Assembly (NCBI RefSeq): GCF_014637725.1
Contig: NZ_BMFC01000001.1
Location: 498,632 to 562,631, forward strand
DNA: 64,000 nt
Source: Marivita lacus
GTDB lineage: Bacteria > Pseudomonadota > Alphaproteobacteria > Rhodobacterales > Rhodobacteraceae
Direction: 5' to 3'
Part shown: in pieces, positions 1-64,000 of the stretch
Layout of the letters: each line of letters starts with the position of its first letter
Numbering within the stretch: position 1 is the stretch's first letter
Program-made: the position numbers and the translations under genes
The notes under the pieces: model-generated
Seen by the model: only the letters and a program-made list of their open reading frames with translations
Database searches by the model: none
What the model was told of the DNA's origin: nothing

Positions 1-782
1 GGACGATTGACGACATCGACCAGATCGCGGGCAAGCGCGGCGACCGGCAGTCCAGCGCGGGCCAGCAAGAGGTCACGGCGGTGTTCATGGAGGCGTTCGC
101 GGGGGCCAATACGGTGGTGCGGGGGAACTGCACGTTCGGCATGTTCTCGAACTTTCCCGAGAACGTGGATGATGCGTTGCGGCAGCGGGCGGGGGCGCGG
201 TTTCTTGTGGACGGGCCGCAGACGCGGGAGGATTACATCGACATCCTCGCGCTCTTGATGGGGCGCAAGCACGACATCCCGCTGGGCGATCACGAGCTTT
301 ATGCGGCGCAAGCCATCCAGAAGGCGGTGGCGGCGTCGTTCGCGTCGCACAATCGGCCCAAGGAGCCGGGGCTTTTGGAGGTGTTCGACCGGGTGTCGTC
401 GCAGATCGGCGCGCTCGACACGATTGCCAAGATGGGCACCTATCTCAAGGCCATTCAGGAGGCCGACCCGCGCTTTACGGGCCGCGCGATCAAGAACATC
501 ACCGACGCGGTGAAGGTCCGCGCGATGGATTTCGAGTTGCCGGATGACTGGATGGAGCAGCCGGATCTGTTCCTGTTCAAACCGTATGACGAGAAGGCCG
601 CGATGATCGAGGAATTGCGGCGGCCGATCACGACTCAAATGGTGATCCAGGAGATCAACCGCTACGCGGATTCCGAGTTCAGGTACGCGGACAAGTCGGA
701 TGAGGTGGCGATCGAGGGGATGGTGCGGGACTTCGGGCGTCAGGAAGAGGCGAAGAAGAGATGGTTGGAGGGGAAGGGGTGA
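1..782 (+). CDS. AAA+ ATPase, C-terminal part (5' end outside window)
   Basis: The reading frame is open from base 3 at the window edge, so the N-terminus and Walker A lie outside. The visible part opens with a Walker B-like TIDDIDQI, followed by a sensor-1-like FSNFPEN and an Arg-finger-like LRQRAGARF, in the order found in AAA+ ATPases of the classic FtsH/Cdc48-type fold. A helical C-terminal region of about 180 residues follows. It is the first of a run of tightly packed + strand genes. The next gene overlaps its stop by four bases (GTGA), suggesting coupled translation. The exact role is unknown; such ATPases remodel protein complexes. Confidence 0.75.
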   Translation, partial: TIDDIDQIAGKRGDRQSSAGQQEVTAVFMEAFAGANTVVRGNCTFGMFSNFPENVDDALRQRAGARFLVDGPQTREDYIDILALLMGRKHDIPLGDHELYAAQAIQKAVAASFASHNRPKEPGLLEVFDRVSSQIGALDTIAKMGTYLKAIQEADPRFTGRAIKNITDAVKVRAMDFELPDDWMEQPDLFLFKPYDEKAAMIEELRRPITTQMVIQEINRYADSEFRYADKSDEVAIEGMVRDFGRQEEAKKRWLEGKG

Positions 783-1099
783 CGCTGTTTTCCGTCTTCA
801 CGTTTGCCCTGATACTTGGCCTTTGCTTTGCTCTGCCTTCCGCACTGCCGGTGCGCCGTGACGCAACATGGAAAGGTTTGAAACGCTTTGCTCTCAGCGC
901 ATTTGGGATTGGGATTATACTCGGACTTGCGAACTGGACGTATTTTCGTATTTCGGGCGACCCGGTTTTGGGACGTAGTTTCTCGTCCAACATGATCTTT
1001 TCTTGGGTGGGATCCGCCATACTTTGGGCACCTCTCCTTGCTATTCGTGTCATTCAGATTGCTGCCCGCGAAAGGCAGAGCTTGGAGGGGAACGGATGA
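779..1099 (+). CDS. Small membrane protein, unknown function
   Basis: This 106-residue protein has three hydrophobic stretches (about residues 2-20, 38-54 and 75-93), so it is probably an inner-membrane protein. I chose GTG 779 because GGAGGGG lies five bases upstream and the start overlaps the previous stop; ATG 761 in the same frame is possible but has a poorer ribosome site. It ends in an ATGA overlap with the HEPN-like gene. Its base composition is clearly lower in GC than the flanking genes, as is the next gene's, which suggests the pair arrived together. I recognise no family. Confidence 0.6.
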   Translation: MTLFSVFTFALILGLCFALPSALPVRRDATWKGLKRFALSAFGIGIILGLANWTYFRISGDPVLGRSFSSNMIFSWVGSAILWAPLLAIRVIQIAARERQSLEGNG

Positions 1100-1851
1100 A
1101 TGGTGAACATCCTCTCTGGGCTGCGGGTCCTGCAGAACTATTGCAACATGGTATTTCACTGATTTCCGAGCAGTCAGATGCAAAGCGTCGTATTGCAATG
1201 ATCTTGGTCGATAATGCAGCCGAGCTGACCATGCAGACCTATTTGACACTACCAAAACGGGTCACTGGTTTACAACTTTCTAGACGCGAGCGGGACGAGT
1301 ACTGCAAAAACTTTCCTAGTCTTTTGGATGGTATCGAACAACACGCCAGTGACAAAATCATTGGTTTGAACTTAGGGGAATTTGAGTGGTTTCATAGATT
1401 AAGGAATGAACTTTATCATCAAGGTAATGGCTTAACGATTGAACGAAAAAACGTCGAAGTTTACGCAGAGCTATGCGAAAAGCTCTTCGAAGCGCTCTTT
1501 GGCGTCGAATTGGAAATTGTGTTCCCGGAGAATTCACATGCTGAGCTTATTGGCGAGTTTTTCGATTCTTGGATCAAGATTGAACGCCTACTGGCCCAAT
1601 GGGCACAGAACGGCAGGCACTCTTCATCTTCAATGAATGTCGTATCTTTAAATGAAGAAGGAGAACTTTCAGCGGCAGTTGTGATGACCTTTTCTGAGGT
1701 TCAGAAAATTCGAAATCAATTGATACATGGCGAAGCAGAAGTGGACGAAATGCTCCGAGACACCAACATGACGAAGATAAAACTTGTCGAGCATGCGGTG
1801 TCAGAAATGGCTGCGAGAAAACGTCAAAGATCGCAGAGTGACGAAACATGA
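1096..1851 (+). CDS. Protein with two HEPN-like RNxxxH motifs
   Basis: This 251-residue soluble protein is mostly helical. It carries two RNxxxH motifs, RNELYH (residues 103-108) and RNQLIH (206-211), each inside a helical half. That pattern fits two fused HEPN domains. HEPN proteins with intact R-x4-6-H are often RNases of toxin-antitoxin or phage-defence systems, while others act as nucleotide-binding or regulatory modules. I could not match it to a named family. GC content is visibly lower than in the ATPase and DUF6638 genes. It overlaps both neighbours by ATGA, so the foreign-looking pair is translationally coupled to its hosts. The start at 1096 rather than an upstream codon is set by that overlap. 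Confidence 0.6.
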   Translation: MNGEHPLWAAGPAELLQHGISLISEQSDAKRRIAMILVDNAAELTMQTYLTLPKRVTGLQLSRRERDEYCKNFPSLLDGIEQHASDKIIGLNLGEFEWFHRLRNELYHQGNGLTIERKNVEVYAELCEKLFEALFGVELEIVFPENSHAELIGEFFDSWIKIERLLAQWAQNGRHSSSSMNVVSLNEEGELSAAVVMTFSEVQKIRNQLIHGEAEVDEMLRDTNMTKIKLVEHAVSEMAARKRQRSQSDET

Positions 1852-3182
1852 ACCGCCTCATCCAATCCGGCCTGATGTTCGGCAACCTGATCCATGTCAC
1901 CTCGCCGGCGCTCATCGAACGGTATAACAGGGCGCTCAAGCATCTCACGGGCAAGACCACGACCCAGACCGATTTCCACATCGACATTTCCGGCTTCTCG
2001 CCCGAGGTGGGGGACGAGTTGAACGATCCGCTCTACCTCAACCACAACGGGGTGAACCGGCAGTTCATTCTGCTGACGACGCAGCAGAAGACGGCGCCGC
2101 TGCTCGATGCAAAGTTCTCGACCTCGCGGGATATTCTGCGGCAGTTCATCGAGGCGAACGAGAGCCAGTTGTTCGCGCTCACCGCCAAGGATGCGGTGGC
2201 GGGGGAGTTGGTGAATACGGTGTTCGACGTCAGGAGCCCTGCGCGGCTGTTCGACATTCACACGATCAGGATCGAGGCCGACACGACCAGCGGCACGGTG
2301 CGCGATGCGGAAAAGCTGGGCGCGCTGGTGGATCGGTTCAAGACCGACCCTGACGGCTGGTTTGATGATGTGCTGATCGCAAAGATGATCGGCCTCGCCA
2401 AACGCACGGGCGATGTGGTGCGCAATCCGGTGCGGCTCAAGCAGATGGAGTTCCGCCAGGAGAACTTTCACACCAGTCATTTCGGCGGGATGTATGTGTT
2501 TCGGCAGGTGGAGCATCCGGCGGCGATCTGTGCCGGGGACGCGGTGCCGGGCTTGCCGATTGCCTATACGTTCACGTTGCAGGACCGGAACAAGGTGGCG
2601 AAGTTTCTGGACCTGAACGGGCTGGTGGAGCCGATCGTCAAGGCGCGCGGCATCGATTCAGGCGCGATCTTGCGGCAGAAGATGGACTTCATCGTCGTGG
2701 ATATCGCGCAGGAGGCCGAGATCGATCTGACGGGGGCCACGCGGCGGGACATTCGGGGGCTGGCCCGCAGATACTCGGACCGGTTGCCGCCCGAATGGCA
2801 CGCGCTGAACCAGCTGGTGCAATGGGCCGAGGGAGATGCAACATGGCCCCGGATCGCCAGTGATCACCCGGCCTATTTCTATACGCTGCGGGCCAGTGCG
2901 ACACCCGATGCGAGCCTCGTCAACATGCTGCTGTCGGAGTTGTCGCCCAAGGATATCCGGCAGCTCTATATCTGCCACAAGGAGGCGTTCTACGCCGCCT
3001 ATCGGGGCTGGACCGACACGAAACGCGCCTATGTGGTCGATTTCCTGACCCGCGAATACGTGGCGGACAAGGCGGGGGCGCGCGAGGCGCTGTTCGGGCA
3101 TGACGCGCCGCTTGAAGAACCGGCGCCAATCCGCGACGATGTGGTCGCGCGTGTTGGTCCCTGGGGCGCGGTTCGGAGGTAG
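1848..3182 (+). CDS. DUF6638-like protein
   Basis: This 444-residue protein has no signal peptide or membrane segment. It resembles the DUF6638 proteins that Rhodobacteraceae encode next to an AAA+ ATPase; I base this on recall of the family, not a search. No catalytic motif stands out. The start overlaps the preceding stop by four bases and the next gene begins three bases after the stop, so the five genes form one unit. GC content returns to the genome-like high level at its first codons, marking the right-hand edge of the low-GC insertion. A role as partner of the ATPase is inferred from position only. Confidence 0.6.
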   Translation: MNRLIQSGLMFGNLIHVTSPALIERYNRALKHLTGKTTTQTDFHIDISGFSPEVGDELNDPLYLNHNGVNRQFILLTTQQKTAPLLDAKFSTSRDILRQFIEANESQLFALTAKDAVAGELVNTVFDVRSPARLFDIHTIRIEADTTSGTVRDAEKLGALVDRFKTDPDGWFDDVLIAKMIGLAKRTGDVVRNPVRLKQMEFRQENFHTSHFGGMYVFRQVEHPAAICAGDAVPGLPIAYTFTLQDRNKVAKFLDLNGLVEPIVKARGIDSGAILRQKMDFIVVDIAQEAEIDLTGATRRDIRGLARRYSDRLPPEWHALNQLVQWAEGDATWPRIASDHPAYFYTLRASATPDASLVNMLLSELSPKDIRQLYICHKEAFYAAYRGWTDTKRAYVVDFLTREYVADKAGAREALFGHDAPLEEPAPIRDDVVARVGPWGAVRR

Positions 3183-3185
3183 CGT

Positions 3186-3452
3186 ATGTTGGCACTTGGG
3201 CGTCTGCTGGTTGTTGGGTTTCTTGTCCTGAGCGTGGTCTATATCTGTCTGTCGCTCTATTCCCGTGCGGTGCGGCGGGACAAGCTGGAACGCGAATGGG
3301 ACGAAGAGATCCAGACGGGCGACCGCGAGGCCTTTGTGAAGGCGGGGTTGCGCGACTATGACGGGTCGCTGCGGCGAAAGCTCATTCTGGGGGTGTATAT
3401 CGTGCCGCTGACGGTTATCTCTGTCATCATCTACTTGACGAATTTCCACTGA
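3186..3452 (+). CDS. Small two-helix membrane protein, unknown function
   Basis: This 88-residue protein has hydrophobic segments near residues 3-22 and 66-84 with a charged segment between them (RRDKLEREWDEEIQTGDRE), giving a hairpin topology with a charged loop. It starts three bases after the DUF6638-like gene and ends 12 bases before the next gene, so it belongs to the same operon. No function can be assigned. Confidence 0.65.
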   Translation: MLALGRLLVVGFLVLSVVYICLSLYSRAVRRDKLEREWDEEIQTGDREAFVKAGLRDYDGSLRRKLILGVYIVPLTVISVIIYLTNFH

Positions 3453-3464
3453 GGGGACGACGCC

Positions 3465-4109
3465 GTGGGGTATATCAAATGGGCCATCATCCTGACCTTC
3501 TGGGTGCTGTTCGCGTCGTTCCTGCATTACACGCTGCCGCAGCATGACGTGGCGCGGATCACAGATACCGAGGTGCGGCGCGTGGATCCGGGTGAGAACC
3601 GCTGGTTCTGGGCCTCGGCCGATGTTGGTACCGATGGGAGCCTGCCGAACCGGGACGTCTTTTTCATCTCTGCGGTGCGGTCGGGCGGCGATGTGATGGT
3701 CTACCGCAACGAGGATACAGGCTGGGGCTGGCCGCCCTATTTCAAGTTCGACACGTCGAACCTTCAGGCCGAAGCGGCGGACCTGCGTAGCACCTCGGCT
3801 GATCCGCAATGGGTGGTGATCAAGCATTACGGCTGGCGCAACGAGTTCTTCACCATTTTCCCCAACGCGATCAGCGTGCGCGCGGTGGACGGGCCGGATG
3901 TCCGGATCATCCCGTGGATCAACATCATCATCCTGACGCTGCTCGCGGCCTTGCTCTGGGCGATCTGGGTGCGTTGGCGGCGGTTCCGTATCGCGCGCAT
4001 CGACCCGGTTCTGGAAGACGTGGAAGAGGGGTTTGAATCGGTTGGAGACGGCATCGCCCGACGCCGCGGCGGGTTCCGTCGGTGGCTGGACAGCTGGAAG
4101 TCGAAGTAA
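3465..4109 (+). CDS. DUF1523-family membrane protein
   Basis: This 214-residue protein has an N-terminal membrane anchor (about residues 5-23) and a second helix near residues 147-167, with about 120 residues between them likely on the periplasmic side. The order of motifs (LPQHDVARIT, GWGWPPYFKFD, VIKHYGWR, SIFPNA-like) matches the DUF1523 proteins common in Rhodobacteraceae. The start is GTG 3465. It closes the operon; the next 140 bases are non-coding. Function unknown. Confidence 0.75.
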   Translation: MGYIKWAIILTFWVLFASFLHYTLPQHDVARITDTEVRRVDPGENRWFWASADVGTDGSLPNRDVFFISAVRSGGDVMVYRNEDTGWGWPPYFKFDTSNLQAEAADLRSTSADPQWVVIKHYGWRNEFFTIFPNAISVRAVDGPDVRIIPWINIIILTLLAALLWAIWVRWRRFRIARIDPVLEDVEEGFESVGDGIARRRGGFRRWLDSWKSK

Positions 4110-4249
4110 ACCCGTGCTTGCAAAAGCGCTGCGGTTTCGGCCATTTCTTTCACACGCATGCAGCGAGGGATGATGGCAGGTGCATCACATAATGATCCGG
4201 GTCGTAACTCAGCAGCCGTTGACCGGGGCGAAAAACGCGTGACGGCCTC
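4110..4249 (+). promoter_or_regulatory. Intergenic leader of the LacI regulator gene
   Basis: This gap precedes the lacI-type gene. It contains TTGCAAAAGCGCTG (about 4118-4131) with the AGCGCT core typical of LacI-family operators, but the arms are not symmetric. It could be a degenerate autoregulatory site. I see no clear terminator for the upstream operon. Confidence 0.25.
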
Positions 4250-5248
4250 GTGACGACGCCCCGCAAAGTCACCTCGCTTGACGTCGCCAAGCGTGCGGGG
4301 GTCAGTCGGTCCGCTGTCAGTCGGGTGTTCACTCCCGGTGCATCGGTGAGCGAACGCACCGCCGTGAAGGTGCGCGAGGCCGCGAATGCGCTTGGCTACC
4401 GGCCCAACGTGCTGGCACGCGCGATGCTGACCGGCAAAAGCAAGATCATCGGGCTGGTGGTGGCCTATCTCGACAACCATTTCTATCCCACGGTGCTGGA
4501 GCTCTTGTCCGAGGCACTGGAGCGCGAGGGCTATCACGTTCTGGTCTTCATGGCCGCACACGGGGCGGATGACATCGAAGGCATCGTGAGCCAGATCCTC
4601 GACTACCAGGTGGATGGCCTGGTTCTGGCTTCGGTCGCGCTGAGTTCCGATCTGGCGAAGCGCTGTCGCGCGTCGGGCGTGCCCGTTGTACTGTTCAACC
4701 GCAAGCTGGAGACAGAGGGCGAGTTGGCCGTGGTGTCCGACAACCGGATGGGCGGGCGTCTGGCGGCAGAGCATCTGATTGCGCTGGGACGCACCCGCAT
4801 CGGGCATATCGCCGGGTGGGAAGGCGCCAGCACGCAGCGAGACCGCGAGGCCGGGTTGATGGAGGGGCTCCGCGCGGCGGGGCTTGGTCTGTTCGCGCGG
4901 GAGGTCGGTGATTTCCGCCTGCCCCGCGCCAAGGACGCGACGCGGCGAATGTTCGACACGCCGGATCGCCCGGATGCGGTGTTCGTGGCGAATGACTACA
5001 TGGCGTTTGGCGTGATGGATGTGTTGCGGTCCGAACTCGGGCTGTCGGTTCCGGAAGACGTAGCGCTGATCGGGTTCGATGACGTGCCAAGTGCGGCTTG
5101 GCCCGCCTATGCGCTCACCACTATTCGTCAGGATGCGCAGGCGATGGTGACAACGGCAGTCGATGTGCTTTTGTCGGAAATAAGCGCGGCCGAGGTGTCT
5201 GCCCCGGCTCCGCTCCCTGTTTCGTTGATCCGGCGCGGTTCGGCCTGA
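4250..5248 (+). CDS. LacI-family transcriptional regulator
   Basis: This 332-residue protein has the LacI layout: helix-turn-helix at residues 7-27 (SLDVAKRAGVSRSAVSRVF), hinge region to about residue 62 (NALGYRPNVLARAML), then a periplasmic-binding-protein-like sensor domain. The start is GTG 4250; no better upstream start exists in frame. It converges on soeC with a gap of only seven bases. A near-perfect LacI-type operator (9951-9966) lies just upstream of soeA, so the soe genes are a likely target. Regulators of taurine genes known to me are of the MocR/GntR type, so a LacI-type controller here would be unusual. The effector is unknown. Confidence 0.85.
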   Translation: MTTPRKVTSLDVAKRAGVSRSAVSRVFTPGASVSERTAVKVREAANALGYRPNVLARAMLTGKSKIIGLVVAYLDNHFYPTVLELLSEALEREGYHVLVFMAAHGADDIEGIVSQILDYQVDGLVLASVALSSDLAKRCRASGVPVVLFNRKLETEGELAVVSDNRMGGRLAAEHLIALGRTRIGHIAGWEGASTQRDREAGLMEGLRAAGLGLFAREVGDFRLPRAKDATRRMFDTPDRPDAVFVANDYMAFGVMDVLRSELGLSVPEDVALIGFDDVPSAAWPAYALTTIRQDAQAMVTTAVDVLLSEISAAEVSAPAPLPVSLIRRGSA

Positions 5249-5255
5249 CCGCTCT

Positions 5256-6128
5256 TCAGCGCATCCCGTAATAGAGCCCGACGACATGCTCGGCTTCTGC
5301 AAAGAACAGCCAGCGGGACACCAGCACTCCGGCGATGTGGCTGAGCAGGGCCAGCACCCCGAAGATGTGGGGATAGGGCAGAAGCAGCAGCAGGACAGGC
5401 ACCACCAGCATCAGCAGGAAGGCGATCATGCGCAGCTTGAGCGCATGTCTGCGACCGACCGTGTAGACCATCTCGTTAACCAGGTAGTTCGTGCCGGTGT
5501 GGGGCGGCTCGAAAGCGCGCACCGTGCCGATGCTGCCCAGCCCGGTGGCGGTCTTGAGATCGGTTCCGCTTTTTGCGAACCGTGTGTCTCCGGTTTTCCA
5601 CCAGAGCGCCTGAATCCCGCCCGCCACGAGGATCAGGATCAGGCCGATGGTCACCCGCCCCGACAGAAGCGCGCCACCCGCAACCGACAGCGCGATGAAG
5701 AGCGCCGAGGTCAGCCCGGTGTTCCAGCGCGGCACCGTCTTGAGCTGCGCGTAGATCATGGAGGTGGTGTAGACCGTCACAAGGCAGAAGAACGCACCGA
5801 TCTGGCCAAGGATGGCGAGGTGGATGTTCAGGAAGACCAGCATGAAGGCGTACAGGCCCATGGTCACCAGGGCGGCTACCGCAGCCCATGCCTCGCGGCT
5901 GAGCCAGCTTGTCTGCCACTGGGTGAACGCCTTGAGCGCGCGCTCGGGACGGCCCAGGTGGAAGGTTGACGACACCAATCCGCCCACGGCAAGCGCGTAG
6001 CCGATTGCGAAGAAGGCAAAGGCGACCCAACCGGTCGGCGGTGTCTGGTCGATCCCCAGCCAGAACAGCAGGCCAAGGCCAAGCCCGGAAAACGTGCTGA
6101 AGGCGATGATTGACGGAGCCGGATGCAT
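5256..6128 (-). CDS. soeC: Sulfite dehydrogenase membrane anchor, DmsC/NrfD type (SoeC)
   Basis: This 290-residue protein has about eight hydrophobic segments and the layout of DmsC-type anchors, which bind the iron-sulfur subunit on the cytoplasmic face and pass electrons to the quinone pool. A start at 6128 overlaps the soeB stop by one base (TGATG). A longer open frame upstream only reads the other strand phase of soeB and is not coding. Assignment to SoeC rather than a DMSO or polysulfide reductase anchor rests on the neighbouring xsc, pta and ackA genes and on a catalytic subunit that lacks a Tat signal. Confidence 0.8.
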   Translation of the reverse strand: MHPAPSIIAFSTFSGLGLGLLFWLGIDQTPPTGWVAFAFFAIGYALAVGGLVSSTFHLGRPERALKAFTQWQTSWLSREAWAAVAALVTMGLYAFMLVFLNIHLAILGQIGAFFCLVTVYTTSMIYAQLKTVPRWNTGLTSALFIALSVAGGALLSGRVTIGLILILVAGGIQALWWKTGDTRFAKSGTDLKTATGLGSIGTVRAFEPPHTGTNYLVNEMVYTVGRRHALKLRMIAFLLMLVVPVLLLLLPYPHIFGVLALLSHIAGVLVSRWLFFAEAEHVVGLYYGMR

Positions 6129-6877
6129 CAGAGTTTCTCCAGCGCTTTGTCGAGCCATCCCAGAAAGCCCTTTGGCTCTTGCACCACCGGGGCGAGCAGC
6201 GGGGCGAGGATGTCGATCTCTTCGTTCAGCCGATCCTTGGGGCGCGGCGGCAGGTATTTGTTGACGGGCTTGGTGCCTAGTTCCGGCATCAGGTCCATCC
6301 CGCCACGTTCCGCGACCAGCTGGCTCACGTCGCTGTCGGGATCGCCCAGATCCCCGAAGTGGCGGGCATTCGACGGACAGGTCCGTACGCAGGCAGGCAC
6401 GCGGTCTTCCTCGGGGAGGTTTTCGTTGTAGATGCGATCCACGCAGAGGGTGCATTTCTTCATGACACCTTCCGCCTTGTCCAGCTCGCGCGCACCGTAG
6501 GGGCAGGCCCAGGCACAGAGGCCGCAGCCGATGCAGTCTTTCTCGTTGACCAGAACGATCCCGTCCTCGGTGCGCTTGTAGCTGGCGCCGGTCGGGCAGA
6601 CGGTCACGCAGGGCGCGTCTTCGCAATGCAGGCAGGATTTCGGGAAGTGAACAAGCTGCGCCGGGCCAGTCTCGGGCTGCACTTCGTAGGAGTGGATGCG
6701 GTTCAGGAACGTACCGGAGGGGTCCGCGCCATAGGGATTCTGGTCGGACAGCGGCGCGCCGTAGTTTTCGGTGTTCCAGCCCTTGCAGGACACGACACAG
6801 GCATGACACCCGACGCAGGTGTCGAGGTCGATCACCAGTCCCATCTTGCGGTCGGTCTTTTCGGGAAGCTGCGTCAT
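6128..6877 (-). CDS. soeB: Sulfite dehydrogenase iron-sulfur subunit (SoeB)
   Basis: This 249-residue ferredoxin-type subunit has four cysteine clusters: C21/C24/C27/C31, C82/C85/C90/C94, C115/C118/C121/C125, and C142/C145 with C163/C167. These should hold four 4Fe-4S centres that carry electrons from the molybdenum subunit to SoeC. There is no signal peptide, which places it in the cytoplasm. The start at 6877 overlaps by ATGA the stop of the 54-residue protein gene upstream. DmsB-like subunits have the same layout, so the Soe name depends on context. Confidence 0.85.
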   Translation of the reverse strand: MTQLPEKTDRKMGLVIDLDTCVGCHACVVSCKGWNTENYGAPLSDQNPYGADPSGTFLNRIHSYEVQPETGPAQLVHFPKSCLHCEDAPCVTVCPTGASYKRTEDGIVLVNEKDCIGCGLCAWACPYGARELDKAEGVMKKCTLCVDRIYNENLPEEDRVPACVRTCPSNARHFGDLGDPDSDVSQLVAERGGMDLMPELGTKPVNKYLPPRPKDRLNEEIDILAPLLAPVVQEPKGFLGWLDKALEKL

Positions 6878-7038
6878 GTGCGGCGGTCCTCCGTCATCAT
6901 GTGTGTTGGCGTCTGGTGGAACCCGACCGGCTGCTCTGCTTCTTTGTCCCAGGTGGCGACAAACCAGATGAATGATGCGGCCATGCCGATCAGAACCACG
7001 GCAATCGCGATCAGAGTGGCTTTCATTGCGGCGTTCAT
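6874..7038 (-). CDS. 54-residue single-helix membrane protein within the soe operon
   Basis: I translated this gene by hand from the minus strand. It encodes 54 residues: a short MNAAMK lead, one hydrophobic helix (about residues 7-28), then a charged C-terminal tail ending DRRT. Its ATG overlaps the soeA stop (ATGA, 7035-7038) and its stop overlaps the soeB start (ATGA, 6874-6877), so all bases between soeA and soeB are used in coupled translation. This strongly suggests a real gene. The position suggests a small extra subunit or assembly factor of the sulfite dehydrogenase; that is inference. I know of no such subunit in described Soe or Dms enzymes. Confidence 0.75.
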   Translation of the reverse strand: MNAAMKATLIAIAVVLIGMAASFIWFVATWDKEAEQPVGFHQTPTHMMTEDRRT

Positions 7039-9863
7039 GGTTCCACCTTCCAGCGCAGTTCGTCAGGCCCCTTGCCAACTGGTGATGTCAGTTCTTCGAA
7101 CACCGGGTGGGATTCAGACGGGCCGTCGACCTTTTCGATCTTCACCCGCAAGTCGAACCACGCCGCCTGTCCTGTCACCGGGTCGGAATTGGCCCAGCGC
7201 AACCCGTCGCCCTTGGGCGGCAAAAGCTCATGGATCAGGTGGTTCAGCAGGAAGCCCTTGGTCGCTTCGGGCGCGTCTTTGTCAAGCGCCCATGCACCCT
7301 TGCGCTTGCCGATGGCGTTCCATGTCCAGACGGTGTTTTCGTTGAGCGCAGCCATATGCGCGACGGGCACCGTGATGTCGCCATGGGCCGAGGTGACCTT
7401 GGCCCATTCGCCGGTCTTGAAGCCATGTTTCTCCCACAGCTTTGTCGGCAGGTAGAGCGGGTTGTGGCCGTGAATCTGCCGCAGCCACGCGTTCTGGGTG
7501 CCCCAGCTGTGGTACATCGCCATTGGGCGCTGGGTCAGCGCGTGGATCGCGAATTCATCGGTATCGACGCGGTCGTCCTCGAACGGCGCGTACCAGATTG
7601 GTAGCGGGTCGAGCGTGTGCTTGATGCGGTCGCGCAGATGATCCGGCGGCTGGCGGTCGCCCTGCCCTTCGGCGGCCAGCTGGAACTTGCGCATCGGTTC
7701 GACGTAAAGCTGGAAGATGTAGGGCGCGGGCGCATCGTAGAGGCCGATCTGCACCGCCCATTCCTGATAGGCCTTGTTCCACGGTTTGTAATACAGGCCT
7801 TCATCCGGAACGTGCGACGACCAGAACCCGCCATTGGCGATATAGCTGTCGATCTGCGCCTCGTTCGCGTCGCCGCGCCCGCCGGTCACCCCCTCTTCGC
7901 CCATGCGCCAACCAGCAAGCGGCCCGATCCCGGGACGGCGTTGATGGTTGGTGATGTAATCGGCGTAATCGGCATATTTCTGGGTTCCGTCCTCGTTGAC
8001 AAAACCGGGCAGGTCGAGCTTTGCCCCCAACTCGCAGAGCACCGACTGGAAGCCGCGCACATCACGGTCAGGCTGCACCACTGGCCAGCGGATCGCATCC
8101 GCCGCGGCATCCGCCTCGCAGATCGGGCGGTCGAGAAGCGAGATGCAATCGTGCCGTTCGAGGTAGGTCGTGTCGGGCAGGATCAGGTCGGCATAAGCCA
8201 CCATTTCCGACGAATAGGCATCGGAGTAGATGATGCGTGGGATCACGTACTCGCCGGTCTCGTCGGTGTCGGTCAGCATCTTCATGACACCCGAGGTGTT
8301 CATCGACGAGTTCCACGACATGTTGGCCATGTACATGAACAGCGTGTCGATCTTGTAGGGGTCACCGGCATAGGCGTTCGAAATCACCATATGCATCAGG
8401 CCATGGGCGCTCATGGGGTTTTCCCATGTGAACGCCTTGTCGATGCGGGCGGGTGTGCCGTCTTCCTTGAGGCAGAGGTCATCGGGGCCATGGACAAAGC
8501 CCAGATGCGGGCCGTCAAGGGGTTTGCCCGGTGTCACCTTGCAATGCGGTTTCGGGTGCGCAGTCGCCGGTTTGGGATAGGGCGGTTTGAACCGGAACCC
8601 GCCGGGAGTTTCGACGCTGCCCAGCAGGATTTGCAACACATGCAGCGCGCGGCAGGTCTGAAAGCCGTTGGAATGGGCAGAGATCCCGCGCATGGCGTGG
8701 AAACTGACCGGGCGGCCGACCATCTTGTCATGTTTCTCGCCGCGGAAATCGGTCCAGGGCTGGTCGATCTCGATCGCTTCGTCAAAGGCGACGCGGGCAA
8801 TCTCGGCCGCGATGCGCTTGATCTTGGTGGCGGACACGCCGCAGGTGTCGGCCACCGCTTCGGGGGCGTATTGCGGATCGAGATAGCGCTCGGCCAGAAG
8901 ATGCATCACCGGCTTGTGCGTGATCCCGGCATGGCGGTAGCTGGCTGCCAGATCGGGTTTCACACCCGGTTCGTCAAACGCCGTCAGCTTGCCTGTGACA
9001 CGGTCCATGACCAGCGGCTTGCCGTTGTCGTCCTTGAGGAACAGGCCATGTTCGGGCGATTTCGGATCGCTGTTCACCAGCACGGGCGCATTGGTGTAGC
9101 GGGCGAGGTAATCGAGGTCGATCTTGCCGGCCTTCAGCAATTCGTGGACCAGCGCGAGGATGAACAGGCCATCGGTGCCGGGCGTGATGCCGACCCAATC
9201 ATCGGCGATCGCGTTATAGCCGGTCCGGATCGGGTTGACGCCGATCACCTTGGCACCGCGCGCCTTGATCTTGCCCAGTCCCATCTTGATCGGGTTGCTG
9301 TCGTGATCCTCGGCCACGCCGAATAGAATGAAGAGTTTGGTATGGTCCCAGTCGGGCTGGCCGAATTCCCAAAACGCGCCGCCCATCGTGTAAATACCTG
9401 CCGCCGCCATGTTGACGGAACAGAACCCGCCATGCGCGGCATAGTTGGGCGTTCCGAAATTCTGCGCCCAGAAGCTGGTGAAGGATTGCGATTGGTCGCG
9501 CCCGGTGAAGAACGCGAGCTTTTCGGGCGCGGTGTCGCGGATCGGCTTGAGCCATCCGGTTGCGATCTCCAGCGCCTCGTCCCAGCTGATTTCCTCGAAT
9601 TCGCCGGAGCCGCGCGGGCCGACACGCTTCAGAGGCGCACGCAGACGGGACGGCGCATTGTGCTGCATGATCCCGGCGCTGCCCTTGGCACAAAGAACGC
9701 CCTTGTTGACCGGGTGATCGCGGTTGCCCTCGATATAGGCGACCTTGCCCTCCTTCATGTGCACGTTGATCCCGCAGCGGCAGGCGCACATGTAGCATGT
9801 GGTCTTGCGCACCTCGTCCGAGACTTTCGGCGACAGGTTCAGCTCTGGCTGGACATGGCCCAT
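7035..9863 (-). CDS. soeA: Sulfite dehydrogenase molybdopterin subunit (SoeA)
   Basis: This 942-residue molybdopterin oxidoreductase has an N-terminal 4Fe-4S motif (C23, C26, C30, and the later cysteine in GVLCAKG), then the molybdopterin domains and a C-terminal dinucleotide-binding domain. It has no twin-arginine signal, unlike DmsA or PsrA, which fits the cytoplasmic SoeA that oxidises sulfite to sulfate. Sulfite is produced by Xsc, encoded four kilobases away. The preceding 110 bases hold a LacI-type operator. Length and layout are normal. A different sulfur substrate cannot be excluded from sequence alone. Confidence 0.8.
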   Translation of the reverse strand: MGHVQPELNLSPKVSDEVRKTTCYMCACRCGINVHMKEGKVAYIEGNRDHPVNKGVLCAKGSAGIMQHNAPSRLRAPLKRVGPRGSGEFEEISWDEALEIATGWLKPIRDTAPEKLAFFTGRDQSQSFTSFWAQNFGTPNYAAHGGFCSVNMAAAGIYTMGGAFWEFGQPDWDHTKLFILFGVAEDHDSNPIKMGLGKIKARGAKVIGVNPIRTGYNAIADDWVGITPGTDGLFILALVHELLKAGKIDLDYLARYTNAPVLVNSDPKSPEHGLFLKDDNGKPLVMDRVTGKLTAFDEPGVKPDLAASYRHAGITHKPVMHLLAERYLDPQYAPEAVADTCGVSATKIKRIAAEIARVAFDEAIEIDQPWTDFRGEKHDKMVGRPVSFHAMRGISAHSNGFQTCRALHVLQILLGSVETPGGFRFKPPYPKPATAHPKPHCKVTPGKPLDGPHLGFVHGPDDLCLKEDGTPARIDKAFTWENPMSAHGLMHMVISNAYAGDPYKIDTLFMYMANMSWNSSMNTSGVMKMLTDTDETGEYVIPRIIYSDAYSSEMVAYADLILPDTTYLERHDCISLLDRPICEADAAADAIRWPVVQPDRDVRGFQSVLCELGAKLDLPGFVNEDGTQKYADYADYITNHQRRPGIGPLAGWRMGEEGVTGGRGDANEAQIDSYIANGGFWSSHVPDEGLYYKPWNKAYQEWAVQIGLYDAPAPYIFQLYVEPMRKFQLAAEGQGDRQPPDHLRDRIKHTLDPLPIWYAPFEDDRVDTDEFAIHALTQRPMAMYHSWGTQNAWLRQIHGHNPLYLPTKLWEKHGFKTGEWAKVTSAHGDITVPVAHMAALNENTVWTWNAIGKRKGAWALDKDAPEATKGFLLNHLIHELLPPKGDGLRWANSDPVTGQAAWFDLRVKIEKVDGPSESHPVFEELTSPVGKGPDELRWKVEP

Positions 9864-9973
9864 AGATTTCCTCCCTCTGCTGCCCGGATGTGCCCCCGGT
9901 CAGATTTGGCGACAGTGTTCATGTTTCCGCGCCGATGGTAAAGGCGCATTATGCAAGCGCTTACATTTCCGTT
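9864..9973 (-). promoter_or_regulatory. soe operon promoter region
   Basis: This 110-base gap lies between the citrate synthase stop and the soeA start. It holds a purine-rich ribosome site (GAGGGAGGAAA on the minus strand) just before the soeA ATG and the operator described separately. No terminator for citrate synthase is evident, so some read-through is possible. Confidence 0.45.
9951..9966. promoter_or_regulatory. LacI-family operator candidate
   Basis: The sequence ATGCAAGCGCTTACAT is a 16-base inverted repeat with one mismatched pair, centred on a CG step. It fits the LacI/GalR-type consensus TGNAANCGNTTNCA. It lies about 90 bases upstream of the soeA start codon, and a LacI-family gene lies at the other end of the operon. 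Binding by that regulator is inferred. Confidence 0.6.
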
Positions 9974-11107
9974 TCACCGATCCTCGACAGGCACCCAGGC
10001 ACGCGGTTCGGGGCCGTTATAAAGCGTCAGCGGACGGATCAGGATATTGCCGCGCTGCTGTTCGATGCATTGGATCACCCAGCCGGGCATGCGCCCGATG
10101 GCAAAGATCGGGACATAGAGATCCATCGCGATGCCGTGCAACTGATAGATCACGCCGGAATAGAAATCCACGTTCACGTTCAGGCCATGCCGGCTGTAGG
10201 GTTTCATCGCCTCGACGACGGCTTGCAGGATGGCGTACCATTCCGGCGCGCCCATTTCCTCGCCCAGCTTGCGCACCCCTTCGCGCATGTGGCGCGCGCG
10301 CGGGTCTTCGGCGCGATAAACCCGATGCCCGAACCCGGTGACCGCCTCGCGGTTGGCGCGCTTGGCCTTGACATAGGCTTCGGCGTTTTCCGGCGTGCCG
10401 ATCTCTCGGACCATCTTCATCACGTCTTCCGCAGCACCCCCATGCGCCGGACCTGCCAGCGTGCTGAGCGCCGTGACAATGGCCCCGTGCAGGTTGGCTT
10501 CGGTCCCGACCGTCACCCGCGCGGCAAAGCTTGACGCGTTCGCACCGTGTTCGGCATGGAGAACAAAATCCACATCCGCCAGACGCGCCGCATCCTCGGA
10601 CGGCGTTTCGCCCTTGAGCATCCAGAGCCAGTTCGCGGCATGGCTCAGGCTGTCGTCGGGTGCCACCGGATCGCGCCCGTTGCGGATGGCCTCGTGCGCT
10701 GCGACCAGTGTCGGCACCTGCGCGGTCAGACGCATGCCATTGCGCAGAAACGCCTCCTCCCCAGTTTCAAGGCTGTCCGGCTCCAGCGCCGCCAGCGCGG
10801 ACACCGCCGTGCGCAGCACATCCATCGGGTAACCGTCCTTGCAGGTGCGGATGATGTCGAGCACCGCATCCGGCACGGCGCGCGCCGCCCTCAATGCGCC
10901 GTCGAAAGCCGCAAGTTCGCTGGCGGTCGGCAATTCACCCTTCATCAAGAGGTGGCAGACCTCCTCGAAGGTCGCGTGGGTCGCAAGGTCGTGGATCGAA
11001 TACCCGCGATATTGCAGCATCCCTGCGGCACCGTCGATGTCGCTGACGCCCGATCGCTCGAAATACACCCCTTTCAAACCTCGGTTTATCTTGACGTCAT
11101 CGGCCAT
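9974..11107 (-). CDS. Citrate synthase family protein
   Basis: This 377-residue protein is a short, type-II-like citrate or 2-methylcitrate synthase. The catalytic residues are visible: H222 (GPAHGGA), H261 (GFGHRVYR) and D314 (NVDFYSG). It condenses acetyl-CoA (or propionyl-CoA) with oxaloacetate. Next to pta, ackA and xsc it probably feeds the acetyl group of sulfoacetaldehyde into the TCA cycle. The start at 11107 is only 36 bases from the divergent pta start. Citrate and methylcitrate synthases of this size cannot be told apart by eye. Confidence 0.8.
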   Translation of the reverse strand: MADDVKINRGLKGVYFERSGVSDIDGAAGMLQYRGYSIHDLATHATFEEVCHLLMKGELPTASELAAFDGALRAARAVPDAVLDIIRTCKDGYPMDVLRTAVSALAALEPDSLETGEEAFLRNGMRLTAQVPTLVAAHEAIRNGRDPVAPDDSLSHAANWLWMLKGETPSEDAARLADVDFVLHAEHGANASSFAARVTVGTEANLHGAIVTALSTLAGPAHGGAAEDVMKMVREIGTPENAEAYVKAKRANREAVTGFGHRVYRAEDPRARHMREGVRKLGEEMGAPEWYAILQAVVEAMKPYSRHGLNVNVDFYSGVIYQLHGIAMDLYVPIFAIGRMPGWVIQCIEQQRGNILIRPLTLYNGPEPRAWVPVEDR

Positions 11108-11143
11108 TGAAGGCTCCTTTGCGGTGGGAATCGGGAGAGCGAC
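11108..11143. promoter_or_regulatory. 36-base divergent start region, citrate synthase / pta
   Basis: Only 36 bases separate two divergent start codons. Each gene has a ribosome site here (AAAGGAG toward citrate synthase, GGGAG toward pta), leaving no room for two complete promoters. At least one promoter must lie inside the opposite coding region, or one start is annotated too far upstream. Confidence 0.5.
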
Positions 11144-12007
11144 ATGAGTGTTCTGAACGCGGCGCGCGCCATTGCAGCGGGGTCTGACACCCGCGTGGTG
11201 TTTCCCGAACTGGACGATCCGCGCGTGGCAGAAGCCGCGCGGCACTTGACCGGGAATGATTTGTGTTCCGTTCTGGGCGTCACACCCGAGATTACAGATG
11301 CGCAAGTCGCGGTGTTGGTGCGCGCGCGCGGGATGAAAGAGGCAATGGCCCGGCGGCTGTTGCAGAAACCGCTGTACCGGGCTGCTGCCATGGTGGCTGC
11401 GGGCGAGGCGGACGCGATGGTGGCCGGTGCAGACAGCCCGACCCGGCGTGTGATCGAGGCCGCGAGCATGGCCATCGGCCTTGCCGACGGTGTCACGATC
11501 CCGTCGTCATATTTCCTGATGCTGTTCCCGGACGGACGCACGTTCGTGTTTGCCGATTGCGCCGTGAACGTCGCGCCGGACGCGACCGCGCTCGAAGCCA
11601 TCGCGCGCGCCTCGGCGGACACGGCACGCGTGCTTTTGGGGTCAGCGCGGGTTGCGCTGCTGTCGTTCTCGACAGGCACCAGCGGCGCGGGCGACAGCGT
11701 GGATACGGTGCGCGCGGTTGCAGAGGCCACCGGGTTTGACGGACCGGTGCAGGCGGATGCGGCATTGAACGCAACCATCGCCGCAAAGAAGGGTTTGGGC
11801 AGCGGCGATGCAAACGTGCTGGTCTTTCCATCGCTGGACGCGGGCAACATCGCGTACAAGCTCTGCCAGGAACTGGCTGGCGCACAGGCCATAGGGCCGT
11901 TCCTGCAGGGTTTTGCCCGACCGGTCTGTGACCTGAGCCGGGGCGCCACGGCAGAGGACATCGTGGCCTCCACGCTGGTCACCATCGCCCTCGCGCAGCG
12001 CGCCTGA
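11144..12007 (+). CDS. pta: Phosphate acetyltransferase
   Basis: This 287-residue protein has the PTA_PTB fold signature: VVFPELDDPRV near the start, ADAMVAGADSPT, a central LLFP-like segment and LVFPSLDAGNIAYKL near the end. It converts acetyl phosphate and CoA to acetyl-CoA and phosphate. Acetyl phosphate is the product of Xsc. It is shorter than the usual 320-340-residue domain, mainly between residues 30 and 60. The gene runs opposite to xsc and ackA and converges on ackA with a 10-base gap. Confidence 0.85.
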   Translation: MSVLNAARAIAAGSDTRVVFPELDDPRVAEAARHLTGNDLCSVLGVTPEITDAQVAVLVRARGMKEAMARRLLQKPLYRAAAMVAAGEADAMVAGADSPTRRVIEAASMAIGLADGVTIPSSYFLMLFPDGRTFVFADCAVNVAPDATALEAIARASADTARVLLGSARVALLSFSTGTSGAGDSVDTVRAVAEATGFDGPVQADAALNATIAAKKGLGSGDANVLVFPSLDAGNIAYKLCQELAGAQAIGPFLQGFARPVCDLSRGATAEDIVASTLVTIALAQRA

Positions 12008-12017
12008 GTCATCGGTC

Positions 12018-13178
12018 TCACGCCGCCTCCAGCAAGGCCGCGGCGTCCATTGCGATCATGCGCTCTTCTTCGGCGGGGATGACCCAGACTGAAACCTTGG
12101 AACTGTCCGCATGCAGGCGTGGCCCGGAGCGGTGGTTGAAGTCCGGATTGATCCGAACCCCGGCCCATTCCAGCCCGCGCAAAATCCGCGCCCGGACACC
12201 AACGGCGTTCTCGCCGATACCGCCTGTGAACGCGATGGCATCCAAGCCTTCCAGCGCCGCGATCAGAGACCCGGCATGGCGCAGCGTCCAGTAGCAGAAA
12301 TGTTCGACGGCAAAGGCGCTCTCGGCAGAGGCATCGACCATGAGCTTGCGCATGTCTGACTTGCCGCCGGAGAGGCCCAGCAATCCGCTTTCGTGGTTCA
12401 GGATCGCCTTGGTGCGCTCCAGCCCGTTTTCCTCGACCAAGCGAAGCACGGCGTTGGCGTCGATCCCGCCGGACCGTGTGCCCATGGTCAGACCATCGAG
12501 CGGCGAGTACCCCATCGTGGTGGCGATGGATTGCCCGTTGTGGATCGCGCAGAGCGACGCGCCGTTGCCGAGGTGAAACGCCAAGAGGCGCGAGGGCAAC
12601 GCCTCGCCCGAGACTTCGGGCAAGCGACGCACCAGAGAGGCATAGCTCAAACCGTGGAACCCGTAGCGGCGGATGCCCTTGGTCTCCATCATCTTGGGGA
12701 TCGCATAACGCGTTGCAACACTTGGGTTGGTGGCATGGAACGAGGTGTCAAAGCTCGCGAACTGGGGCAAGTCGGGGGCAAGACGCGACAGAGCCTCCAT
12801 CGGGGCAAGGTTGTGCGGATTGTGCAACGGTGCAAGCGGCGTGCAGTTGGCAATCTCTGCGCGCACCTGATCGGTGACGCGCATCGGCGCCGTCAGCTTG
12901 CGCCCGCCATGCACCACGCGATGCCCAACCGCGCGCAACCGGTCGGGCGTGATGCCGCGATCCGACAGCGCTTTCAGGATCGCCTCAAGCGCGGCGCGGT
13001 GATCAATGAGCGGGGTGTGTCGCCGGTCGTCACCGATCTGCAGACTGGACGCCGCACCGATGGCGTCGGCCATTCCCGAGAGTGTCTCGGTCAAAGCCGC
13101 ATCGAACAGCGCGAACTTGATCGAGGAAGACCCCGCATTGAGAACCAGGATCGGCCCGTCCACTGCGGGGTCAGCCAT
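12018..13178 (-). CDS. ackA: Acetate kinase
   Basis: This 386-residue ASKHA-fold kinase shows the expected motifs: ILVLNAGSSSIKF at the start, FDTSFHAT, YGFHGLSY, HLGNGASLCAI and MGTRSGGID. It makes ATP and acetate from acetyl phosphate, or works in reverse. The start at 13178 follows the xsc stop by one base, so the two are one transcript. Together with pta it gives the cell a choice between substrate-level ATP and acetyl-CoA. Length is normal. Confidence 0.92.
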   Translation of the reverse strand: MADPAVDGPILVLNAGSSSIKFALFDAALTETLSGMADAIGAASSLQIGDDRRHTPLIDHRAALEAILKALSDRGITPDRLRAVGHRVVHGGRKLTAPMRVTDQVRAEIANCTPLAPLHNPHNLAPMEALSRLAPDLPQFASFDTSFHATNPSVATRYAIPKMMETKGIRRYGFHGLSYASLVRRLPEVSGEALPSRLLAFHLGNGASLCAIHNGQSIATTMGYSPLDGLTMGTRSGGIDANAVLRLVEENGLERTKAILNHESGLLGLSGGKSDMRKLMVDASAESAFAVEHFCYWTLRHAGSLIAALEGLDAIAFTGGIGENAVGVRARILRGLEWAGVRINPDFNHRSGPRLHADSSKVSVWVIPAEEERMIAMDAAALLEAA

Positions 13179-13179
13179 C

Positions 13180-14958
13180 TCAGGCGACCTGCTGCGGGCG
13201 CATGTCCGCCGGGTCGATTCCCGCCACCGCAACCGGCGGCTTCATCGCGTCACGGCGGAACGGTTCCCCCAGTTCCTGGTTGATCATGGCTTCGATCAGA
13301 GTGGTCTTGCCATGCTCCATCTGGTCCTTGATCGCGGTGTCCAGCGCATCGCGCAGTTCATCCATCGTGCGCGCAACGACGCCCTTGAGACCACATGCCT
13401 TGGCGATGGCGGCATAGCTGACGCCCTCGTCGAGTTCGGTGCCGACGAAATTGTCATCGTACCACAGCGTCGAGTTGCGCTTTTCCGCACCCCATTGGTA
13501 GTTGCGGAACACAACCTGAGTGATGGCGGGCCATTCCGGGCGACCGATGGCGGTGAGTTCGGTGACCGCGATGCCGAAGGCACCGTCGCCAGCAAAACCG
13601 ACCACCGGCACGTCCGGGCATCCGATCTTGGCACCCACAATGGACGGCAGACCGTAACCACAGGGGCCGAACAGACCCGGCGCAAGGTATTTCCGGCCCT
13701 CTTCGAACGACGGGTAGGCGTTGCCGATGGCGCAGTTGTTGCCGATGTCTGACGAGATGATCGCGTCTTTCGGCAGCGCCGACTGGATCGCGCGCCACGC
13801 CATGCGCGGGCTCATCCAGTCCGGCTTGGCGGCACGGGCGCGTTCGTTCCAGGACGTGCCCGGATCGTCTTGTTCGTGGTCCATGCTGGACAACTGCTGC
13901 GCCCATGTGGACTTGGTTTTCGCGATTGTGGCTTTTCGGTCCTCGCGGCCCTCATCGCCCGCAGTGTCAGACAGCCGCGCGAGGATGCCATCGGCCACCT
14001 TTTTCGCGTCACCGACGATGCCGACGCTGACTTTCTTGGTCAGGCCGATACGGTCGGGGTTGATGTCGACCTGGATGATCTTGGCCCCCTTGGGCCAGTA
14101 GTCAATGCCGTAGCCCGGCAGGGTCGAGAACGGGTTGAGGCGCGTGCCAAGGCAGAGCACCACGTCTGCGCCGGAAATCAGCTCCATCGCGGCCTTGGAG
14201 CCGTTATAGCCCAACGGACCAGCGAACAGAGGATGTGAGCCGGGGAAGGCATCGTTGTGCTGGTAGCCCACACAGACCGGCGCGGTCAGCCGTTCCGCCA
14301 GTGCCATCGACGCGGGGATCGCACCGGCGAGAACCACGCCGGCACCATTCAGGATCACGGGGTTTCTGGCGGTCGACAACAGGTCTGCCGCCTGCTGAAT
14401 CGCGCTGTCGCCACCAGAGGGGCGTTCGAATTCGACCACTTCGGGCAGGTCGATGTCGATCACCTGCGTCCAGAAATCGCGCGGCATGTTGATCTGTGCC
14501 GGGGCAGAGGCGCGCTTGGCGTTCAGGATCACGCGGTTCAGCACTTCGGCCACGCGGGAGGCATCGCGTACCTCTTCCTGGTAAGCGACCATGTCTTCGA
14601 ACAGCTTCATCTGCTCGACTTCCTGGAAACCACCCTGGCCGATGGTCTTGTTCGCGGCCTGCGGCGTGACCAGCAAAAGCGGCGTGTGGTTCCAATAGGC
14701 GGTTTTGACGGCGGTCACGAAATTGGTGATGCCGGGGCCGTTCTGCGCGATCATCATGCTCATCTTGCCAGAGGCGCGGGTGTACCCGTCAGCCATCATC
14801 CCGCCCGAACCTTCATGCGCGCAGTCCCAGAAGGTGATGCCCGCTTTCGGGAAAATATCCGAAATCGGCATGAAGGCAGACCCGATGATACCGAACGCAT
14901 GTTCGATCCCGTGCATCTGCAGGACTTTGACAAAAGCTTCTTCGGTGGTCATTTTCAT
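13180..14958 (-). CDS. xsc: Sulfoacetaldehyde acetyltransferase
   Basis: This 592-residue thiamine-diphosphate enzyme splits sulfoacetaldehyde with phosphate into sulfite and acetyl phosphate, the central step in use of taurine, isethionate and related sulfonates. The TPP glutamate is E49 (AHEGSGG), and the C-terminal TPP/Mg motif runs GDGAFG ... NYQWG. The start at 14958 (MKMTTEE) has a GGGAG ribosome site and matches Xsc N-termini; a longer in-frame extension is not supported. ackA follows after one base. Size and motifs are normal. Confidence 0.95.
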   Translation of the reverse strand: MKMTTEEAFVKVLQMHGIEHAFGIIGSAFMPISDIFPKAGITFWDCAHEGSGGMMADGYTRASGKMSMMIAQNGPGITNFVTAVKTAYWNHTPLLLVTPQAANKTIGQGGFQEVEQMKLFEDMVAYQEEVRDASRVAEVLNRVILNAKRASAPAQINMPRDFWTQVIDIDLPEVVEFERPSGGDSAIQQAADLLSTARNPVILNGAGVVLAGAIPASMALAERLTAPVCVGYQHNDAFPGSHPLFAGPLGYNGSKAAMELISGADVVLCLGTRLNPFSTLPGYGIDYWPKGAKIIQVDINPDRIGLTKKVSVGIVGDAKKVADGILARLSDTAGDEGREDRKATIAKTKSTWAQQLSSMDHEQDDPGTSWNERARAAKPDWMSPRMAWRAIQSALPKDAIISSDIGNNCAIGNAYPSFEEGRKYLAPGLFGPCGYGLPSIVGAKIGCPDVPVVGFAGDGAFGIAVTELTAIGRPEWPAITQVVFRNYQWGAEKRNSTLWYDDNFVGTELDEGVSYAAIAKACGLKGVVARTMDELRDALDTAIKDQMEHGKTTLIEAMINQELGEPFRRDAMKPPVAVAGIDPADMRPQQVA

Positions 14959-15266
14959 GGTGGCTCTCCCTGGGAAGGGCGCAGGCCAAAGGACCGGCGC
15001 GGTTGGCCGGACAGTAGCTGGGAGTCGCCGCGGCCAATAGGGCCACATTGGACTGCCGCTTATAGCCAATTTACCACAGATGCCTGTCATCGTGGAGGAC
15101 AGGCAAGCCACGCGAAACATGGTTTTACTACAATCCCGCAGCATTTGTGCCGTATTTCAAATGCAGTATGGTGACCACATCGTGAAACAGGACCAGCTTC
15201 GGGCTGTGAGTACCCGTGTACATGATGTAACGCGCACTGAACCGCACGCTAACGGCAGGACCCTAA
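14959..15266. promoter_or_regulatory. Divergent intergenic region xsc / polysaccharide genes
   Basis: This 308-base region lacks a convincing gene. Close to xsc it has GCCAAT at 15033-15038 and again at 15065-15070, exactly 32 bases apart (about three helix turns), with an inverted ATTGG at 15047-15051. Such spaced repeats suit a dimeric activator for xsc. The right half is AT-richer and should hold the promoter of the ligase-like gene. Confidence 0.4.
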
Positions 15267-16661
15267 ATGCCAAATGCCTTGGCAACCCTCGTATTGGCTG
15301 TATGGCCATTGGTGACGGTCATTCTTTTCAAGAAACTGCCGCCCGGCCGCGCTGTGATCGCGAGCTTGTTGCTGGGATACCTGTTCCTGCCCGAACCACC
15401 GGCTCAGTTCGACTTTCCGCTGATCCCGCCCCTGACGAAGCACACGATTCCGGCGCTCAGTGCCTTGGTCATGTGGTATGTGCTGTATTCGCGAGACTTC
15501 AATCCGTTGCCGCGGTCGCCTTTTACAGTCGGCCTCTTGCTTGTGTTCGTCTTTTCGCCTGTCGCAACGGCCGTTCTGAATACGGACCCGGTTTTCTGGG
15601 GCGAATTCGACCTTCAGGGCATGAGCGTACGCGATGCGATTGCCTTTGTGATCCAGCAGGCTCTGTTGGTCCTGCCGTTTCTTCTGGCGCGCAGGTTTCT
15701 TGCACGTGCCGAGGATCAACGCGATCTGATGGTGGCCTTCATGATCGGCGGTTTGCTGTATTCCGTGCCGATGCTTATCGAAGTGCGCCTGTCACCGCAG
15801 TTGAACCTGTGGATCTATGGCTATTTCCAGCATGACTTCGCGCAGACGATACGGTTTGGCGGCTTCCGTCCGATGGTGTTCCTCTATCATGGCATCTGGG
15901 CCGCCTTCTATCTGCTGATGGCGATCGTTGCGGCGTGCGCGCTTTGGAAAACCGGCGCATTCAAGTATAGCTGGAAAATCGTAGCGATTGCGCTCTACCT
16001 GACAGGCGTTCTGGTTCTGGCCAAATCGCTGGGGGCTTGGCTGTTTGCTGCAGTGCTGATCCCTGTGATCCTGACGTTCGGGATGCGGTGGCAGATGCGT
16101 CTTGCGGTCTGCATCGCCGCCTTTGCTGTCACCTACCCAGCGCTGAAAAGTGCCGGTTTTGTTCCGGAAGCACAGATCCTTGAATTCGCTGAAAGCATCG
16201 ACCCGGACCGCGCCGCATCGCTTGATTTCCGCTTTACCAACGAAAACCAGCTTCTGGAACGTGCGCAGGCCAGACCCATGTTTGGTTGGGGCAATTACGA
16301 CCGCAACCAGATCATGAATCCTGCCAATGGTGAAATTGAAACCATTACCGATGGACGATGGATCATTCTGATTGGGCAATTGGGATGGCTTGGGTTCATT
16401 GCCGAATTCGGTTTGCTCGTCACACCTATTTTCTTCCTTTGGCGGGAGACCAGATATCGCGATCAGGGGGATTATTCGCTTCTGATCGTTCCAATATCCC
16501 TTTTGCTTGCTGTCAACGTGTTTGACATGTTGATCAATGCGACCCTCACTCCACTGACCTGGTTGATGGCCGGGGCCTTGACCGGCTATGCCGAAAGCCT
16601 CAGGGATAGCCGCGGGGCGTATCAATCCAGCCATCGTCTCGCATGGCGTCCTGTTCTGTAG
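15267..16661 (+). CDS. O-antigen ligase / Wzy-like membrane protein
   Basis: This 464-residue protein has at least ten hydrophobic helices and a large loop between about residues 300 and 365 that contains R and H-bearing motifs (RAQARPMFGWGNYDRNQ). That arrangement is typical of the WaaL/Wzy superfamily, which joins or polymerises polysaccharide units on the periplasmic face. A glycosyltransferase gene follows 15 bases later. Ligase and polymerase cannot be distinguished by eye. Confidence 0.7.
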   Translation: MPNALATLVLAVWPLVTVILFKKLPPGRAVIASLLLGYLFLPEPPAQFDFPLIPPLTKHTIPALSALVMWYVLYSRDFNPLPRSPFTVGLLLVFVFSPVATAVLNTDPVFWGEFDLQGMSVRDAIAFVIQQALLVLPFLLARRFLARAEDQRDLMVAFMIGGLLYSVPMLIEVRLSPQLNLWIYGYFQHDFAQTIRFGGFRPMVFLYHGIWAAFYLLMAIVAACALWKTGAFKYSWKIVAIALYLTGVLVLAKSLGAWLFAAVLIPVILTFGMRWQMRLAVCIAAFAVTYPALKSAGFVPEAQILEFAESIDPDRAASLDFRFTNENQLLERAQARPMFGWGNYDRNQIMNPANGEIETITDGRWIILIGQLGWLGFIAEFGLLVTPIFFLWRETRYRDQGDYSLLIVPISLLLAVNVFDMLINATLTPLTWLMAGALTGYAESLRDSRGAYQSSHRLAWRPVL

Positions 16662-16676
16662 GTAATTCGTATCACT

Positions 16677-18026
16677 ATGATTTCCTCAATTACTTCCCGC
16701 CCACGGGTGCTGGCCATTGCTGAGGCTGCAAATCCCGAATGGGTCAGTGTGCCGCTGGTCGGCTGGTCACTGGCGCAAGCGCTGCGCGATGTGGCTGATG
16801 TGCATCTGGTCACCCAGGTTCGCAACCGCGATGCGATCCTGCGCGCGGGCCTGATCGAAGGGCGCGATTTCACCGCCATCGATTCCGAGTCTGTGGCCCG
16901 GCCCCTCTGGGCGCTGGCGGAAAAGTTGCGGATGGGCGAAGGCAAGGGCTGGACGACGCTTCAGGCGTTCAACGCACTGATCTACCCGTGGTTCGAACGC
17001 CTGGTCTGGAAAGAGTTCGGCCCGGCGATCAAGGCGGGTGAGTACGACATCGTGCATCGCATCACGCCGCTGAGTCCGACGATCACTTCTCCGATTGCAA
17101 GCAAGGTGAACCGCGCTCGTGTGCCCTTTGTCCTTGGACCGATCAATGGGGGTGTGCCCTGGCCCAAGCATTTCGACGCCGAACGTCGGGCGGAAAAAGA
17201 ATGGCTGAGCTATCTGCGCAGCGCGTACAAACACCTGCCCGGCCGCCACAGCACTCTGAAACACGCCTCGGCCATCGTGGTCGGATCGCGCCACACCCAG
17301 AGCGAGATACCCGACGCCTATCAGGACAAGACGCTGTATATCCCCGAAAATGGCATCGATCCGGCGCGGTTCAACCAGAGGGCAACTCCCAACGGAGACG
17401 TGCTCAAGGCGAGTTTCGTAGGGCGTCTGGTGCCCTACAAGGGTGCGGACATGCTCATCGCGGCGTCTGCGGACCTGTTGCGCAGTGGTCGCATGACGCT
17501 CGATATCATCGGGGATGGGCCGATGCTGGGCCAGCTGATGGCACAGGCAGCATCGCTGGGGTGCAAGAAAGGATTGACCTTTCACAAGTGGATCCCCCAT
17601 GCGGATGTGCAATCCATTCTGAGCCAGTCCCATATCCTGAGCTTTCCGTCGATCCGGGAATTCGGCGGCGGTGTCGTCCTAGAGGCGATGGCGCTTGGGG
17701 TCGTGCCTGTGATCGTGGATTACGCGGGACCCGGAGAGCTTGTCACGGCCGACACCGGCTTCAAGGTGCCCTGCGGCAGCCGCGACGAGATCATAGCGGC
17801 CTTTGGTCGAACCCTGACAGACCTGTCTGATCGCCTATTCGGCAACCCTGCTGCACTGGCACCGATGGCGCAGGCGGCCAAGGCGCGGGTCGATGAGTAT
17901 TTCCTCTGGTCGCGCAAGGCGGCCCAGATCAAAGAGGTCTATGAGTGGACTTTAGGCACAAAGAGAGCAGAAAAACCTGACATTTTCAGGGCCGCATTAA
18001 GGCCAGTTGCCGCAACAATGCCCTGA
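16677..18026 (+). CDS. GT4-type glycosyltransferase
   Basis: This 449-residue protein has a GT-B layout: a variable N-terminal half and a C-terminal Glycos_transf_1 domain from about residue 235 (SFVGRLVPYKGADMLI). The donor-binding E-x7-E motif is present (REFGGGVVLEAMALG). It probably transfers a sugar to a lipid-linked intermediate of a surface polysaccharide. It follows the ligase-like gene closely and is the second gene of a three-gene group. Donor and acceptor are unknown. Confidence 0.85.
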   Translation: MISSITSRPRVLAIAEAANPEWVSVPLVGWSLAQALRDVADVHLVTQVRNRDAILRAGLIEGRDFTAIDSESVARPLWALAEKLRMGEGKGWTTLQAFNALIYPWFERLVWKEFGPAIKAGEYDIVHRITPLSPTITSPIASKVNRARVPFVLGPINGGVPWPKHFDAERRAEKEWLSYLRSAYKHLPGRHSTLKHASAIVVGSRHTQSEIPDAYQDKTLYIPENGIDPARFNQRATPNGDVLKASFVGRLVPYKGADMLIAASADLLRSGRMTLDIIGDGPMLGQLMAQAASLGCKKGLTFHKWIPHADVQSILSQSHILSFPSIREFGGGVVLEAMALGVVPVIVDYAGPGELVTADTGFKVPCGSRDEIIAAFGRTLTDLSDRLFGNPAALAPMAQAAKARVDEYFLWSRKAAQIKEVYEWTLGTKRAEKPDIFRAALRPVAATMP

Positions 18027-18127
18027 TCTATCCAACAGACTGTTTCCGAGATAGCGGTTGCCCGAATAGAGGCGATGCGGGTATCACCCTTGGACGGTGG
18101 GGGCCGTAGCTGCAGAATTGGAATAGC

Positions 18128-20146
18128 GTGCCAAGCCGCCTTCACATGTCGGATGTCCTTGTCTTCAGGGACTCGGAATCCGCCCGATCCGAAGTTCGGC
18201 AGTTTCTTCTATCCATGGCATGCCTTGCCTTTGTCCTTGCAGCACTTGGCGCAGGCCAGGTCGGCGCACATGCGTTCGCCAAGGACATCATTCTGGTCTT
18301 CTGCGGCGGATGGTGTGCCAACCAGCTGATCCGCGGCCCCGGTATCTTCAGGTCGCAAGTGATCAGCGTCCTGCAAGCCTATTTCATCGGTGTGCTTTGC
18401 TGTGCACTCCTTTTGTTCGTCGTCGGCTGGATGATCTTCCTGCCCGAAGAATACATGCATCTGGGTCATGCCCTGGTGCTGGCGGCAACTTTCACCACGA
18501 ATGTCGGCCTCGTGTTCTTCCCGGTCGAGACGGGCATGCGGTTTGACGGGCTGTTCGATCAGCTTTGGATTCCCGCCCTGATCGCGCAATGCAGCGTGAT
18601 CCTGGCTCTGCTGTATTGGGCATTCGCCGCGCGCCCTTTGCGCCTGTTGACGGTGCTGGGCCTGCTGGCGGTCACGTCTCTGATTCTGTCCCTGATCGAC
18701 AGCCCCATGGTTCAGCTTTTGCCGATCGGCGCGCTCTGGGCGTTCCTGTTCGGCGCAATTCCCTTCATCATCACCAACCGGTTTCGCGTTCTCGAATACG
18801 CGACGCAGATAGGCGTTCTGAATTTCGTGGCGGGTGTCCTTGTCATCACCGCCGCAGGGGACACGCTGGTCGCACGTGCGCTTGTCGCCATGGGGCTGGC
18901 GTTTCTCTATCTCGGGAGTCGTCCCCGCGCATCGCATCCCGAAATGTCTGACCTGCGTCGGCGCTGGTTCGGTATGGTCCTGCATACGTTTCTCTGGGCG
19001 GTGCCGCTGACGCACCTGAACACAGCGCTGAGCATCACCGGAGCGCCGCAGACCAACTTTCTGCCTCTGATCGTGCCCTGTCTTCTGTTCGCGATATTTT
19101 CCTGGACGATCTGGCAGCATTTCGAACAGCGCAGGGGAACGAACCAGATCGTGATCAGCGCGGTGGTCGCGTTCGTGCTTCTGATCAACGGTCTGATCGG
19201 CCTGATGAGCGAGGGGCTGCAGATGCGCTTTCCCGCTCAGGCACAGGCCTATATCCATGCGCTGGATTCGGATCAGCCCGCCTTTGAATGTCCGCGCGCC
19301 ACCCAAGGGCCGCTTGCCGGGCTCGAAGTCTGCAGGCTTGGCCCCGATGGGCCGCCCAAGGTTCTGGTCTGGGGGGATCATCAGCTTGACGCGATCCGCA
19401 CCGGATTTGCCGAAGCGGCCCGACGCGCAGAGGTGCCGACACTTTTGATCGCGAAAGCCGATTGCATCCCGCTGGATGGCCTGCAGAGCAGGTTGTCGGC
19501 AAGTTCCGACATGTCCGGGCAGGAATGTGATTGGCATTCATCGCAGGTGCTGCAGGCGCTCCCTCATCTGAAAAGCATTCGCCAGGTCACGCTGGTCGCA
19601 GACTGGGCCCATTACCTCGAAGTGCCGAAAGCCGAGCTGTTCCAACGCGCGAAGGTCAGGCTTGGACCGATGGATGGCAGCCCCTTTGACGTGAACCGGC
19701 AGGCCGATTACGTCGCGAGTTCAGCCGAAAGCACGATCCGGGCCTTGGTGGACAGGGGATTGCTGGTCTCCGTTGTGCGGCAGGTTCCGTCGCACCCCCG
19801 CTTCGACGCGGAGTTGGCCGCAAGAGCCAGCTTGCCCGGTGTCGGCCTCTATGTCGGGATGCCAGAGCTGGCCACGTCGGTATCCTTGCAAGACGTCACC
19901 GACCGGCATGCGCCGATCGACACGCTGTTCCGCAGTCTCTCGCAGACCGGACAGATGACCTATGTGGACACTTGGGGCGCATTCTGTTCGGGCACACGCT
20001 GCGAGACGCGCGGCGGACTGGCAAGCGACTATATCTCGTCCACGAGGCTGAGCCCGAGCGGCGCTCTGGCGCTTGCCCCCAAGCTGGCCGCAGACCTTGC
20101 GCGCGCGCTGACACATGCACCCTATCGGCGGTTGCTCGACAGTTGA
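18128..20146 (+). CDS. Acyltransferase-3 / SGNH-like protein with degenerate catalytic motifs
   Basis: This 672-residue protein has about ten membrane helices and then a soluble domain from about residue 385. The segment GWMIFLPEEYMHLGHAL and its order match acyltransferase-3 proteins with a C-terminal SGNH domain, which O-acetylate polysaccharides. Key residues look lost: no R/H catalytic motif in the first helix, FDQLWIPALIAQ in place of the usual HLWSLxVEEQF, VWGDHQ instead of a GDSH nucleophile, and TRLSPSGA instead of DxxHLS. It may be a non-catalytic or altered relative. GTG 18128 is used; ATG 18146 is an alternative. The stop abuts the convergent ABC transporter gene. Confidence 0.6.
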   Translation: MPSRLHMSDVLVFRDSESARSEVRQFLLSMACLAFVLAALGAGQVGAHAFAKDIILVFCGGWCANQLIRGPGIFRSQVISVLQAYFIGVLCCALLLFVVGWMIFLPEEYMHLGHALVLAATFTTNVGLVFFPVETGMRFDGLFDQLWIPALIAQCSVILALLYWAFAARPLRLLTVLGLLAVTSLILSLIDSPMVQLLPIGALWAFLFGAIPFIITNRFRVLEYATQIGVLNFVAGVLVITAAGDTLVARALVAMGLAFLYLGSRPRASHPEMSDLRRRWFGMVLHTFLWAVPLTHLNTALSITGAPQTNFLPLIVPCLLFAIFSWTIWQHFEQRRGTNQIVISAVVAFVLLINGLIGLMSEGLQMRFPAQAQAYIHALDSDQPAFECPRATQGPLAGLEVCRLGPDGPPKVLVWGDHQLDAIRTGFAEAARRAEVPTLLIAKADCIPLDGLQSRLSASSDMSGQECDWHSSQVLQALPHLKSIRQVTLVADWAHYLEVPKAELFQRAKVRLGPMDGSPFDVNRQADYVASSAESTIRALVDRGLLVSVVRQVPSHPRFDAELAARASLPGVGLYVGMPELATSVSLQDVTDRHAPIDTLFRSLSQTGQMTYVDTWGAFCSGTRCETRGGLASDYISSTRLSPSGALALAPKLAADLARALTHAPYRRLLDS

Positions 20147-21148
20147 TCAGGCGGCCTGAGGGGCCATGAGTTCGCGCCAACGATGGCAGGACACATCATG
20201 GCCGGTGCCGTCGGTTTCCAGCTTTGGTTCGACCTGCTTGCAATGATCGATGGCAAAGGGACAGCGCGTGTGGAACTTGCATCCCGGCGGCTGATTGGTC
20301 GGCGACGGAATTTCGCCCGTCAGCTTTTGCGCCGACCCCCTATCGTCCGGATCAAGAGAGGGGATCGCGGAAAACAGCGCCTTGGTGTAGGGGTGGCGCG
20401 GTGCCGCGAAGAGCTTGCGCGTCGGTGCGGTTTCGACCAGCCGCCCCAAATACATCACCGCGACATGATCGCAGGTATGGGCCACGACGGACAGGTCATG
20501 ACTGATGAACAGGAAGGTCAGGCCCATGTCGCTCTGGATCTGCTTGAGCAGGTTCAGAACGTCGGCCTGAATGGATACGTCCAAAGCCGCCACGCTTTCA
20601 TCCGCAACGATGAACTTGGGCGCAGAAACCAATGCGCGGGCAATCGAGATGCGCTGGCGCTGACCGCCCGAAAAGGCGTGCGGAAAGCGGCGCAGATGTT
20701 CGAGGTTCAACCGGCATTTCGCCGCGATCTCGCGGACGCGGGCGTCTGTTTCGGCACGCGATTTTGTCAGCCTCATCACCTCGAGGGGTTCGGCGATGAT
20801 ATCCCGCACCGTCATGCGCGGGCTGAGTGCCGCGTAGGGATCCTGAAAGATCAGCTGCGCGCGTTTGCGGTAATCCTTGAGCTGGTCATTGGTGATGTTT
20901 TCGAGGTCATAATCCACCTCTCCATCGCTGTAATGCGCCCCCCCCGCCGTGATCGGCGCCGCCTTGAGCAGCGCGCGACCCAGAGTCGTCTTGCCCGACC
21001 CGCTTTCACCGACAAGGCCAAAGAACGATCCCTTTTCGATGTCCAGCGAGACATTATCCACCGCCTTGAGGATTTGCTTGTTGAAGAGCCCGCCACCGAT
21101 GGGAAACCCAACGGACAGACCTTTGGCGCGGATCAGAACATCGCTCAT
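20147..21148 (-). CDS. Opp/Dpp-type ABC transporter ATPase (second)
   Basis: This 333-residue ATPase has Walker A (GESGSGKTT), the ABC signature (FSGGQRQR) and Walker B (FIVADES), plus the oligopeptide transporter C-terminal motif with four cysteines around GCKFHTRCPFA. Those cysteines often hold an iron-sulfur site in this family. It powers import together with the previous ATPase. Its start overlaps that gene by four bases. It is the last gene of the importer operon. Confidence 0.88.
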   Translation of the reverse strand: MSDVLIRAKGLSVGFPIGGGLFNKQILKAVDNVSLDIEKGSFFGLVGESGSGKTTLGRALLKAAPITAGGAHYSDGEVDYDLENITNDQLKDYRKRAQLIFQDPYAALSPRMTVRDIIAEPLEVMRLTKSRAETDARVREIAAKCRLNLEHLRRFPHAFSGGQRQRISIARALVSAPKFIVADESVAALDVSIQADVLNLLKQIQSDMGLTFLFISHDLSVVAHTCDHVAVMYLGRLVETAPTRKLFAAPRHPYTKALFSAIPSLDPDDRGSAQKLTGEIPSPTNQPPGCKFHTRCPFAIDHCKQVEPKLETDGTGHDVSCHRWRELMAPQAA

Positions 21149-22140
21149 GCCGGCACCTCGTCATAGATATGGCAGGCCACCTTGTGGGTCGCGTCGATCA
21201 GGCGATCCTTGGGATCAGCCGTCTTGCAGACATCACCCACCATCTTGGAACAGCGCGTGTGAAAGACGCAACCGGACGGGCGCTCCAGCGGCGACGGAAT
21301 ATCACCCGGCACCGGGGTCAGCGGCGAATCCAGATCGTCGAGTTTCGGCAGCGCGGCAAGCAAACCTTGGGTGTAGGGGTGTTTCGAGTTGCGGATCACG
21401 TCGCGCACCGGGCCTTCCTCGATCATCCGGCCCAGATACATCACGTTCACCTTGTCAGCGGTCTGCGCCACCACGCCTAGGTCGTGGGTGATGAACACGA
21501 TCCCCATCTGAAACTCGGCCACGAGGTCTTTCATCAGGTCGATCACCTGCGCCTGGATGGTCACGTCAAGTGCGGTGGTCGGCTCATCCGCGATCAGCAG
21601 CTTTGGCTGGGTCGACAACGCCATCGCGATCATCGCGCGTTGCCGCATCCCGCCGGACAGTTCGAACGCGTATTGGTCGAACCGCTTGGAGGCGTCCGAG
21701 ATACCGACGCGATCCAGCATCTCGATCGACCAGCGCTTGGCCTGTTCACGGCTGTAGTCGCCATGCAGCTGAAGCTGTTCGACCATCTGTTTGCCGATTG
21801 TGATGGCGGGCGCGAAGCTGGCCATCGGTTCCTGAAAGATCATCGACACTGCGCCACCGCGCACGATGTTCAATTCGCGATGGGTTTTCAGAGACAGCAC
21901 ATCGACCGGCCCGGTGTCAGTGTGCAAGGTGATCCTGCTTTCCGGAGAATAAACAGCGTTGCGCGCATTGAGATGCATCAACGCCTTGGCGGTCACGGAT
22001 TTGCCTGACCCGGATTCCCCCACCAGCCCCATCACTTCGCCCTTGTTCAGCGAAAAGCTGACATTGTCGACGGCGGTGATCAGCCCCTCGTCGGTGCGAA
22101 ACTTGAGCGTCAGGTTCTGTACGTCGATCAGGGCCGTCAT
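21145..22140 (-). CDS. Opp/Dpp-type ABC transporter ATPase (first)
   Basis: This 331-residue ATPase shows Walker A (GESGSGKSV), the signature LSGGMRQR, Walker B (LLIADEP) and the C-terminal oligopeptide-transporter motif (GCVFHTRCSKM). It pairs with the second ATPase. The start overlaps the permease gene by four bases and the stop overlaps the next ATPase gene, so expression is tightly coupled. Confidence 0.88.
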   Translation of the reverse strand: MTALIDVQNLTLKFRTDEGLITAVDNVSFSLNKGEVMGLVGESGSGKSVTAKALMHLNARNAVYSPESRITLHTDTGPVDVLSLKTHRELNIVRGGAVSMIFQEPMASFAPAITIGKQMVEQLQLHGDYSREQAKRWSIEMLDRVGISDASKRFDQYAFELSGGMRQRAMIAMALSTQPKLLIADEPTTALDVTIQAQVIDLMKDLVAEFQMGIVFITHDLGVVAQTADKVNVMYLGRMIEEGPVRDVIRNSKHPYTQGLLAALPKLDDLDSPLTPVPGDIPSPLERPSGCVFHTRCSKMVGDVCKTADPKDRLIDATHKVACHIYDEVPA

Positions 22141-23336
22141 TTGTTGTTGTCCGAATAGGGGTCTGCCGCGTCGCGCAGGCCGTCACCGACAAACACGAAC
22201 GCCATCACCAACGCGATGAAAAAAATGACCGGGATGAAGTACCATTGATAATTGAGCAGCACATCCGCGCTGGTCACGTTCTGAAGCATCACGCCAAGGC
22301 TGTTCACCGGGTCCTTGAGGCCAAGACCGATAAAGGACAGCGCGGTTTCAGACAGCACCATGTAGGGGAACGAGATCACCAGATCGACGATGATATAGCT
22401 TGTGAAGCTGGGCAGCAGATGCCGCCGGATCACGTGGCCCGACGACGCCCCGCAAAGCTGCGCCGCAAGCACGTATTCCTGATTGCGTTCGGTCAGCAGA
22501 TGCGTCCGCACCCGCCGCGCCAGCGTCGGCCAACCGATCAGGCCAAGGATCAGCGAGATATAGAAAAACCGTTCCTCCGCCGACAGTTCCGGCGGCATGA
22601 AAGCTGCCACCGCCATGAATAACGGAATGGCCGGCACGGTACGCACCGCGTCCGTGATCATCTGCAACACGGAATCGATCCAGCCGCCGTAATAGCCGGA
22701 CACCCCCCCGATCACGAGCGCCAGCACAAAGGCGATCAAGACACCGATCGTGCCCACCTGCAACGAGGTCCAGATGGCGTGGAAGGTGCGGGAAAAGATG
22801 TCCTTGCCCGCATCGTCGGTGCCGAACACATGCACAAACCCGTCCTGCGTGCCGAACAGATGGGTATCCATCGGGATGAAGCCGAACAGCTGGTAGTCCC
22901 ACCCTTCGACGAAGAAATAGATGTAGTTCCGCTCATCCTCGTTGACGGTGGTCACCCAGCGGAAATTCGTGGCCATCGACCGTTCGCGCTCGACCACATG
23001 TACAAAGGGCCGCAATGAACAGCCGTTGGTGTCACAGAACTGCGGGATCTGTGGCGCGCCGTTGGTGTATTCGTCGTTCTTGCCGGCAATCGTCGGATTG
23101 TAGGGCGACAGGAACGGCGCAAAGATCCCCGTCAGGACGAGGAACAGCAACACGCTGGCCGCGATCATGGCAGATCGCTGTTTCTTGAACCGCGCCCAGA
23201 TCAACTGGCCTTGCGACGCGGTGAAATACGCCTCTTTCGACCGGCGCTCGACACCGGCGTCGGTTTCGACAACCTGCACATGCGGGCCGGTGGTTTCGGC
23301 CATGTTCGGCTTGAAGGGATCCGGTGTCGTCGTCAT
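22137..23336 (-). CDS. Opp/Dpp-type ABC transporter permease (OppC-like)
   Basis: This 399-residue inner-membrane protein has a first helix near residues 57-77, a periplasmic loop of about 130 residues that is longer than usual, and then five helices with the permease EAA-type motif (AAQLCGASSGHVIRRHLLP). It forms half of the membrane channel. It follows the OppB-like gene after four bases and overlaps the first ATPase gene. The enlarged loop is shared with transporters of unusual substrates in this family; that reading is tentative. Confidence 0.85.
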   Translation of the reverse strand: MTTTPDPFKPNMAETTGPHVQVVETDAGVERRSKEAYFTASQGQLIWARFKKQRSAMIAASVLLFLVLTGIFAPFLSPYNPTIAGKNDEYTNGAPQIPQFCDTNGCSLRPFVHVVERERSMATNFRWVTTVNEDERNYIYFFVEGWDYQLFGFIPMDTHLFGTQDGFVHVFGTDDAGKDIFSRTFHAIWTSLQVGTIGVLIAFVLALVIGGVSGYYGGWIDSVLQMITDAVRTVPAIPLFMAVAAFMPPELSAEERFFYISLILGLIGWPTLARRVRTHLLTERNQEYVLAAQLCGASSGHVIRRHLLPSFTSYIIVDLVISFPYMVLSETALSFIGLGLKDPVNSLGVMLQNVTSADVLLNYQWYFIPVIFFIALVMAFVFVGDGLRDAADPYSDNNK

Positions 23337-23340
23337 GGCG

Positions 23341-24345
23341 TCACCTCACGATGCTCTTGCGGACGCGCGGATCAAGAGCCGCAAGCATGACGTCCGTCAG
23401 GAAGTTGAGCGTCACGATAGACGCGGTGAGAAGGAAGATGATCGCACCGGCCAACTGCTGGTCATTCGACCGGGCCAGCGCCTCGATCAGAAGCGCACCC
23501 GCCTCGGTCAGCGTCAGGATCAGTGCAACGATGGGCAGTTCGTTGAAGATGCGGTTCAGGTCGAAGCCAAGGCTGTTGACGATCGGGCCCAGCGCATGAC
23601 GCGCCGGGTAGTTCCACAGCAGCTTGCGCCCATGCACCCCGCGTGCCGATGCGGCGGTGACATAAAGTTTGCCGATCTCGTCAGACATCAGCGCACGAAC
23701 GGTCTGCAACGCAAAGGCGGTGGCCGACCAGCCAAGGATGAAGATGGGCAGCCACGCATTGCTGAGCAGGTCCATCACCCTGTCGAAGCTCCACGGCGCA
23801 TCCCTGTATTCGGCAGAGAAGAGCCCCGTCAACGTGTCCCCGAAATAGACCGTGGAAAACAGCATGATCATCAGCGCCAGCAGGAAGTTCGGCATGGCAA
23901 GGCCAAGATAGCTGAACAGGCGCAGCGAGTTGTTGAGAACCGCGTTGTCGGACGCGGCGGCAATGATGCCGACCGGCAAAGCGATGGCATAGGCCAGCAT
24001 CAGCGAGGCAAGGCACAGGCCCAGCGAGATCCAGAACTTGTCGCCCAGAAGCTGCGCGATGTTCACCCGCAGGATACAGCTGTCACCGAATTCACCCTGG
24101 AACGCACCGACGATCCACTTGCCCCAGCGTTCGAGGAACGGCCGGTCAAGGCCAAGCCGGATGCGCTCGTTGTCGATATCGGCAGCGGAAATGCCCGACC
24201 CTTGGGTGTTCTTGAACGCGAGGTAGCGCTCTGCGCAATCTCCCGGCACCAGCTCCATGAGCGAGAACACGACCAGTGAGACAATGATCAGCGTGATCAT
24301 CGCCAGCACTGCACGTGTCACCACGAAGCGCGCGAAATTCAACAT
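23341..24345 (-). CDS. Opp/Dpp-type ABC transporter permease (OppB-like)
   Basis: This 334-residue protein has six membrane helices and an EAA-like cytoplasmic motif (VTAASARGVHGRKLLWNYPARHAL). It forms the other half of the channel with the OppC-like permease. A strong stem-loop sits between it and the binding-protein gene upstream, which may lower its expression compared with the binding protein. Confidence 0.85.
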   Translation of the reverse strand: MLNFARFVVTRAVLAMITLIIVSLVVFSLMELVPGDCAERYLAFKNTQGSGISAADIDNERIRLGLDRPFLERWGKWIVGAFQGEFGDSCILRVNIAQLLGDKFWISLGLCLASLMLAYAIALPVGIIAAASDNAVLNNSLRLFSYLGLAMPNFLLALMIMLFSTVYFGDTLTGLFSAEYRDAPWSFDRVMDLLSNAWLPIFILGWSATAFALQTVRALMSDEIGKLYVTAASARGVHGRKLLWNYPARHALGPIVNSLGFDLNRIFNELPIVALILTLTEAGALLIEALARSNDQQLAGAIIFLLTASIVTLNFLTDVMLAALDPRVRKSIVR

Positions 24346-24419
24346 GAAGCATGCCCCTGCGTTGCGCCTGTGCCTCCGGTTGATCCGGTGTGCCGGTCAG
24401 ACGCCGTCATTCTTGAAAC

Positions 24420-24445
24420 ATGCGGGCGACCTCTGCCGCCCGCAT
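24420..24445 (-). terminator. Stem-loop between binding-protein and permease genes
   Basis: ATGCGGGCG and CGCCCGCAT form a perfect nine-base stem with an eight-base loop, just after the binding-protein stop. There is no run of T, so it is more likely a partial terminator or an mRNA-stabilising hairpin inside the operon than a full stop. Confidence 0.55.
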
Positions 24446-24460
24446 CAAGGTCAGAGACCT

Positions 24461-26500
24461 TTATTCGTCGAGCCACCACTGCGTGGCGAGGTAAGGGTAG
24501 GTCCGGTAGTATTCGTAGGACCATGTCTCGAACTCGGTGAAGTTCTTGAGGTTGTTGCTGGCGTAGATCGGTTCCGGCGCCTTTACCGTGCCGATCATGA
24601 CCATGTTGCTCACGAAGGTCTCGACAAGACCAGCGCCCAGCGCGTCGGACTCCGGTGTTCCCGGAACAGCCGACTGGAACGCGTCGATGTCGGACGCAAG
24701 CTTCTTGGCCCATTCCGGCGGCTCAACGCCAGACGCACCATTGGTGTCCAGCCATTCCGCCCAGAGCATCCCGGCGCGGTGTTCGAAATAGGTGCCGAAC
24801 GGCGGACGGAAGAAGCTGTTCAGACCCAGATGGATCGCGAGTGGCGCACCGTATTGCCACAGACCCACGTCGAGGTTGTTGGCGGATTGCGCAGAGCGGT
24901 ATTCATCAGGTGTCACTTCCTTGACCTGCGTTTGGATACCGACATCGGCCCAGTTCTGGCCAACCAGTTCCACGACACTGCCAGCGATACCCTGCGTGGT
25001 GAACTGCAGGTTCAGGGTGATCTTCTCACCGTTCGGCAGTTCGCGGAAACCGTCACCATCGACATCGACCATGCCGACTTCATCCAGCAGCGCCTTCGAG
25101 GTTTCCGGATCGAATTCGGCCTTGTAGGTTTCCCAGCTCGGATCGACAAAGTCGGGCGCCGGGTTGAACGGTGCGATCTGGCTGACCGTGCCCTGACCGA
25201 AATACGCGATCTCGTTCAGTTCCTCGCGGTTGATGGCCAGCGACATGGCTTCGCGGAACCGCAGGTCGTTGTAAACGGCGCGCTTGGCTTCGTCTTCGAT
25301 GGTGAAGTTGAAGCTGAAGGCGGGCATGCTCACAGTCGGCTTGAGCTGGATCGAATAGTTGCCCTTTTCCTGGTTTTCCAGAAGCAGCGGTGCGGATTCA
25401 AGACGGACGGATTGCGATTTGTAATCCACCTCGCCGTTCACCAGCTTGAGGATGCGCACTTCGTTGTCGTTGATATAAAGCTCGTCCTGCGTCGAGATGT
25501 AGGGAAGCTGCTGACCTGTGGTGTCGACCTGGTGGAAATACGGGTTCGCCACCAGTTTGCGGCCTTCGGTCGTGTCTGTGATGTAGATGTGCGATTCCAG
25601 CGTCGGCATGGTTGCCTTGGGCAGACCGTCCACGATGGCGGCACGCGACAGCATCGGTGTCGGCGTGTCGGTCCAGTCCGAGTTGCCATAATACGCAAGG
25701 ATCGCATCGTAGCCGTTTTCAAAGCCAAGGCTTTGGGCATAGCTGTCCGCATCCGGGTTGATGTCCGGGTGGAACTGGCCAAGGAAATGCTTGGGCTGGA
25801 AGCCTTGGGCATAGGATGTGGCGAAGTGAGTCAACAGACCCGGCTTGGGTGCGGGCAGGTTGAAGATGACGGTCACGTCATCCGGTGTCTCGACAGTCAT
25901 GGTTTCGCCACCCACGGTGACGTAATCCCGCGGCTGTTCGAAGATGTTGGTGTCGAGCATGATATTGTCATGCCAGAATGCCACGTCGGCGGATGTGAAC
26001 GGCGCGCCGTCCGACCACTTGTGACCTTCACGCAGGGTAAATGTCAGCTGGGTGTAATCGTCGTTCCATGACCATGATTTCGCGATGTTGGGAACGATGG
26101 TCTGAAGGTCGTCGGAATAGCGCACAAGGTTGACGTGACGCACCGACAGGAAATCCGATGTACCGGCTTCTGTCGCGTTGGACAGGGCGTTCAGTTCGCC
26201 ACCGTACTGCCCGATGCTGTCATAAGGCACGATCACCAAGGGTTCGGCAGGCAGACGCTCTGCCAGCGGCGGCAGATCGGGGTTGCCCTTGATCATCGCG
26301 TTCAGCGCTTCGATCTCGGGATTTGTGGTGAACTCCATGGTGCAACCCGCGGCGTCCTGGAAGGCGCTCAGCTCGAACTGTTGCGGGAATTCACCGGCGG
26401 CAACGCCCTGCATGTCGGCGACGGTGACTGCCGGGCAGTTGGCATAGGCCGCTGCCGGAAGGGCAATCAGGGCCACGCCTGAAAGTAGAAGTCGTTTCAT
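24461..26500 (-). CDS. ABC transporter substrate-binding protein, peptide/phosphonate type
   Basis: This 679-residue periplasmic protein belongs to the SBP_bac_5 (OppA/DppA-like) family. The signal peptide runs to about residue 20 (LIALPAAAYA). The motif IAKSWSWNDDYTQLTFTLREGHKWSDG is typical of the family. It is longer than the usual 500-550 residues, with an extra N-terminal region containing two cysteines before the core. The start at 26500 is chosen for the signal peptide and the AGGAG site upstream; the longer open frame is not credible. It lies between a sulfatase-like hydrolase and the permeases, next to phosphonate genes, so it may bind a phosphonate or its ester. Confidence 0.85.
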   Translation of the reverse strand: MKRLLLSGVALIALPAAAYANCPAVTVADMQGVAAGEFPQQFELSAFQDAAGCTMEFTTNPEIEALNAMIKGNPDLPPLAERLPAEPLVIVPYDSIGQYGGELNALSNATEAGTSDFLSVRHVNLVRYSDDLQTIVPNIAKSWSWNDDYTQLTFTLREGHKWSDGAPFTSADVAFWHDNIMLDTNIFEQPRDYVTVGGETMTVETPDDVTVIFNLPAPKPGLLTHFATSYAQGFQPKHFLGQFHPDINPDADSYAQSLGFENGYDAILAYYGNSDWTDTPTPMLSRAAIVDGLPKATMPTLESHIYITDTTEGRKLVANPYFHQVDTTGQQLPYISTQDELYINDNEVRILKLVNGEVDYKSQSVRLESAPLLLENQEKGNYSIQLKPTVSMPAFSFNFTIEDEAKRAVYNDLRFREAMSLAINREELNEIAYFGQGTVSQIAPFNPAPDFVDPSWETYKAEFDPETSKALLDEVGMVDVDGDGFRELPNGEKITLNLQFTTQGIAGSVVELVGQNWADVGIQTQVKEVTPDEYRSAQSANNLDVGLWQYGAPLAIHLGLNSFFRPPFGTYFEHRAGMLWAEWLDTNGASGVEPPEWAKKLASDIDAFQSAVPGTPESDALGAGLVETFVSNMVMIGTVKAPEPIYASNNLKNFTEFETWSYEYYRTYPYLATQWWLDE

Positions 26501-26530
26501 TTTATCTCCTGTTGGTTCCAAGTGGTGTAC

Positions 26531-26552
26531 GGGGGCTGTTCCCCCCTTTTTT
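26531..26552 (+). terminator. Hairpin with T-run, pointing against the operon
   Basis: GGGGG, a CTGTT loop and CCCCC are followed by TTTTTT on the + strand. It has the form of an intrinsic terminator for transcription running opposite to the importer operon. A second weaker one, CCCGG...CCGGGTTTT, lies at 26668-26690. On the operon strand the hairpin falls in the leader of the binding-protein gene. Confidence 0.45.
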
Positions 26553-26732
26553 CCCGGTTCAACGGTCTTCCGGTCATTTTGGGTATCCATGACATCACGC
26601 CGCGTTTCGGCAGATCTCGACGCGGTCAGGATATAGCTCTGGCGTGACGCCTCCTTCTTGTGGTCAGCCCGGTCGAAACAGCCGGGTTTTGTATCTCTGG
26701 CGAACATGACAGATCCGTGACAAGGTTTGGTT

Positions 26733-28232
26733 TCACGGAGCTACCTTAACGCCGGTTTCGGTAATCAATGTCCTTGAAAATGTGCCATCCCCATTTGCCA
26801 TGCGATGGCAAAGCATATCCTGCATCAAATCAAGCATTGTCTGTAGATGCGCCGGGTTTTTCGCCAGATTGCGACCTTCGATGCCGCTGGACGCATCCAA
26901 AAGGATCGGCGGCAGCCCTCCGGCGAACTGCACGAATCGCAAAGGCCCGCGACGCAGCACCGCAAGATTCGCGGTATCCACCGACAGGCCATGATCGGTT
27001 TGCCAAAGCGTGGGCGTGATCGGATCGCCGAAATCCAGCTGTGAAACCGACACCTCCCGCCAATCCCGCGGGGTTTCTCCGCCAAGAAACGGTTTGAGGC
27101 TTTTGCCATCCATCGCGTGCGGCGCATCCAGACCGAGACAGTCGAGGATCGTTGGCGTGATATCGATGGATTCCGTCGGCTGCGTCACCACCATGCCGCG
27201 CAAGCTCGCCTGCGGCTGCCGGATGATCAGAGGAACGTGGAACGCGGCATCGTGAAAGGTCATCTTGCCCCAGAGGCCGTAATCCCCCAGCATTTCGCCA
27301 TGATCCGCCGTGAGGACTATGAGCGTGTCTTCGTATTGGCCGCTGTCCTTGAGCCACGACAAGATACGGCCGATATGGTGATCCACCTCGGTCGCAAGCC
27401 CGAAATAGAGCTTTCGGATCATCCGCGTGGTCGCGTCCGACGCGTCCAGATCGGGAAACCCGACAACCGTTGACGCCACATTGCTCTTTCGGCGCGCGGT
27501 TTCGACATAGGGGTGCCAATCCGGGTCCGATGCCTCGAGCGCCGAGGGCATGTCACCTGCATCATACATCATGTTGTAGGGGGCCGGGGCTACAAACGGC
27601 GGATGCGGGCGGATATAGGTCACAAGCGCGAACCAGCCTTGCGGTCGTTTGGCTAGGTCGTCGATCACCCGGTCGGTCAGGAACGCGGTGTCGCTGTGTT
27701 CCGCAGCATAGAGCGCCGGGGCGTCCGGTGAATTGCCAACGGGGCGGTATATCTCGGGATAGGGCGGCACATCATAGCCATTGTCACGCAGATGCTGCTC
27801 CCAAGCGCTCGAATCCCCTTCGAGCCGCATGCGCACAACCTCATCGAAACCGGGCGCAAGTTCTTCGTAGGAAAACAGCCTCGGGTCATCGGGTGACAAA
27901 AACCGTGGGTCATGGGACGTGTCGGTGTAACCAAACAGCAGCGGGTCAAACCCATTGTGCCGTGCCACAGTGGCAAGGTTCGGCGTGTCGCGTTTCAACG
28001 GAGTTCCGTTGCGCGTGGCTCCGTGGTTCGACGCGTATTGCGCCGTCAGCAATGACACGCGGGACGGACCGCAGGGCGATGTCACCGAATGATGGTTCCG
28101 GAAACACACCGCGTCTTCGGCAAGGGCGCGGATGTTGGGCAGGTCAAGATGCTGCGCCAGCGCCCCGAACACACAATCCGCGCGCAACTGGTCGATCACG
28201 ATGAACAGCGTATTCGGCTTGGTCTCAGACAC
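26733..28232 (-). CDS. Sulfatase-family hydrolase, possible phosphonate monoester hydrolase
   Basis: This 499-residue alkaline-phosphatase-superfamily enzyme has N-terminal metal residue D14 (VIDQLR), the formylglycine motif C54-G-P-S-R58, and LTADHGEMLGDYG, with another metal site near K/H in WGKMTFHDAAFH. The C-x-P-x-R motif is shared by sulfatases and phosphonate monoester hydrolases. It is encoded between the importer and the phn genes, so release of a phosphonate from an ester is the better guess. It has no signal peptide and should act in the cytoplasm after uptake. The stop falls in a TCCGTGA...TCACGGA stem (26714-26739). Confidence 0.8.
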   Translation of the reverse strand: MSETKPNTLFIVIDQLRADCVFGALAQHLDLPNIRALAEDAVCFRNHHSVTSPCGPSRVSLLTAQYASNHGATRNGTPLKRDTPNLATVARHNGFDPLLFGYTDTSHDPRFLSPDDPRLFSYEELAPGFDEVVRMRLEGDSSAWEQHLRDNGYDVPPYPEIYRPVGNSPDAPALYAAEHSDTAFLTDRVIDDLAKRPQGWFALVTYIRPHPPFVAPAPYNMMYDAGDMPSALEASDPDWHPYVETARRKSNVASTVVGFPDLDASDATTRMIRKLYFGLATEVDHHIGRILSWLKDSGQYEDTLIVLTADHGEMLGDYGLWGKMTFHDAAFHVPLIIRQPQASLRGMVVTQPTESIDITPTILDCLGLDAPHAMDGKSLKPFLGGETPRDWREVSVSQLDFGDPITPTLWQTDHGLSVDTANLAVLRRGPLRFVQFAGGLPPILLDASSGIEGRNLAKNPAHLQTMLDLMQDMLCHRMANGDGTFSRTLITETGVKVAP

Positions 28233-28323
28233 GGTACATCCCAGGGCTCAAGCAATCATGCCGAGCGTCCATCATCTGTAAAGATGCGTGTTTTGTATAG
28301 GTCCATAGGTAAAACCTATCCAA
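28233..28323 (-). promoter_or_regulatory. Promoter region of the hydrolase/importer operon with ATAGGT boxes
   Basis: This 91-base gap contains ATAGGT at 28297-28302 and 28305-28310 and its inverse ACCTAT at 28314-28319. The last two form a perfect six-base inverted repeat with a three-base spacer. The same ACCTAT half-site occurs between lysR and phnW. It is the likely control site of the sulfatase-importer operon. Confidence 0.5.
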
Positions 28324-29202
28324 TCACGCCGCTTCGGAGGCCAAGGTCTTTTGCACGGCTCTCACGAAGCCCCGGATCAACGGCACGTCGCGGCGCGCCG
28401 ACAGCGTCACAAGAGATTCCGGCATGCCGATATCGACATCCTCGAACGGAATGGCCTTGAGCCTTCGGTCATGCCCGAACTCGGCCTCGCTGATGAACCC
28501 GATGCCCGCACCCGACGCCACAACCTCGCGCATGCCCTCGCGGCCTTCGACCTCGATCGCCGGCATCAGCGACAGCTTCAGTCGGCCCGCCTCTTCTTCG
28601 ACCTGCGCGCGGGTGCGCGACCCCACTTCGCGGTAGATCAACGGATATTGCGCAAGATCGCGAAACCGAAGCCTGCGCGTGCCCTGCGGCAGATATCCCT
28701 TTGCCACGAGCGCAAGGATCGGTGTCCGCCCAAGGTCGATGCTGTCCAGATCCGGGGCCGAGATCGTATTGCCGACCACTCCGATTTCGGCCTCGTAATT
28801 CCGCAAGCGGCGCAACAGATCCTCGGTATTGCCGGTGCGGATTGTGACGAACACCTCCGGGCTGGATTCGCGGAACAGGCGCACGGCGTCGGTGATGTGC
28901 ATCGCGGAATCCGCCATGATGCGCAGATGCCCGGACAACGCCGCACGGTTTTCATCGAACAACGCGCCGATGCGCTCTTCGACCTCGAACATCTCGCTCG
29001 TGAGCCGGAACAGCGCTTCTCCGGCATCGGTCATGCGCACCTGCCGCGCTTCGCGGGTGAACAAAAGCACATCATGCCGCTGTTCGAGCTGTCGGACCTG
29101 GTCCGACACCGAAGGCTGCGAAATGTTCAAGGCCCGCGCGGCACGGGAAAATCCGCCATGCAGGGCGACATGATGAAAGGCGCGTAACTGGCTATAGCGC
29201 AT
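28324..29202 (-). CDS. LysR-family regulator of phosphonate genes
   Basis: This 292-residue protein has the LysR N-terminal winged helix (LRAFHHVALHGGFSRAARALNISQPSVSDQV, residues 5-36 in shorter pieces) and a two-lobed effector domain. The start at 29202 (MRYSQLRAF) matches the family; an upstream ATG would add 15 unrelated residues. It is transcribed away from phnW with a 70-base gap. By family habit it should activate phnW in response to 2-aminoethylphosphonate or a product. The shared ATAGGT boxes suggest it also controls the hydrolase-importer operon. Confidence 0.85.
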   Translation of the reverse strand: MRYSQLRAFHHVALHGGFSRAARALNISQPSVSDQVRQLEQRHDVLLFTREARQVRMTDAGEALFRLTSEMFEVEERIGALFDENRAALSGHLRIMADSAMHITDAVRLFRESSPEVFVTIRTGNTEDLLRRLRNYEAEIGVVGNTISAPDLDSIDLGRTPILALVAKGYLPQGTRRLRFRDLAQYPLIYREVGSRTRAQVEEEAGRLKLSLMPAIEVEGREGMREVVASGAGIGFISEAEFGHDRRLKAIPFEDVDIGMPESLVTLSARRDVPLIRGFVRAVQKTLASEAA

Positions 29203-29272
29203 CTGGCTCTCCGAGATTGGTCGGCTGCCATAATCATTACCTATCAATCAATAGAAAACAAAGATTTTACAT
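29203..29272. promoter_or_regulatory. lysR / phnW divergent promoter
   Basis: This AT-rich 70-base region carries ACCTAT at 29239-29244 and the inverted pair CTAT-N6-ATAG (29241-29254). ACCTAT matches the boxes upstream of the hydrolase operon. It probably holds both divergent promoters and the LysR site. Confidence 0.5.
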
Positions 29273-30505
29273 ATGTCAGGCAGCACCGCATACCCGGTGG
29301 CAGACCTCCCTTGGAACCGTGCCATGCCAGCCATGCCCCTGCCCGCTCCTGAACTTGGTGAACCCTATCTGCTCACGCCCGGCCCGTTGACCACGGCCTA
29401 TGCCGTCAAACAGGCGATGCTTCGGGATTGGGGCAGTTGGGACGACGATTTTCGCGCCATGACGCGCGCGCTTCGATCCCGCCTTCTGGCGCTGATCGGG
29501 GACGGCGCAGAGACCTATGATTGCGTGCCCATCCAGGGCTCGGGCAGCTATTGCGTCGAGGCGATGCTGGGCAGTTTCGTTCCGCGCGATGGCAAGGTGC
29601 TTGTGCTGGCCAACGGGGCTTACGGGCTGCGCGCGGCGCAGACGCTGGATTACCTTGGCCGCGCCTGTCACCTGCTCGACAAGGGCGATTACCTGCCCCC
29701 GCGCGGGGACGAGGTTGCTGCCATCCTCACGGATGATCCTGCCATCACCCATGTCCTTGCGATCCATTGCGAAACCTCCAGCGGCATCCTGAACCCGGTC
29801 GAGGAAATCGCGCAGGCCACGCGGGACGCCGGGCGCAAGCTGCTGATCGACAGCATGTCGGCCTTTGGCGCGCTGCCGCTGGACCCGGTCGCACTCAACT
29901 GCACCGCCTTCGTGTCCTCGGCCAACAAATGCATCGAAGGCGTGCCGGGTTTCGGCTTTGTCATTGCCCGCAAGGACGAGATCGAAGCCTCCAAGGGCAA
30001 CTCGCATTCCCTGTCGCTGGACGTGCACGCGCAATGGGCGACGATGGAAAAGACCGGCCAATGGCGGTTTACGCCCCCGACACATGTGGTCGCAGCTTTC
30101 CTCAAGGCGCTCGACCTGCACGAGGCCGAAGGCGGCGTTCCCGCCCGTGGCGCGCGCTACACCCGCAACCGCGACGTGATCGTGCAGGGCATGCGCGATC
30201 TCGGGTTCGAGACATTGCTTGCCGACCGCTGGCTCAGTCCGATCATCGTGACCTTTTTCTGCCCCTCCGATCCGAACTTTACCTTCCCCGCGTTTTATGA
30301 CGCCATGAAGGCCCGCGGGTTCATCATCTACCCCGGCAAGCTGACCGTGGTGGACTCTTTCCGCATCGGGGTGATCGGGCAGATGGATGAACACGTCATG
30401 CGCCGCGTGGTGGAGGCCGCCCGCGACGCCCTCACCGATATGAGTGTCGGCAGCGCGGCCCCGCCCGCCGCTGCCTTGGAAGAGCGCAAGAAACTCGCCG
30501 CCTGA
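29273..30505 (+). CDS. phnW: 2-aminoethylphosphonate--pyruvate transaminase
   Basis: This 410-residue class-V PLP enzyme has the PhnW motifs LLTPGPLTT (residues 33-41), [12 protein letters not shown] and SSANKC, with the PLP lysine at K219. It moves the amino group of 2-aminoethylphosphonate to pyruvate, giving phosphonoacetaldehyde and alanine. It is about 40 residues longer than usual because of extra N- and C-terminal tails. phnA and phnY follow in the same operon and complete the route to acetate and phosphate. Confidence 0.9.
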
Positions 30506-30515
30506 AGGAAGAGAT

Positions 30516-31775
30516 ATGCCGATCAAGAACCCCGTGGTCGCCAATGACCGCACCTACCCCGCCCCCAGGACCTGCGCGATTGCGATCTGTCTGGATGGCT
30601 GCGAACCCGAATACCTTGAGGTCGCCATCGCCGAAGGGCTGATGCCGACGCTCAAGCGCATTCGCGAAACCGGCACAGACAGGCTGGCCCATTCGGTGAT
30701 CCCGTCCTTCACCAACCCCAACAACATGAGCATCGCAACAGGCCGCCCCCCATCGGTGCACGGCATCTGCGGCAACTTCCTGTACGAGCCGGAAACCGAC
30801 CAGGAGGTCATGATGAACGACGTGCGCTTCCTGCGCGCGCCCACGGTGTTCTCCAAGTTCTACGAGGCGGGCGCACGGGTCGCTGTTGTCACCGCCAAGG
30901 ACAAGCTGCGCGCGCTGCTTGGCGCGGGCCTCAAGTTCGATGAAGACCGCGCCATCGCGTTTTCGTCCGAGCGTTCGGGTGACACCACCAAAGCGGAACA
31001 CGGCATCGACAAGGCCAGCGATTGGCTCGGCATGACGGTGCCCGAGGTCTATTCCGCCGACCTGTCGGAATTCGTTTTTGCCGCTGGTGTAAAGCTGCTG
31101 CGCGAGTGGAAACCGGACGTCATGTACCTCTCCACCACCGACTACATCCAGCACAAGTTCGCCCCCGAGGAACAGGGTGCCAAGGACTTCTACGCGATGT
31201 TCGACCGCTACCTGACCGAACTTGACGCCATGGGTGCCGCCATCGTCGTGACGGCCGATCACGGCATGAAGCCCAAGCATGACGCCAATGGCGATCCAGC
31301 GGTGATCTACGTCCAGGACGTGCTGGACGAGTGGCTGGGTGAAGCTGCCGCGCGGGTGATCCTGCCGATCACCGATCCGTATGTCGTTCACCACGGTGCG
31401 CTGGGGTCGTTTGCCACCGCCTACCTGCCACCCGGCGCAGATCAGGCAGATGTCATCACGCGTCTGCGCGCTCTTCCAGAGATGCTGGAGGTGCTGGACA
31501 AGGCCACCGCCGTGCAACGGTTCGAGTTGCCCGCCGACCGGATCGGCGACATCGTCATGGTCTCGACCGAGAACATGACCATCGGCACCAGCGCCCACCG
31601 CCACGACCTTGCAGCCCTCAAGGAGCCGTTGCGGTCGCATGGTGGCCTGACCGAACAGGTGGTGCCGTTCATCGTGAACCGCGTGATCGACCTGCCCACC
31701 GCTCCGACCTTGCGCAATTTCGATGCGTTCTTCTACGCCACCACCGCCGCTGCGCTCGAAGAGGTGCCCGCATGA
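30516..31775 (+). CDS. phnA: Phosphonoacetate hydrolase
   Basis: This 419-residue enzyme of the alkaline phosphatase superfamily cleaves the C-P bond of phosphonoacetate to acetate and phosphate with two zinc ions. Visible metal and nucleophile residues are D27 (CLDGCE), T66 (SFTNPNN), and the TADHGM motif. The start at 30516 follows phnW by ten bases with a GAAGGAAGAG ribosome site; a longer frame inside phnW is not needed. It overlaps phnY by ATGA. Confidence 0.92.
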
Positions 31776-33211
31776 CCGAGATCCGTCACGAACAGATGCG
31801 CATCGGCGGCGAAAAGGTCGACACTGACGCACGGCTCGAAGTTCGCTATCCCTATACGGACGAGGTGATCGGCACCGTCCCGATGGGAACGGCAGAGCAT
31901 GCCCGCCGCGCGTTCGAGATCGCGGCGAACTACACCCCCAAGCTCACCCGCTACGAACGCAGCCAGATCCTGCAACGCGCCGGGCAGTTGATCGGCGAAC
32001 GGCGCGACTACCTTGCCAAATGGCTGGTGCTGGAACTGGGCATCTGCCACCAGCACGCGATCTACGAGACCAAGCGCGCGCAGGATGTCTACCAGTTCGC
32101 CGCCGCCGAGGCGCTCAAGGACGATGGCGAGGTGTTTTCCTGCGACCTGACTCACAACGGCAAGGCGCGCAAGATCTTCACAATGCGTGAACCCGTGCGC
32201 GTCATCAGCGCGATCACCCCGTTCAACCATCCGCTCAACATGGTCAGCCACAAGATCGCACCGTCGATTGCCACCAACAATTGCATGGTGTGCAAACCCA
32301 CGGAACTGACGCCGCTGACGGCGCTGACGCTGGCCGATATCCTGTACGAAGCAGGCCTGCCGCCCGAGATGTTCCAGGTGGTCACCGGAATGCCCGCCGA
32401 TATCGGTGACGAGATGATCACCAACGAGAACATCGACATCATCACCTTCACCGGCGGTGTGCCCGTGGGCAAGATGATCGCGACCAAGGCGGGCTACAAG
32501 CGCACCGCGTTGGAACTGGGCGGGAACGATCCGCTCATCGTCTGCAATGACCTGTCTGACGCCGATCTGGACAAGGCCGCGACCATCGCCGTTGCCGGCG
32601 CCACTGGCAATTCCGGCCAGCGCTGCACCGCGATCAAACGCATCCTCGTGCAGGAAAGCGTGGCTGACCGCTTCGTGCCGCTGGTGGTCGAAAAAGCGAA
32701 AAAGATCAAATTCGGCGATCCGCAGGACCCCGAAACCGAACTGGGTTGCGTGATCCATTCTAAAGCCGCCGAGCTGTTCGAAAAGCGCGTTTACATGGCC
32801 GTCGAACAGGGCGCCAAGGTGCTTTACGATCCGGGTCGTCAAGGCGCGCTGCTGCCGCCCATCGTGGTCGATCACGTGCCGCATGAAAGCGAACTGGTGA
32901 TGGAGGAAACCTTCGGTCCCATCATCCCGATCGTGCGGGTGCCCGACGATGACGTGGAAGTCATGCGCATCTCGAACAGCACCGCGTTCGGCCTGTCCTC
33001 GGGCGTCTGCACCAATGACCTGAATCGCGCGATTGCCTATATCAACGGGCTGAATGTCGGCACCTGCAACATCTGGGAACAGCCCGGCTACCGGATCGAG
33101 ATGTCGCCCTTCGGCGGCATCAAGGACAGCGGCAATGGCGTCAAGGAAGGCGTCATCGAAGCGATGAAGTTCTTCACCAACGTCAAGACCTACTCCCTGC
33201 CGTGGCCGTAA
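31772..33211 (+). CDS. phnY: Phosphonoacetaldehyde dehydrogenase
   Basis: This 479-residue NAD-dependent aldehyde dehydrogenase has the catalytic cysteine in [11 protein letters not shown] and the glutamate in ALELGGND. In the context of phnW and phnA it oxidises phosphonoacetaldehyde to phosphonoacetate. Some ALDHs of this clade act on lactaldehyde or succinic semialdehyde, but the operon makes PhnY the best reading. It overlaps phnA by four bases. Confidence 0.88.
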
Positions 33212-33263
33212 CCCACGCCGGAAAAGGCAACGCCAGCCTGACCGCAGCCGGACACTTGAATGT

Positions 33264-34091
33264 GTGACAGCGCCCGTTCTTGCCATCGTCCTCGTGGCAG
33301 CGGTGCTGCACGCGGTGTGGAATGCTCTGGTCAAAACCTCGCATGACCGGGCGATCACGCTGGGTCTCGTGGCTGCGGGCCATTGCATTCCTGCACTGGC
33401 GCTGATGCCCTTTGTCCCGGTCCCCGTTGCAGCAGCGTTTCCGTTCATCATTGCCTCGACGGTGATCCACTGGGGCTATTACTATTTCCTGAACATCTCC
33501 TACCGCTTTGGTGACCTGTCACTGATCTATCCCATCGCGCGCGGCACCGCTCCGGTGATGGTCGCCCTTGGCGCGATGATCTGGGCCGACGAGATCCTGT
33601 CGATCTGGGCGTGGATCGGCATTCTGACCGTGTCGGCAGGAATCCTGATCCTTGCGGCCGTGCGCTACGCCGACAAGCGCGGAATGGGTGCGGCGCTGCT
33701 GACCTCGGGAATCATCGCCGCCTACTCGGTTGTGGACGGAATCGGCATTCGAGTCTCGGGCACGCCCATCGGCTATGTGGTGTGGTTGTTCGCCGCCGAG
33801 ATCTTCGTTGCGGTCTTCGTCATCGCAACGCGGTTCGACCGGGCCCGAGCGATAAGCGCAAAGGCGCGTGTCCTCGGCCTGACCGGTGGCCTGATTTCCG
33901 GGCTCGCCTATGCGCTGGCCCTCTTCGCCAAGACGCTTGCCCCTATCGGGATCGTGTCTGCGGTGCGCGAAACCTCCGTGATCTTTGCAGCGCTGATCGG
34001 CGTCTACTGGCTCGGCGAAGGGCCAGCCCGCCGTCGACTTGTCGCTGCCTCTGTCGTGGCGCTCGGCGTGATGCTCCTCGCGCTCAGCTAG
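33264..34091 (+). CDS. EamA/DMT-family transporter
   Basis: This 275-residue protein has ten predicted membrane helices in two EamA repeats; the repeat motif is seen in LSLIYPIARGTAPVMVALGA and again near VSAVRETSVIFAALIG. Such proteins often export metabolites or amino acids. The start is GTG 33264. It begins 52 bases after phnY and may be part of that operon. It converges on the RpiR gene with almost no gap. Substrate unknown. Confidence 0.8.
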   Translation: MTAPVLAIVLVAAVLHAVWNALVKTSHDRAITLGLVAAGHCIPALALMPFVPVPVAAAFPFIIASTVIHWGYYYFLNISYRFGDLSLIYPIARGTAPVMVALGAMIWADEILSIWAWIGILTVSAGILILAAVRYADKRGMGAALLTSGIIAAYSVVDGIGIRVSGTPIGYVVWLFAAEIFVAVFVIATRFDRARAISAKARVLGLTGGLISGLAYALALFAKTLAPIGIVSAVRETSVIFAALIGVYWLGEGPARRRLVAASVVALGVMLLALS

Positions 34092-34092
34092 C

Positions 34093-34959
34093 TCAGGGCT
34101 TTCGGAAAATCCGGGTCGAGCGGAACATGTCTTCCAGTGCCTCGATACGTGCGCGCGCCGTATCGGACACTCGGGTCTGAACCTCGGCAATCAGCGCCTC
34201 GATGATCAGATTGATGGCAAGGGTGGAATCCCAGCTCGAAGGCACCTCGATCATCGCATTGACCACGTGATCTGCCAGCCCCGAGATCGGCGAGCCCCAT
34301 TGATCGGTGAAAAGGATGATTGCGGCCCCGCGTTCCTTGGCCAGTTCGGCCAGCCGTTCGAGATCACGCTCATACCGCCGGATGTCGAACAGGATCAGGA
34401 CCGACGCGTTGTCCATGTCGAGGATGTATTGCGGCCAGACATTCGGCGACGCCCCCAGAAGCGTCACACCGGGGCGGATGATCTGGAGATGGTTGTAGAA
34501 GTAATCGGCGTTTGACCGCGTGATCCGTCCACCCGACAGGTAGACCGGCCGTTGCCGATCCGCCAGAACCCCCGCTATGGCATCCAGCGTTCCCGGCTCC
34601 AGCCGGTCGATGGTGCGGCTCAGGTTGTCGAACACCGCCTCTGCAAAAGCCTTGAACGCCGCTGATCCCGGCTTGGTGTCGCCCCAGCCTTCGCGCTTGC
34701 GGATGGGGGTCTTGAACTGTTCGGATGCCTCGTCGCGCATTGCGGCCTGCAATTCGGGAAAACCGTCAAAACCAAGCTTGCGCGCAAGCCGGATGACCGT
34801 GGGCGTAGAGACCCCCGCAGCTTCGGCAATGCGGGTGATGGATTGCAAGCCACCCACCGGGTAATCGCGCATGAGAACGCTCGACAATTGCCGTTCGGCG
34901 GGCGTCAGCGCACCGGCCTGTTCATGCAGCTTGTCCTTGACTGAAAGGGGTTTGGCCAT
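34093..34959 (-). CDS. RpiR-family regulator (HTH + SIS domain)
   Basis: This 288-residue protein has an N-terminal HTH_6 domain (LTPAERQLSSVLMRDYP ... VSTPTVIRLARKLGFDGFPEL) and a C-terminal SIS sugar-isomerase-like domain (VYLSGGRITRSNADYF). The start at 34959 (MAKPLSV) is preferred over a codon 51 bases upstream. It is divergent from the amidohydrolase/TRAP operon, and a six-base inverted repeat in the shared promoter is its likely operator. The effector is probably a substrate or intermediate of that operon. Confidence 0.85.
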   Translation of the reverse strand: MAKPLSVKDKLHEQAGALTPAERQLSSVLMRDYPVGGLQSITRIAEAAGVSTPTVIRLARKLGFDGFPELQAAMRDEASEQFKTPIRKREGWGDTKPGSAAFKAFAEAVFDNLSRTIDRLEPGTLDAIAGVLADRQRPVYLSGGRITRSNADYFYNHLQIIRPGVTLLGASPNVWPQYILDMDNASVLILFDIRRYERDLERLAELAKERGAAIILFTDQWGSPISGLADHVVNAMIEVPSSWDSTLAINLIIEALIAEVQTRVSDTARARIEALEDMFRSTRIFRKP

Positions 34960-34973
34960 CGCCTGACGCCTTT

Positions 34974-34989
34974 TGTAGCAATCGCTACA
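34974..34989. promoter_or_regulatory. Inverted repeat, likely RpiR operator
   Basis: TGTAGC-AATC-GCTACA is a perfect inverted repeat 15 bases upstream of the rpiR start codon and 74 bases before the divergent operon. Its position fits autoregulation and control of the catabolic operon. Confidence 0.55.
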
Positions 34990-35027
34990 TTGGTAACCAT
35001 CTTGGTACAATAATCAACGAAATTATC

Positions 35028-35056
35028 TTGACAGATCTTGGTGCCCCAACCCTAAT
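35028..35056 (+). promoter_or_regulatory. Sigma-70-like promoter of the TRAP/GS operon
   Basis: TTGACA (35028-35033) is followed after 17 bases by CCTAAT (35051-35056). Transcription would begin close to the GTG at 35063, with no ribosome site, so the message may be leaderless. Confidence 0.45.
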
Positions 35057-35062
35057 GACGTC

Positions 35063-35833
35063 GTGAGCACAGCCAGAGAACATACGATTCTGGGTCCCGA
35101 TGACGGGCCCGCCGCCGAGGTGATCAACCCTCGCGGGGCAGCTCCGATCTGCCTTGTCTGCGAACATGCGAGCGCATTTATCCCCGCCACGCTGGGTGAT
35201 CTTGGCGTCGCGCCGGAACACCGCCAGAGCCATGCCGCATGGGATATCGGCGGGCGTGATCTGGCGACCGCCCTGTCGCAACGGCTGGACGCCCCACTCG
35301 TGGCATCGCGTGTCTCGCGGCTGGTCTACGACTGCAATCGTCCCCCGAACGCGCCCGGCGCGATCCCTGAAAAATCCGAAGTGGTGGAGGTGCCCGGCAA
35401 TGTCGGCCTGTCCGACACCGCCCGCGCCGCCCGCGCGACGGAGGTTTATGATCCCTTCCGCACCTTGCTAAAAACCACGCTTGACGGATTTGCCGAGCCT
35501 CCGGTTCTTGTCACCATCCATTCCTTCACGCCTGTCTGGTTCGGTCAGCCCCGCGAGGTGGAGCTTGGCCTCCTGCATGACAGCGACGACCGGCTGGCCC
35601 GCGCCATGCTGGCCGAAGCACCGGACGGCTTGGACGCAAGGCTGAACGCGCCCTATTCGGTGACCGATGGCGTCACCCACACCCTGCGCGAACATGCGAT
35701 CCCGCGCGGCGTGCAGAACGTGATGATCGAAGTCCGCAACGACCTTGTCTCGGACGCGGCGGGTGTGGCCAGGTTCGCAGGCATCCTCGACACCATGCTG
35801 ACCCGCGCACTGGCGACACAGGGGGTCACATGA
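35063..35833 (+). CDS. N-formylglutamate amidohydrolase family protein
   Basis: This 256-residue protein is of the FGase family (ICLVCEHASAFIP, WDIGGRDLA, SRLVYDCNRPPNAPG, VTIHSFTPVW). Family members remove a formyl or other acyl group from glutamate amides using a zinc ion. There are no histidine-use genes nearby, so hydrolysis of a gamma-glutamyl or N-acyl intermediate made by the glutamine synthetase-like enzyme of the same operon is more likely. The start GTG 35063 has no clear ribosome site. It overlaps dctQ by ATGA. Confidence 0.8.
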   Translation: MSTAREHTILGPDDGPAAEVINPRGAAPICLVCEHASAFIPATLGDLGVAPEHRQSHAAWDIGGRDLATALSQRLDAPLVASRVSRLVYDCNRPPNAPGAIPEKSEVVEVPGNVGLSDTARAARATEVYDPFRTLLKTTLDGFAEPPVLVTIHSFTPVWFGQPREVELGLLHDSDDRLARAMLAEAPDGLDARLNAPYSVTDGVTHTLREHAIPRGVQNVMIEVRNDLVSDAAGVARFAGILDTMLTRALATQGVT

Positions 35834-36411
35834 TCCGCGCGCTCAAGGCCTATGTCGGGGTGATCGACCCATTCAACCGGATGATCGGGCGCATCGTGAT
35901 GTACGGCATCTTCGTGATGATGGGCATCCTGCTGTGGTCGTCCGTCACCAAGGTGTTCTTCCTGCCCTCGCTCTGGACGCTGGAAATGGCGCAATTCGCG
36001 ATGGTCGCCTATTACATCCTTGGCGGTCCCTATTCGATCCAGATGGGGTCGAACGTGCGGATGGACCTGATTTACGGCGAGATGAGCGACCGACGCAAAG
36101 CCGCGATCGACGCGGTGACGGTCGTGTTCCTGCTCGTCTATCTTGGCTTCCTGCTTTATGGCGGCATCGCCTCCACCGCCTATTCGCTGGGCTATTTCGG
36201 CTCCGAGCCGATCAGCTTTTTTGCCGGTCTTGCCACCGGCAGCGAAGAACTGGGCTTCCTCGAACGCAGCCCGACTTCGTGGCGGCCCTATCTGTGGCCG
36301 ATCAAGACGATCATGGTGATCGGCATCTTCCTGATGCTGCTGCAAGTGCTGTGCGAACTGGCCAAGGACATCCTGCGCCTCAAGGGACATGACATGGGGG
36401 CCAAAGTCTGA
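35830..36411 (+). CDS. TRAP transporter small permease (DctQ-like)
   Basis: This 193-residue protein has four membrane helices, with a DctQ-like pattern (MGILLWSSVTKVFFLPSLW, MGSNVRMDLIYGEMS). It joins the large permease in sodium-driven uptake of organic acids or related solutes. It overlaps the upstream gene by four bases and the large permease gene by one (TGATG). Confidence 0.88.
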   Translation: MIRALKAYVGVIDPFNRMIGRIVMYGIFVMMGILLWSSVTKVFFLPSLWTLEMAQFAMVAYYILGGPYSIQMGSNVRMDLIYGEMSDRRKAAIDAVTVVFLLVYLGFLLYGGIASTAYSLGYFGSEPISFFAGLATGSEELGFLERSPTSWRPYLWPIKTIMVIGIFLMLLQVLCELAKDILRLKGHDMGAKV

Positions 36412-37736
36412 TGCCGTATGAACTGATCGCGGCGCTCATGTTCTCGACCATGATGCTGATGCTGCTGACCGGCCAGCGCGTGTTCGGGGCCATCGGCTTT
36501 GTCGCCGTGGTCGCGGCCTTTTTCCTCTGGGGAGATCGGGGCGGTTTCGACCTCGGTTTCTCTGCAGCGATGAAGCTGATGAAATGGTATCCGCTGCTGA
36601 CCCTGCCGATGTTCATCTTCATGGGCTACGTGCTGTCGGAAAGCCGCATCGCGGATGACCTCTACAAGATGTTCCATGTCTGGATGGGCGGGCTGTCCGG
36701 TGGCCTTGCCGTCGGCACCATCGGTCTGATGGTCCTGATCTCTGCCATGAACGGGCTCAGCGTGGCAGGCATGGCCATCGGCGCCACCATCGCGCTGCCC
36801 GAACTGCTGCGGCGAGGATACGACAAGCGCATGGTGACAGGTGTGATCCAGGCGGGATCGTCGCTTGGCATCCTTGTGCCGCCCTCTGTGGTTCTGGTGC
36901 TCTATGCCATGATCGCGCGCCAACCCGTGGGCCAGCTTTGGCTCGCAGGCGTGATCCCGGGCCTGATGATGGCGACCATGTTCATCCTCTACATCGTCAT
37001 CCGCTGCAAACTGAACCCCGCTCTCGGCCCGGTCCTGCCCGCCGCCGAACGCGACATACCGCGTGCCGAGAAACTCCGCCTCTTGCGTGCGGGCCTTCTG
37101 CCGCTGGCGATCTTCTTCGTCATGATGGTGCCCTTCATCAACGGCTGGACATCGCTTGTCGAAAGCTCGGCCATCGGCGCTTTGGCGGCGTTCGGCGCGG
37201 CCGTGCTCAAGGGGCGCATGACGCGTGAGGTGTTCGAGAATTCGGTCCGCAACACGCTGGCCATCTCCTGCATGTTCATGTGGATCATCCTGGCCGCACT
37301 GGCCTTCGGTGCCGTGTTCGACGGATTGGGCGCGGTCAAGGCAATCGACGACCTGTTCACCGACCAGCTTGGCCTCAGCCCATGGGTGATCCTGATCCTG
37401 ATGCAGCTCAGCTTCATCATCATGGGCACCTTCCTTGACGACACCGCGATGCTGGTCATCGTGGCACCCCTTTACGTGCCGCTGGTTGGCGCGCTTGGCT
37501 TCGACCTGATCTGGTATGGTATCCTTTACACAATCACGACCCAGATCGCCTACATGACCCCGCCCTTCGGCTATAACCTGTTCCTGATGCGCGCGATGGC
37601 TCCGCCGGAAATCAGCCTGCGCGACATCTATGTGTCGATCATCCCGTTTGTTCTGGTGATGGTCGCGGCCCTCGCGCTCGTGATGATGTTCCCGCAGATC
37701 GCTCTTTGGCTGCCGGAATACATCTACGACAAATGA
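36411..37736 (+). CDS. TRAP transporter large permease (DctM-like)
   Basis: This 441-residue membrane protein has about 12 helices and DctM motifs such as GSSLGILVPPSVVLVLYAMIA and LGTFLDDTA-like FLDDTAMLVIVAPL. It is the transport channel of the TRAP system. Its gene sits between dctQ and the binding-protein gene in the operon. The substrate is set by the binding protein and is unknown. Confidence 0.9.
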   Translation: MPYELIAALMFSTMMLMLLTGQRVFGAIGFVAVVAAFFLWGDRGGFDLGFSAAMKLMKWYPLLTLPMFIFMGYVLSESRIADDLYKMFHVWMGGLSGGLAVGTIGLMVLISAMNGLSVAGMAIGATIALPELLRRGYDKRMVTGVIQAGSSLGILVPPSVVLVLYAMIARQPVGQLWLAGVIPGLMMATMFILYIVIRCKLNPALGPVLPAAERDIPRAEKLRLLRAGLLPLAIFFVMMVPFINGWTSLVESSAIGALAAFGAAVLKGRMTREVFENSVRNTLAISCMFMWIILAALAFGAVFDGLGAVKAIDDLFTDQLGLSPWVILILMQLSFIIMGTFLDDTAMLVIVAPLYVPLVGALGFDLIWYGILYTITTQIAYMTPPFGYNLFLMRAMAPPEISLRDIYVSIIPFVLVMVAALALVMMFPQIALWLPEYIYDK

Positions 37737-37792
37737 CAACAACCAAGACTCCGGCAACGGAGCGTTTCGCAACCCAACCGAGAGGAAATGAC

Positions 37793-38830
37793 ATGACCAC
37801 AAGACGCAAGTTTCTAAAAACAGCCGGCATCGCCGGTGTCGGCAGCCTTGCAGCCCCGGCCGTCGTCAAGGCGCAATCCGCGATCACATGGCGGTTCCAG
37901 ACCTACGCGGGTGCCGCTCTTGGCGAACACGTGACCAAGCCGGTCATCGACTACATCAACGCCAACTCCAACGGCGAGCTTCAGGTCGAACTGTTCTACG
38001 CTGACCAGATCGTCCCGACAGGCGAATTGTTCCAGGCGCTGCAGCGCGGCACCATCGACGGCGTGCACTCGGACGACGATTCCATGGCATCGCCCACCCC
38101 GCTGCGCCAGTTCGGCGGCTATTTCCCCTTCGCGACCAAGCACATCCTCGACGTGCCGGTGCTGTTCAACCAGTACGGCCTCAAGGAAATCTGGGAAGAG
38201 GAATATGCCAAGGTCGGCGTGAAGTGGCTGTCTGCCGCAGGTCAGGACCCGTGCAACTTCAACACCACCAAGGAAATCACCTCGGTCGCGGACCTTGACG
38301 GCCTGCGCCTCTACACGTTCCCGACCGCCGGTCGCTTCCTGTCGAAATTCGGCGTCGTGCCCGTGTCGATCCCTTACGAAGACGCCGAAGTTGCCGTGCA
38401 GACCGGCGAGCTTGACGGCATGGCATGGTCCGGCATCACCGAAGACTACACCGTGGGTTGGGCCGACGTGACCGACTATTTCCTGACCAACAACATCTCT
38501 GGCGCGTGGATCGGTTCGTGGTTCGTCAACCAGCAACGCTGGGCGGACCTGCCGGATCACCTGAAATCCGTCGTTATGGCCGCCACCGAGGCAGGCCACA
38601 CCTACCGCAACCAGTGGTACTGGGGCGGCGAAGCCGCCCTGCGCGCCAATGGCGACAAACTCGAACTGCGCCAGGTTCCGCCAAGCGAATGGGCCGAGGT
38701 CGAAAATGCTGCCAAGGAATTCTGGGACGAGGTTGCCCAGGAAGGTGAAATCGAGGCAAAGATCATCAGCATCTTCCGCGAATACAACAGCGTCATCAAC
38801 CAGGCTGGCGCGCCCTACACCTTCGAATAA
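37793..38830 (+). CDS. TRAP transporter substrate-binding protein (DctP-like), Tat-exported
   Basis: This 345-residue periplasmic protein starts with a twin-arginine signal (TTRRKFLKTAG, cleavage near residue 28). The mature part is DctP/TAXI-like, with the ligand arginine region LRLYTFPTAGRF. Tat export suggests it folds before crossing the membrane. The start at 37793 has GAGAGGAAA upstream. The gene is followed by a strong stem-loop and then the glutamine synthetase-like gene. The ligand is probably small and carries a carboxylate. Confidence 0.88.
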   Translation: MTTRRKFLKTAGIAGVGSLAAPAVVKAQSAITWRFQTYAGAALGEHVTKPVIDYINANSNGELQVELFYADQIVPTGELFQALQRGTIDGVHSDDDSMASPTPLRQFGGYFPFATKHILDVPVLFNQYGLKEIWEEEYAKVGVKWLSAAGQDPCNFNTTKEITSVADLDGLRLYTFPTAGRFLSKFGVVPVSIPYEDAEVAVQTGELDGMAWSGITEDYTVGWADVTDYFLTNNISGAWIGSWFVNQQRWADLPDHLKSVVMAATEAGHTYRNQWYWGGEAALRANGDKLELRQVPPSEWAEVENAAKEFWDEVAQEGEIEAKIISIFREYNSVINQAGAPYTFE

Positions 38831-38849
38831 TCGAAGCGACAGCACTCCG

Positions 38850-38876
38850 AAGCGATCCCCTGCGGGGGGTCGCTTT
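38850..38876 (+). terminator. Stem-loop after the TRAP binding-protein gene
   Basis: AAGCGA-CCCC and GGGG-TCGCTT form a GC-rich stem with a short loop, ending in TTT. It lies inside the operon, so it may act as a partial terminator or protect the 3' end of the binding-protein message. Confidence 0.55.
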
Positions 38877-38901
38877 GACCGTGAATGAAAAGGACGAGAC
38901 A

Positions 38902-40263
38902 ATGGCCAACATGACCCTTGATGACCTGCACGCCAAAGCCGCAACCGGCGCAATCGACACTGTTCTGGTCTGCATGGTCGACATGCAGGGCAGGCTGATG
39001 GGCAAGCGTTTCCATGTCTCGAACTTCCTCGAGTCTGCGTGGAAAGAGACGCATTGCTGCAACTACCTGCTGGCCACCGACCTCGAGATGGCCACTCCGG
39101 ATGGCTACAAGTCCACCAGCTGGGCGGCGGGCTATGGCGACTACGTGATGAAGCCTGACCTTGCCACGCTGCGCCCGATGCCGTGGCTCGATGGCACGGT
39201 GATGGTGCTCTGTGATCTGATCGACCACCACACACACGAGCCTGTGCCCCATTCGCCGCGCCAGATGCTCAAGAAACAGCTAGCGCGCCTGGCCGAGATG
39301 GGCCTGACGCCGATGATGGCAACCGAACTGGAATTCTTCCTGTTCGAGAAAAGCTATGACGAGATCCGCAAGAACGGCTATCGCACCCTGACCCCGATCA
39401 GCGGCTATAACGAGGATTACAACATCCTCCAGACCACCCGCGAGGAACACGTGATGCGCCCGATCCGCAACCACTTGGTGGCCGCCGGTATCCCGGTCGA
39501 AAACACCAAGGGCGAAGCCGAGGCCGGTCAGGAAGAGCTCAACATCCGCTACGCCGATGCGCTGGCCTGCGCCGACAACCACACGATCGCCAAACATGCG
39601 GTCAAGGAAATCGCCAACATGCAGGGCCATGCCGCCAGCTTTCTGCCGAAATGGCACCACACCCGTGTGGGCAGCGCTGCGCATGTGCACCAATCGCTGT
39701 TCAAGGGCGACACCAACGTGTTCCACGACCCGGACGCCAAGCTGAGCATGTCCGGCACGATGAAATCCTATGTCGCGGGCCTGATCAAATACGCCCCGGA
39801 CATGACGGTCTTTCTTGCGCCTTACGTGAACAGCTACAAACGCTTCCTGCCCGGCACCTTTGCCCCCACCAAGATCGCATGGTCCGTCGACAACCGCACC
39901 GCGGGCTACCGCCTTGTCGGCGAAGGCACCAAGGGCGTGCGGATCGAATGCCGCATCCCCGGCAGCGACATCAACCCCTACCTCGCCTGCGCCGCGCAGC
40001 TTGCGGCTGGCATCGCCGGGATGGAAGAAGGCCTGTCGCTCGAAGAGCCCGTTTCGGGTGACGTCTACAACATGACCAGCATCCCCGAGATCCCGAACAC
40101 CCTGCGCGCCGCCACGGAATCGTTGCGCGGCTCTGCCATGCTGCGCAGCGCGATGGGGGACGATGTGATCGACCATTACACGCGCGCCGCAGAGGTGGAA
40201 CAAGAAGCCTTTGACGCCGTTGTCACCGACTGGGAACTCCAGCGCGGATTTGAAAGAGCCTGA
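38902..40263 (+). CDS. Glutamine synthetase-family ligase
   Basis: This 453-residue protein has the glutamine synthetase fold: beta-grasp N-terminus, then the catalytic barrel with ELEFFLFE, GQEELNIRYADAL, GSAAHVHQS and NSYKRFLPGTFAP, and R-x-E (RIECRIPGSD). It lacks obvious features of a housekeeping GlnA and is nearer to PuuA/IpuC/GlnT-like enzymes that join glutamate to amines. The start at 38902 (MANMTL) has an AAGGA site. Its operon partners are an aldehyde dehydrogenase, an Fe-alcohol dehydrogenase and an FGase-type hydrolase, which suggests a gamma-glutamyl route for an amine or amino alcohol. Confidence 0.85.
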   Translation: MANMTLDDLHAKAATGAIDTVLVCMVDMQGRLMGKRFHVSNFLESAWKETHCCNYLLATDLEMATPDGYKSTSWAAGYGDYVMKPDLATLRPMPWLDGTVMVLCDLIDHHTHEPVPHSPRQMLKKQLARLAEMGLTPMMATELEFFLFEKSYDEIRKNGYRTLTPISGYNEDYNILQTTREEHVMRPIRNHLVAAGIPVENTKGEAEAGQEELNIRYADALACADNHTIAKHAVKEIANMQGHAASFLPKWHHTRVGSAAHVHQSLFKGDTNVFHDPDAKLSMSGTMKSYVAGLIKYAPDMTVFLAPYVNSYKRFLPGTFAPTKIAWSVDNRTAGYRLVGEGTKGVRIECRIPGSDINPYLACAAQLAAGIAGMEEGLSLEEPVSGDVYNMTSIPEIPNTLRAATESLRGSAMLRSAMGDDVIDHYTRAAEVEQEAFDAVVTDWELQRGFERA

Positions 40264-40266
40264 GAC

Positions 40267-41643
40267 ATGACCAAGACTGTAGACCTGATTTCCCCGATCG
40301 ATGGATCGGTATATCTCACGCGCGAGGTGCTGAGCCGCGACGCCGCCTTTGACGCCGCCAAACGCGCGAAAGCCGCCCAAGCCGACTGGGCCGCGCGCCC
40401 TGTCTCGGAACGCATCGCACTGGTGCGCAAGGCAGGCCAGATCATCGGCCAGCAAAAAGACCGCATGGCCACCGAACTGGCGCACCAGATGGGCCGCCCC
40501 GTGCGCTATGGCGGCGAATATGGCGGTTTTGACGAACGCCTGTCCTACATGGCCGAAGTTGCCGAAGACGCGCTGGCCCCCATGCAAATCGAGGACAGTG
40601 ACGCCTTCCGCCGCGTGATCAAGCGTGTCCCATGGGGTGTGGTTCTGGTCGTGGCACCGTGGAACTACCCCTACATGACCGCGATCAATACCGTGGCCCC
40701 TGCCCTGATCGCAGGAAACACCGTGATCCTGAAACATGCAGGCCAGACGCTTGCCGTGGGGGATCATCTGGCCGAGGCGTTCCAGACCGCAGGTGTGCCC
40801 GAAGACGTGTTCCAGAACCTTGTCCTCGACCATGACACCACCTCGGCCCTGCTGTCCGAACGCGCGGTGGATTTCGTGAACTTCACCGGCTCAGTCGGCG
40901 GTGGTCAGGCGATGGAACGCGCAGCGGCGGGCACTTTCATCCCGGTCTCCACTGAATTGGGTGGCAAGGACCCCGGCTATGTCCGCGCCGACGCCAATAT
41001 CGACGCGGCGGTCGACACGCTGCTGGACGGTGCGATGTTCAACGCGGGCCAGTGCTGCTGCGGCATCGAACGCATCTATGTGCACGAAAGCCTTTACGAC
41101 CAGTTCGTTGAAAAGGCCGTGGCCTGGGTCAACGCCCAGAAACTCGGCAACCCGCTCGATCCGGACACAACGATGGGCCCGATGGCCAATGTCCGCTTTG
41201 CCGACGAAGTGCGCGCCCAGATCGCAGAGGCACTGGCCGATGGCGCGAAAGCCCATATCGACACCATGCCCGCCGATGATGGTGGTGCCTACCTGACCCC
41301 TCAAATCCTGACCAATGTCACGCACAACATGCGCGTCATGCGCGACGAAAGCTTTGGTCCGGTCGTGGGCATCATGCCGGTCAAGGACGACGACGAGGCC
41401 ATCGCACTGATGAACGACAGCCGTTTTGGTCTGACCGCGTCGATCTGGTCCACCGACACCGCAACGGCCGAGGCGCTTGGTGACCGGATCGAGACCGGCA
41501 CCGTCTTTCTCAACCGCTGCGACTACCTTGACCCGGCGCTGTGCTGGACCGGCTGCAAGGACACCGGACGCGGGCAAGGTCTGTCGAAACTGGCGTATCA
41601 GGCCCTGACACGCCCCAAATCCTACCACCTCAAGAAGGCATGA
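40267..41643 (+). CDS. Aldehyde dehydrogenase family protein
   Basis: This 458-residue NAD(P)-dependent aldehyde dehydrogenase shows VVAPWNYPYM (about residue 130), the glutamate of STELGGKDPGYV and the catalytic cysteine in FNAGQCCCGIERI. It likely oxidises the aldehyde made by the following alcohol dehydrogenase to an acid. It starts four bases after the ligase gene and overlaps the alcohol dehydrogenase gene by ATGA. The substrate may be a gamma-glutamyl aldehyde; that is inference. Confidence 0.88.
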   Translation: MTKTVDLISPIDGSVYLTREVLSRDAAFDAAKRAKAAQADWAARPVSERIALVRKAGQIIGQQKDRMATELAHQMGRPVRYGGEYGGFDERLSYMAEVAEDALAPMQIEDSDAFRRVIKRVPWGVVLVVAPWNYPYMTAINTVAPALIAGNTVILKHAGQTLAVGDHLAEAFQTAGVPEDVFQNLVLDHDTTSALLSERAVDFVNFTGSVGGGQAMERAAAGTFIPVSTELGGKDPGYVRADANIDAAVDTLLDGAMFNAGQCCCGIERIYVHESLYDQFVEKAVAWVNAQKLGNPLDPDTTMGPMANVRFADEVRAQIAEALADGAKAHIDTMPADDGGAYLTPQILTNVTHNMRVMRDESFGPVVGIMPVKDDDEAIALMNDSRFGLTASIWSTDTATAEALGDRIETGTVFLNRCDYLDPALCWTGCKDTGRGQGLSKLAYQALTRPKSYHLKKA

Positions 41644-42794
41644 CCCAAATGGCCCCCACTGGAAACTGGTCCTATCCCACCGCCATCCGTTTCGGCGCTG
41701 GCCGCATCTCGGAAATCGCCGAGGCGTGCCTTGCCGCGGGCATCACCAAGCCCCTCCTGGTCACCGACCGGGGCCTCGCCAATATGGAGATCACCACAAA
41801 GACCCTGAACCTTGTCGAACAAGCGGGTCTGGGGCGTGCGATGTTCTCGGACGTCGATCCAAACCCGAACGAAAAGAACGTTGAGGAAGGTCTCAAGGTC
41901 TACCGCGAAGGCGGCTTTGACGGCGTCATCGCCTTTGGCGGCGGATCGGGTCTCGACCTCGCCAAGACGCTGGCCTTCATGGCGGGTCAGTCCCGCCCGC
42001 TCTGGGACTTTGAGGACATCGGCGACTGGTGGACCCGTGCGGACCCCGCCGGCATTCACCCCATCGTCGCCGTGCCCACCACCGCAGGCACCGGGTCCGA
42101 AGTGGGCCGCGCCAGCGTCATCACCAATTCGGTAAGCCACGAGAAAAAGATCATCTTCCACCCCAAGATGCTCCCCGCCGTGGTGATCTGCGACCCGGAA
42201 CTGACCGTGGGAATGCCCAGGTTCATCACCGCAGGCACCGGCCTTGATGCCTTCGCCCATTGTGTCGAGGCCTATTCCAGCCCGCATTACCACCCGATGA
42301 GCCAGGGGATCGCCTTGGAAGGCATGCGCCTTGTCGTCGACAACCTGCCTCGCGCCTATGCCGACGGCACCGACATCGAAGCCCGCGCCAACATGATGAG
42401 CGCCGCCGCCATGGGTGCCACCGCCTTCCAGAAGGGCCTCGGCGCGATCCATGCGCTAAGCCACCCCATCGGCGCGCATCACCACACGCACCACGGCACC
42501 ACCAACGCGGTCTTCATGCCCACCGTGCTCAAGTTCAACGCCGACGCCATCCGCGACCGCTTTGACCGCGCGGCGGGCTATCTGGGCATCGAGGGTGGGT
42601 TCGACGGGTTCTGCGCCTTTGTCGATCAGTTCAACGACAGCTTCGCGATCCCCAAAACGCTGGGTGATCTGGGAGTGACCGATCCCAACCTCGACGTGCT
42701 GGTCCGCGACGCTCTGAACGATCCCTCGACTGGCGGCAACCCGGTCACCATGAACGAGGCGAACACGCGGGCGTTGTTCGAAGCGGTCCTCTAA
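41640..42794 (+). CDS. Iron-containing alcohol dehydrogenase
   Basis: This 384-residue protein is a group III (Fe-dependent) alcohol dehydrogenase: GGGSGLDLAKTLA near residue 99 for NAD binding, PTTAGTGSEV, and metal ligands in DAFAHCVEAY and IHALSHPIGAHHHTHHG. It ends the operon; a bidirectional terminator follows. With the aldehyde dehydrogenase it would oxidise an alcohol group of the operon's substrate in two steps. Confidence 0.88.
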   Translation: MTQMAPTGNWSYPTAIRFGAGRISEIAEACLAAGITKPLLVTDRGLANMEITTKTLNLVEQAGLGRAMFSDVDPNPNEKNVEEGLKVYREGGFDGVIAFGGGSGLDLAKTLAFMAGQSRPLWDFEDIGDWWTRADPAGIHPIVAVPTTAGTGSEVGRASVITNSVSHEKKIIFHPKMLPAVVICDPELTVGMPRFITAGTGLDAFAHCVEAYSSPHYHPMSQGIALEGMRLVVDNLPRAYADGTDIEARANMMSAAAMGATAFQKGLGAIHALSHPIGAHHHTHHGTTNAVFMPTVLKFNADAIRDRFDRAAGYLGIEGGFDGFCAFVDQFNDSFAIPKTLGDLGVTDPNLDVLVRDALNDPSTGGNPVTMNEANTRALFEAVL

Positions 42795-42817
42795 GGACGG
42801 CACTTCTTCGAAGACGT

Positions 42818-42845
42818 GCGGGAGGCTTTTCGAAAAGTCTCCCGC
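42818..42845. terminator. Bidirectional terminator between ADH and puuD
   Basis: GCGGGAG...CTTTTC / GAAAAG...CTCCCGC form a long stem with one mismatch, located between convergent genes (stops at 42794 and 42847). The inner AAAA/TTTT tract gives T-rich flanks on both strands. Confidence 0.6.
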
Positions 42846-42846
42846 C

Positions 42847-44073
42847 CTACTCCACCGCCCGATACCACGCCACGATCTGCGCGCGTTGCTCGGCGTCCAT
42901 CTGGATCGCGTTCGGCGGAGGCATCGCATGGGACCGTCCGGCTTGCAGGTAGATCTGCTCTGCATGCTGCGCCACGTCACCTTCGGTCTCCAGGTAAACG
43001 CCCTTGGGGGCCCAGCGGATGCCATCCCACACAGGTTCGCGGGCATGGCACATCGAACAATTGCCCTGCACCACGTTATACGCGTCCTCAAAACCGTCTG
43101 CTGACGCGAAACGCATTTCGAATTCGGTCAAAGGCCGTTCCGCCGCCTCGTCATAGGTTTCGGCCCCGCCCAAGGTGGACAGCCACGCAATCGCGATAAA
43201 GATCACCACCGTGACCGCCCAGGTCCAGTTGGGCTGGCCTTTGCCCGCGTGCATGGAGTTGAAGTAATGCCGGATCGTCACCCCCATCAGGAACACCAGC
43301 GACGCGATGATCCAGGCGAACTCGGTGCCGAAGGCGAGCGGGTAGTGGTTCGACAGCATCAGGAAGATCACGGGCAGCGTCAGGTAGTTGTTATGGGTCG
43401 ACCGCAGCTTGGCGATCTTGCCATACTTCGGATCCGGCGTGCGCCCGTCCTTGAGGTCCGCCACAACGATCCGCTGGTTCGGCATGATGATGAAGAACAC
43501 GTTGGCCGTCATGATCGTCGCCGTGAACGCGCCCAGATGCAACAGCGCGGCACGCCCGGTGAACACCTGGTCATAGCCCCAGGCCATCACCACGAGGATC
43601 ACGAACAGAAGCAGCATCAACACCGTCGGCTGATTGCCCAGCGCGGATTTGCACAGGACATCATAGAGCAGCCAACCAATGGTCAGCGACAGCGCCGAGA
43701 TCACGATCCCCTGCCACAGGGACAAATCGGCCTTGGTCGGGTCGAGCAGATACAGCTCTCCACCGACCCAGTAGATGATCATCAACAGGGCGGCACCTGA
43801 CAACCAGGTCGTGTAGCTCTGCCATTTGTGCCAGGTCAGATGCTCGGGCAGCCTATCGGGCGCCACAAGATACTTGGTGGTGTGATAGAACCCGCCACCG
43901 TGCACCTCCCACTCTTCGCCATAGGCACCTTCGGGCATGCCGGGGGCCGGTTTCAACATCAGGTCGAGTGCAATGAAATAAAAGCTGGCACCGATCCACG
44001 CCATTGCGGTGATGACGTGCAGCCAGCGCACCGCAAAGGCGATCCAGTCCCAGAGAACGGCGAAATCATACAT
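42847..44073 (-). CDS. puuD: Urate oxidase, membrane type with cytochrome c domain
   Basis: This 408-residue protein has about eight membrane helices (WLHVITAMAWIGASFYFIALD near the start), then a C-terminal cytochrome c domain with CSMCH at 339-343 and a Met ligand in HAMPPPN. It matches PuuD, which oxidises urate to 5-hydroxyisourate and passes electrons to the respiratory chain. The start at 44073 is preferred over one 30 bases upstream. It is divergent from a LysR gene with a 100-base gap. The next enzymes of the route are encoded two kilobases downstream. Confidence 0.9.
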   Translation of the reverse strand: MYDFAVLWDWIAFAVRWLHVITAMAWIGASFYFIALDLMLKPAPGMPEGAYGEEWEVHGGGFYHTTKYLVAPDRLPEHLTWHKWQSYTTWLSGAALLMIIYWVGGELYLLDPTKADLSLWQGIVISALSLTIGWLLYDVLCKSALGNQPTVLMLLLFVILVVMAWGYDQVFTGRAALLHLGAFTATIMTANVFFIIMPNQRIVVADLKDGRTPDPKYGKIAKLRSTHNNYLTLPVIFLMLSNHYPLAFGTEFAWIIASLVFLMGVTIRHYFNSMHAGKGQPNWTWAVTVVIFIAIAWLSTLGGAETYDEAAERPLTEFEMRFASADGFEDAYNVVQGNCSMCHAREPVWDGIRWAPKGVYLETEGDVAQHAEQIYLQAGRSHAMPPPNAIQMDAEQRAQIVAWYRAVE

Positions 44074-44131
44074 GGCGAAAGGCTCCTGTTGGCAGGTTTG
44101 CACCAGACTAGCGGCAGGGTCATTCTTCTGC

Positions 44132-44139
44132 TATTCCGA
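44132..44139. promoter_or_regulatory. TATTCCGA box in the puuD/lysR promoter
   Basis: TATTCCGA here is the exact reverse complement of TCGGAATA at 45737-45744 in the uraH/puuE-uraD promoter. The repeat suggests a shared binding site for the LysR regulator. It lies 35-60 bases from both start codons. Confidence 0.45.
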
Positions 44140-44173
44140 TGAAACTCCAAGCTGTATCAAAAATCTGCGAATA

Positions 44174-45082
44174 ATGAGCTATCTGGACAACATCAGAACC
44201 TTCGTGCGTGTCTACGAATTGGGCAGCATGTCCGCCGCCGGGCGCGATTTGCGCATTTCACCTGCCGTGACCTCGACGCGCATCGCCCAGCTTGAGGAAC
44301 ATCTGTCGGTCCGCCTTTTTCAGCGCACCACGCGCAACCTGACGCCCACCGAACAGGGGCGGTTGTTCTATACCGGTGCTGTCGAGGTGCTCGAAGCGGT
44401 GGAAGTGGCCGAGGCGCAGGTGGTCAACATCACCGAGAACCCGCGCGGGTCTCTCTATGTCGCAGCACCCTTGGGTGTGGGCCGCCGCCTGATCGCGCCG
44501 CAAGTGCCCGCCTTCATCGAACAATACCCCGAGGTCTCCGTCCGGTTGCGCCTGACGGACCGTAAGGTTGACCTGACCACCGAAGGTCTGGATCTCGCGT
44601 TCTTTCTGGGCGAACCCGAAGACAGCACGCTCCGCATTCGCAAGATCGACGATGTGACCCGTGTGCTCTGCGCCGCGCCCAGCTATCTCGAGTCGCGCGG
44701 GATGCCCGATTCCGGCGATGACCTGCTCAGCCAGAACCACGAATGCCTGAACCTGCGCTTTCCGGGGGCGACGGAGTTCCAGTGGCGGCTGCAAACCCCC
44801 GACGGGCCAAAACGGTTCAAGGTCAAAGGGCGCTACGAATCCGATGATGGCGATGTACTCACCGATTGGGCGTTGGCGGGGCATGGCATCGCGCTCAAAC
44901 CCGTGTTCGAAGTGGGCGATCATCTGCGCGCCGGGCGTCTGGTCGCGGTGGCCAGGAACACCCCGCCGGTCCCGGTTCAGATGGCCTGCCTCTTTACCCA
45001 CAGGCGCAGGCAAGACCCAAAGACGCGGCTGTTCATGGATTTCGTCATTGGCCGCATCGGCTTGGCCATCAAGAACGCCTGA
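44174..45082 (+). CDS. LysR-family regulator, likely of urate catabolism
   Basis: This 302-residue LysR protein has the winged helix at residues 1-60 (FVRVYELGSMSAAGRDLRIS) and an effector domain of the CrgA/AaeR-like subgroup. The start at 44174 (MSYLDNIRTF) is set by family comparison; a longer frame overlapping puuD is not likely. It lies back to back with puuD, with uraH and puuE-uraD downstream. The shared TCGGAATA box suggests it controls both promoters. The effector could be urate or a product. Confidence 0.85.
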   Translation: MSYLDNIRTFVRVYELGSMSAAGRDLRISPAVTSTRIAQLEEHLSVRLFQRTTRNLTPTEQGRLFYTGAVEVLEAVEVAEAQVVNITENPRGSLYVAAPLGVGRRLIAPQVPAFIEQYPEVSVRLRLTDRKVDLTTEGLDLAFFLGEPEDSTLRIRKIDDVTRVLCAAPSYLESRGMPDSGDDLLSQNHECLNLRFPGATEFQWRLQTPDGPKRFKVKGRYESDDGDVLTDWALAGHGIALKPVFEVGDHLRAGRLVAVARNTPPVPVQMACLFTHRRRQDPKTRLFMDFVIGRIGLAIKNA

Positions 45083-45109
45083 AGCCGTCGAAGATTGGAT
45101 CAGATGGAC

Positions 45110-45127
45110 TCCATCCCTCTGGATGGA
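45110..45127 (+). terminator. Hairpin after the LysR gene
   Basis: TCCATCC-CTCT-GGATGGA is a perfect seven-base stem with a four-base loop, 27 bases after the LysR stop. There is no T-run. It could be a terminator or RNA-stability element. Confidence 0.35.
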
Positions 45128-45193
45128 TCATGTCACGCGCTGAAATTCGAGGGTATTTCGAGGCGACATCACCAGAAATTAATCCGCGGCTGA

Positions 45194-45217
45194 AAGAAAC
45201 TTCGTACGAAGTTTCTT
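45194..45217. repeat. 24-base perfect palindrome
   Basis: AAGAAACTTCGT and its exact reverse complement make a 24-base perfect palindrome with no spacer, flanked by GCGGC on the left and GCCGC on the right that extend the stem with a bulge. It lies in the gap between convergent lysR and uraH, so it may serve as a terminator hairpin or be a genome-wide repeat. Confidence 0.6.
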
Positions 45218-45267
45218 GGCCGCCCCCATAAAATTCTGAGCGTCAGTCAGATCGGGTCAGCAGAACT

Positions 45268-45624
45268 TCAACTCCCCCGGTAGGTCGAATACCCGTAAGG
45301 TGACAGCAAAAGCGGCACATGGTAGTGCGCGGTAGCATCCGACATGCCGAACCGGATCGGCACCTGATCGAGGAACAGCGGATCATCCCCCGCCTGACCT
45401 GACGCCCGCAGGTAATCGCCCGCAAAGAACACCAACTCATATGTCCCGGTCTCAAAGGCATCTGCGGGCAGGATCGGGCTGTTCGTCCGACCGTCGTCAT
45501 TGGTCTTGGTCTCGGCGATCTGTTCTGACCCCGCACCTGTCACGCGATACAGAACGATCCTCAGACCCGCCGCCGGGCAGCCCTTGGCCGTGTCCAGAAC
45601 ATGGGTGGTCAAATAGCCTGACAT
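45268..45624 (-). CDS. uraH: 5-hydroxyisourate hydrolase
   Basis: This 118-residue transthyretin-like protein has the N-terminal [14 protein letters not shown] motif and ends in YRGS, the hallmark of HIU hydrolases rather than transthyretins. It opens 5-hydroxyisourate to OHCU, which UraD then decarboxylates. The start at 45624 has an AGAGGAGAG ribosome site; an upstream ATG at 45642 is weaker. It is divergent from the puuE-uraD fusion gene. Confidence 0.92.
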
Positions 45625-45773
45625 CGCGCTCTCCTCTTGCATGATTGCCTCTTTATGCAGCCAACAGCCGGAAAGGCGCAAACGATAAGCCGTTTGAGAC
45701 ACCTTTCGGGATTTCTTGAAAAACGGATTGCATTATTCGGAATATAACGACGACCACTCAGGAGGACACAGAC
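45625..45773. promoter_or_regulatory. uraH / puuE-uraD divergent promoter
   Basis: This 149-base region contains TATTCGGAATA (45734-45744), an inverted repeat with a one-base spacer, whose TCGGAATA half is shared with the puuD/lysR promoter. The end nearest puuE has AT-rich sequence and a GGAGGA ribosome site before GTG 45774. Confidence 0.5.
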
Positions 45774-47186
45774 GTGCAACGCTACCCCCGCGACATGACA
45801 GGATATGGTGCGACGCCGCCAAACGCCAATTGGCCCGGTGGGGCCAGGATCGCCGTTCAGATCGTGATGAACTACGAAGAAGGCGGCGAGAACAACGTCC
45901 TGCACGGCGATGCTGCCTCCGAAGCGTTCCTGTCCGAAATCACCGGCGCACAGCCCTGGCCGGGTCAGCGGCACTGGAACATGGAATCGCTCTACGAATA
46001 CGGCAGCCGCGCCGGGTTCTGGCGTCTGCACCGGATGATGCAGGATCTGCCGATCACGGTCTACGCCGTCACCACCGCGCTGGCCCGCGCGCCCGAACAG
46101 GTGGCGGCCATGAAGGATGCCGGTTGGGAAATCGCGTCGCACGGCCTGAAATGGGTCGAACACAAGGACATGCCCGAAGACGAGGAACGCGCGCAGATTG
46201 AGGAGGCGATCCGCCTGCACACCGAAATCGTCGGCGAACCGCCCAAAGGCTGGTACACCGGCCGCTGCTCGAACAACACCGTGCGGCTGGTCGCGGAGCG
46301 TGGCGGGTTTGATTACGTTGCCGACAGCTATGCCGATGACCTGCCCTATTGGGCGCGCTTCGGCGACACGCATCAGCTCATCATGCCCTACACCATGGAT
46401 TGCAACGACATGCGGTTCGGCATTCAGGCGGGCTTCACCACCGGCGACCAGTTCGAAAGCTATCTCAAGGACAGCTTTGACTACCTCTATGCCGAAGGGG
46501 TCGAAGGCGCGCCCAGGATGCTGTCCATCGGGCTGCATTGCCGCATCGCCGGCCGCCCCGGACGGGCGGCTGCGCTCAAGCGCGCGCTCGACTACATGGC
46601 CAGCCATGATGGCGTCTGGTTCGCCACGCGCCAGCAGATCGCGCAGCATTGGGCCAAGGAGCATCCCGCGCCGACAGCACAGCGCCCCTCCGAGATGTCG
46701 CGAGAGGTGTTCGTCGCCGCCTTCGGTGGCATTTTTGAGCATTCTCCCTGGATCGCCGAACGCGCCTGCGCCTTTGAGTCCGGCCCGACCCATGACACGG
46801 CGCGCGGCGTGCACAGCCTGCTCTGCCGCGCGTTCCGCAGCGCCACGGACGACGAACGGCTTGGCGTGCTCAACGCTCACCCGGACCTTGCCGGGAAACT
46901 TGCCGCGGCCGGTCGCCTGACCGCCGAGTCCACTGCCGAGCAGGCAGGCGCGGGCCTCGACATGCTGACCGACGAGGAACGCGCGACGTTCCAGAAACTG
47001 AACATCGACTATGTCACGCGCCACGGCTTCCCGTTCATCATCGCTGTCAAGGACAACACCAAGGCCACGATCCTCGCCGCCTTCCACCGCCGCCTCGGCA
47101 ACGACCGCGACACCGAATTCGCCGAAGCCTGCCGTCAGGTCGAACGGATCGCGGAATTGCGCCTGATCGAAAAGCTGGGCGCATGA
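45774..47186 (+). CDS. Bifunctional allantoinase (PuuE) / OHCU decarboxylase (UraD)
   Basis: This 470-residue fusion has a polysaccharide-deacetylase-like allantoinase (PuuE) at residues 1-300 (IVMNYEEGGENN, IASHGLKW) and an OHCU decarboxylase (UraD) from about residue 310 (FGGIFEHSPWIAERA, LNAHPDLAGKL). The UraD half makes allantoin and the PuuE half opens it to allantoate, so two non-consecutive-looking steps sit on one chain. The start is GTG 45774 with GGAGGA upstream. It overlaps allA by ATGA. Such fusions are known in alphaproteobacteria. Confidence 0.9.
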   Translation: MQRYPRDMTGYGATPPNANWPGGARIAVQIVMNYEEGGENNVLHGDAASEAFLSEITGAQPWPGQRHWNMESLYEYGSRAGFWRLHRMMQDLPITVYAVTTALARAPEQVAAMKDAGWEIASHGLKWVEHKDMPEDEERAQIEEAIRLHTEIVGEPPKGWYTGRCSNNTVRLVAERGGFDYVADSYADDLPYWARFGDTHQLIMPYTMDCNDMRFGIQAGFTTGDQFESYLKDSFDYLYAEGVEGAPRMLSIGLHCRIAGRPGRAAALKRALDYMASHDGVWFATRQQIAQHWAKEHPAPTAQRPSEMSREVFVAAFGGIFEHSPWIAERACAFESGPTHDTARGVHSLLCRAFRSATDDERLGVLNAHPDLAGKLAAAGRLTAESTAEQAGAGLDMLTDEERATFQKLNIDYVTRHGFPFIIAVKDNTKATILAAFHRRLGNDRDTEFAEACRQVERIAELRLIEKLGA

Positions 47187-47674
47187 CCCGCCAGATCACC
47201 ACAGAGCCGCTGACGGCCGACGCCTTCGCCCCGTTCGGAGACCTCCTCGATTGCGCAGGCGACCCGGACAAGCTCATCAATCAGGGTCTGTGCGGCCGCT
47301 ACCACGACCGCGCAACGCTCGATTTCGCCGATGGCCGCGCCGGGATCAGCCTCTTCAAGGCCGAACTGCGCAGCCTGCCCTACACGCTGGACCTGCTGGA
47401 ACGGCACCCCCTGGGAAGTCAGGCCTTTGTGCCGATGAGCCATGATCCCTTTCTGGTGATCGTCGCCCCGGACGAAGGCGGCACCCCCGGCACACCCCGC
47501 GCCTTCCTGACCCAAGCAGGTCAGGCGATCAACCTGCACCGCAGCACCTGGCACGGGGTTCTGACCCCGCTGTCAGGCACGGGGCTTTTCGCCGTCATCG
47601 ACCGGATCGGAGACGGAGCGAATCTGCAAGAGCATTGGCTCGACACCCCCGTCGAGGTGATCCGCCACGAATGA
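47183..47674 (+). CDS. allA: Ureidoglycolate lyase
   Basis: This 163-residue protein matches AllA (FAPFGDLLDCAG near residue 17, ERHPLGSQAFVPM, RSTWHGVLTPL). It splits ureidoglycolate to glyoxylate and urea, the last step of the purine ring route. It overlaps the puuE-uraD fusion gene by four bases. A ureidoglycine aminohydrolase encoded at 55351-56184 would supply its substrate from ureidoglycine. No allantoate amidohydrolase is in the window. Confidence 0.9.
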   Translation: MTRQITTEPLTADAFAPFGDLLDCAGDPDKLINQGLCGRYHDRATLDFADGRAGISLFKAELRSLPYTLDLLERHPLGSQAFVPMSHDPFLVIVAPDEGGTPGTPRAFLTQAGQAINLHRSTWHGVLTPLSGTGLFAVIDRIGDGANLQEHWLDTPVEVIRHE

Positions 47675-47740
47675 CGAACCGGCTGCCTTTGAGGAGGGGC
47701 GCCCGGCAATAAAACCAATGGTTACGAGGGAGAGAGAACC

Positions 47741-49156
47741 ATGTCTGACGCATCCATCGGCACACCGGAACAGCTCCGCGATCCGAACTACACCCCCCCA
47801 CTGATCAAGGCGGTGCCACTGGGCATCCAGCACGTTCTGGCGATGTTCGTGTCCAACGTCACCCCGGCGATCATCGTGTGCGGTGCTGCGGGCTTCGGCT
47901 TTGGTTCGAACAGCCCCGACTTCCCGCAGATGATCTACATGATCCAGATGTCGATGTTCTTTGCCGGCATCGCCACGCTCTTCCAGACCATCGGCATGGG
48001 CCCCGTGGGAGCGCGTCTGCCCATCGTGCAGGGCACGTCCTTTGCCTTCATCCCGATCATGATTCCGCTGGTCGCGGGCAAGGGCGTTGACGCCATTGCA
48101 GTGCTGATGGGCGGCATCCTTGTCGGTGGCCTCTTCCACGCGGCCCTTGGCCTTTTCATCGGCAAGCTGCGCTTTGCCCTGCCGCCGCTGGTCACCGGGC
48201 TTGTGGTCACCATGATCGGCCTCGCGCTGGTGCGGGTGGGCGTGCAATACGCGGCAGGCGGCGTTCCCGCCATCGGCACGCCGGAATACGGGTCGCTGCT
48301 CAACTGGGCGATGGCCGGAACGGTCATCCTTGTCACACTCGGCCTCAAGTTCTTCACCCGTGGCATGCTGTCGGTATCCGCCGTGCTTGTTGGCCTGCTG
48401 GCAGGGTATGCCGTTGCCTTTGCTCTGGGTCAGGTGAGCTTTGGCAATGTGGGCCGCGCGGCCAGCTTTGCCCTGCCGAACCCGCTGCATTTCGGGCTGG
48501 AATTCTCGGTCGCGGCCATTGTCGGCTTCTGCGCGATGTCCTTCGTGTCGGCTGTCGAAACCGTCGGTGACGTGTCCGGCATCACCAAGGGCGGCGCAGG
48601 CCGTGAAGCGACGGACAAAGAGATCGAGGGCGCAACCTATGCCGACGGTCTGGGTACAGCGGTCTCCGGCCTCTTCGGCGCGCTGCCCAACACCTCCTTC
48701 AGCCAGAACGTGGGCCTCATTGCCATGACCGGCGTGATGAGCCGCGGCGTCGTCACCATAGGCGCGCTGTTCCTGATCCTCTGCGGTCTCGTGCCCAAGG
48801 TCGGCGCGGTGATCTCGTCGGTTCCAATCGAAGTGCTGGGCGGTGGTGTGATCGTCATGTTCGGCATGGTTGTCGCGGCGGGCATCTCGATGCTGTCCGA
48901 CGTCAACTGGAACCGGCGCAACATGGTGATCTTCGCGATTGCCCTGTCGCTGGGGCTTGGCCTGCAACTCGAACCCGACGCGCTGCAATACCTGCCGCAG
49001 ACGCTCAAGGTTTTGGCAACATCCGGCATCCTGCCCGCCGCGCTGATCGCCATCGTGCTGAACCTTGTCCTGCCCGAAGAACTGGCCGGTGAATCGACCG
49101 AGGAAGTCTCGGGCGGCATGTCAGGCCACGGCAAGGGGTCGATGCCCGGCGAATAA
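47741..49156 (+). CDS. NCS2-family purine permease (urate/xanthine)
   Basis: This 471-residue transporter has 12-14 membrane helices and the NCS2 hallmark QNVG (NTSFSQNVGLIAMTGV), with SAVETVGDVSGITK in transmembrane segment 8. The motif and length match the urate/xanthine branch (YgfU, UacT). It follows allA after a 66-base gap with a GAGGGAGAGAG ribosome site. It likely imports urate or xanthine for this pathway. A strong terminator follows. Confidence 0.9.
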   Translation: MSDASIGTPEQLRDPNYTPPLIKAVPLGIQHVLAMFVSNVTPAIIVCGAAGFGFGSNSPDFPQMIYMIQMSMFFAGIATLFQTIGMGPVGARLPIVQGTSFAFIPIMIPLVAGKGVDAIAVLMGGILVGGLFHAALGLFIGKLRFALPPLVTGLVVTMIGLALVRVGVQYAAGGVPAIGTPEYGSLLNWAMAGTVILVTLGLKFFTRGMLSVSAVLVGLLAGYAVAFALGQVSFGNVGRAASFALPNPLHFGLEFSVAAIVGFCAMSFVSAVETVGDVSGITKGGAGREATDKEIEGATYADGLGTAVSGLFGALPNTSFSQNVGLIAMTGVMSRGVVTIGALFLILCGLVPKVGAVISSVPIEVLGGGVIVMFGMVVAAGISMLSDVNWNRRNMVIFAIALSLGLGLQLEPDALQYLPQTLKVLATSGILPAALIAIVLNLVLPEELAGESTEEVSGGMSGHGKGSMPGE

Positions 49157-49180
49157 CCGCATCCCGATGCGACACCAGCG

Positions 49181-49210
49181 GGCCTCCGGCAAAGCGCCGG
49201 GGGCCTTTTT
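49181..49210 (+). terminator. Intrinsic terminator after the purine permease gene
   Basis: GGCCTCCGGC and GCCGGGGGCC pair in a GC-rich stem followed by TTTTT. It ends the puuE-uraD / allA / permease transcript. Confidence 0.8.
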
Positions 49211-49342
49211 ACGGGCGAAAAAGGCACCGATCCTGCGAACCTGGGCGGTTCAGCCCGTCGGCACTGACCGGAACGAAACCTGTGCTTTCGCGTTTCCCTG
49301 CTGAAGACGTGCCGCGCGGCACGCACAGCCAAGGAGACAGAT

Positions 49343-50104
49343 ATGAAGACGTTCTCACTCACATTGACAACCGCAAGCGCACTGGCTTTGGCCGTCGCCG
49401 CCCCCGCGATTGCACAGGAATCCGAGCAATCCGAAGGCGATTCCGTCAAGCTCCTGTCCAGCTGGACCTATGATCCGATCTATGAAAGCGGCTGGAGCAT
49501 CGAAAGCATGTTCAACGTCACCGAAGTCGTGGATTCGAACGGCGAGGTGATCGGCGACGTGGAAAACGTCATCTTCAGCAATGAAGGCGAATTGCTCGGC
49601 GTGATCGCAGAGGTCGGCGGTTTCTGGGATATCGGCGACACCCATGTTCATGTCCCATGGAGCGACGTGATGGTCGGTGACGACATTGACCAGATCGAAG
49701 TGCCGGTGACCGAGGAAACGGTCGACAATTTCGACGTGTTCGGCGGCTTTACCGGTGAGGAACAGATCGATCAGGAGGACACCGCCGAAGTCAGCCCCGT
49801 AAACGATGATCTTGTTGCCGGTCCCAGCGTGTTCAAGGCAACGGACCTGATCGGCGATTACGTTTACCTGAGCGATGACGTCCGTTATGGGTATGTTGCT
49901 GACATCCTCGTGCAGGACGAGATGGTCTCTGCCATCGTCACGGATGCGCGTGCCTATGGTCGGGCCGGCTATTACGCCTATCCCTACAACGTCAATGGCG
50001 CGGCACCGATGGAAAGTCCCCGGTATGATCTGCCCTATGACGCGACTGAAGTCGATACGCTCGAGAATTTCGACTACACGCAACTTCAGGCACGCTCCCA
50101 GTAA
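49343..50104 (+). CDS. Secreted PRC-barrel domain protein
   Basis: This 253-residue protein has a signal peptide (residues 1-24, ending PAIAQ) and two PRC-barrel-like modules, around residues 53-110 (NVTEVVDSNGEVIGDVENVIF) and 155-205 (KATDLIGDYVYLSDDVRYGYV). The rest is acidic. PRC barrels bind RNA-processing factors or photosystem subunits in the cytoplasm; exported ones are widespread in Rhodobacteraceae but of unknown role. It has its own promoter gap and terminator and seems to stand alone. Confidence 0.75.
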   Translation: MKTFSLTLTTASALALAVAAPAIAQESEQSEGDSVKLLSSWTYDPIYESGWSIESMFNVTEVVDSNGEVIGDVENVIFSNEGELLGVIAEVGGFWDIGDTHVHVPWSDVMVGDDIDQIEVPVTEETVDNFDVFGGFTGEEQIDQEDTAEVSPVNDDLVAGPSVFKATDLIGDYVYLSDDVRYGYVADILVQDEMVSAIVTDARAYGRAGYYAYPYNVNGAAPMESPRYDLPYDATEVDTLENFDYTQLQARSQ

Positions 50105-50126
50105 GCTGACCTGATCTCGCTCTTCA

Positions 50127-50161
50127 CCCCGCGCTCGGCCTGTCCGGGCGCGGGGTTTTTT
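50127..50161 (+). terminator. Intrinsic terminator of the PRC-barrel gene
   Basis: CCCCGCGC and GCGCGGGG form an eight-base stem followed by six T, starting 23 bases after the stop codon. Confidence 0.85.
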
Positions 50162-50202
50162 GATGCGGGGCGGATGTTGCCGTCCACGGGAGATGCGCAC
50201 AA

Positions 50203-50238
50203 GAAAAGGGCTCCCGTCATGATGCGCGGGAACCCTTT
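50203..50238 (-). terminator. Intrinsic terminator of the dodecin gene
   Basis: On the minus strand AAAGGGTTCCCG and CGGGAGCCCTTT pair (one mismatch) and the stem ends in TTTTC. It lies about 70 bases past the dodecin stop. Confidence 0.6.
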
Positions 50239-50310
50239 CAGGGCGGATGGTGTGCTCTCCGCCGAACCCGTCAGGGCGCGCCTTGCAAAAGGCCCACCCC
50301 ACGATCTGGC

Positions 50311-50514
50311 TCAGTCGTCCAGAATGAATGTCACGGCGAGGTTGACCTTGAATTCGGTGATCTTGCCGCCTTCGATCATCACGTTCTGATCCTTCACCCA
50401 GGCGCCTGTCATACCACGCAGCGTTTTCGACGCGCGCTCGATCCCCATACGGGTGGCCTCATCGAAGCTGTTGGGTGATGTAGCGGAAATCTCTGTTACA
50501 CGAGCAACGGACAT
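50311..50514 (-). CDS. Dodecin
   Basis: This 67-residue protein matches dodecins (SVARVTEISATSPNSFDEA, GIERASKTLRGMTGAWVKDQNV), which form hollow 12-subunit flavin-storage particles. The start at 50514 has a GAAAGGAGGA ribosome site; 13 upstream residues in frame are unlikely. Its promoter lies in the gap before bhcD. No link to the neighbours is evident. Confidence 0.9.
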   Translation of the reverse strand: MSVARVTEISATSPNSFDEATRMGIERASKTLRGMTGAWVKDQNVMIEGGKITEFKVNLAVTFILDD

Positions 50515-50615
50515 GATGTCCTCCTTTCTCTTGTTGACAGAGGACCAACACACAAACGTTGCACCCGTTCCGGACAGTCCGCGTCAAAACGCGCCTGTGA
50601 CGGACCTGATAGCGC

Positions 50616-51581
50616 TCAGAACTCCACTTCGATCGCCACGCCCCGTTCGATGGCCAGCGCCACGACCCGCGATGCAACCGCCAGATCCTGCAAACCCACA
50701 CCCGTGCCGTCGAACAGCGTGATGTCGTCATCCGATGTGCGCCCCGGATGCGTGCCGTTGATCACCGCGCCGATTTCGACCACGTCGCTCTGCGCGATCA
50801 GACCCGACGCCACCGCGTGCTGCGCCTCACCGATGCTGACCGATTGCGCAACCTCATCCGTAAACACCTTGGCCCGCGCGAGCAGCGCCGCCTCGACCTC
50901 CTGCTTGCCCTTGGTGTCGGTGCCCATGCAGGCCAGATGCGTGCCGGGGCTGACATGATCGGCCATCAGCGACGGCGCAAAGGCCGAGGTGATCGAGATG
51001 ATCACATCCGCCTCTTGCATCCCCGGCAGATCGACCGCCTCGAAGGGCACACCGGCCTCGTTTGCGACCTTCTCGATATTGGGCAGCATCTCGGGATGGT
51101 AGTTCCAGCCGATCACCTTCTCGAAGGACCGCTGCTCCAGTGCCGCGCGCAGCTGGAACGTCGCCTGATGACCGGCGCCGACCATGCCCATGACCTTGGC
51201 ATCCGCCCGCGCCAGATGCTTGATCGACACCGAAGACGCCGCCGCCGTGCGCAGCGCGGTCAAGAGGTTCCCCCCCACCATCGCGTGGACCTTGCCGGTA
51301 TCGGGATCGAACAGGAACACCGTCGACTGGTGATTGATCAGCCCGCGCTTCTCGAGGTTGTGCGGCCAGTATCCACCCGCCTTCAGGCCCAGCGATCCTC
51401 CAACGCGATCAAACCCGCCCTTGAAGCCATAGAGCGCATCCTCATGGCCAATCGCCTCGCGCACCACCGGAAAATTATAGGCGTCCTTGGACGCCATCGC
51501 AGCGAACACCTGTTCGACCGCCTCGAACGACGCCTCGCGCGACACAAGATCGGCAATCAGTGCTTCAGGAACAATATACAT
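50616..51581 (-). CDS. bhcD: Iminosuccinate reductase (BhcD), ornithine cyclodeaminase family
   Basis: This 321-residue Rossmann enzyme of the ornithine cyclodeaminase/mu-crystallin family has the NAD-binding motif VMGMVGAGHQATF (about residue 130). In the beta-hydroxyaspartate cycle it reduces iminosuccinate to aspartate, which gives its amino group back to glyoxylate through BhcA. The name rests on the bhcA-B-C genes in front. The gap to bhcC is 130 bases with two hairpins, so its expression level may differ from the others. Confidence 0.88.
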   Translation of the reverse strand: MYIVPEALIADLVSREASFEAVEQVFAAMASKDAYNFPVVREAIGHEDALYGFKGGFDRVGGSLGLKAGGYWPHNLEKRGLINHQSTVFLFDPDTGKVHAMVGGNLLTALRTAAASSVSIKHLARADAKVMGMVGAGHQATFQLRAALEQRSFEKVIGWNYHPEMLPNIEKVANEAGVPFEAVDLPGMQEADVIISITSAFAPSLMADHVSPGTHLACMGTDTKGKQEVEAALLARAKVFTDEVAQSVSIGEAQHAVASGLIAQSDVVEIGAVINGTHPGRTSDDDITLFDGTGVGLQDLAVASRVVALAIERGVAIEVEF

Positions 51582-51599
51582 GGTCTCTCCCTCGCAAAA

Positions 51600-51684
51600 A
51601 CGGTGCGACAGTCCTCACTGCGCACCGTCTTGGGCTTCTCTGGTTCGAAAATATCTCGGGGGGTGTGGGGGGCTGGCCCCCCAC
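51600..51684 (-). repeat. Two stem-loops between bhcC and bhcD
   Basis: ACGGTGCG (51600-51607) pairs with CGCACCGT (51621-51628), and GTGGGGGG/CCCCCCAC pair within 51665-51684. The second is a very stable G/C hairpin with a short loop. Both lie inside the bhc operon and could moderate read-through to bhcD. Confidence 0.5.
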
Positions 51685-51711
51685 GGATCGATGCGCGTCA
51701 GCGCGGCGAAA

Positions 51712-52875
51712 TCAATACGCGCGGCCGCGTGCCGACACCGGCCAGACGGTCTCGACGACACCGTTCCGCACACCCACATACCAGTCGTGCACATTGCAGG
51801 TCGGGTCGCAATGGCCCGGCACCAGCTTGAGCTTGTCATTGACCTTCAGCACACCATCCGTGTCCATCACGACGCCATGCTCGTCCGAGCATTTGACGTA
51901 CTGAACATCGTCCCGGCCAAAGATCACCGGCAGGCCAGAGTCCACCGACTGTGCCTTGAGACCGGCATCGACGATGGCCTTGTCGGCCTTCGCGTGGCTC
52001 ATGACCGAGGTCAGGATGAACAGCGCGTTCTCCCATTCGCCCTGATCGATCCGCTTGCCGTCCTTGTCGAGGATACGGCCATAATCGGCATCCATGAACG
52101 CGTAGGATCCGCACTGCAGCTCGTTATACACACCCGAGTTGGACTCGAAATAATACGACCCTGTGCCGCCACCACCAACGATGTCGCACTCGATGCCTTC
52201 GGCCTTGAGCGTATCGACCGCGTCCTTGACCTGTGCCACGGCAATCGCGATCTTCGCCTTGCGCTCTTCGTAGCTGTCCATGTGCTGCATCGCGCCCTGA
52301 TAGGCCTGGATGCCGGCAAACTTGAGGCCCTCAGCCGCGTCGATCGCCTTGGCAATCTCGACAACGGCCGGTGTCGTCGTCACACCGCAACGGCCTGCGC
52401 CGCAGTCGATCTCGACCAGACATTCGATCTGGGTACCGTGCTTGACCGCAGCAGCCGAGAGGTCAGCCACGTTTTCGATATCGTCAACGCAGCAGATCGT
52501 CCGCGCGCCCAGCTTCGGCATGCGGGCAAGGCGGTCGATCTTGGCGGGTTCGCGCACCTGGTTCGACACCAACACGTCCTTGATGCCACCGCGCGCGAAC
52601 ACTTCAGCCTCGGACACCTTCTGGCAGCAGACGCCACAGGCACCACCCAGTTCGACCTGCAACAGCGCCACGTCAACCGACTTGTGCATCTTGCCGTGCA
52701 CGCGGTGACGCATGCCATGCGCCTTGGCATAGTCGCCCATCTTCTTGATGTTGCGCTCCAGCGCATCGAGGTCGAGCACGAGGCACGGTGTCTGAACATC
52801 GGATTCCGCCATGCCCGGCTTGGCCGGAATGTCGAAACCCACTTCGTAATCGTCGAATACGGTCATGTCTTTCAT
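51712..52875 (-). CDS. bhcC: Beta-hydroxyaspartate aldolase (BhcC)
   Basis: This 387-residue PLP enzyme belongs to the D-threonine aldolase/DSD1-type alanine-racemase fold: VHGKMHKS holds the PLP lysine, and metal ligands lie near the end (VPGHCDPTCN). In this operon it is the aldolase that joins glycine and glyoxylate to (2R,3S)-beta-hydroxyaspartate. The order bhcA-bhcB-bhcC-bhcD on one strand is the published cycle order. ATG 52875 is used; MTVFDD nine bases downstream is an alternative. Confidence 0.88.
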   Translation of the reverse strand: MKDMTVFDDYEVGFDIPAKPGMAESDVQTPCLVLDLDALERNIKKMGDYAKAHGMRHRVHGKMHKSVDVALLQVELGGACGVCCQKVSEAEVFARGGIKDVLVSNQVREPAKIDRLARMPKLGARTICCVDDIENVADLSAAAVKHGTQIECLVEIDCGAGRCGVTTTPAVVEIAKAIDAAEGLKFAGIQAYQGAMQHMDSYEERKAKIAIAVAQVKDAVDTLKAEGIECDIVGGGGTGSYYFESNSGVYNELQCGSYAFMDADYGRILDKDGKRIDQGEWENALFILTSVMSHAKADKAIVDAGLKAQSVDSGLPVIFGRDDVQYVKCSDEHGVVMDTDGVLKVNDKLKLVPGHCDPTCNVHDWYVGVRNGVVETVWPVSARGRAY

Positions 52876-52943
52876 TGCGTCTCTCCGAATGTAAACGCGT
52901 CCCGGACGTCGCGCGAGATCAGCGTGTGTCGTATAATTCCAGA

Positions 52944-52961
52944 AGTTTCCTATCGGAAACT
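52944..52961. promoter_or_regulatory. Inverted repeat before bhcC
   Basis: AGTTTCC-TATC-GGAAACT is a perfect seven-base inverted repeat 69 bases upstream of the bhcC start, next to a GAATTATAC sequence on the minus strand that resembles a -10 element. It could be an internal promoter with operator, or a hairpin after bhcB. Confidence 0.4.
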
Positions 52962-52981
52962 AAGCTCGATGGGAAGAGCCT

Positions 52982-53950
52982 TCAGCTCATCATCCACGGC
53001 AATTTGTCGAGATCCACGTTGCCACCCGTCACGATCACCCCAACGCGCTTGCCCGCGAACGCTTCCTTGTTCTTGAGGATCACCGCCAGCGGCACGGCGC
53101 AGGACGGCTCCATCACGATGCGGAGGTATTTCCAGGTGATCTTCATCGCATCGATGATCTCCTGTTCCGTCGCGGTCATGATGTCGGACACGTGGTTCGA
53201 CACGAAATGCCAGGTCAGATCCTTGAGCGGCACCTTGAGACCATCGGCAATCGTTTCGGGCGCGTCATCGGCAATGATGTGCCCGGCCTTGAAGCTGCGA
53301 TAGGCGTCGTCCGCCTGTTCCGGTTCGGCCGCGATGATCTTCACGTCGGGGGCCAGCGTCGACAGCGTCAGGCAGGTGCCCGAAATCATGCCACCACCGC
53401 CGATGGGCGCGACCATCATGTCGAGCCCGTCGGTCTGCTCCATGAATTCCTTGGAACAGGTGCCCTGCCCCGCGATCACGCGCGGATCGTTATAGGGGTG
53501 CACAAACTCACCGCCCGTGCGGGCCTGCACTTCGGCAAACACCGCCTCGCGCGAGGTGGTCGAAGGCTCGCATTCGGTGATCGTGCCACCGTAACGACGC
53601 ACCGCGTCCTTCTTGGCCTGCGGTGCGGTGCGCGGCATGACCACGTTGCACGGGATGCCCCGACGACCGGCGGCATAGCTCAGACACAGCGCATGATTGC
53701 CGGACGAATGGGTGCAGACACCCCGCTGCGCATCTTCATCGCTCAGCCCGAACACCGCGTTCGACCCGCCACGCACCTTGAAGGCGCCCGGCTCCTGGAA
53801 GTTCTCGCACTTGAAGAAAATCTGCGCGCCCGTCAGATCGTTCAGATAGGCGGACTGGATGACTGGAGTGCGGTTGATATGTGGCTTGATCCGCTCATGC
53901 GCGGCCAGCATGTCGTCGTAGGTCGGAATGATCAATGCGTTGTCTTTCAT
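52982..53950 (-). CDS. bhcB: Beta-hydroxyaspartate dehydratase (BhcB)
   Basis: This 322-residue PLP enzyme of the threonine/serine dehydratase fold has the lysine at K58 (GAFKVRGG), SSGNHALCLSYAA and the glycine loop GGGGMISG. In the cycle it turns beta-hydroxyaspartate into iminosuccinate. The start at 53950 overlaps the bhcA stop by ATGA; a longer in-frame extension lies inside bhcA and is not used. A plain threonine dehydratase would be the alternative without the operon context. Confidence 0.88.
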   Translation of the reverse strand: MKDNALIIPTYDDMLAAHERIKPHINRTPVIQSAYLNDLTGAQIFFKCENFQEPGAFKVRGGSNAVFGLSDEDAQRGVCTHSSGNHALCLSYAAGRRGIPCNVVMPRTAPQAKKDAVRRYGGTITECEPSTTSREAVFAEVQARTGGEFVHPYNDPRVIAGQGTCSKEFMEQTDGLDMMVAPIGGGGMISGTCLTLSTLAPDVKIIAAEPEQADDAYRSFKAGHIIADDAPETIADGLKVPLKDLTWHFVSNHVSDIMTATEQEIIDAMKITWKYLRIVMEPSCAVPLAVILKNKEAFAGKRVGVIVTGGNVDLDKLPWMMS

Positions 53951-55140
53951 TGCGCCGCAACCTTCTGCTCGATCTTCGATCCGTGGCGGTAGAACTCCTG
54001 CGCCGCCGCGACGCCGGACCCCAGCTTGATGTCCAGACCAAGGTCCACCATGCACATCTCTGCTGTCGCAATCCCCGACAGCGCCATCACATCCGTGAGA
54101 CTGCCAAGGTGGCCAATGCGGAACACCTTGCCCGCAACCTCACCCAGACCAACGCCGAACGCCACGCCATAATTGCTGGCGGCATGCGCCACGATATCTG
54201 TCGCGTTGAACCCTTCGGGCGTGCGGATCGCGGACACCGTGTCGGAATAGAGATCGGGCGTTTCCGCACAAAGGCGCAGACCCCAGGCATCGACGGCCGC
54301 ACGGATACCCGACGCGATCCGGGTGTGACGGGCAAACACGTTTTCCAGACCTTCGGCCTGCAACATCCGGCACGCCTCGTTCAGGCCATTCATCAGTCCA
54401 ACGGCGGGTGTGTAGGGATAGGCGTTGTTCGCGTAGCCCTTCATCATGTCGCGCACGTCAAAGAACGTCCTGTGCAGATCAGCGGTGTTTGTCGCCTCCA
54501 TCGCCTTGGCGCTGAACCCACAGATCGCCAGACCGGCAGGCAGCATGAAGCCCTTCTGCGACCCGGTCACGGCAACATCGACACCCCAGTCGTCAAAGCG
54601 GAAATCCATCGACGCAATCGACGACACGCCATCGACGAACAGCAAGGCCGGATGCTTGGCCGCATCCATCGCCTTGCGCACGGCAGCGATGTCGGACTTC
54701 ACGCCCGTCGCGGTCTCGTTATGGGTGGCCAGAACTGCCTTGATCCGGTGCTCCGTATCGTTGGCCAGTACCTCTTCATAGCGATCCGCCGGGATGCCCT
54801 TGCCCCAAGCGACATCGACGATCTGAACGTCGAGGCCAAAGCGCTGGCACATGTCGATCCAGCGATGCGAGAACATGCCGTTCCGCGCCACAAGAACGCT
54901 GTCCCCAGCGCAAAGCGTGTTGGTCAGCGCGGTTTCCCAACCGCCGGTGCCCGAAGCCGGGAAGATGAAAACCTCGGCGCTGGTGCTTTTCAGGATCTGC
55001 TGAACCGCCTTGCGGGCCGGGTGCAGGATCTGACCGAACAGCGGCGACCGGTGGTCGATGGTCGGCATATCGCACGCCCTGCGCAGCGATTCCGGGATGT
55101 TCGTCGGGCCGGGTATGAAAACGGGGTTCTGGAAACTCAT
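53947..55140 (-). CDS. bhcA: Aspartate--glyoxylate aminotransferase (BhcA)
   Basis: This 397-residue class-V aminotransferase has PASGTGGWETAL for the cofactor phosphate and the PLP lysine in VTGSQKGFMLPAG. It resembles serine-glyoxylate aminotransferases. As first gene of the bhc operon it makes glycine from glyoxylate with aspartate as amino donor. It has a clear GGAGAGA ribosome site and is preceded by 210 bases of AT-rich sequence that should hold the promoter. Confidence 0.9.
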   Translation of the reverse strand: MSFQNPVFIPGPTNIPESLRRACDMPTIDHRSPLFGQILHPARKAVQQILKSTSAEVFIFPASGTGGWETALTNTLCAGDSVLVARNGMFSHRWIDMCQRFGLDVQIVDVAWGKGIPADRYEEVLANDTEHRIKAVLATHNETATGVKSDIAAVRKAMDAAKHPALLFVDGVSSIASMDFRFDDWGVDVAVTGSQKGFMLPAGLAICGFSAKAMEATNTADLHRTFFDVRDMMKGYANNAYPYTPAVGLMNGLNEACRMLQAEGLENVFARHTRIASGIRAAVDAWGLRLCAETPDLYSDTVSAIRTPEGFNATDIVAHAASNYGVAFGVGLGEVAGKVFRIGHLGSLTDVMALSGIATAEMCMVDLGLDIKLGSGVAAAQEFYRHGSKIEQKVAAQ

Positions 55141-55350
55141 GGCGTCTCTCCTCCAATTAATGCAACATTAGAGGCCCGGTCCGCCTATGGCAATTTTTTC
55201 GAAATTATTTTTCATTTTTTCACACAGCAAGAAAACACATTAAATCAATGGGATAAATTTTTCACCGTATGAAAGCATTTTTTGAAAACGAAAAGCGCAC
55301 CCGGTTCAGGATACGCTTTACATAAAAACCAGAAGAATCGGCGCAGCCCT
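55141..55350 (-). promoter_or_regulatory. bhc operon promoter region
   Basis: This AT-rich 210-base gap has several T/A tracts and a perfect inverted repeat TTTCA-N5-TGAAA at 55260-55274. The described regulator of this operon, BhcR (IclR family), is usually encoded next to bhcA, but here the neighbour is a ureidoglycine aminohydrolase gene and no bhcR is in the window. Confidence 0.5.
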
Positions 55351-56184
55351 TCAGCGCGCCGCACCCAGTCGCAGCGGCATGTGCCGGTTCACATCCTTGT
55401 AAAGCAGATAGCGGAACCGCCCCGGCCCGCCAGCATAACAGGCCTGCGGGCAGAACGCGCGCAGCCACATGTAATCGCCCGCCTCGACCTCGACCCAATC
55501 CTGATTGAGCCGGTAGACCGCCTTGCCTTCAAGCACGTACAGCCCGTGTTCCATGACATGGGTTTCGGCAAACGGGATCACAGCACCGGGCTCGAAGGTC
55601 ACAACGGTGACATGCATGTCATGGCGCAGATCACCCGGGTCGACAAACCGCGTCGTCGCCCATTTGCCATCCGTTCCCGGCATCGGCGTCGGCGCGACAT
55701 CGGCCTCGTTGGTGACGATCACCTGCGGATGATCGAGGCCGTCGACCGCCTGATACGCCTTGCGCAGCCAATGAAAGCGCAAAGGTTCGGACCCGGTGTT
55801 GCGCAGCGTCCAGCCCGATTGCGGCGGCAGGTAGGCATAACCACCAGCGGTCATCTCGTGCGCATCACCGCCGACACTCAGGCTCAAAGTACCGTCGACC
55901 ACGAACAGCACGCCTTCCGCTTCGGGATCGGTTTCCGTGCGATCCGATCCGCCACCCGGACCAACCTCCATGATGTAATGGGAAAACGTCTCAGCGAACC
56001 CGGTCAAAGGCCGGGCAATCACCCAAAGCCGCGTGTTGTCCCAGAACGGCAGAAAGCTGGTGGTGATGTCGCGCATCGTCCCCTTGGGGATCACCGCGTA
56101 GGCCTCGGTGAACATGGCGCGATCCGTCAAAAGCTGATCCTGGCCGGGGTGCCCGCCCTTGGGGGCAAAATATGACGTGGTCAT
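55351..56184 (-). CDS. allE: (S)-ureidoglycine aminohydrolase
   Basis: This 277-residue bicupin protein matches AllE/UGHY: SYFAPKGGHPGQ at the start and the metal-binding cupin ETHVMEHGLYVLEGKAVYRL in the second half. It releases ammonia from ureidoglycine to give ureidoglycolate, the substrate of AllA (47183-47674). The gene is on the same strand as bhcABCD and just upstream, which ties purine breakdown to glyoxylate use. It implies an allantoate amidohydrolase elsewhere in the genome rather than an allantoicase. Confidence 0.88.
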   Translation of the reverse strand: MTTSYFAPKGGHPGQDQLLTDRAMFTEAYAVIPKGTMRDITTSFLPFWDNTRLWVIARPLTGFAETFSHYIMEVGPGGGSDRTETDPEAEGVLFVVDGTLSLSVGGDAHEMTAGGYAYLPPQSGWTLRNTGSEPLRFHWLRKAYQAVDGLDHPQVIVTNEADVAPTPMPGTDGKWATTRFVDPGDLRHDMHVTVVTFEPGAVIPFAETHVMEHGLYVLEGKAVYRLNQDWVEVEAGDYMWLRAFCPQACYAGGPGRFRYLLYKDVNRHMPLRLGAAR

Positions 56185-56315
56185 GCGCGCTATCCTCTGC
56201 TGATCATGGCCAAGTATCGCGCCGCAACGCCCAAGCGACCATGCCTATCGGCAATCAAGACTTTTCGGCTTTCCTTGATAATCGCTCGCGATTGCCTTGA
56301 AACAACGATCAATCG

Positions 56316-57320
56316 TCAGATGCGGTAATAGTCCCGGTACCACGCGACAAACTTCGCCACGCCATCGCGCACATCTGTCTGCGGCGCGTATCCCGTCAGG
56401 TTGCGCAGCAACGACGCGTCGGCCCATGTGGCGAACACATCGCCCTTTTGCATGTCCATGTAATTGCGCTTGGCCGCAATCCCGGTCTCGGCCTCGATCG
56501 CTTCGATGAAATCCATCAGGCGCACCTTGTCGGAATTGCCGATATTGACGATCCGGTAGGGTGCTGCTGGGCTCAGCGTGTCCTCCTCCACCGCCGTCTC
56601 CGGCCCACCGGGCACCGCATCCATCAACGACCGGATACCGCGCACAAGGTCGTCGACATAGGTAAAGTCGCGGTACATGTCGCCGTGATTGTAGATGTCG
56701 ATGGGCGTGCCCTCGAAGATCCCCTTGGTGAACTTGAACAGCGCCATGTCCGGTCTTCCCCACGGGCCATAGACGGTGAAGAATCGGAACATCGTTGTGG
56801 GGATCTGCCACAGATGCGCATAGGAATGCGCCATCGCCTCGTTCGCCTTTTTCGTCGCTGCATAGAAGGTCAGCGGCGTGTCCGCCTTGTCGGTCTCCTT
56901 GAACGGCATTTCCTCGTTGGCACCATAGACCGAAGAGGTGGACGCCATGAGCAGATGCGCGACCTGCAACTGCCGCGCGGCCTCCATCACGTTGAACGTG
57001 CCCACCAGATTGCTGTCCAGATAGGCGCGCGGGTTTTCGAGCGAATAGCGCACACCCGCCTGCCCGGCGAGGTGCACGATGATGTCCGGCGAAAACTCCG
57101 CCGCGACCCGCTCGAACGTGCCGTCCTCTTCCAGCGTCGCATGTGTAAAGCTGTAACCGGGCGATTGCAGCAGCATCTGGTTGCGCCGCTCTTTCAGCGT
57201 CACATCATAGTAGTCCGTGAGTGCGTCATAGCCATGAACGACCATGCCCTCATCCAGCAACAACCGCGCAAGGTAAAATCCGATGAACCCTGCGGTTCCG
57301 GTGACAAGCACACGTTTCAT
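56316..57320 (-). CDS. NAD-dependent epimerase, probable UDP-glucuronate 4-epimerase
   Basis: This 334-residue short-chain dehydrogenase-like epimerase has VLVTGTAGFIGFYLA at the start, STSSVYG, the catalytic Y-A-A-T-K and FRFFTVYGPWGRPDMALFKF, the last being typical of UDP-glucuronate 4-epimerases (LpsL/CapI). It would make UDP-galacturonate for surface polysaccharide. The start at 57320 matches the nucleotide-binding motif. It stands alone; no other polysaccharide genes are adjacent on this strand. Confidence 0.85.
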   Translation of the reverse strand: MKRVLVTGTAGFIGFYLARLLLDEGMVVHGYDALTDYYDVTLKERRNQMLLQSPGYSFTHATLEEDGTFERVAAEFSPDIIVHLAGQAGVRYSLENPRAYLDSNLVGTFNVMEAARQLQVAHLLMASTSSVYGANEEMPFKETDKADTPLTFYAATKKANEAMAHSYAHLWQIPTTMFRFFTVYGPWGRPDMALFKFTKGIFEGTPIDIYNHGDMYRDFTYVDDLVRGIRSLMDAVPGGPETAVEEDTLSPAAPYRIVNIGNSDKVRLMDFIEAIEAETGIAAKRNYMDMQKGDVFATWADASLLRNLTGYAPQTDVRDGVAKFVAWYRDYYRI

Positions 57321-57499
57321 AAAGCCATTTCGCTCATGTTGTCGTCGTGGATGCCAACGCGCTAGCACGAAACCCAAGCCACGACCACCAAAGGAAATCG
57401 CCCCCAAAGGTTTGTATTGACGATAAATGTCCCATATTCCCCTTCAGGACCGCACAAAAAACCGGCAAACGCTACACGTCACAACAAGAAGCCCGCCTG

Positions 57500-58234
57500 A
57501 TGTTCTCCAATCTCTTCGGCAAACGCAAACCCCCCGCCCCCGAGGTCGCCTTTGCCCCCGTGCGCGCGGACTTGCTGTTTTGCGTGATCGGAGACATCCA
57601 TGGACGCATCGACCTGCTGACATCCCTCGTCGACGCGCTGCCCCCAGAAGCAGACATCATCTCTGTCGGAGACATGATTGACCGTGGCGATCACAGTAAG
57701 GATGTGCTGGACTACGTGATGCGCCACGACAGGATCACGCCCATCATGGGCAATCACGAACAGGTCTTGCTGAACTTCCTGAAATCGCCGGAAACGCAAG
57801 GCCGCAGATGGCTGCGCAACGGCGGGCTGCAGACGCTGGCCAGCTTTGGCGTGTCCGGCGTCACCGAATCCTCTGGCACGGACGCACTGATGCGGGCGCG
57901 CGATGACCTGTTCGACGCGATGGGCGACCAGATGGTGAATTGGCTGGCCAACCTCGAATGTATCGCGTGGTCGGGCAATATCGCGGTGGTGCATGCGGGG
58001 GCCGATCCGAACACACCTCTTGAGGAACACGCCCCCGATATCTTTATCTGGGGACATCCGGAATTCCGCAAGACGCCGCGCACCGACGGATTCTGGGTCG
58101 TTCACGGCCACACGATCGTCGACCAACCCAAGTTGCAGGATGGGCGCATCTCGATCGACACGGGCGCCTATGCCACCGGGCAGTTGACCGCCGCCGTGTT
58201 TTCCCCTGACGGAGTGGAATTCATTTCGACCTGA
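57500..58234 (+). CDS. Serine/threonine-phosphatase-like metallophosphoesterase
   Basis: This 244-residue protein has the full PPP-type metal motif set: VIGDIHGR, GDMIDRGDHS, MGNHEQ, VVHAG and VHGHT. This set is shared by protein phosphatases and diadenosine-tetraphosphate hydrolases of the ApaH-like branch, and sequence by eye does not decide between them. The start at 57500 is chosen for the MFSNLFGK N-terminus; earlier in-frame starts lack support. It precedes the isocitrate dehydrogenase gene by 91 bases. Confidence 0.8.
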   Translation: MFSNLFGKRKPPAPEVAFAPVRADLLFCVIGDIHGRIDLLTSLVDALPPEADIISVGDMIDRGDHSKDVLDYVMRHDRITPIMGNHEQVLLNFLKSPETQGRRWLRNGGLQTLASFGVSGVTESSGTDALMRARDDLFDAMGDQMVNWLANLECIAWSGNIAVVHAGADPNTPLEEHAPDIFIWGHPEFRKTPRTDGFWVVHGHTIVDQPKLQDGRISIDTGAYATGQLTAAVFSPDGVEFIST

Positions 58235-58325
58235 TCGCCCGTTGCGGCAATGTATACCACTGTATGCTGTTTACGACTCGCTTGGTTTGGCCTATTGCAT
58301 GGGCGAAACATGAAAGGCGTGACCC

Positions 58326-60533
58326 ATGGCTGACACCACAAATCCAGACATCATCTATACCAAGGTAGACGAAGCGCCCGAGCTCGCATCGGCGTCGTTC
58401 CTTCCGATCATCCAGAAATTCGCAAGCGCCGCTGGCGTGACGGTCGGCACAAGGGACATCTCGCTCGCGGGGCGGATCCTTGCCACCTTCCCCGAATTCC
58501 TGACTGAAGATCAGCGGCAGTCCGACGATCTGGCCGAACTGGGACAGCTGGTAAAGACACCCGAAGCAAACGTGATCAAGCTGCCGAACATCTCGGCCTC
58601 GGTGCCGCAGCTGGTCGCCGCGGTCAAGGAATTGCAGGCCCAGGGCTATGCGCTCCCCGATTATCCCGACGCGCCGGAGACCGACGAGGAAAAGGCGGTC
58701 CGCGCCAAGTACGATACCATCAAGGGCTCCGCCGTGAACCCGGTCCTGCGAGAAGGCAACTCCGACCGACGCGCGGCCAAGGCGGTCAAGGCCTATGCCC
58801 AGAGCAACCCGCACCGCATGGGCGACTGGTCGGCCGACAGCAAGACGCGCGTGTCCTCCATGACCTCCGGCGATTTCCGCTCGAACGAAAAATCCGCCAC
58901 CCTGCCCGCAGAAACGACGGCAAAGATCGTCCTGATCGCGGAAGACGGCAGCGAAACCGTGCTCAAGGACGGGCTCAGCTTCCCGGCGGGCACCGTGGTC
59001 GACGCGACCTTCATGTCGGCCAAGGCGCTGGATGCCTTTATCTCCGAGGAAATCGCCAGCACCAAACGCGACGGCACGCTGTTCTCGCTCCACCTCAAGG
59101 CCACGATGATGAAGGTCTCGGACCCGATCATCTTCGGCCACGCGGTCAAATCCTACCTGCAGCCGGTGTTCGACAAACATGGCGACAAACTCGCAGAGGC
59201 CGGCGTCAATCCGAACTCCGGTCTGGGTGACATGATGGCCCGGATCACCGACATGCCCGAGGTCAAGGGCGACATCGAACGCGTTCTGGCTGAAAGACCG
59301 CCGCTCTACATGGTGGACTCGGACAAGGGTCTCACCAACCTGCACGTGCCCTCGGACGTGATCGTCGATGCGTCGATGCCCGCGCTGATCCGCGCCGGTG
59401 GCAAGGGCTGGGGCCCGGATGGCAAGGAACACGATTCCAATTGCGTGATCCCCGACAGCTCCTATGCGTCGGTCTACGAGGAAACGATCAACTACTTCAA
59501 AGAAACCGGCAAGCTTGATCCGGCGACCGCAGGCACGGTGCAGAATATCGGCCTGATGGCCCAGAAGGCCGAGGAGTACGGCTCGCACCCGACGACGTTC
59601 GAAATCCCGCACAACGGAACCGTGCGGATGGTGCTGGGCGACGGTACGGTCCTGCACGAACACGCCGTCGAAACGGGCGACATCTGGCGCTCTGCATCGA
59701 CCCGCAAGGCCCCGATCCAAGACTGGGTGCAACTGGCCATCGACCGCCAGAAGGCCGAAGGCTGCGAGGCGATCTTCTGGCTGGACGAGACACGGGCGCA
59801 TGACGCCGAGCTGCTGAAATACGTCACGCCGATCCTCGACGCCAAGGGCGTGGCGGACAAATTCAGGATCATGGCGCCGCGTGAAGCAACCCGCGCCAGC
59901 TTCGAGACGATCCGCGAGGGCAAGACCTCGATCGCGGTGACGGGCAACGTGCTGCGCGACTACCTGACCGATCTCTTCCCGATCCTCGAACTGGCCACCT
60001 CGGCCAAGATGCTGTCCATCGTCAAGCTGATGAACGGTGGCGGCTTGTTCGAAACCGGTGCAGGCGGATCGGCACCCAAGCACGTGCAGCAGCTGATGGA
60101 ACAGAACCACCTGCGCTGGGACAGCCTTGGCGAATTCTGCGCTCTGGGCGAAAGCCTGCAATTCCTCGCGGATGTCCGGTCGAACGAAAAGGCGCGCGTG
60201 CTGGGCAAGGCCGTGGATGCCGCAACGCAGGGCATTCTCGACAATGACCGGTCGCCGTCGCGCAAGGTCGGTGAGCCCGACAACCGCGACAGCCATTACT
60301 GGTTCGCCCGCTACTGGGCCGAGGCTTTGGCCGCGCAATCCGAAGAGGCCGAGCTTGCTGCGCATTTCGCGCCCATCGCAAAGGCCCTGGCAGACAAAGA
60401 AGCGGCGATCCTGTCGGAACTGGCAGCGGCTCAGGGCCAACCGGCGGACCTGGGGGGCTACTACCACACCGATGCGACAAAGACCGAAGCTGTGATGCGC
60501 CCCTCTGCAACGTTGAACGCCATCATCGGCTGA
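58326..60533 (+). CDS. icd: Isocitrate dehydrogenase (NADP), monomeric type
   Basis: This 735-residue protein is the single-chain, roughly 80-kDa isocitrate dehydrogenase, from [18 protein letters not shown] through TVYE-like and [22 protein letters not shown] to the C-terminus. It oxidises isocitrate to 2-oxoglutarate with NADP. Length is normal and no frameshift is seen. It carries its own promoter gap. It is a housekeeping gene and shows the surrounding region is core chromosome. Confidence 0.95.
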
Positions 60534-60551
60534 CGGCGAACATGAAGCGCA

Positions 60552-60575
60552 GCAAGCCCAGTCACACGGGCTTGC
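60552..60575 (+). terminator. Stem-loop after icd
   Basis: GCAAGCCC and GGGCTTGC form a perfect eight-base stem with an eight-base loop, 19 bases after the icd stop. There is no T-run, but it is the likely 3' end structure of icd. Confidence 0.5.
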
Positions 60576-60594
60576 CGACCACGTTTGAAAAACT

Positions 60595-60624
60595 GCTCCA
60601 AGCGGTTTCCTGACCGCTTGGAGC
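60595..60624. repeat. 12-base-pair stem-loop
   Basis: GCTCCAAGCGGT, a TTCCTG loop and ACCGCTTGGAGC form a perfect 12-base-pair hairpin. It lies 20 bases after the previous hairpin and lacks a T-tract. It could be a second icd terminator or a dispersed palindromic repeat. Confidence 0.55.
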
Positions 60625-61471
60625 ACGCCACGGCAAACGACTTTCGCTGACCGAGCGCAGGGTTTGCAAAACCTTAACGCTCCGGAGGCACCTTCCCCCA
60701 CACAAAGCGCTTTGAGCGGCAAGGGTCACTCCCATACCGCGACACTACAAAACTGACACTTCTCTCATATGCCGGAAGGCTGACCTTGAGAGACCGGTCT
60801 TCACAGGCTCCGGCACCCCCGGAGTACAGGTCGCCCGTTAAATCGGGGATTTGAGAGAACCGTCAGGCCCAACAGGGCGGCGCCGCTTCCTCTCCAATAC
60901 CACCGCCACCCTCGGGATCGATCCGAGGACCTCGGGACACGTCAGATCACCGGGCCACACCCGGGGATGACGATGACCCGTGCGCGCGATCATGGCTCGC
61001 CTACTGGCCATCATCCTTGCCATTTCTGCATCCAGACGACCAAACGACTCGCCCCGGCGTCACAAAACACCGACACATGCCTCACGCCGCGGGTCGCGGC
61101 TGCTCTCGCTCCGGTGTTTGCATTGAAACAATGGGCTTTTTTCGAACGGTCACATTTTGTTGACACGTCGCAGGACACAGGAGATCTCGCCATTCCGTCA
61201 CGCGACGGTGTCAAATCCTTCCAGCCGCGACCGCCCAAAACCCCATGAAATCCGGGCTCGCACCGCGCCTGTGCAGCATCGCGCAAGGGGGGGGGACCGC
61301 CCACCCCTCGCGTCAAGTCCACGTTTGCGAGAGCGCCCGTGCACGAGCTGTGAGTTCAAAGCCCGCCGAGCCGGGCCTAGCTTGATCGGTGTCGGACACA
61401 CAGACCGGCACAGCAGATCACCGAAACCGCGCCACGGCGCAGCAACCCAACCCAGAAAAAGGACCAAAAAC

Positions 61472-61678
61472 ATGAAAACCCTCATCGCAACAACCGCACT
61501 TGTCCTTACAGCCTTCTCCGCCTCCGCCATGATCGACACTTCCGCGATCGAGCAATACGCGCCGAACGCCGATGTCGCGGCCCTGACCGACGCCGAGGTC
61601 AACACCATCCTGTCCGTCATCCACTCGAGCGACAGCGAAGGCGAAAAGCGCGCACTCGTCCAGGCCCTCGTCAAGTGA
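61472..61678 (+). CDS. Small secreted protein, unknown function
   Basis: This 68-residue protein has a signal peptide (residues 1-19, ending SASA) and a mature part of about 49 residues that is acidic and helical (DVAALTDAEVNTILSVIHSSD). A purine-rich AAAAAGGACC ribosome site precedes ATG 61472; the longer in-frame reading upstream is not credible. Two hairpins follow. Short exported proteins of this type occur in Rhodobacteraceae without known function. Confidence 0.75.
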   Translation: MKTLIATTALVLTAFSASAMIDTSAIEQYAPNADVAALTDAEVNTILSVIHSSDSEGEKRALVQALVK

Positions 61679-61713
61679 GCATGGACCGGCCCCAATGGGC
61701 CAAACACCAAATC

Positions 61714-61781
61714 CCGCGACGCGGCCTCTGAACAGGCCCCGTCGCGGAAGATGGAAAAGGCCGCCCCATCCGGGCGGCCTT
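61714..61781. terminator. Bidirectional terminator pair
   Basis: CCGCGACG...CGTCGCGG (61714-61747) serves the small secreted gene, and AAGGCCGCCC / GGGCGGCCTT (61757-61781), followed on the minus strand by TTTTCC, serves the glycosyltransferase gene ending at 61800. Confidence 0.65.
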
Positions 61782-61799
61782 CAATGTCTCGGCGGCATC

Positions 61800-64000
61800 C
61801 TAGTGCGCGGTCTCGCCGCTGAGTTCGACAGTGAAGAACCAGTCCTCGTTCGGGTCTTTGCGCAGAACCTCGTCCGGCACCACTTCAGGCCCCGACAGAA
61901 ACACGTTCGACCCGAAATGCATGTGCAACCGCGACAGCTTTTCAAGCCGATCGCCGGTCAAATCCGCATAGAAACCGGCGTAGTTTCCGGTCGCCCGAAG
62001 CGCGTCGATCTTGTCCCGATGCGCCGCAACCGCGCTGTCGTGGGCGGCGCGGATCTCCGGATCGGCCAGCAGCCGCGCCAGTTCTTCCCGCATCAGTGGC
62101 AGTCGCGTTTGGATCGACAGATCTTCCTCGAAATTGTTGTTCATCCGGAACCAGTAGGCCAGCCCCTGATCCCGGTCGACATGGTTCACGCGTCCGCGGT
62201 CACGCTTGACGAGAAAGCTCTCGGCAGAGCGCACGGCGTAGTGATTGAGCTGCACCAGATCATAGCCATAGGTCTCGGTCGTCGAGCGCCAGCCATTTCG
62301 GAACATCTCGCGGGGCAGCGGCTTGCCCGACCCGTTGACCCAGTTGATCTCTTCCCAAAGCTGCGGGTTCAGCCCCTTGGGCCGGTGAACGCCCATCTTC
62401 TTGAACAAGCCGATATTCCGGAACAGCGTCTTGAAGCCCCAGGCCTGATGCGGCTTGCGCGCGAATTCGGGCGCGCAGCGCAGGAACTGTTCGGTGATCG
62501 GCCGGTCCTCGTATTCATGCACGTCGCAATTGCCGAAGAGCCGCCATGTCATCGCGATCATGTTGGCATCCGGCACGGCATCAAAGAGCGCATCCAGCGT
62601 GCCGTCACCCACCTTGATGTTCACGAACTCATCGACGTCGATACAGGTCAGCCACGCGGCGTTCTTGACCAAGGGTTCATCATCCGACGCGTGCAAGGCG
62701 GCGTGCTGCGGTTTGAGACCACTTTCGCGGAACGGATTTTCGCGGTGCTGCACGAACCCCTTGCGTTCCAGCGTCCGGAGCATCGTGTCGGTGCCATCGG
62801 TGCAATCATTGGTGTAAACCAGAATGTCGTCGAACCCGATGGCCCGGTGATAGGCCAGCCACTCGAGGATGAACGGCCCCTCGTTCTTCATCGTGGTGAC
62901 GATGACCCGACGCCCCTTGCCTCTGGGCAACGCGTCGGTGGCGAGTTCCGGCATCCGCACGGGTTTGTGGCCCCAGTGGTGCTCGGACATCTCCAGCAGC
63001 GGCGGGTGTTCGATGAGCGAGGTCTTGGGCACGATCTTTGAGATCGACGGCGTCGGGTGCCGCAGCGCCATGTGCCGGTAGAACAGCTGCGTGCGGCGTC
63101 TGTCGGGCACCGCGTTCCCGATCCGGATCATCCGCCAGATCGCGGCCTCGGGCGCCTTGGCCGGTGCGATACACCAGCGCTGTCGCCCGCTTTTCGAGTC
63201 GAACTGCACACAGATGTGATCGGCAAAACGGGTCGGGTCGTCCTTGCGCACGCGCCACGGGTAGCAATGCCGCCCGAAGAGCGCAATCAGACCGCCCTCA
63301 GCCTCCACCGCGCTGTCGAACACGTTTGGCGCATCCGGCGGCAAAAGGTCGTGCACGTCGATATTGCATACCGCCCGCGCCTGCCCGAGGAACCGCGCGC
63401 GCAGGATTTCGTACAGCGACATCGCGCCAAGCGGCGAGTCCCAGGGCGATGGCGGTGGCACCTCCATCCGGTCCTTGCCGGGGGCTTCGGGCACGCAGAA
63501 GGGGTGCGCCTCGGCGGGGGCATCGGTTCGCCCCAATGGCAGATCGCTGGTCAGGATGGTCACATCGCACCCCAGAGACAGGCGCTCCATCTCGGCGGCA
63601 AGCTGCGCGGCAAATTCGGGGTCTGTCCCCGGTTGCGCCCGGTCCACGATGACCGCCGCCTGAAGCGACTGGGTCTGTACATGGTGTTGCAGCCAGACCG
63701 CAACAGTCTGTGCATTCTCGCCATTGCGCACCGCGGCGATGCAGTTCAGCCCTTCGAACCGGTCCTGTTCCGACGCGGCCAGCATGATCTCCACAGGCGC
63801 GCCGTTCAGCGTCAGTCGCAGGTCGCCATCCTCGGACAGTGGATAGGTGACGCAGGCAGCACCGCCGACACTGGCCTGAGACAATGGCGCGACCCCATCC
63901 GCATGGGCAAGCGCTGCAACATCGCTGCCCGCCGCAAGAAACAGCGTCGCACAGGGCTGGCCATCCTGCAGCACCGATACGGCGTCCAGAACCGTGATCG
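61800..64000 (-). CDS. Two-part glycosyltransferase (family 2/92-like), 5' end outside window
   Basis: The frame is open through the right edge of the window, so the N-terminus is missing; a GTG at 63974 is unlikely to be the real start. About 730 residues are visible. The first half is of unknown fold. The second half, from about residue 350 (RRVIVTTMKNEGPFILEWLAYHRAIGFD), is a Glyco_tranf_2_4/GT92-like domain with the DxD-type CIDVDEFVN. It probably adds a sugar to a surface polysaccharide or protein. It ends in a clear terminator. Donor unknown. Confidence 0.75.
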   Translation of the reverse strand, partial: ITVLDAVSVLQDGQPCATLFLAAGSDVAALAHADGVAPLSQASVGGAACVTYPLSEDGDLRLTLNGAPVEIMLAASEQDRFEGLNCIAAVRNGENAQTVAVWLQHHVQTQSLQAAVIVDRAQPGTDPEFAAQLAAEMERLSLGCDVTILTSDLPLGRTDAPAEAHPFCVPEAPGKDRMEVPPPSPWDSPLGAMSLYEILRARFLGQARAVCNIDVHDLLPPDAPNVFDSAVEAEGGLIALFGRHCYPWRVRKDDPTRFADHICVQFDSKSGRQRWCIAPAKAPEAAIWRMIRIGNAVPDRRRTQLFYRHMALRHPTPSISKIVPKTSLIEHPPLLEMSEHHWGHKPVRMPELATDALPRGKGRRVIVTTMKNEGPFILEWLAYHRAIGFDDILVYTNDCTDGTDTMLRTLERKGFVQHRENPFRESGLKPQHAALHASDDEPLVKNAAWLTCIDVDEFVNIKVGDGTLDALFDAVPDANMIAMTWRLFGNCDVHEYEDRPITEQFLRCAPEFARKPHQAWGFKTLFRNIGLFKKMGVHRPKGLNPQLWEEINWVNGSGKPLPREMFRNGWRSTTETYGYDLVQLNHYAVRSAESFLVKRDRGRVNHVDRDQGLAYWFRMNNNFEEDLSIQTRLPLMREELARLLADPEIRAAHDSAVAAHRDKIDALRATGNYAGFYADLTGDRLEKLSRLHMHFGSNVFLSGPEVVPDEVLRKDPNEDWFFTVELSGETAH

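Follow-up and report, generated by a model that had tools for sequence, protein, structure and literature searches.

A conserved single-helix protein gene at the soeA-soeB junction of Marivita lacus and other Rhodobacteraceae, a candidate accessory gene of SoeABC sulfite dehydrogenase

Introduction

Does the sulfite dehydrogenase operon of Marivita lacus encode a fourth protein of the complex, or does the short open reading frame (ORF) between soeA and soeB, here called X, only bridge two coupled genes? SoeABC sulfite dehydrogenase (sulfite:quinone oxidoreductase) is given with three subunits in PMC8076601, where SoeAB is hypothesised to lie on the cytoplasmic side, and soeABC of R. pomeroyi corresponds to SPO3557-3559, adjoining pta (PMC4334477). 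Among the titles and abstract openings of the open-licence PMC literature, no paper on a fourth Soe protein was found. The preliminary description of this locus held that X exactly fills the gap between soeA and soeB, that coupling at both of its ends is hard to explain by chance, and that X is a fourth small subunit or an assembly factor.

Results

The soe operon of the window

In the window, which is the whole stretch of 64,000 nt that was analysed, the single-helix ORF was read as described, exactly filling the soeA-soeB gap with an ATGA overlap on both sides (Table 1). X thus has at both ends the 4-nt stop/start overlap with its neighbours by which coupled pairs are recognised in termination-reinitiation. 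The 3′ end of soeA carries a Shine-Dalgarno-like AAGGTGG in addition to the ATGA common to soeA and X, and the soeB stop and soeC start overlap by 1 nt (TGATG).

Table 1. Positions of the soe genes, X and its overlaps in the window
Feature	Position	Strand	Remarks
X ORF, 54-aa single-helix protein, MNAAMKATLIAIAVVLIGMAASFIWFVATWDKEAEQPVGFHQTPTHMMTEDRRT	6874..7038	-	54 codons + TGA
soeA, molybdopterin subunit, 942 aa	7035..9863	-	PF00384 + PF04879 (Pfam)
soeB, Fe-S subunit, 249 aa	6128..6877	-	Fer4 families (Pfam), 4Fe-4S domains
soeC, DmsC-type membrane anchor, 290 aa	5256..6128	-	PF04976, 47.5 bits, cutoff 22.3
ATGA overlap, soeA stop / X start	7035..7038	-	
ATGA overlap, X stop / soeB start	6874..6877	-	
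Conserved core ASFIWFVATWD, X residues 21-31	6946..6978	-	helix end and just beyond

According to Pfam, all three soe genes match subunit types of a SoeABC or DMSO-reductase-type complex; the name soe is that of the preliminary description and the literature, and no Soe-specific model was matched. Gene order and subunit types are the same as in the SoeABC of PMC8076601, with the difference that X lies inside the operon of the window, while the consulted text of that source gives three subunits and makes no mention of X. Pfam also identified genes for citrate synthase, phosphotransacetylase, acetate kinase and a TPP enzyme beside soeA, at 9974-15144 of the window. The TPP enzyme gene is presumably xsc, and these neighbours form a sulfonate-degradation neighbourhood, which fits the oxidation of sulfite released by sulfonate breakdown. 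We infer that the complex of the window would oxidise sulfite, given its subunit types and gene order and the presence nearby of genes for the TPP enzyme, acetate kinase and phosphotransacetylase.

Conservation of X and selection on it

In a search of 61 genomes, X relatives were found in 13 of 16 other sampled Marivita genomes, at the same place and with 4-nt overlaps at both ends (in L011 the overlap at the X start is GTGA in place of ATGA), and a strong relative was also present in 1 genome of another genus; all 14 relatives lie between soeA and soeB. Among 11 Marivita sequences, window included, X diverged by 0.116, 0.118 and 0.397 at the first, second and third codon positions, the corresponding values for the core being 0.084, 0.066 and 0.41. 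Its dN/dS was 0.14 as a whole, 0.083 over residues 2-36 and 0.35 in the tail; in the same genus the soeA end gave 0.040 and the soeB start 0.019. These ratios were taken from the 11 of 14 genus sequences that are of equal length, using only pairs with dS between 0 and 1.5 (of 55 pairs, 40 for the whole of X, 36 for residues 2-36 and 43 for the tail). Since third positions diverge most and dN/dS is low, the helix and motif of X are under clear purifying selection, which is weaker than that on the enzyme subunits, and the same two measures rule out a chance ORF. Of the checks proposed in the preliminary description, the search for the same small gene in other Rhodobacteraceae found it in part of them, and the test for purifying selection was positive. 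X is a real, conserved gene.

AlphaFold2 predicted for X a helix at residues 3-29 followed by a loose tail, with a block pLDDT of 95-99 over residues 1-30. The motif SFIWFxATWD is common to X relatives across genera, and all 36 members of the largest alignment have F23 and W30, while L9, I12, S22, T29 and D31 are at least 90% conserved. Mean net charge is +1.4 on the N side and -1.8 on the C side, N exceeding C in 34 of the 36, so by the charge rule the orientation is probably N-in/C-out. Membership in a known family was considered and rejected: every match of the window X to Pfam and NCBIfam was below the curated cut-off, the 36 members likewise had nothing above cut-off in these libraries (best E-values 0.0075 and 0.0091), and a sequence search of the PDB found no convincing relative.

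Distribution of X

Of 394 family genomes, 35 had a match to a profile built from the 14 relatives at E <= 4e-8, and the next best one was at E 0.005. In a class-wide search of 385 genomes, strong matches were obtained only in G000 and G334, both Rhodobacteraceae, and none outside this family (next best E-value 0.003). A scan of genome contigs from 84,980 species yielded 105 relatives, 80 of which were kept, a set that rests on one peptide pattern. The kept relatives belong to Marivita, Roseovarius, Yoonia, Octadecabacter, Loktanella, Thalassobacter, Shimia and others, and further ones are labelled just Rhodobacteraceae, Rhodobacterales, Paracoccaceae or Alphaproteobacteria. One 3.1-kb contig (L344) comes from a metagenome-assembled genome labelled Gammaproteobacteria; its SoeB is 83% identical to that of the window, and we take it for a putative mis-binned contig. 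As far as seen, X thus appears confined to Rhodobacteraceae.

X was located between soeA and soeB in all 31 profile-search loci read (window included) and in three more profile matches (G280, G205 and G373) from the junction survey, making 34 of the 35 read for place with G260 left out. The same was true of all 80 named loci, L290 among them, a set that partly shares genomes with the profile matches, and no X relative read sits away from soeA and soeB. X is by no means part of every SoeABC operon: an X-type ORF occurred in 32 of 149 surveyed genomes (the best-scoring part of 285, window counted) and was absent from most surveyed loci. One of these 32 (L184) is degenerate, with the X helix kept and the TWD motif lost.

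Coupling across the soeA-soeB junction

The junction survey comprised 150 of 285 family genomes with soeB, from the best-scoring part, together with 13 same-genus loci, and it leans to relatives of the window because of this choice. The counts based on 149 and 111 exclude the same-genus loci L002-L014 as well as L032, which comes from the genome of L012, and all survey counts refer to the best-scoring part. Direct overlap of soeA and soeB was seen in 38 of 163 loci, by the 4-nt ATGA in 34 and by 1, 8 or 85 nt in four. When each genome was counted once, a gap of 25 to 1179 nt was present in 111 of 149, and its length divided by 3 left a remainder of 1 in 85 of the 111, of 0 in 21 and of 2 in 5; a remainder of 1 is what 4-nt overlaps at both gap ends require. 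Remainder-1 gaps of at least 30 nt were open throughout in 83 of 84 cases, against 21.7 expected from shuffles.

We counted as a chain a series of ORFs each of which hands over to the next at an overlapping or adjoining stop and start. The chain from soeA to soeB was unbroken in 109 of the 111 opened junctions, the exceptions being L078 and L181, compared with 30.5±4.2 for shuffled gaps and 26.8 after random deletions of 1-2 nt. Under a stricter hand-over the count was 99, against 24.1 (maximum 34) for shuffles, and real DNA segments of equal length gave 47.3 (maximum 61) under the loose rule and 39.2 (maximum 51) under the strict one. Gaps of up to 300 nt that hold no X kept the chain in 55 of 56 cases, where 23.2±3.4 were expected. 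Among the named X loci it was unbroken in 77 of 80, in 25 of them via more than one ORF, and broken in L285, L305 and L342. Controls for the chain test were soeB-soeC gap lengths, shuffles and swapped segments; by contrast with soeA/soeB, the soeB/soeC pair overlaps by 1 nt in 120 of 162 loci and is separated by more than 10 nt in only 9.

The soeA-soeB junction therefore behaves as if its coupling were guarded, inserts being kept as overlapping ORFs, and strong selection for translational coupling is probably its best reading. Because the junction mostly shows double 4-nt coupling whatever its content, such coupling is silent on what X does; relatives without X keep it by unrelated ORFs, and the argument that the preliminary description drew from it is rejected. 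The same description had named a non-conserved or frameshifted gap of varying length in relatives as what would refute its reading. Length and content do vary in most genera, from -85 to 1179 nt, though not in the 32 of 149 genomes with X nor in most of Marivita.

What occupies the junction

Within the family the junction may be empty or may hold X, short ORFs unrelated to it, or whole genes. The short ORFs are without likeness to X, and several of them have a repeated GSGAEP-like peptide. This peptide recurs in the gaps of L043, L080, L173, L174, L202, L209, L219 and L238, and it is also found in the X tails of L084, L296 and L330, a pattern that looks as if one repeat element had inserted repeatedly and been read through. 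Four of the whole genes were tested by Pfam and correspond to an alpha/beta hydrolase (L040), a LysE exporter (L048), DUF6882 (L059) and an M42 peptidase (L170). Hydrolases of the L040 type were recognised by likeness in L063, L078, L081, L087, L168, L176, L191, L199, L214, L228 and L288, and the junction hydrolase may have a link of its own to sulfite metabolism. The gaps of L037 and L057 (883 and 898 nt) contain 245 and 261 open codons on the opposite strand, which by eye resemble a secreted protein; the frame on the soe strand is nonetheless open for 296 and 301 codons, overlapping soeA and soeB. In L044 the longest relay frame differs from the frame of a stretch that by eye resembles DUF6882.

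X itself lies downstream of another ORF in L046, L053, L091, L160, L164, L208 and L212, and upstream of one in L050, which has this ORF between X and soeB, so that the idea of X always adjoining soeB is wrong. In L283, L325, L340 and L342, a distance of 50 to 96 nt separates the end of X from soeB.

Ancestry and loss of X

Outside the family, junctions were read in 25 of 82 matching genomes, and 20 of them have a start that produces the 4-nt soeA/soeB overlap; the original state was thus most likely direct overlap, into which X was inserted within the family. On a SoeABC tree, on which one outgroup row (L241) was placed among the family rows, the 45 X rows among 162 family rows need 19 changes of X, compared with a shuffled mean of 39.8, and at least 16 of the 19 are forced by well supported branches, a count that cannot separate gain from loss. 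X is clustered on the tree but was lost or moved many times, and its patchiness is most simply explained by repeated loss.

Within Marivita, G003 is without X and has a 4-nt soeA/soeB overlap, its SoeB being 96% identical to that of the window, and in G008 a 24-aa relay ORF stands in place of X. G014 has two soe copies (L348 and L349), one cut by the contig end and the second divergent, with a hydrolase-like gene in its gap; the second may be foreign, since 5% contamination is listed for this genome. The direct overlap of soeA and soeB in G003 means that X is dispensable, and its absence from most loci as well as from this close relative means that SoeABC does not need it.

Covariation of SoeABC with X

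The number of alignment columns covarying with X was compared with that for traits simulated on the tree. SoeA had 24 such columns against 4.5±3.1, and SoeB 8 against 1.0±1.3, numbers reached by none of 181 simulations, while SoeC, the expected partner of X, was not significant as a whole (5 against 2.2±2.0, 12.7% of simulations as high). In a scan of 19 windows with 400 simulations, on a tree made without the strongest segment, the signal peaked at kept columns 561-640 of SoeA (about residues 651-730), with 13 columns against 0.9 simulated and a simulated maximum of 9. Lesser excesses were seen at SoeA 81-160 and 721-800, SoeB 161-240 and SoeC 161-240 (reached in 0.3 to 1.5% of simulations, uncorrected), the last being the one of four SoeC windows that reaches 1.5%, uncorrected; for SoeA 641-720 the figure was 3.3%. 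An independent-pair test of the SoeA segment, whose position was picked post hoc, gave 5.4 pairs with and 0.2 against the association, of 13 pairs (median p 0.0625).

At about residues 651-674 of the window's soeA product, SoeA is of two types (roughly WLTxxGRGxxNEAQxDSYIANG and ..PDQLDRYIENG). Both occur in scattered places on the tree, with a tendency to track presence or absence of X. G003, which is without X, retains the X-type segment, which would follow from a recent loss of X or from a purely allelic link. Simple linkage through recombination round the junction is not favoured as the cause, because the signal peaks at SoeA 561-640 and not beside the junction; exchange of whole recombined alleles could be the source of the SoeA signal. 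We therefore regard the covariation as suggestive of a link between X and SoeABC. If the N-in reading is right, the motif would lie in the periplasm and could not touch a cytoplasmic SoeA.

Discussion

On balance we incline to reading X as an accessory protein with one helix that belongs to the membrane-bound SoeABC, a small subunit or stabiliser inserted in the soeA/soeB junction. The gene would sit inside a probable ancestral 4-nt overlap, and ribosomes finishing soeA would restart at once on X and then on soeB, as the overlaps and published work on reinitiation suggest. The helix, residues 3-29, would probably insert N-in/C-out and may pack beside SoeC via the helix and the SFIWFxATWD segment, so as to stabilise or tune the complex, while the C-terminal tail would be a mostly free spacer ending at the soeB start. 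What remains of the preliminary interpretation is a single-helix protein that is conserved, is under purifying selection, has no family model and occurs, as far as read, at the soeA-soeB junction only; the argument from double coupling falls away. A role of X as fourth subunit or assembly factor is an inference in both accounts, and the subunit claim appears plausible.

A close rival, which we consider unlikely, is that X is an assembly factor, which would hold on to SoeC or the Fe-S subunit while the enzyme matures and then leave the finished form. Such a role would suit a small, dispensable protein encoded just before SoeB, as well as a covariation that is greater with SoeA and SoeB than with SoeC, but nothing in Pfam or NCBIfam showed an above-cut-off resemblance of X to a chaperone or maturation family. 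X might also serve another membrane process, for example sulfite/sulfate export or a quinone enzyme, and merely ride in the operon, as genes for the LysE exporter, the hydrolase and DUF6882 do at the same junction; a hitch-hiker should be met elsewhere too, however, and the finding of X at soe in 31 of 31 profile loci and 80 of 80 named loci makes this rather improbable. The unbroken chains in 109 of 111 opened junctions of the best-scoring part, 55 of 56 short non-X gaps included, could mean that X is a translational relay only, its sequence being of little weight as in the unrelated short ORFs that seem to carry ribosomes from soeA to soeB, and the variable tail with its repeat-like peptide in L084, L296 and L330 agrees with this. 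A pure relay needs neither the strong amino-acid selection on residues 2-36 (dN/dS 0.083) nor a cross-genus motif, and we judge it very improbable as a full account. That X is a spurious ORF, of which GC-rich DNA yields many by chance, is contradicted by its conservation, dN/dS and motif, and has practically no probability left.

Small single-helix subunits resembling X are known from respiratory complexes, such as CydX and CcoQ. NdhP of NDH-1L (PMC4131877) is, like X, of about 5 kDa with one helix, and a similar way of working is our reading. In contrast to NdhP, CydX and CcoQ, X matches no family model above cut-off and is dispensable and patchy. With regard to translation, reinitiation is reported to require an overlap or a very short distance, being nearly lost at about 20 nt, and subunits of complexes are over-represented among overlap-coupled pairs (PMC10666635). 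The ATGA pairs of that work and the soe genes alike have 4-nt overlaps between genes of complex subunits; the soe junction differs in that DNA of many kinds lies there and yet stays open and overlapping, by which coupling can persist, a situation that the consulted portion of that work does not describe.

The guarded junction is at least as interesting as the accessory-protein reading of X. We tentatively propose, as a possibility that we would sooner doubt than accept, that the junction is a protected relay. An insert would persist only where a single ORF or a set of overlapping ORFs makes it readable all the way between the soeA stop and the soeB start, and this would hold for repeats and for the antisense of another gene as well. 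X could then have been born from such a relay ORF, serving at first as a spacer only and later coding for a membrane protein whose core is selected and whose tail is still free.

Marine roseobacters have in SoeABC a route for oxidising sulfite, and the enzyme has been described with three subunits; a conserved fourth protein from the soe operon, if true, would change how the complex is purified, modelled and annotated. The soeA-soeB junction is in addition a natural experiment on translational coupling, with many different inserts nearly all kept readable. It shows how strong selection for the coupling of complex subunits can be, and suggests a route by which small genes may be born between overlapping genes.
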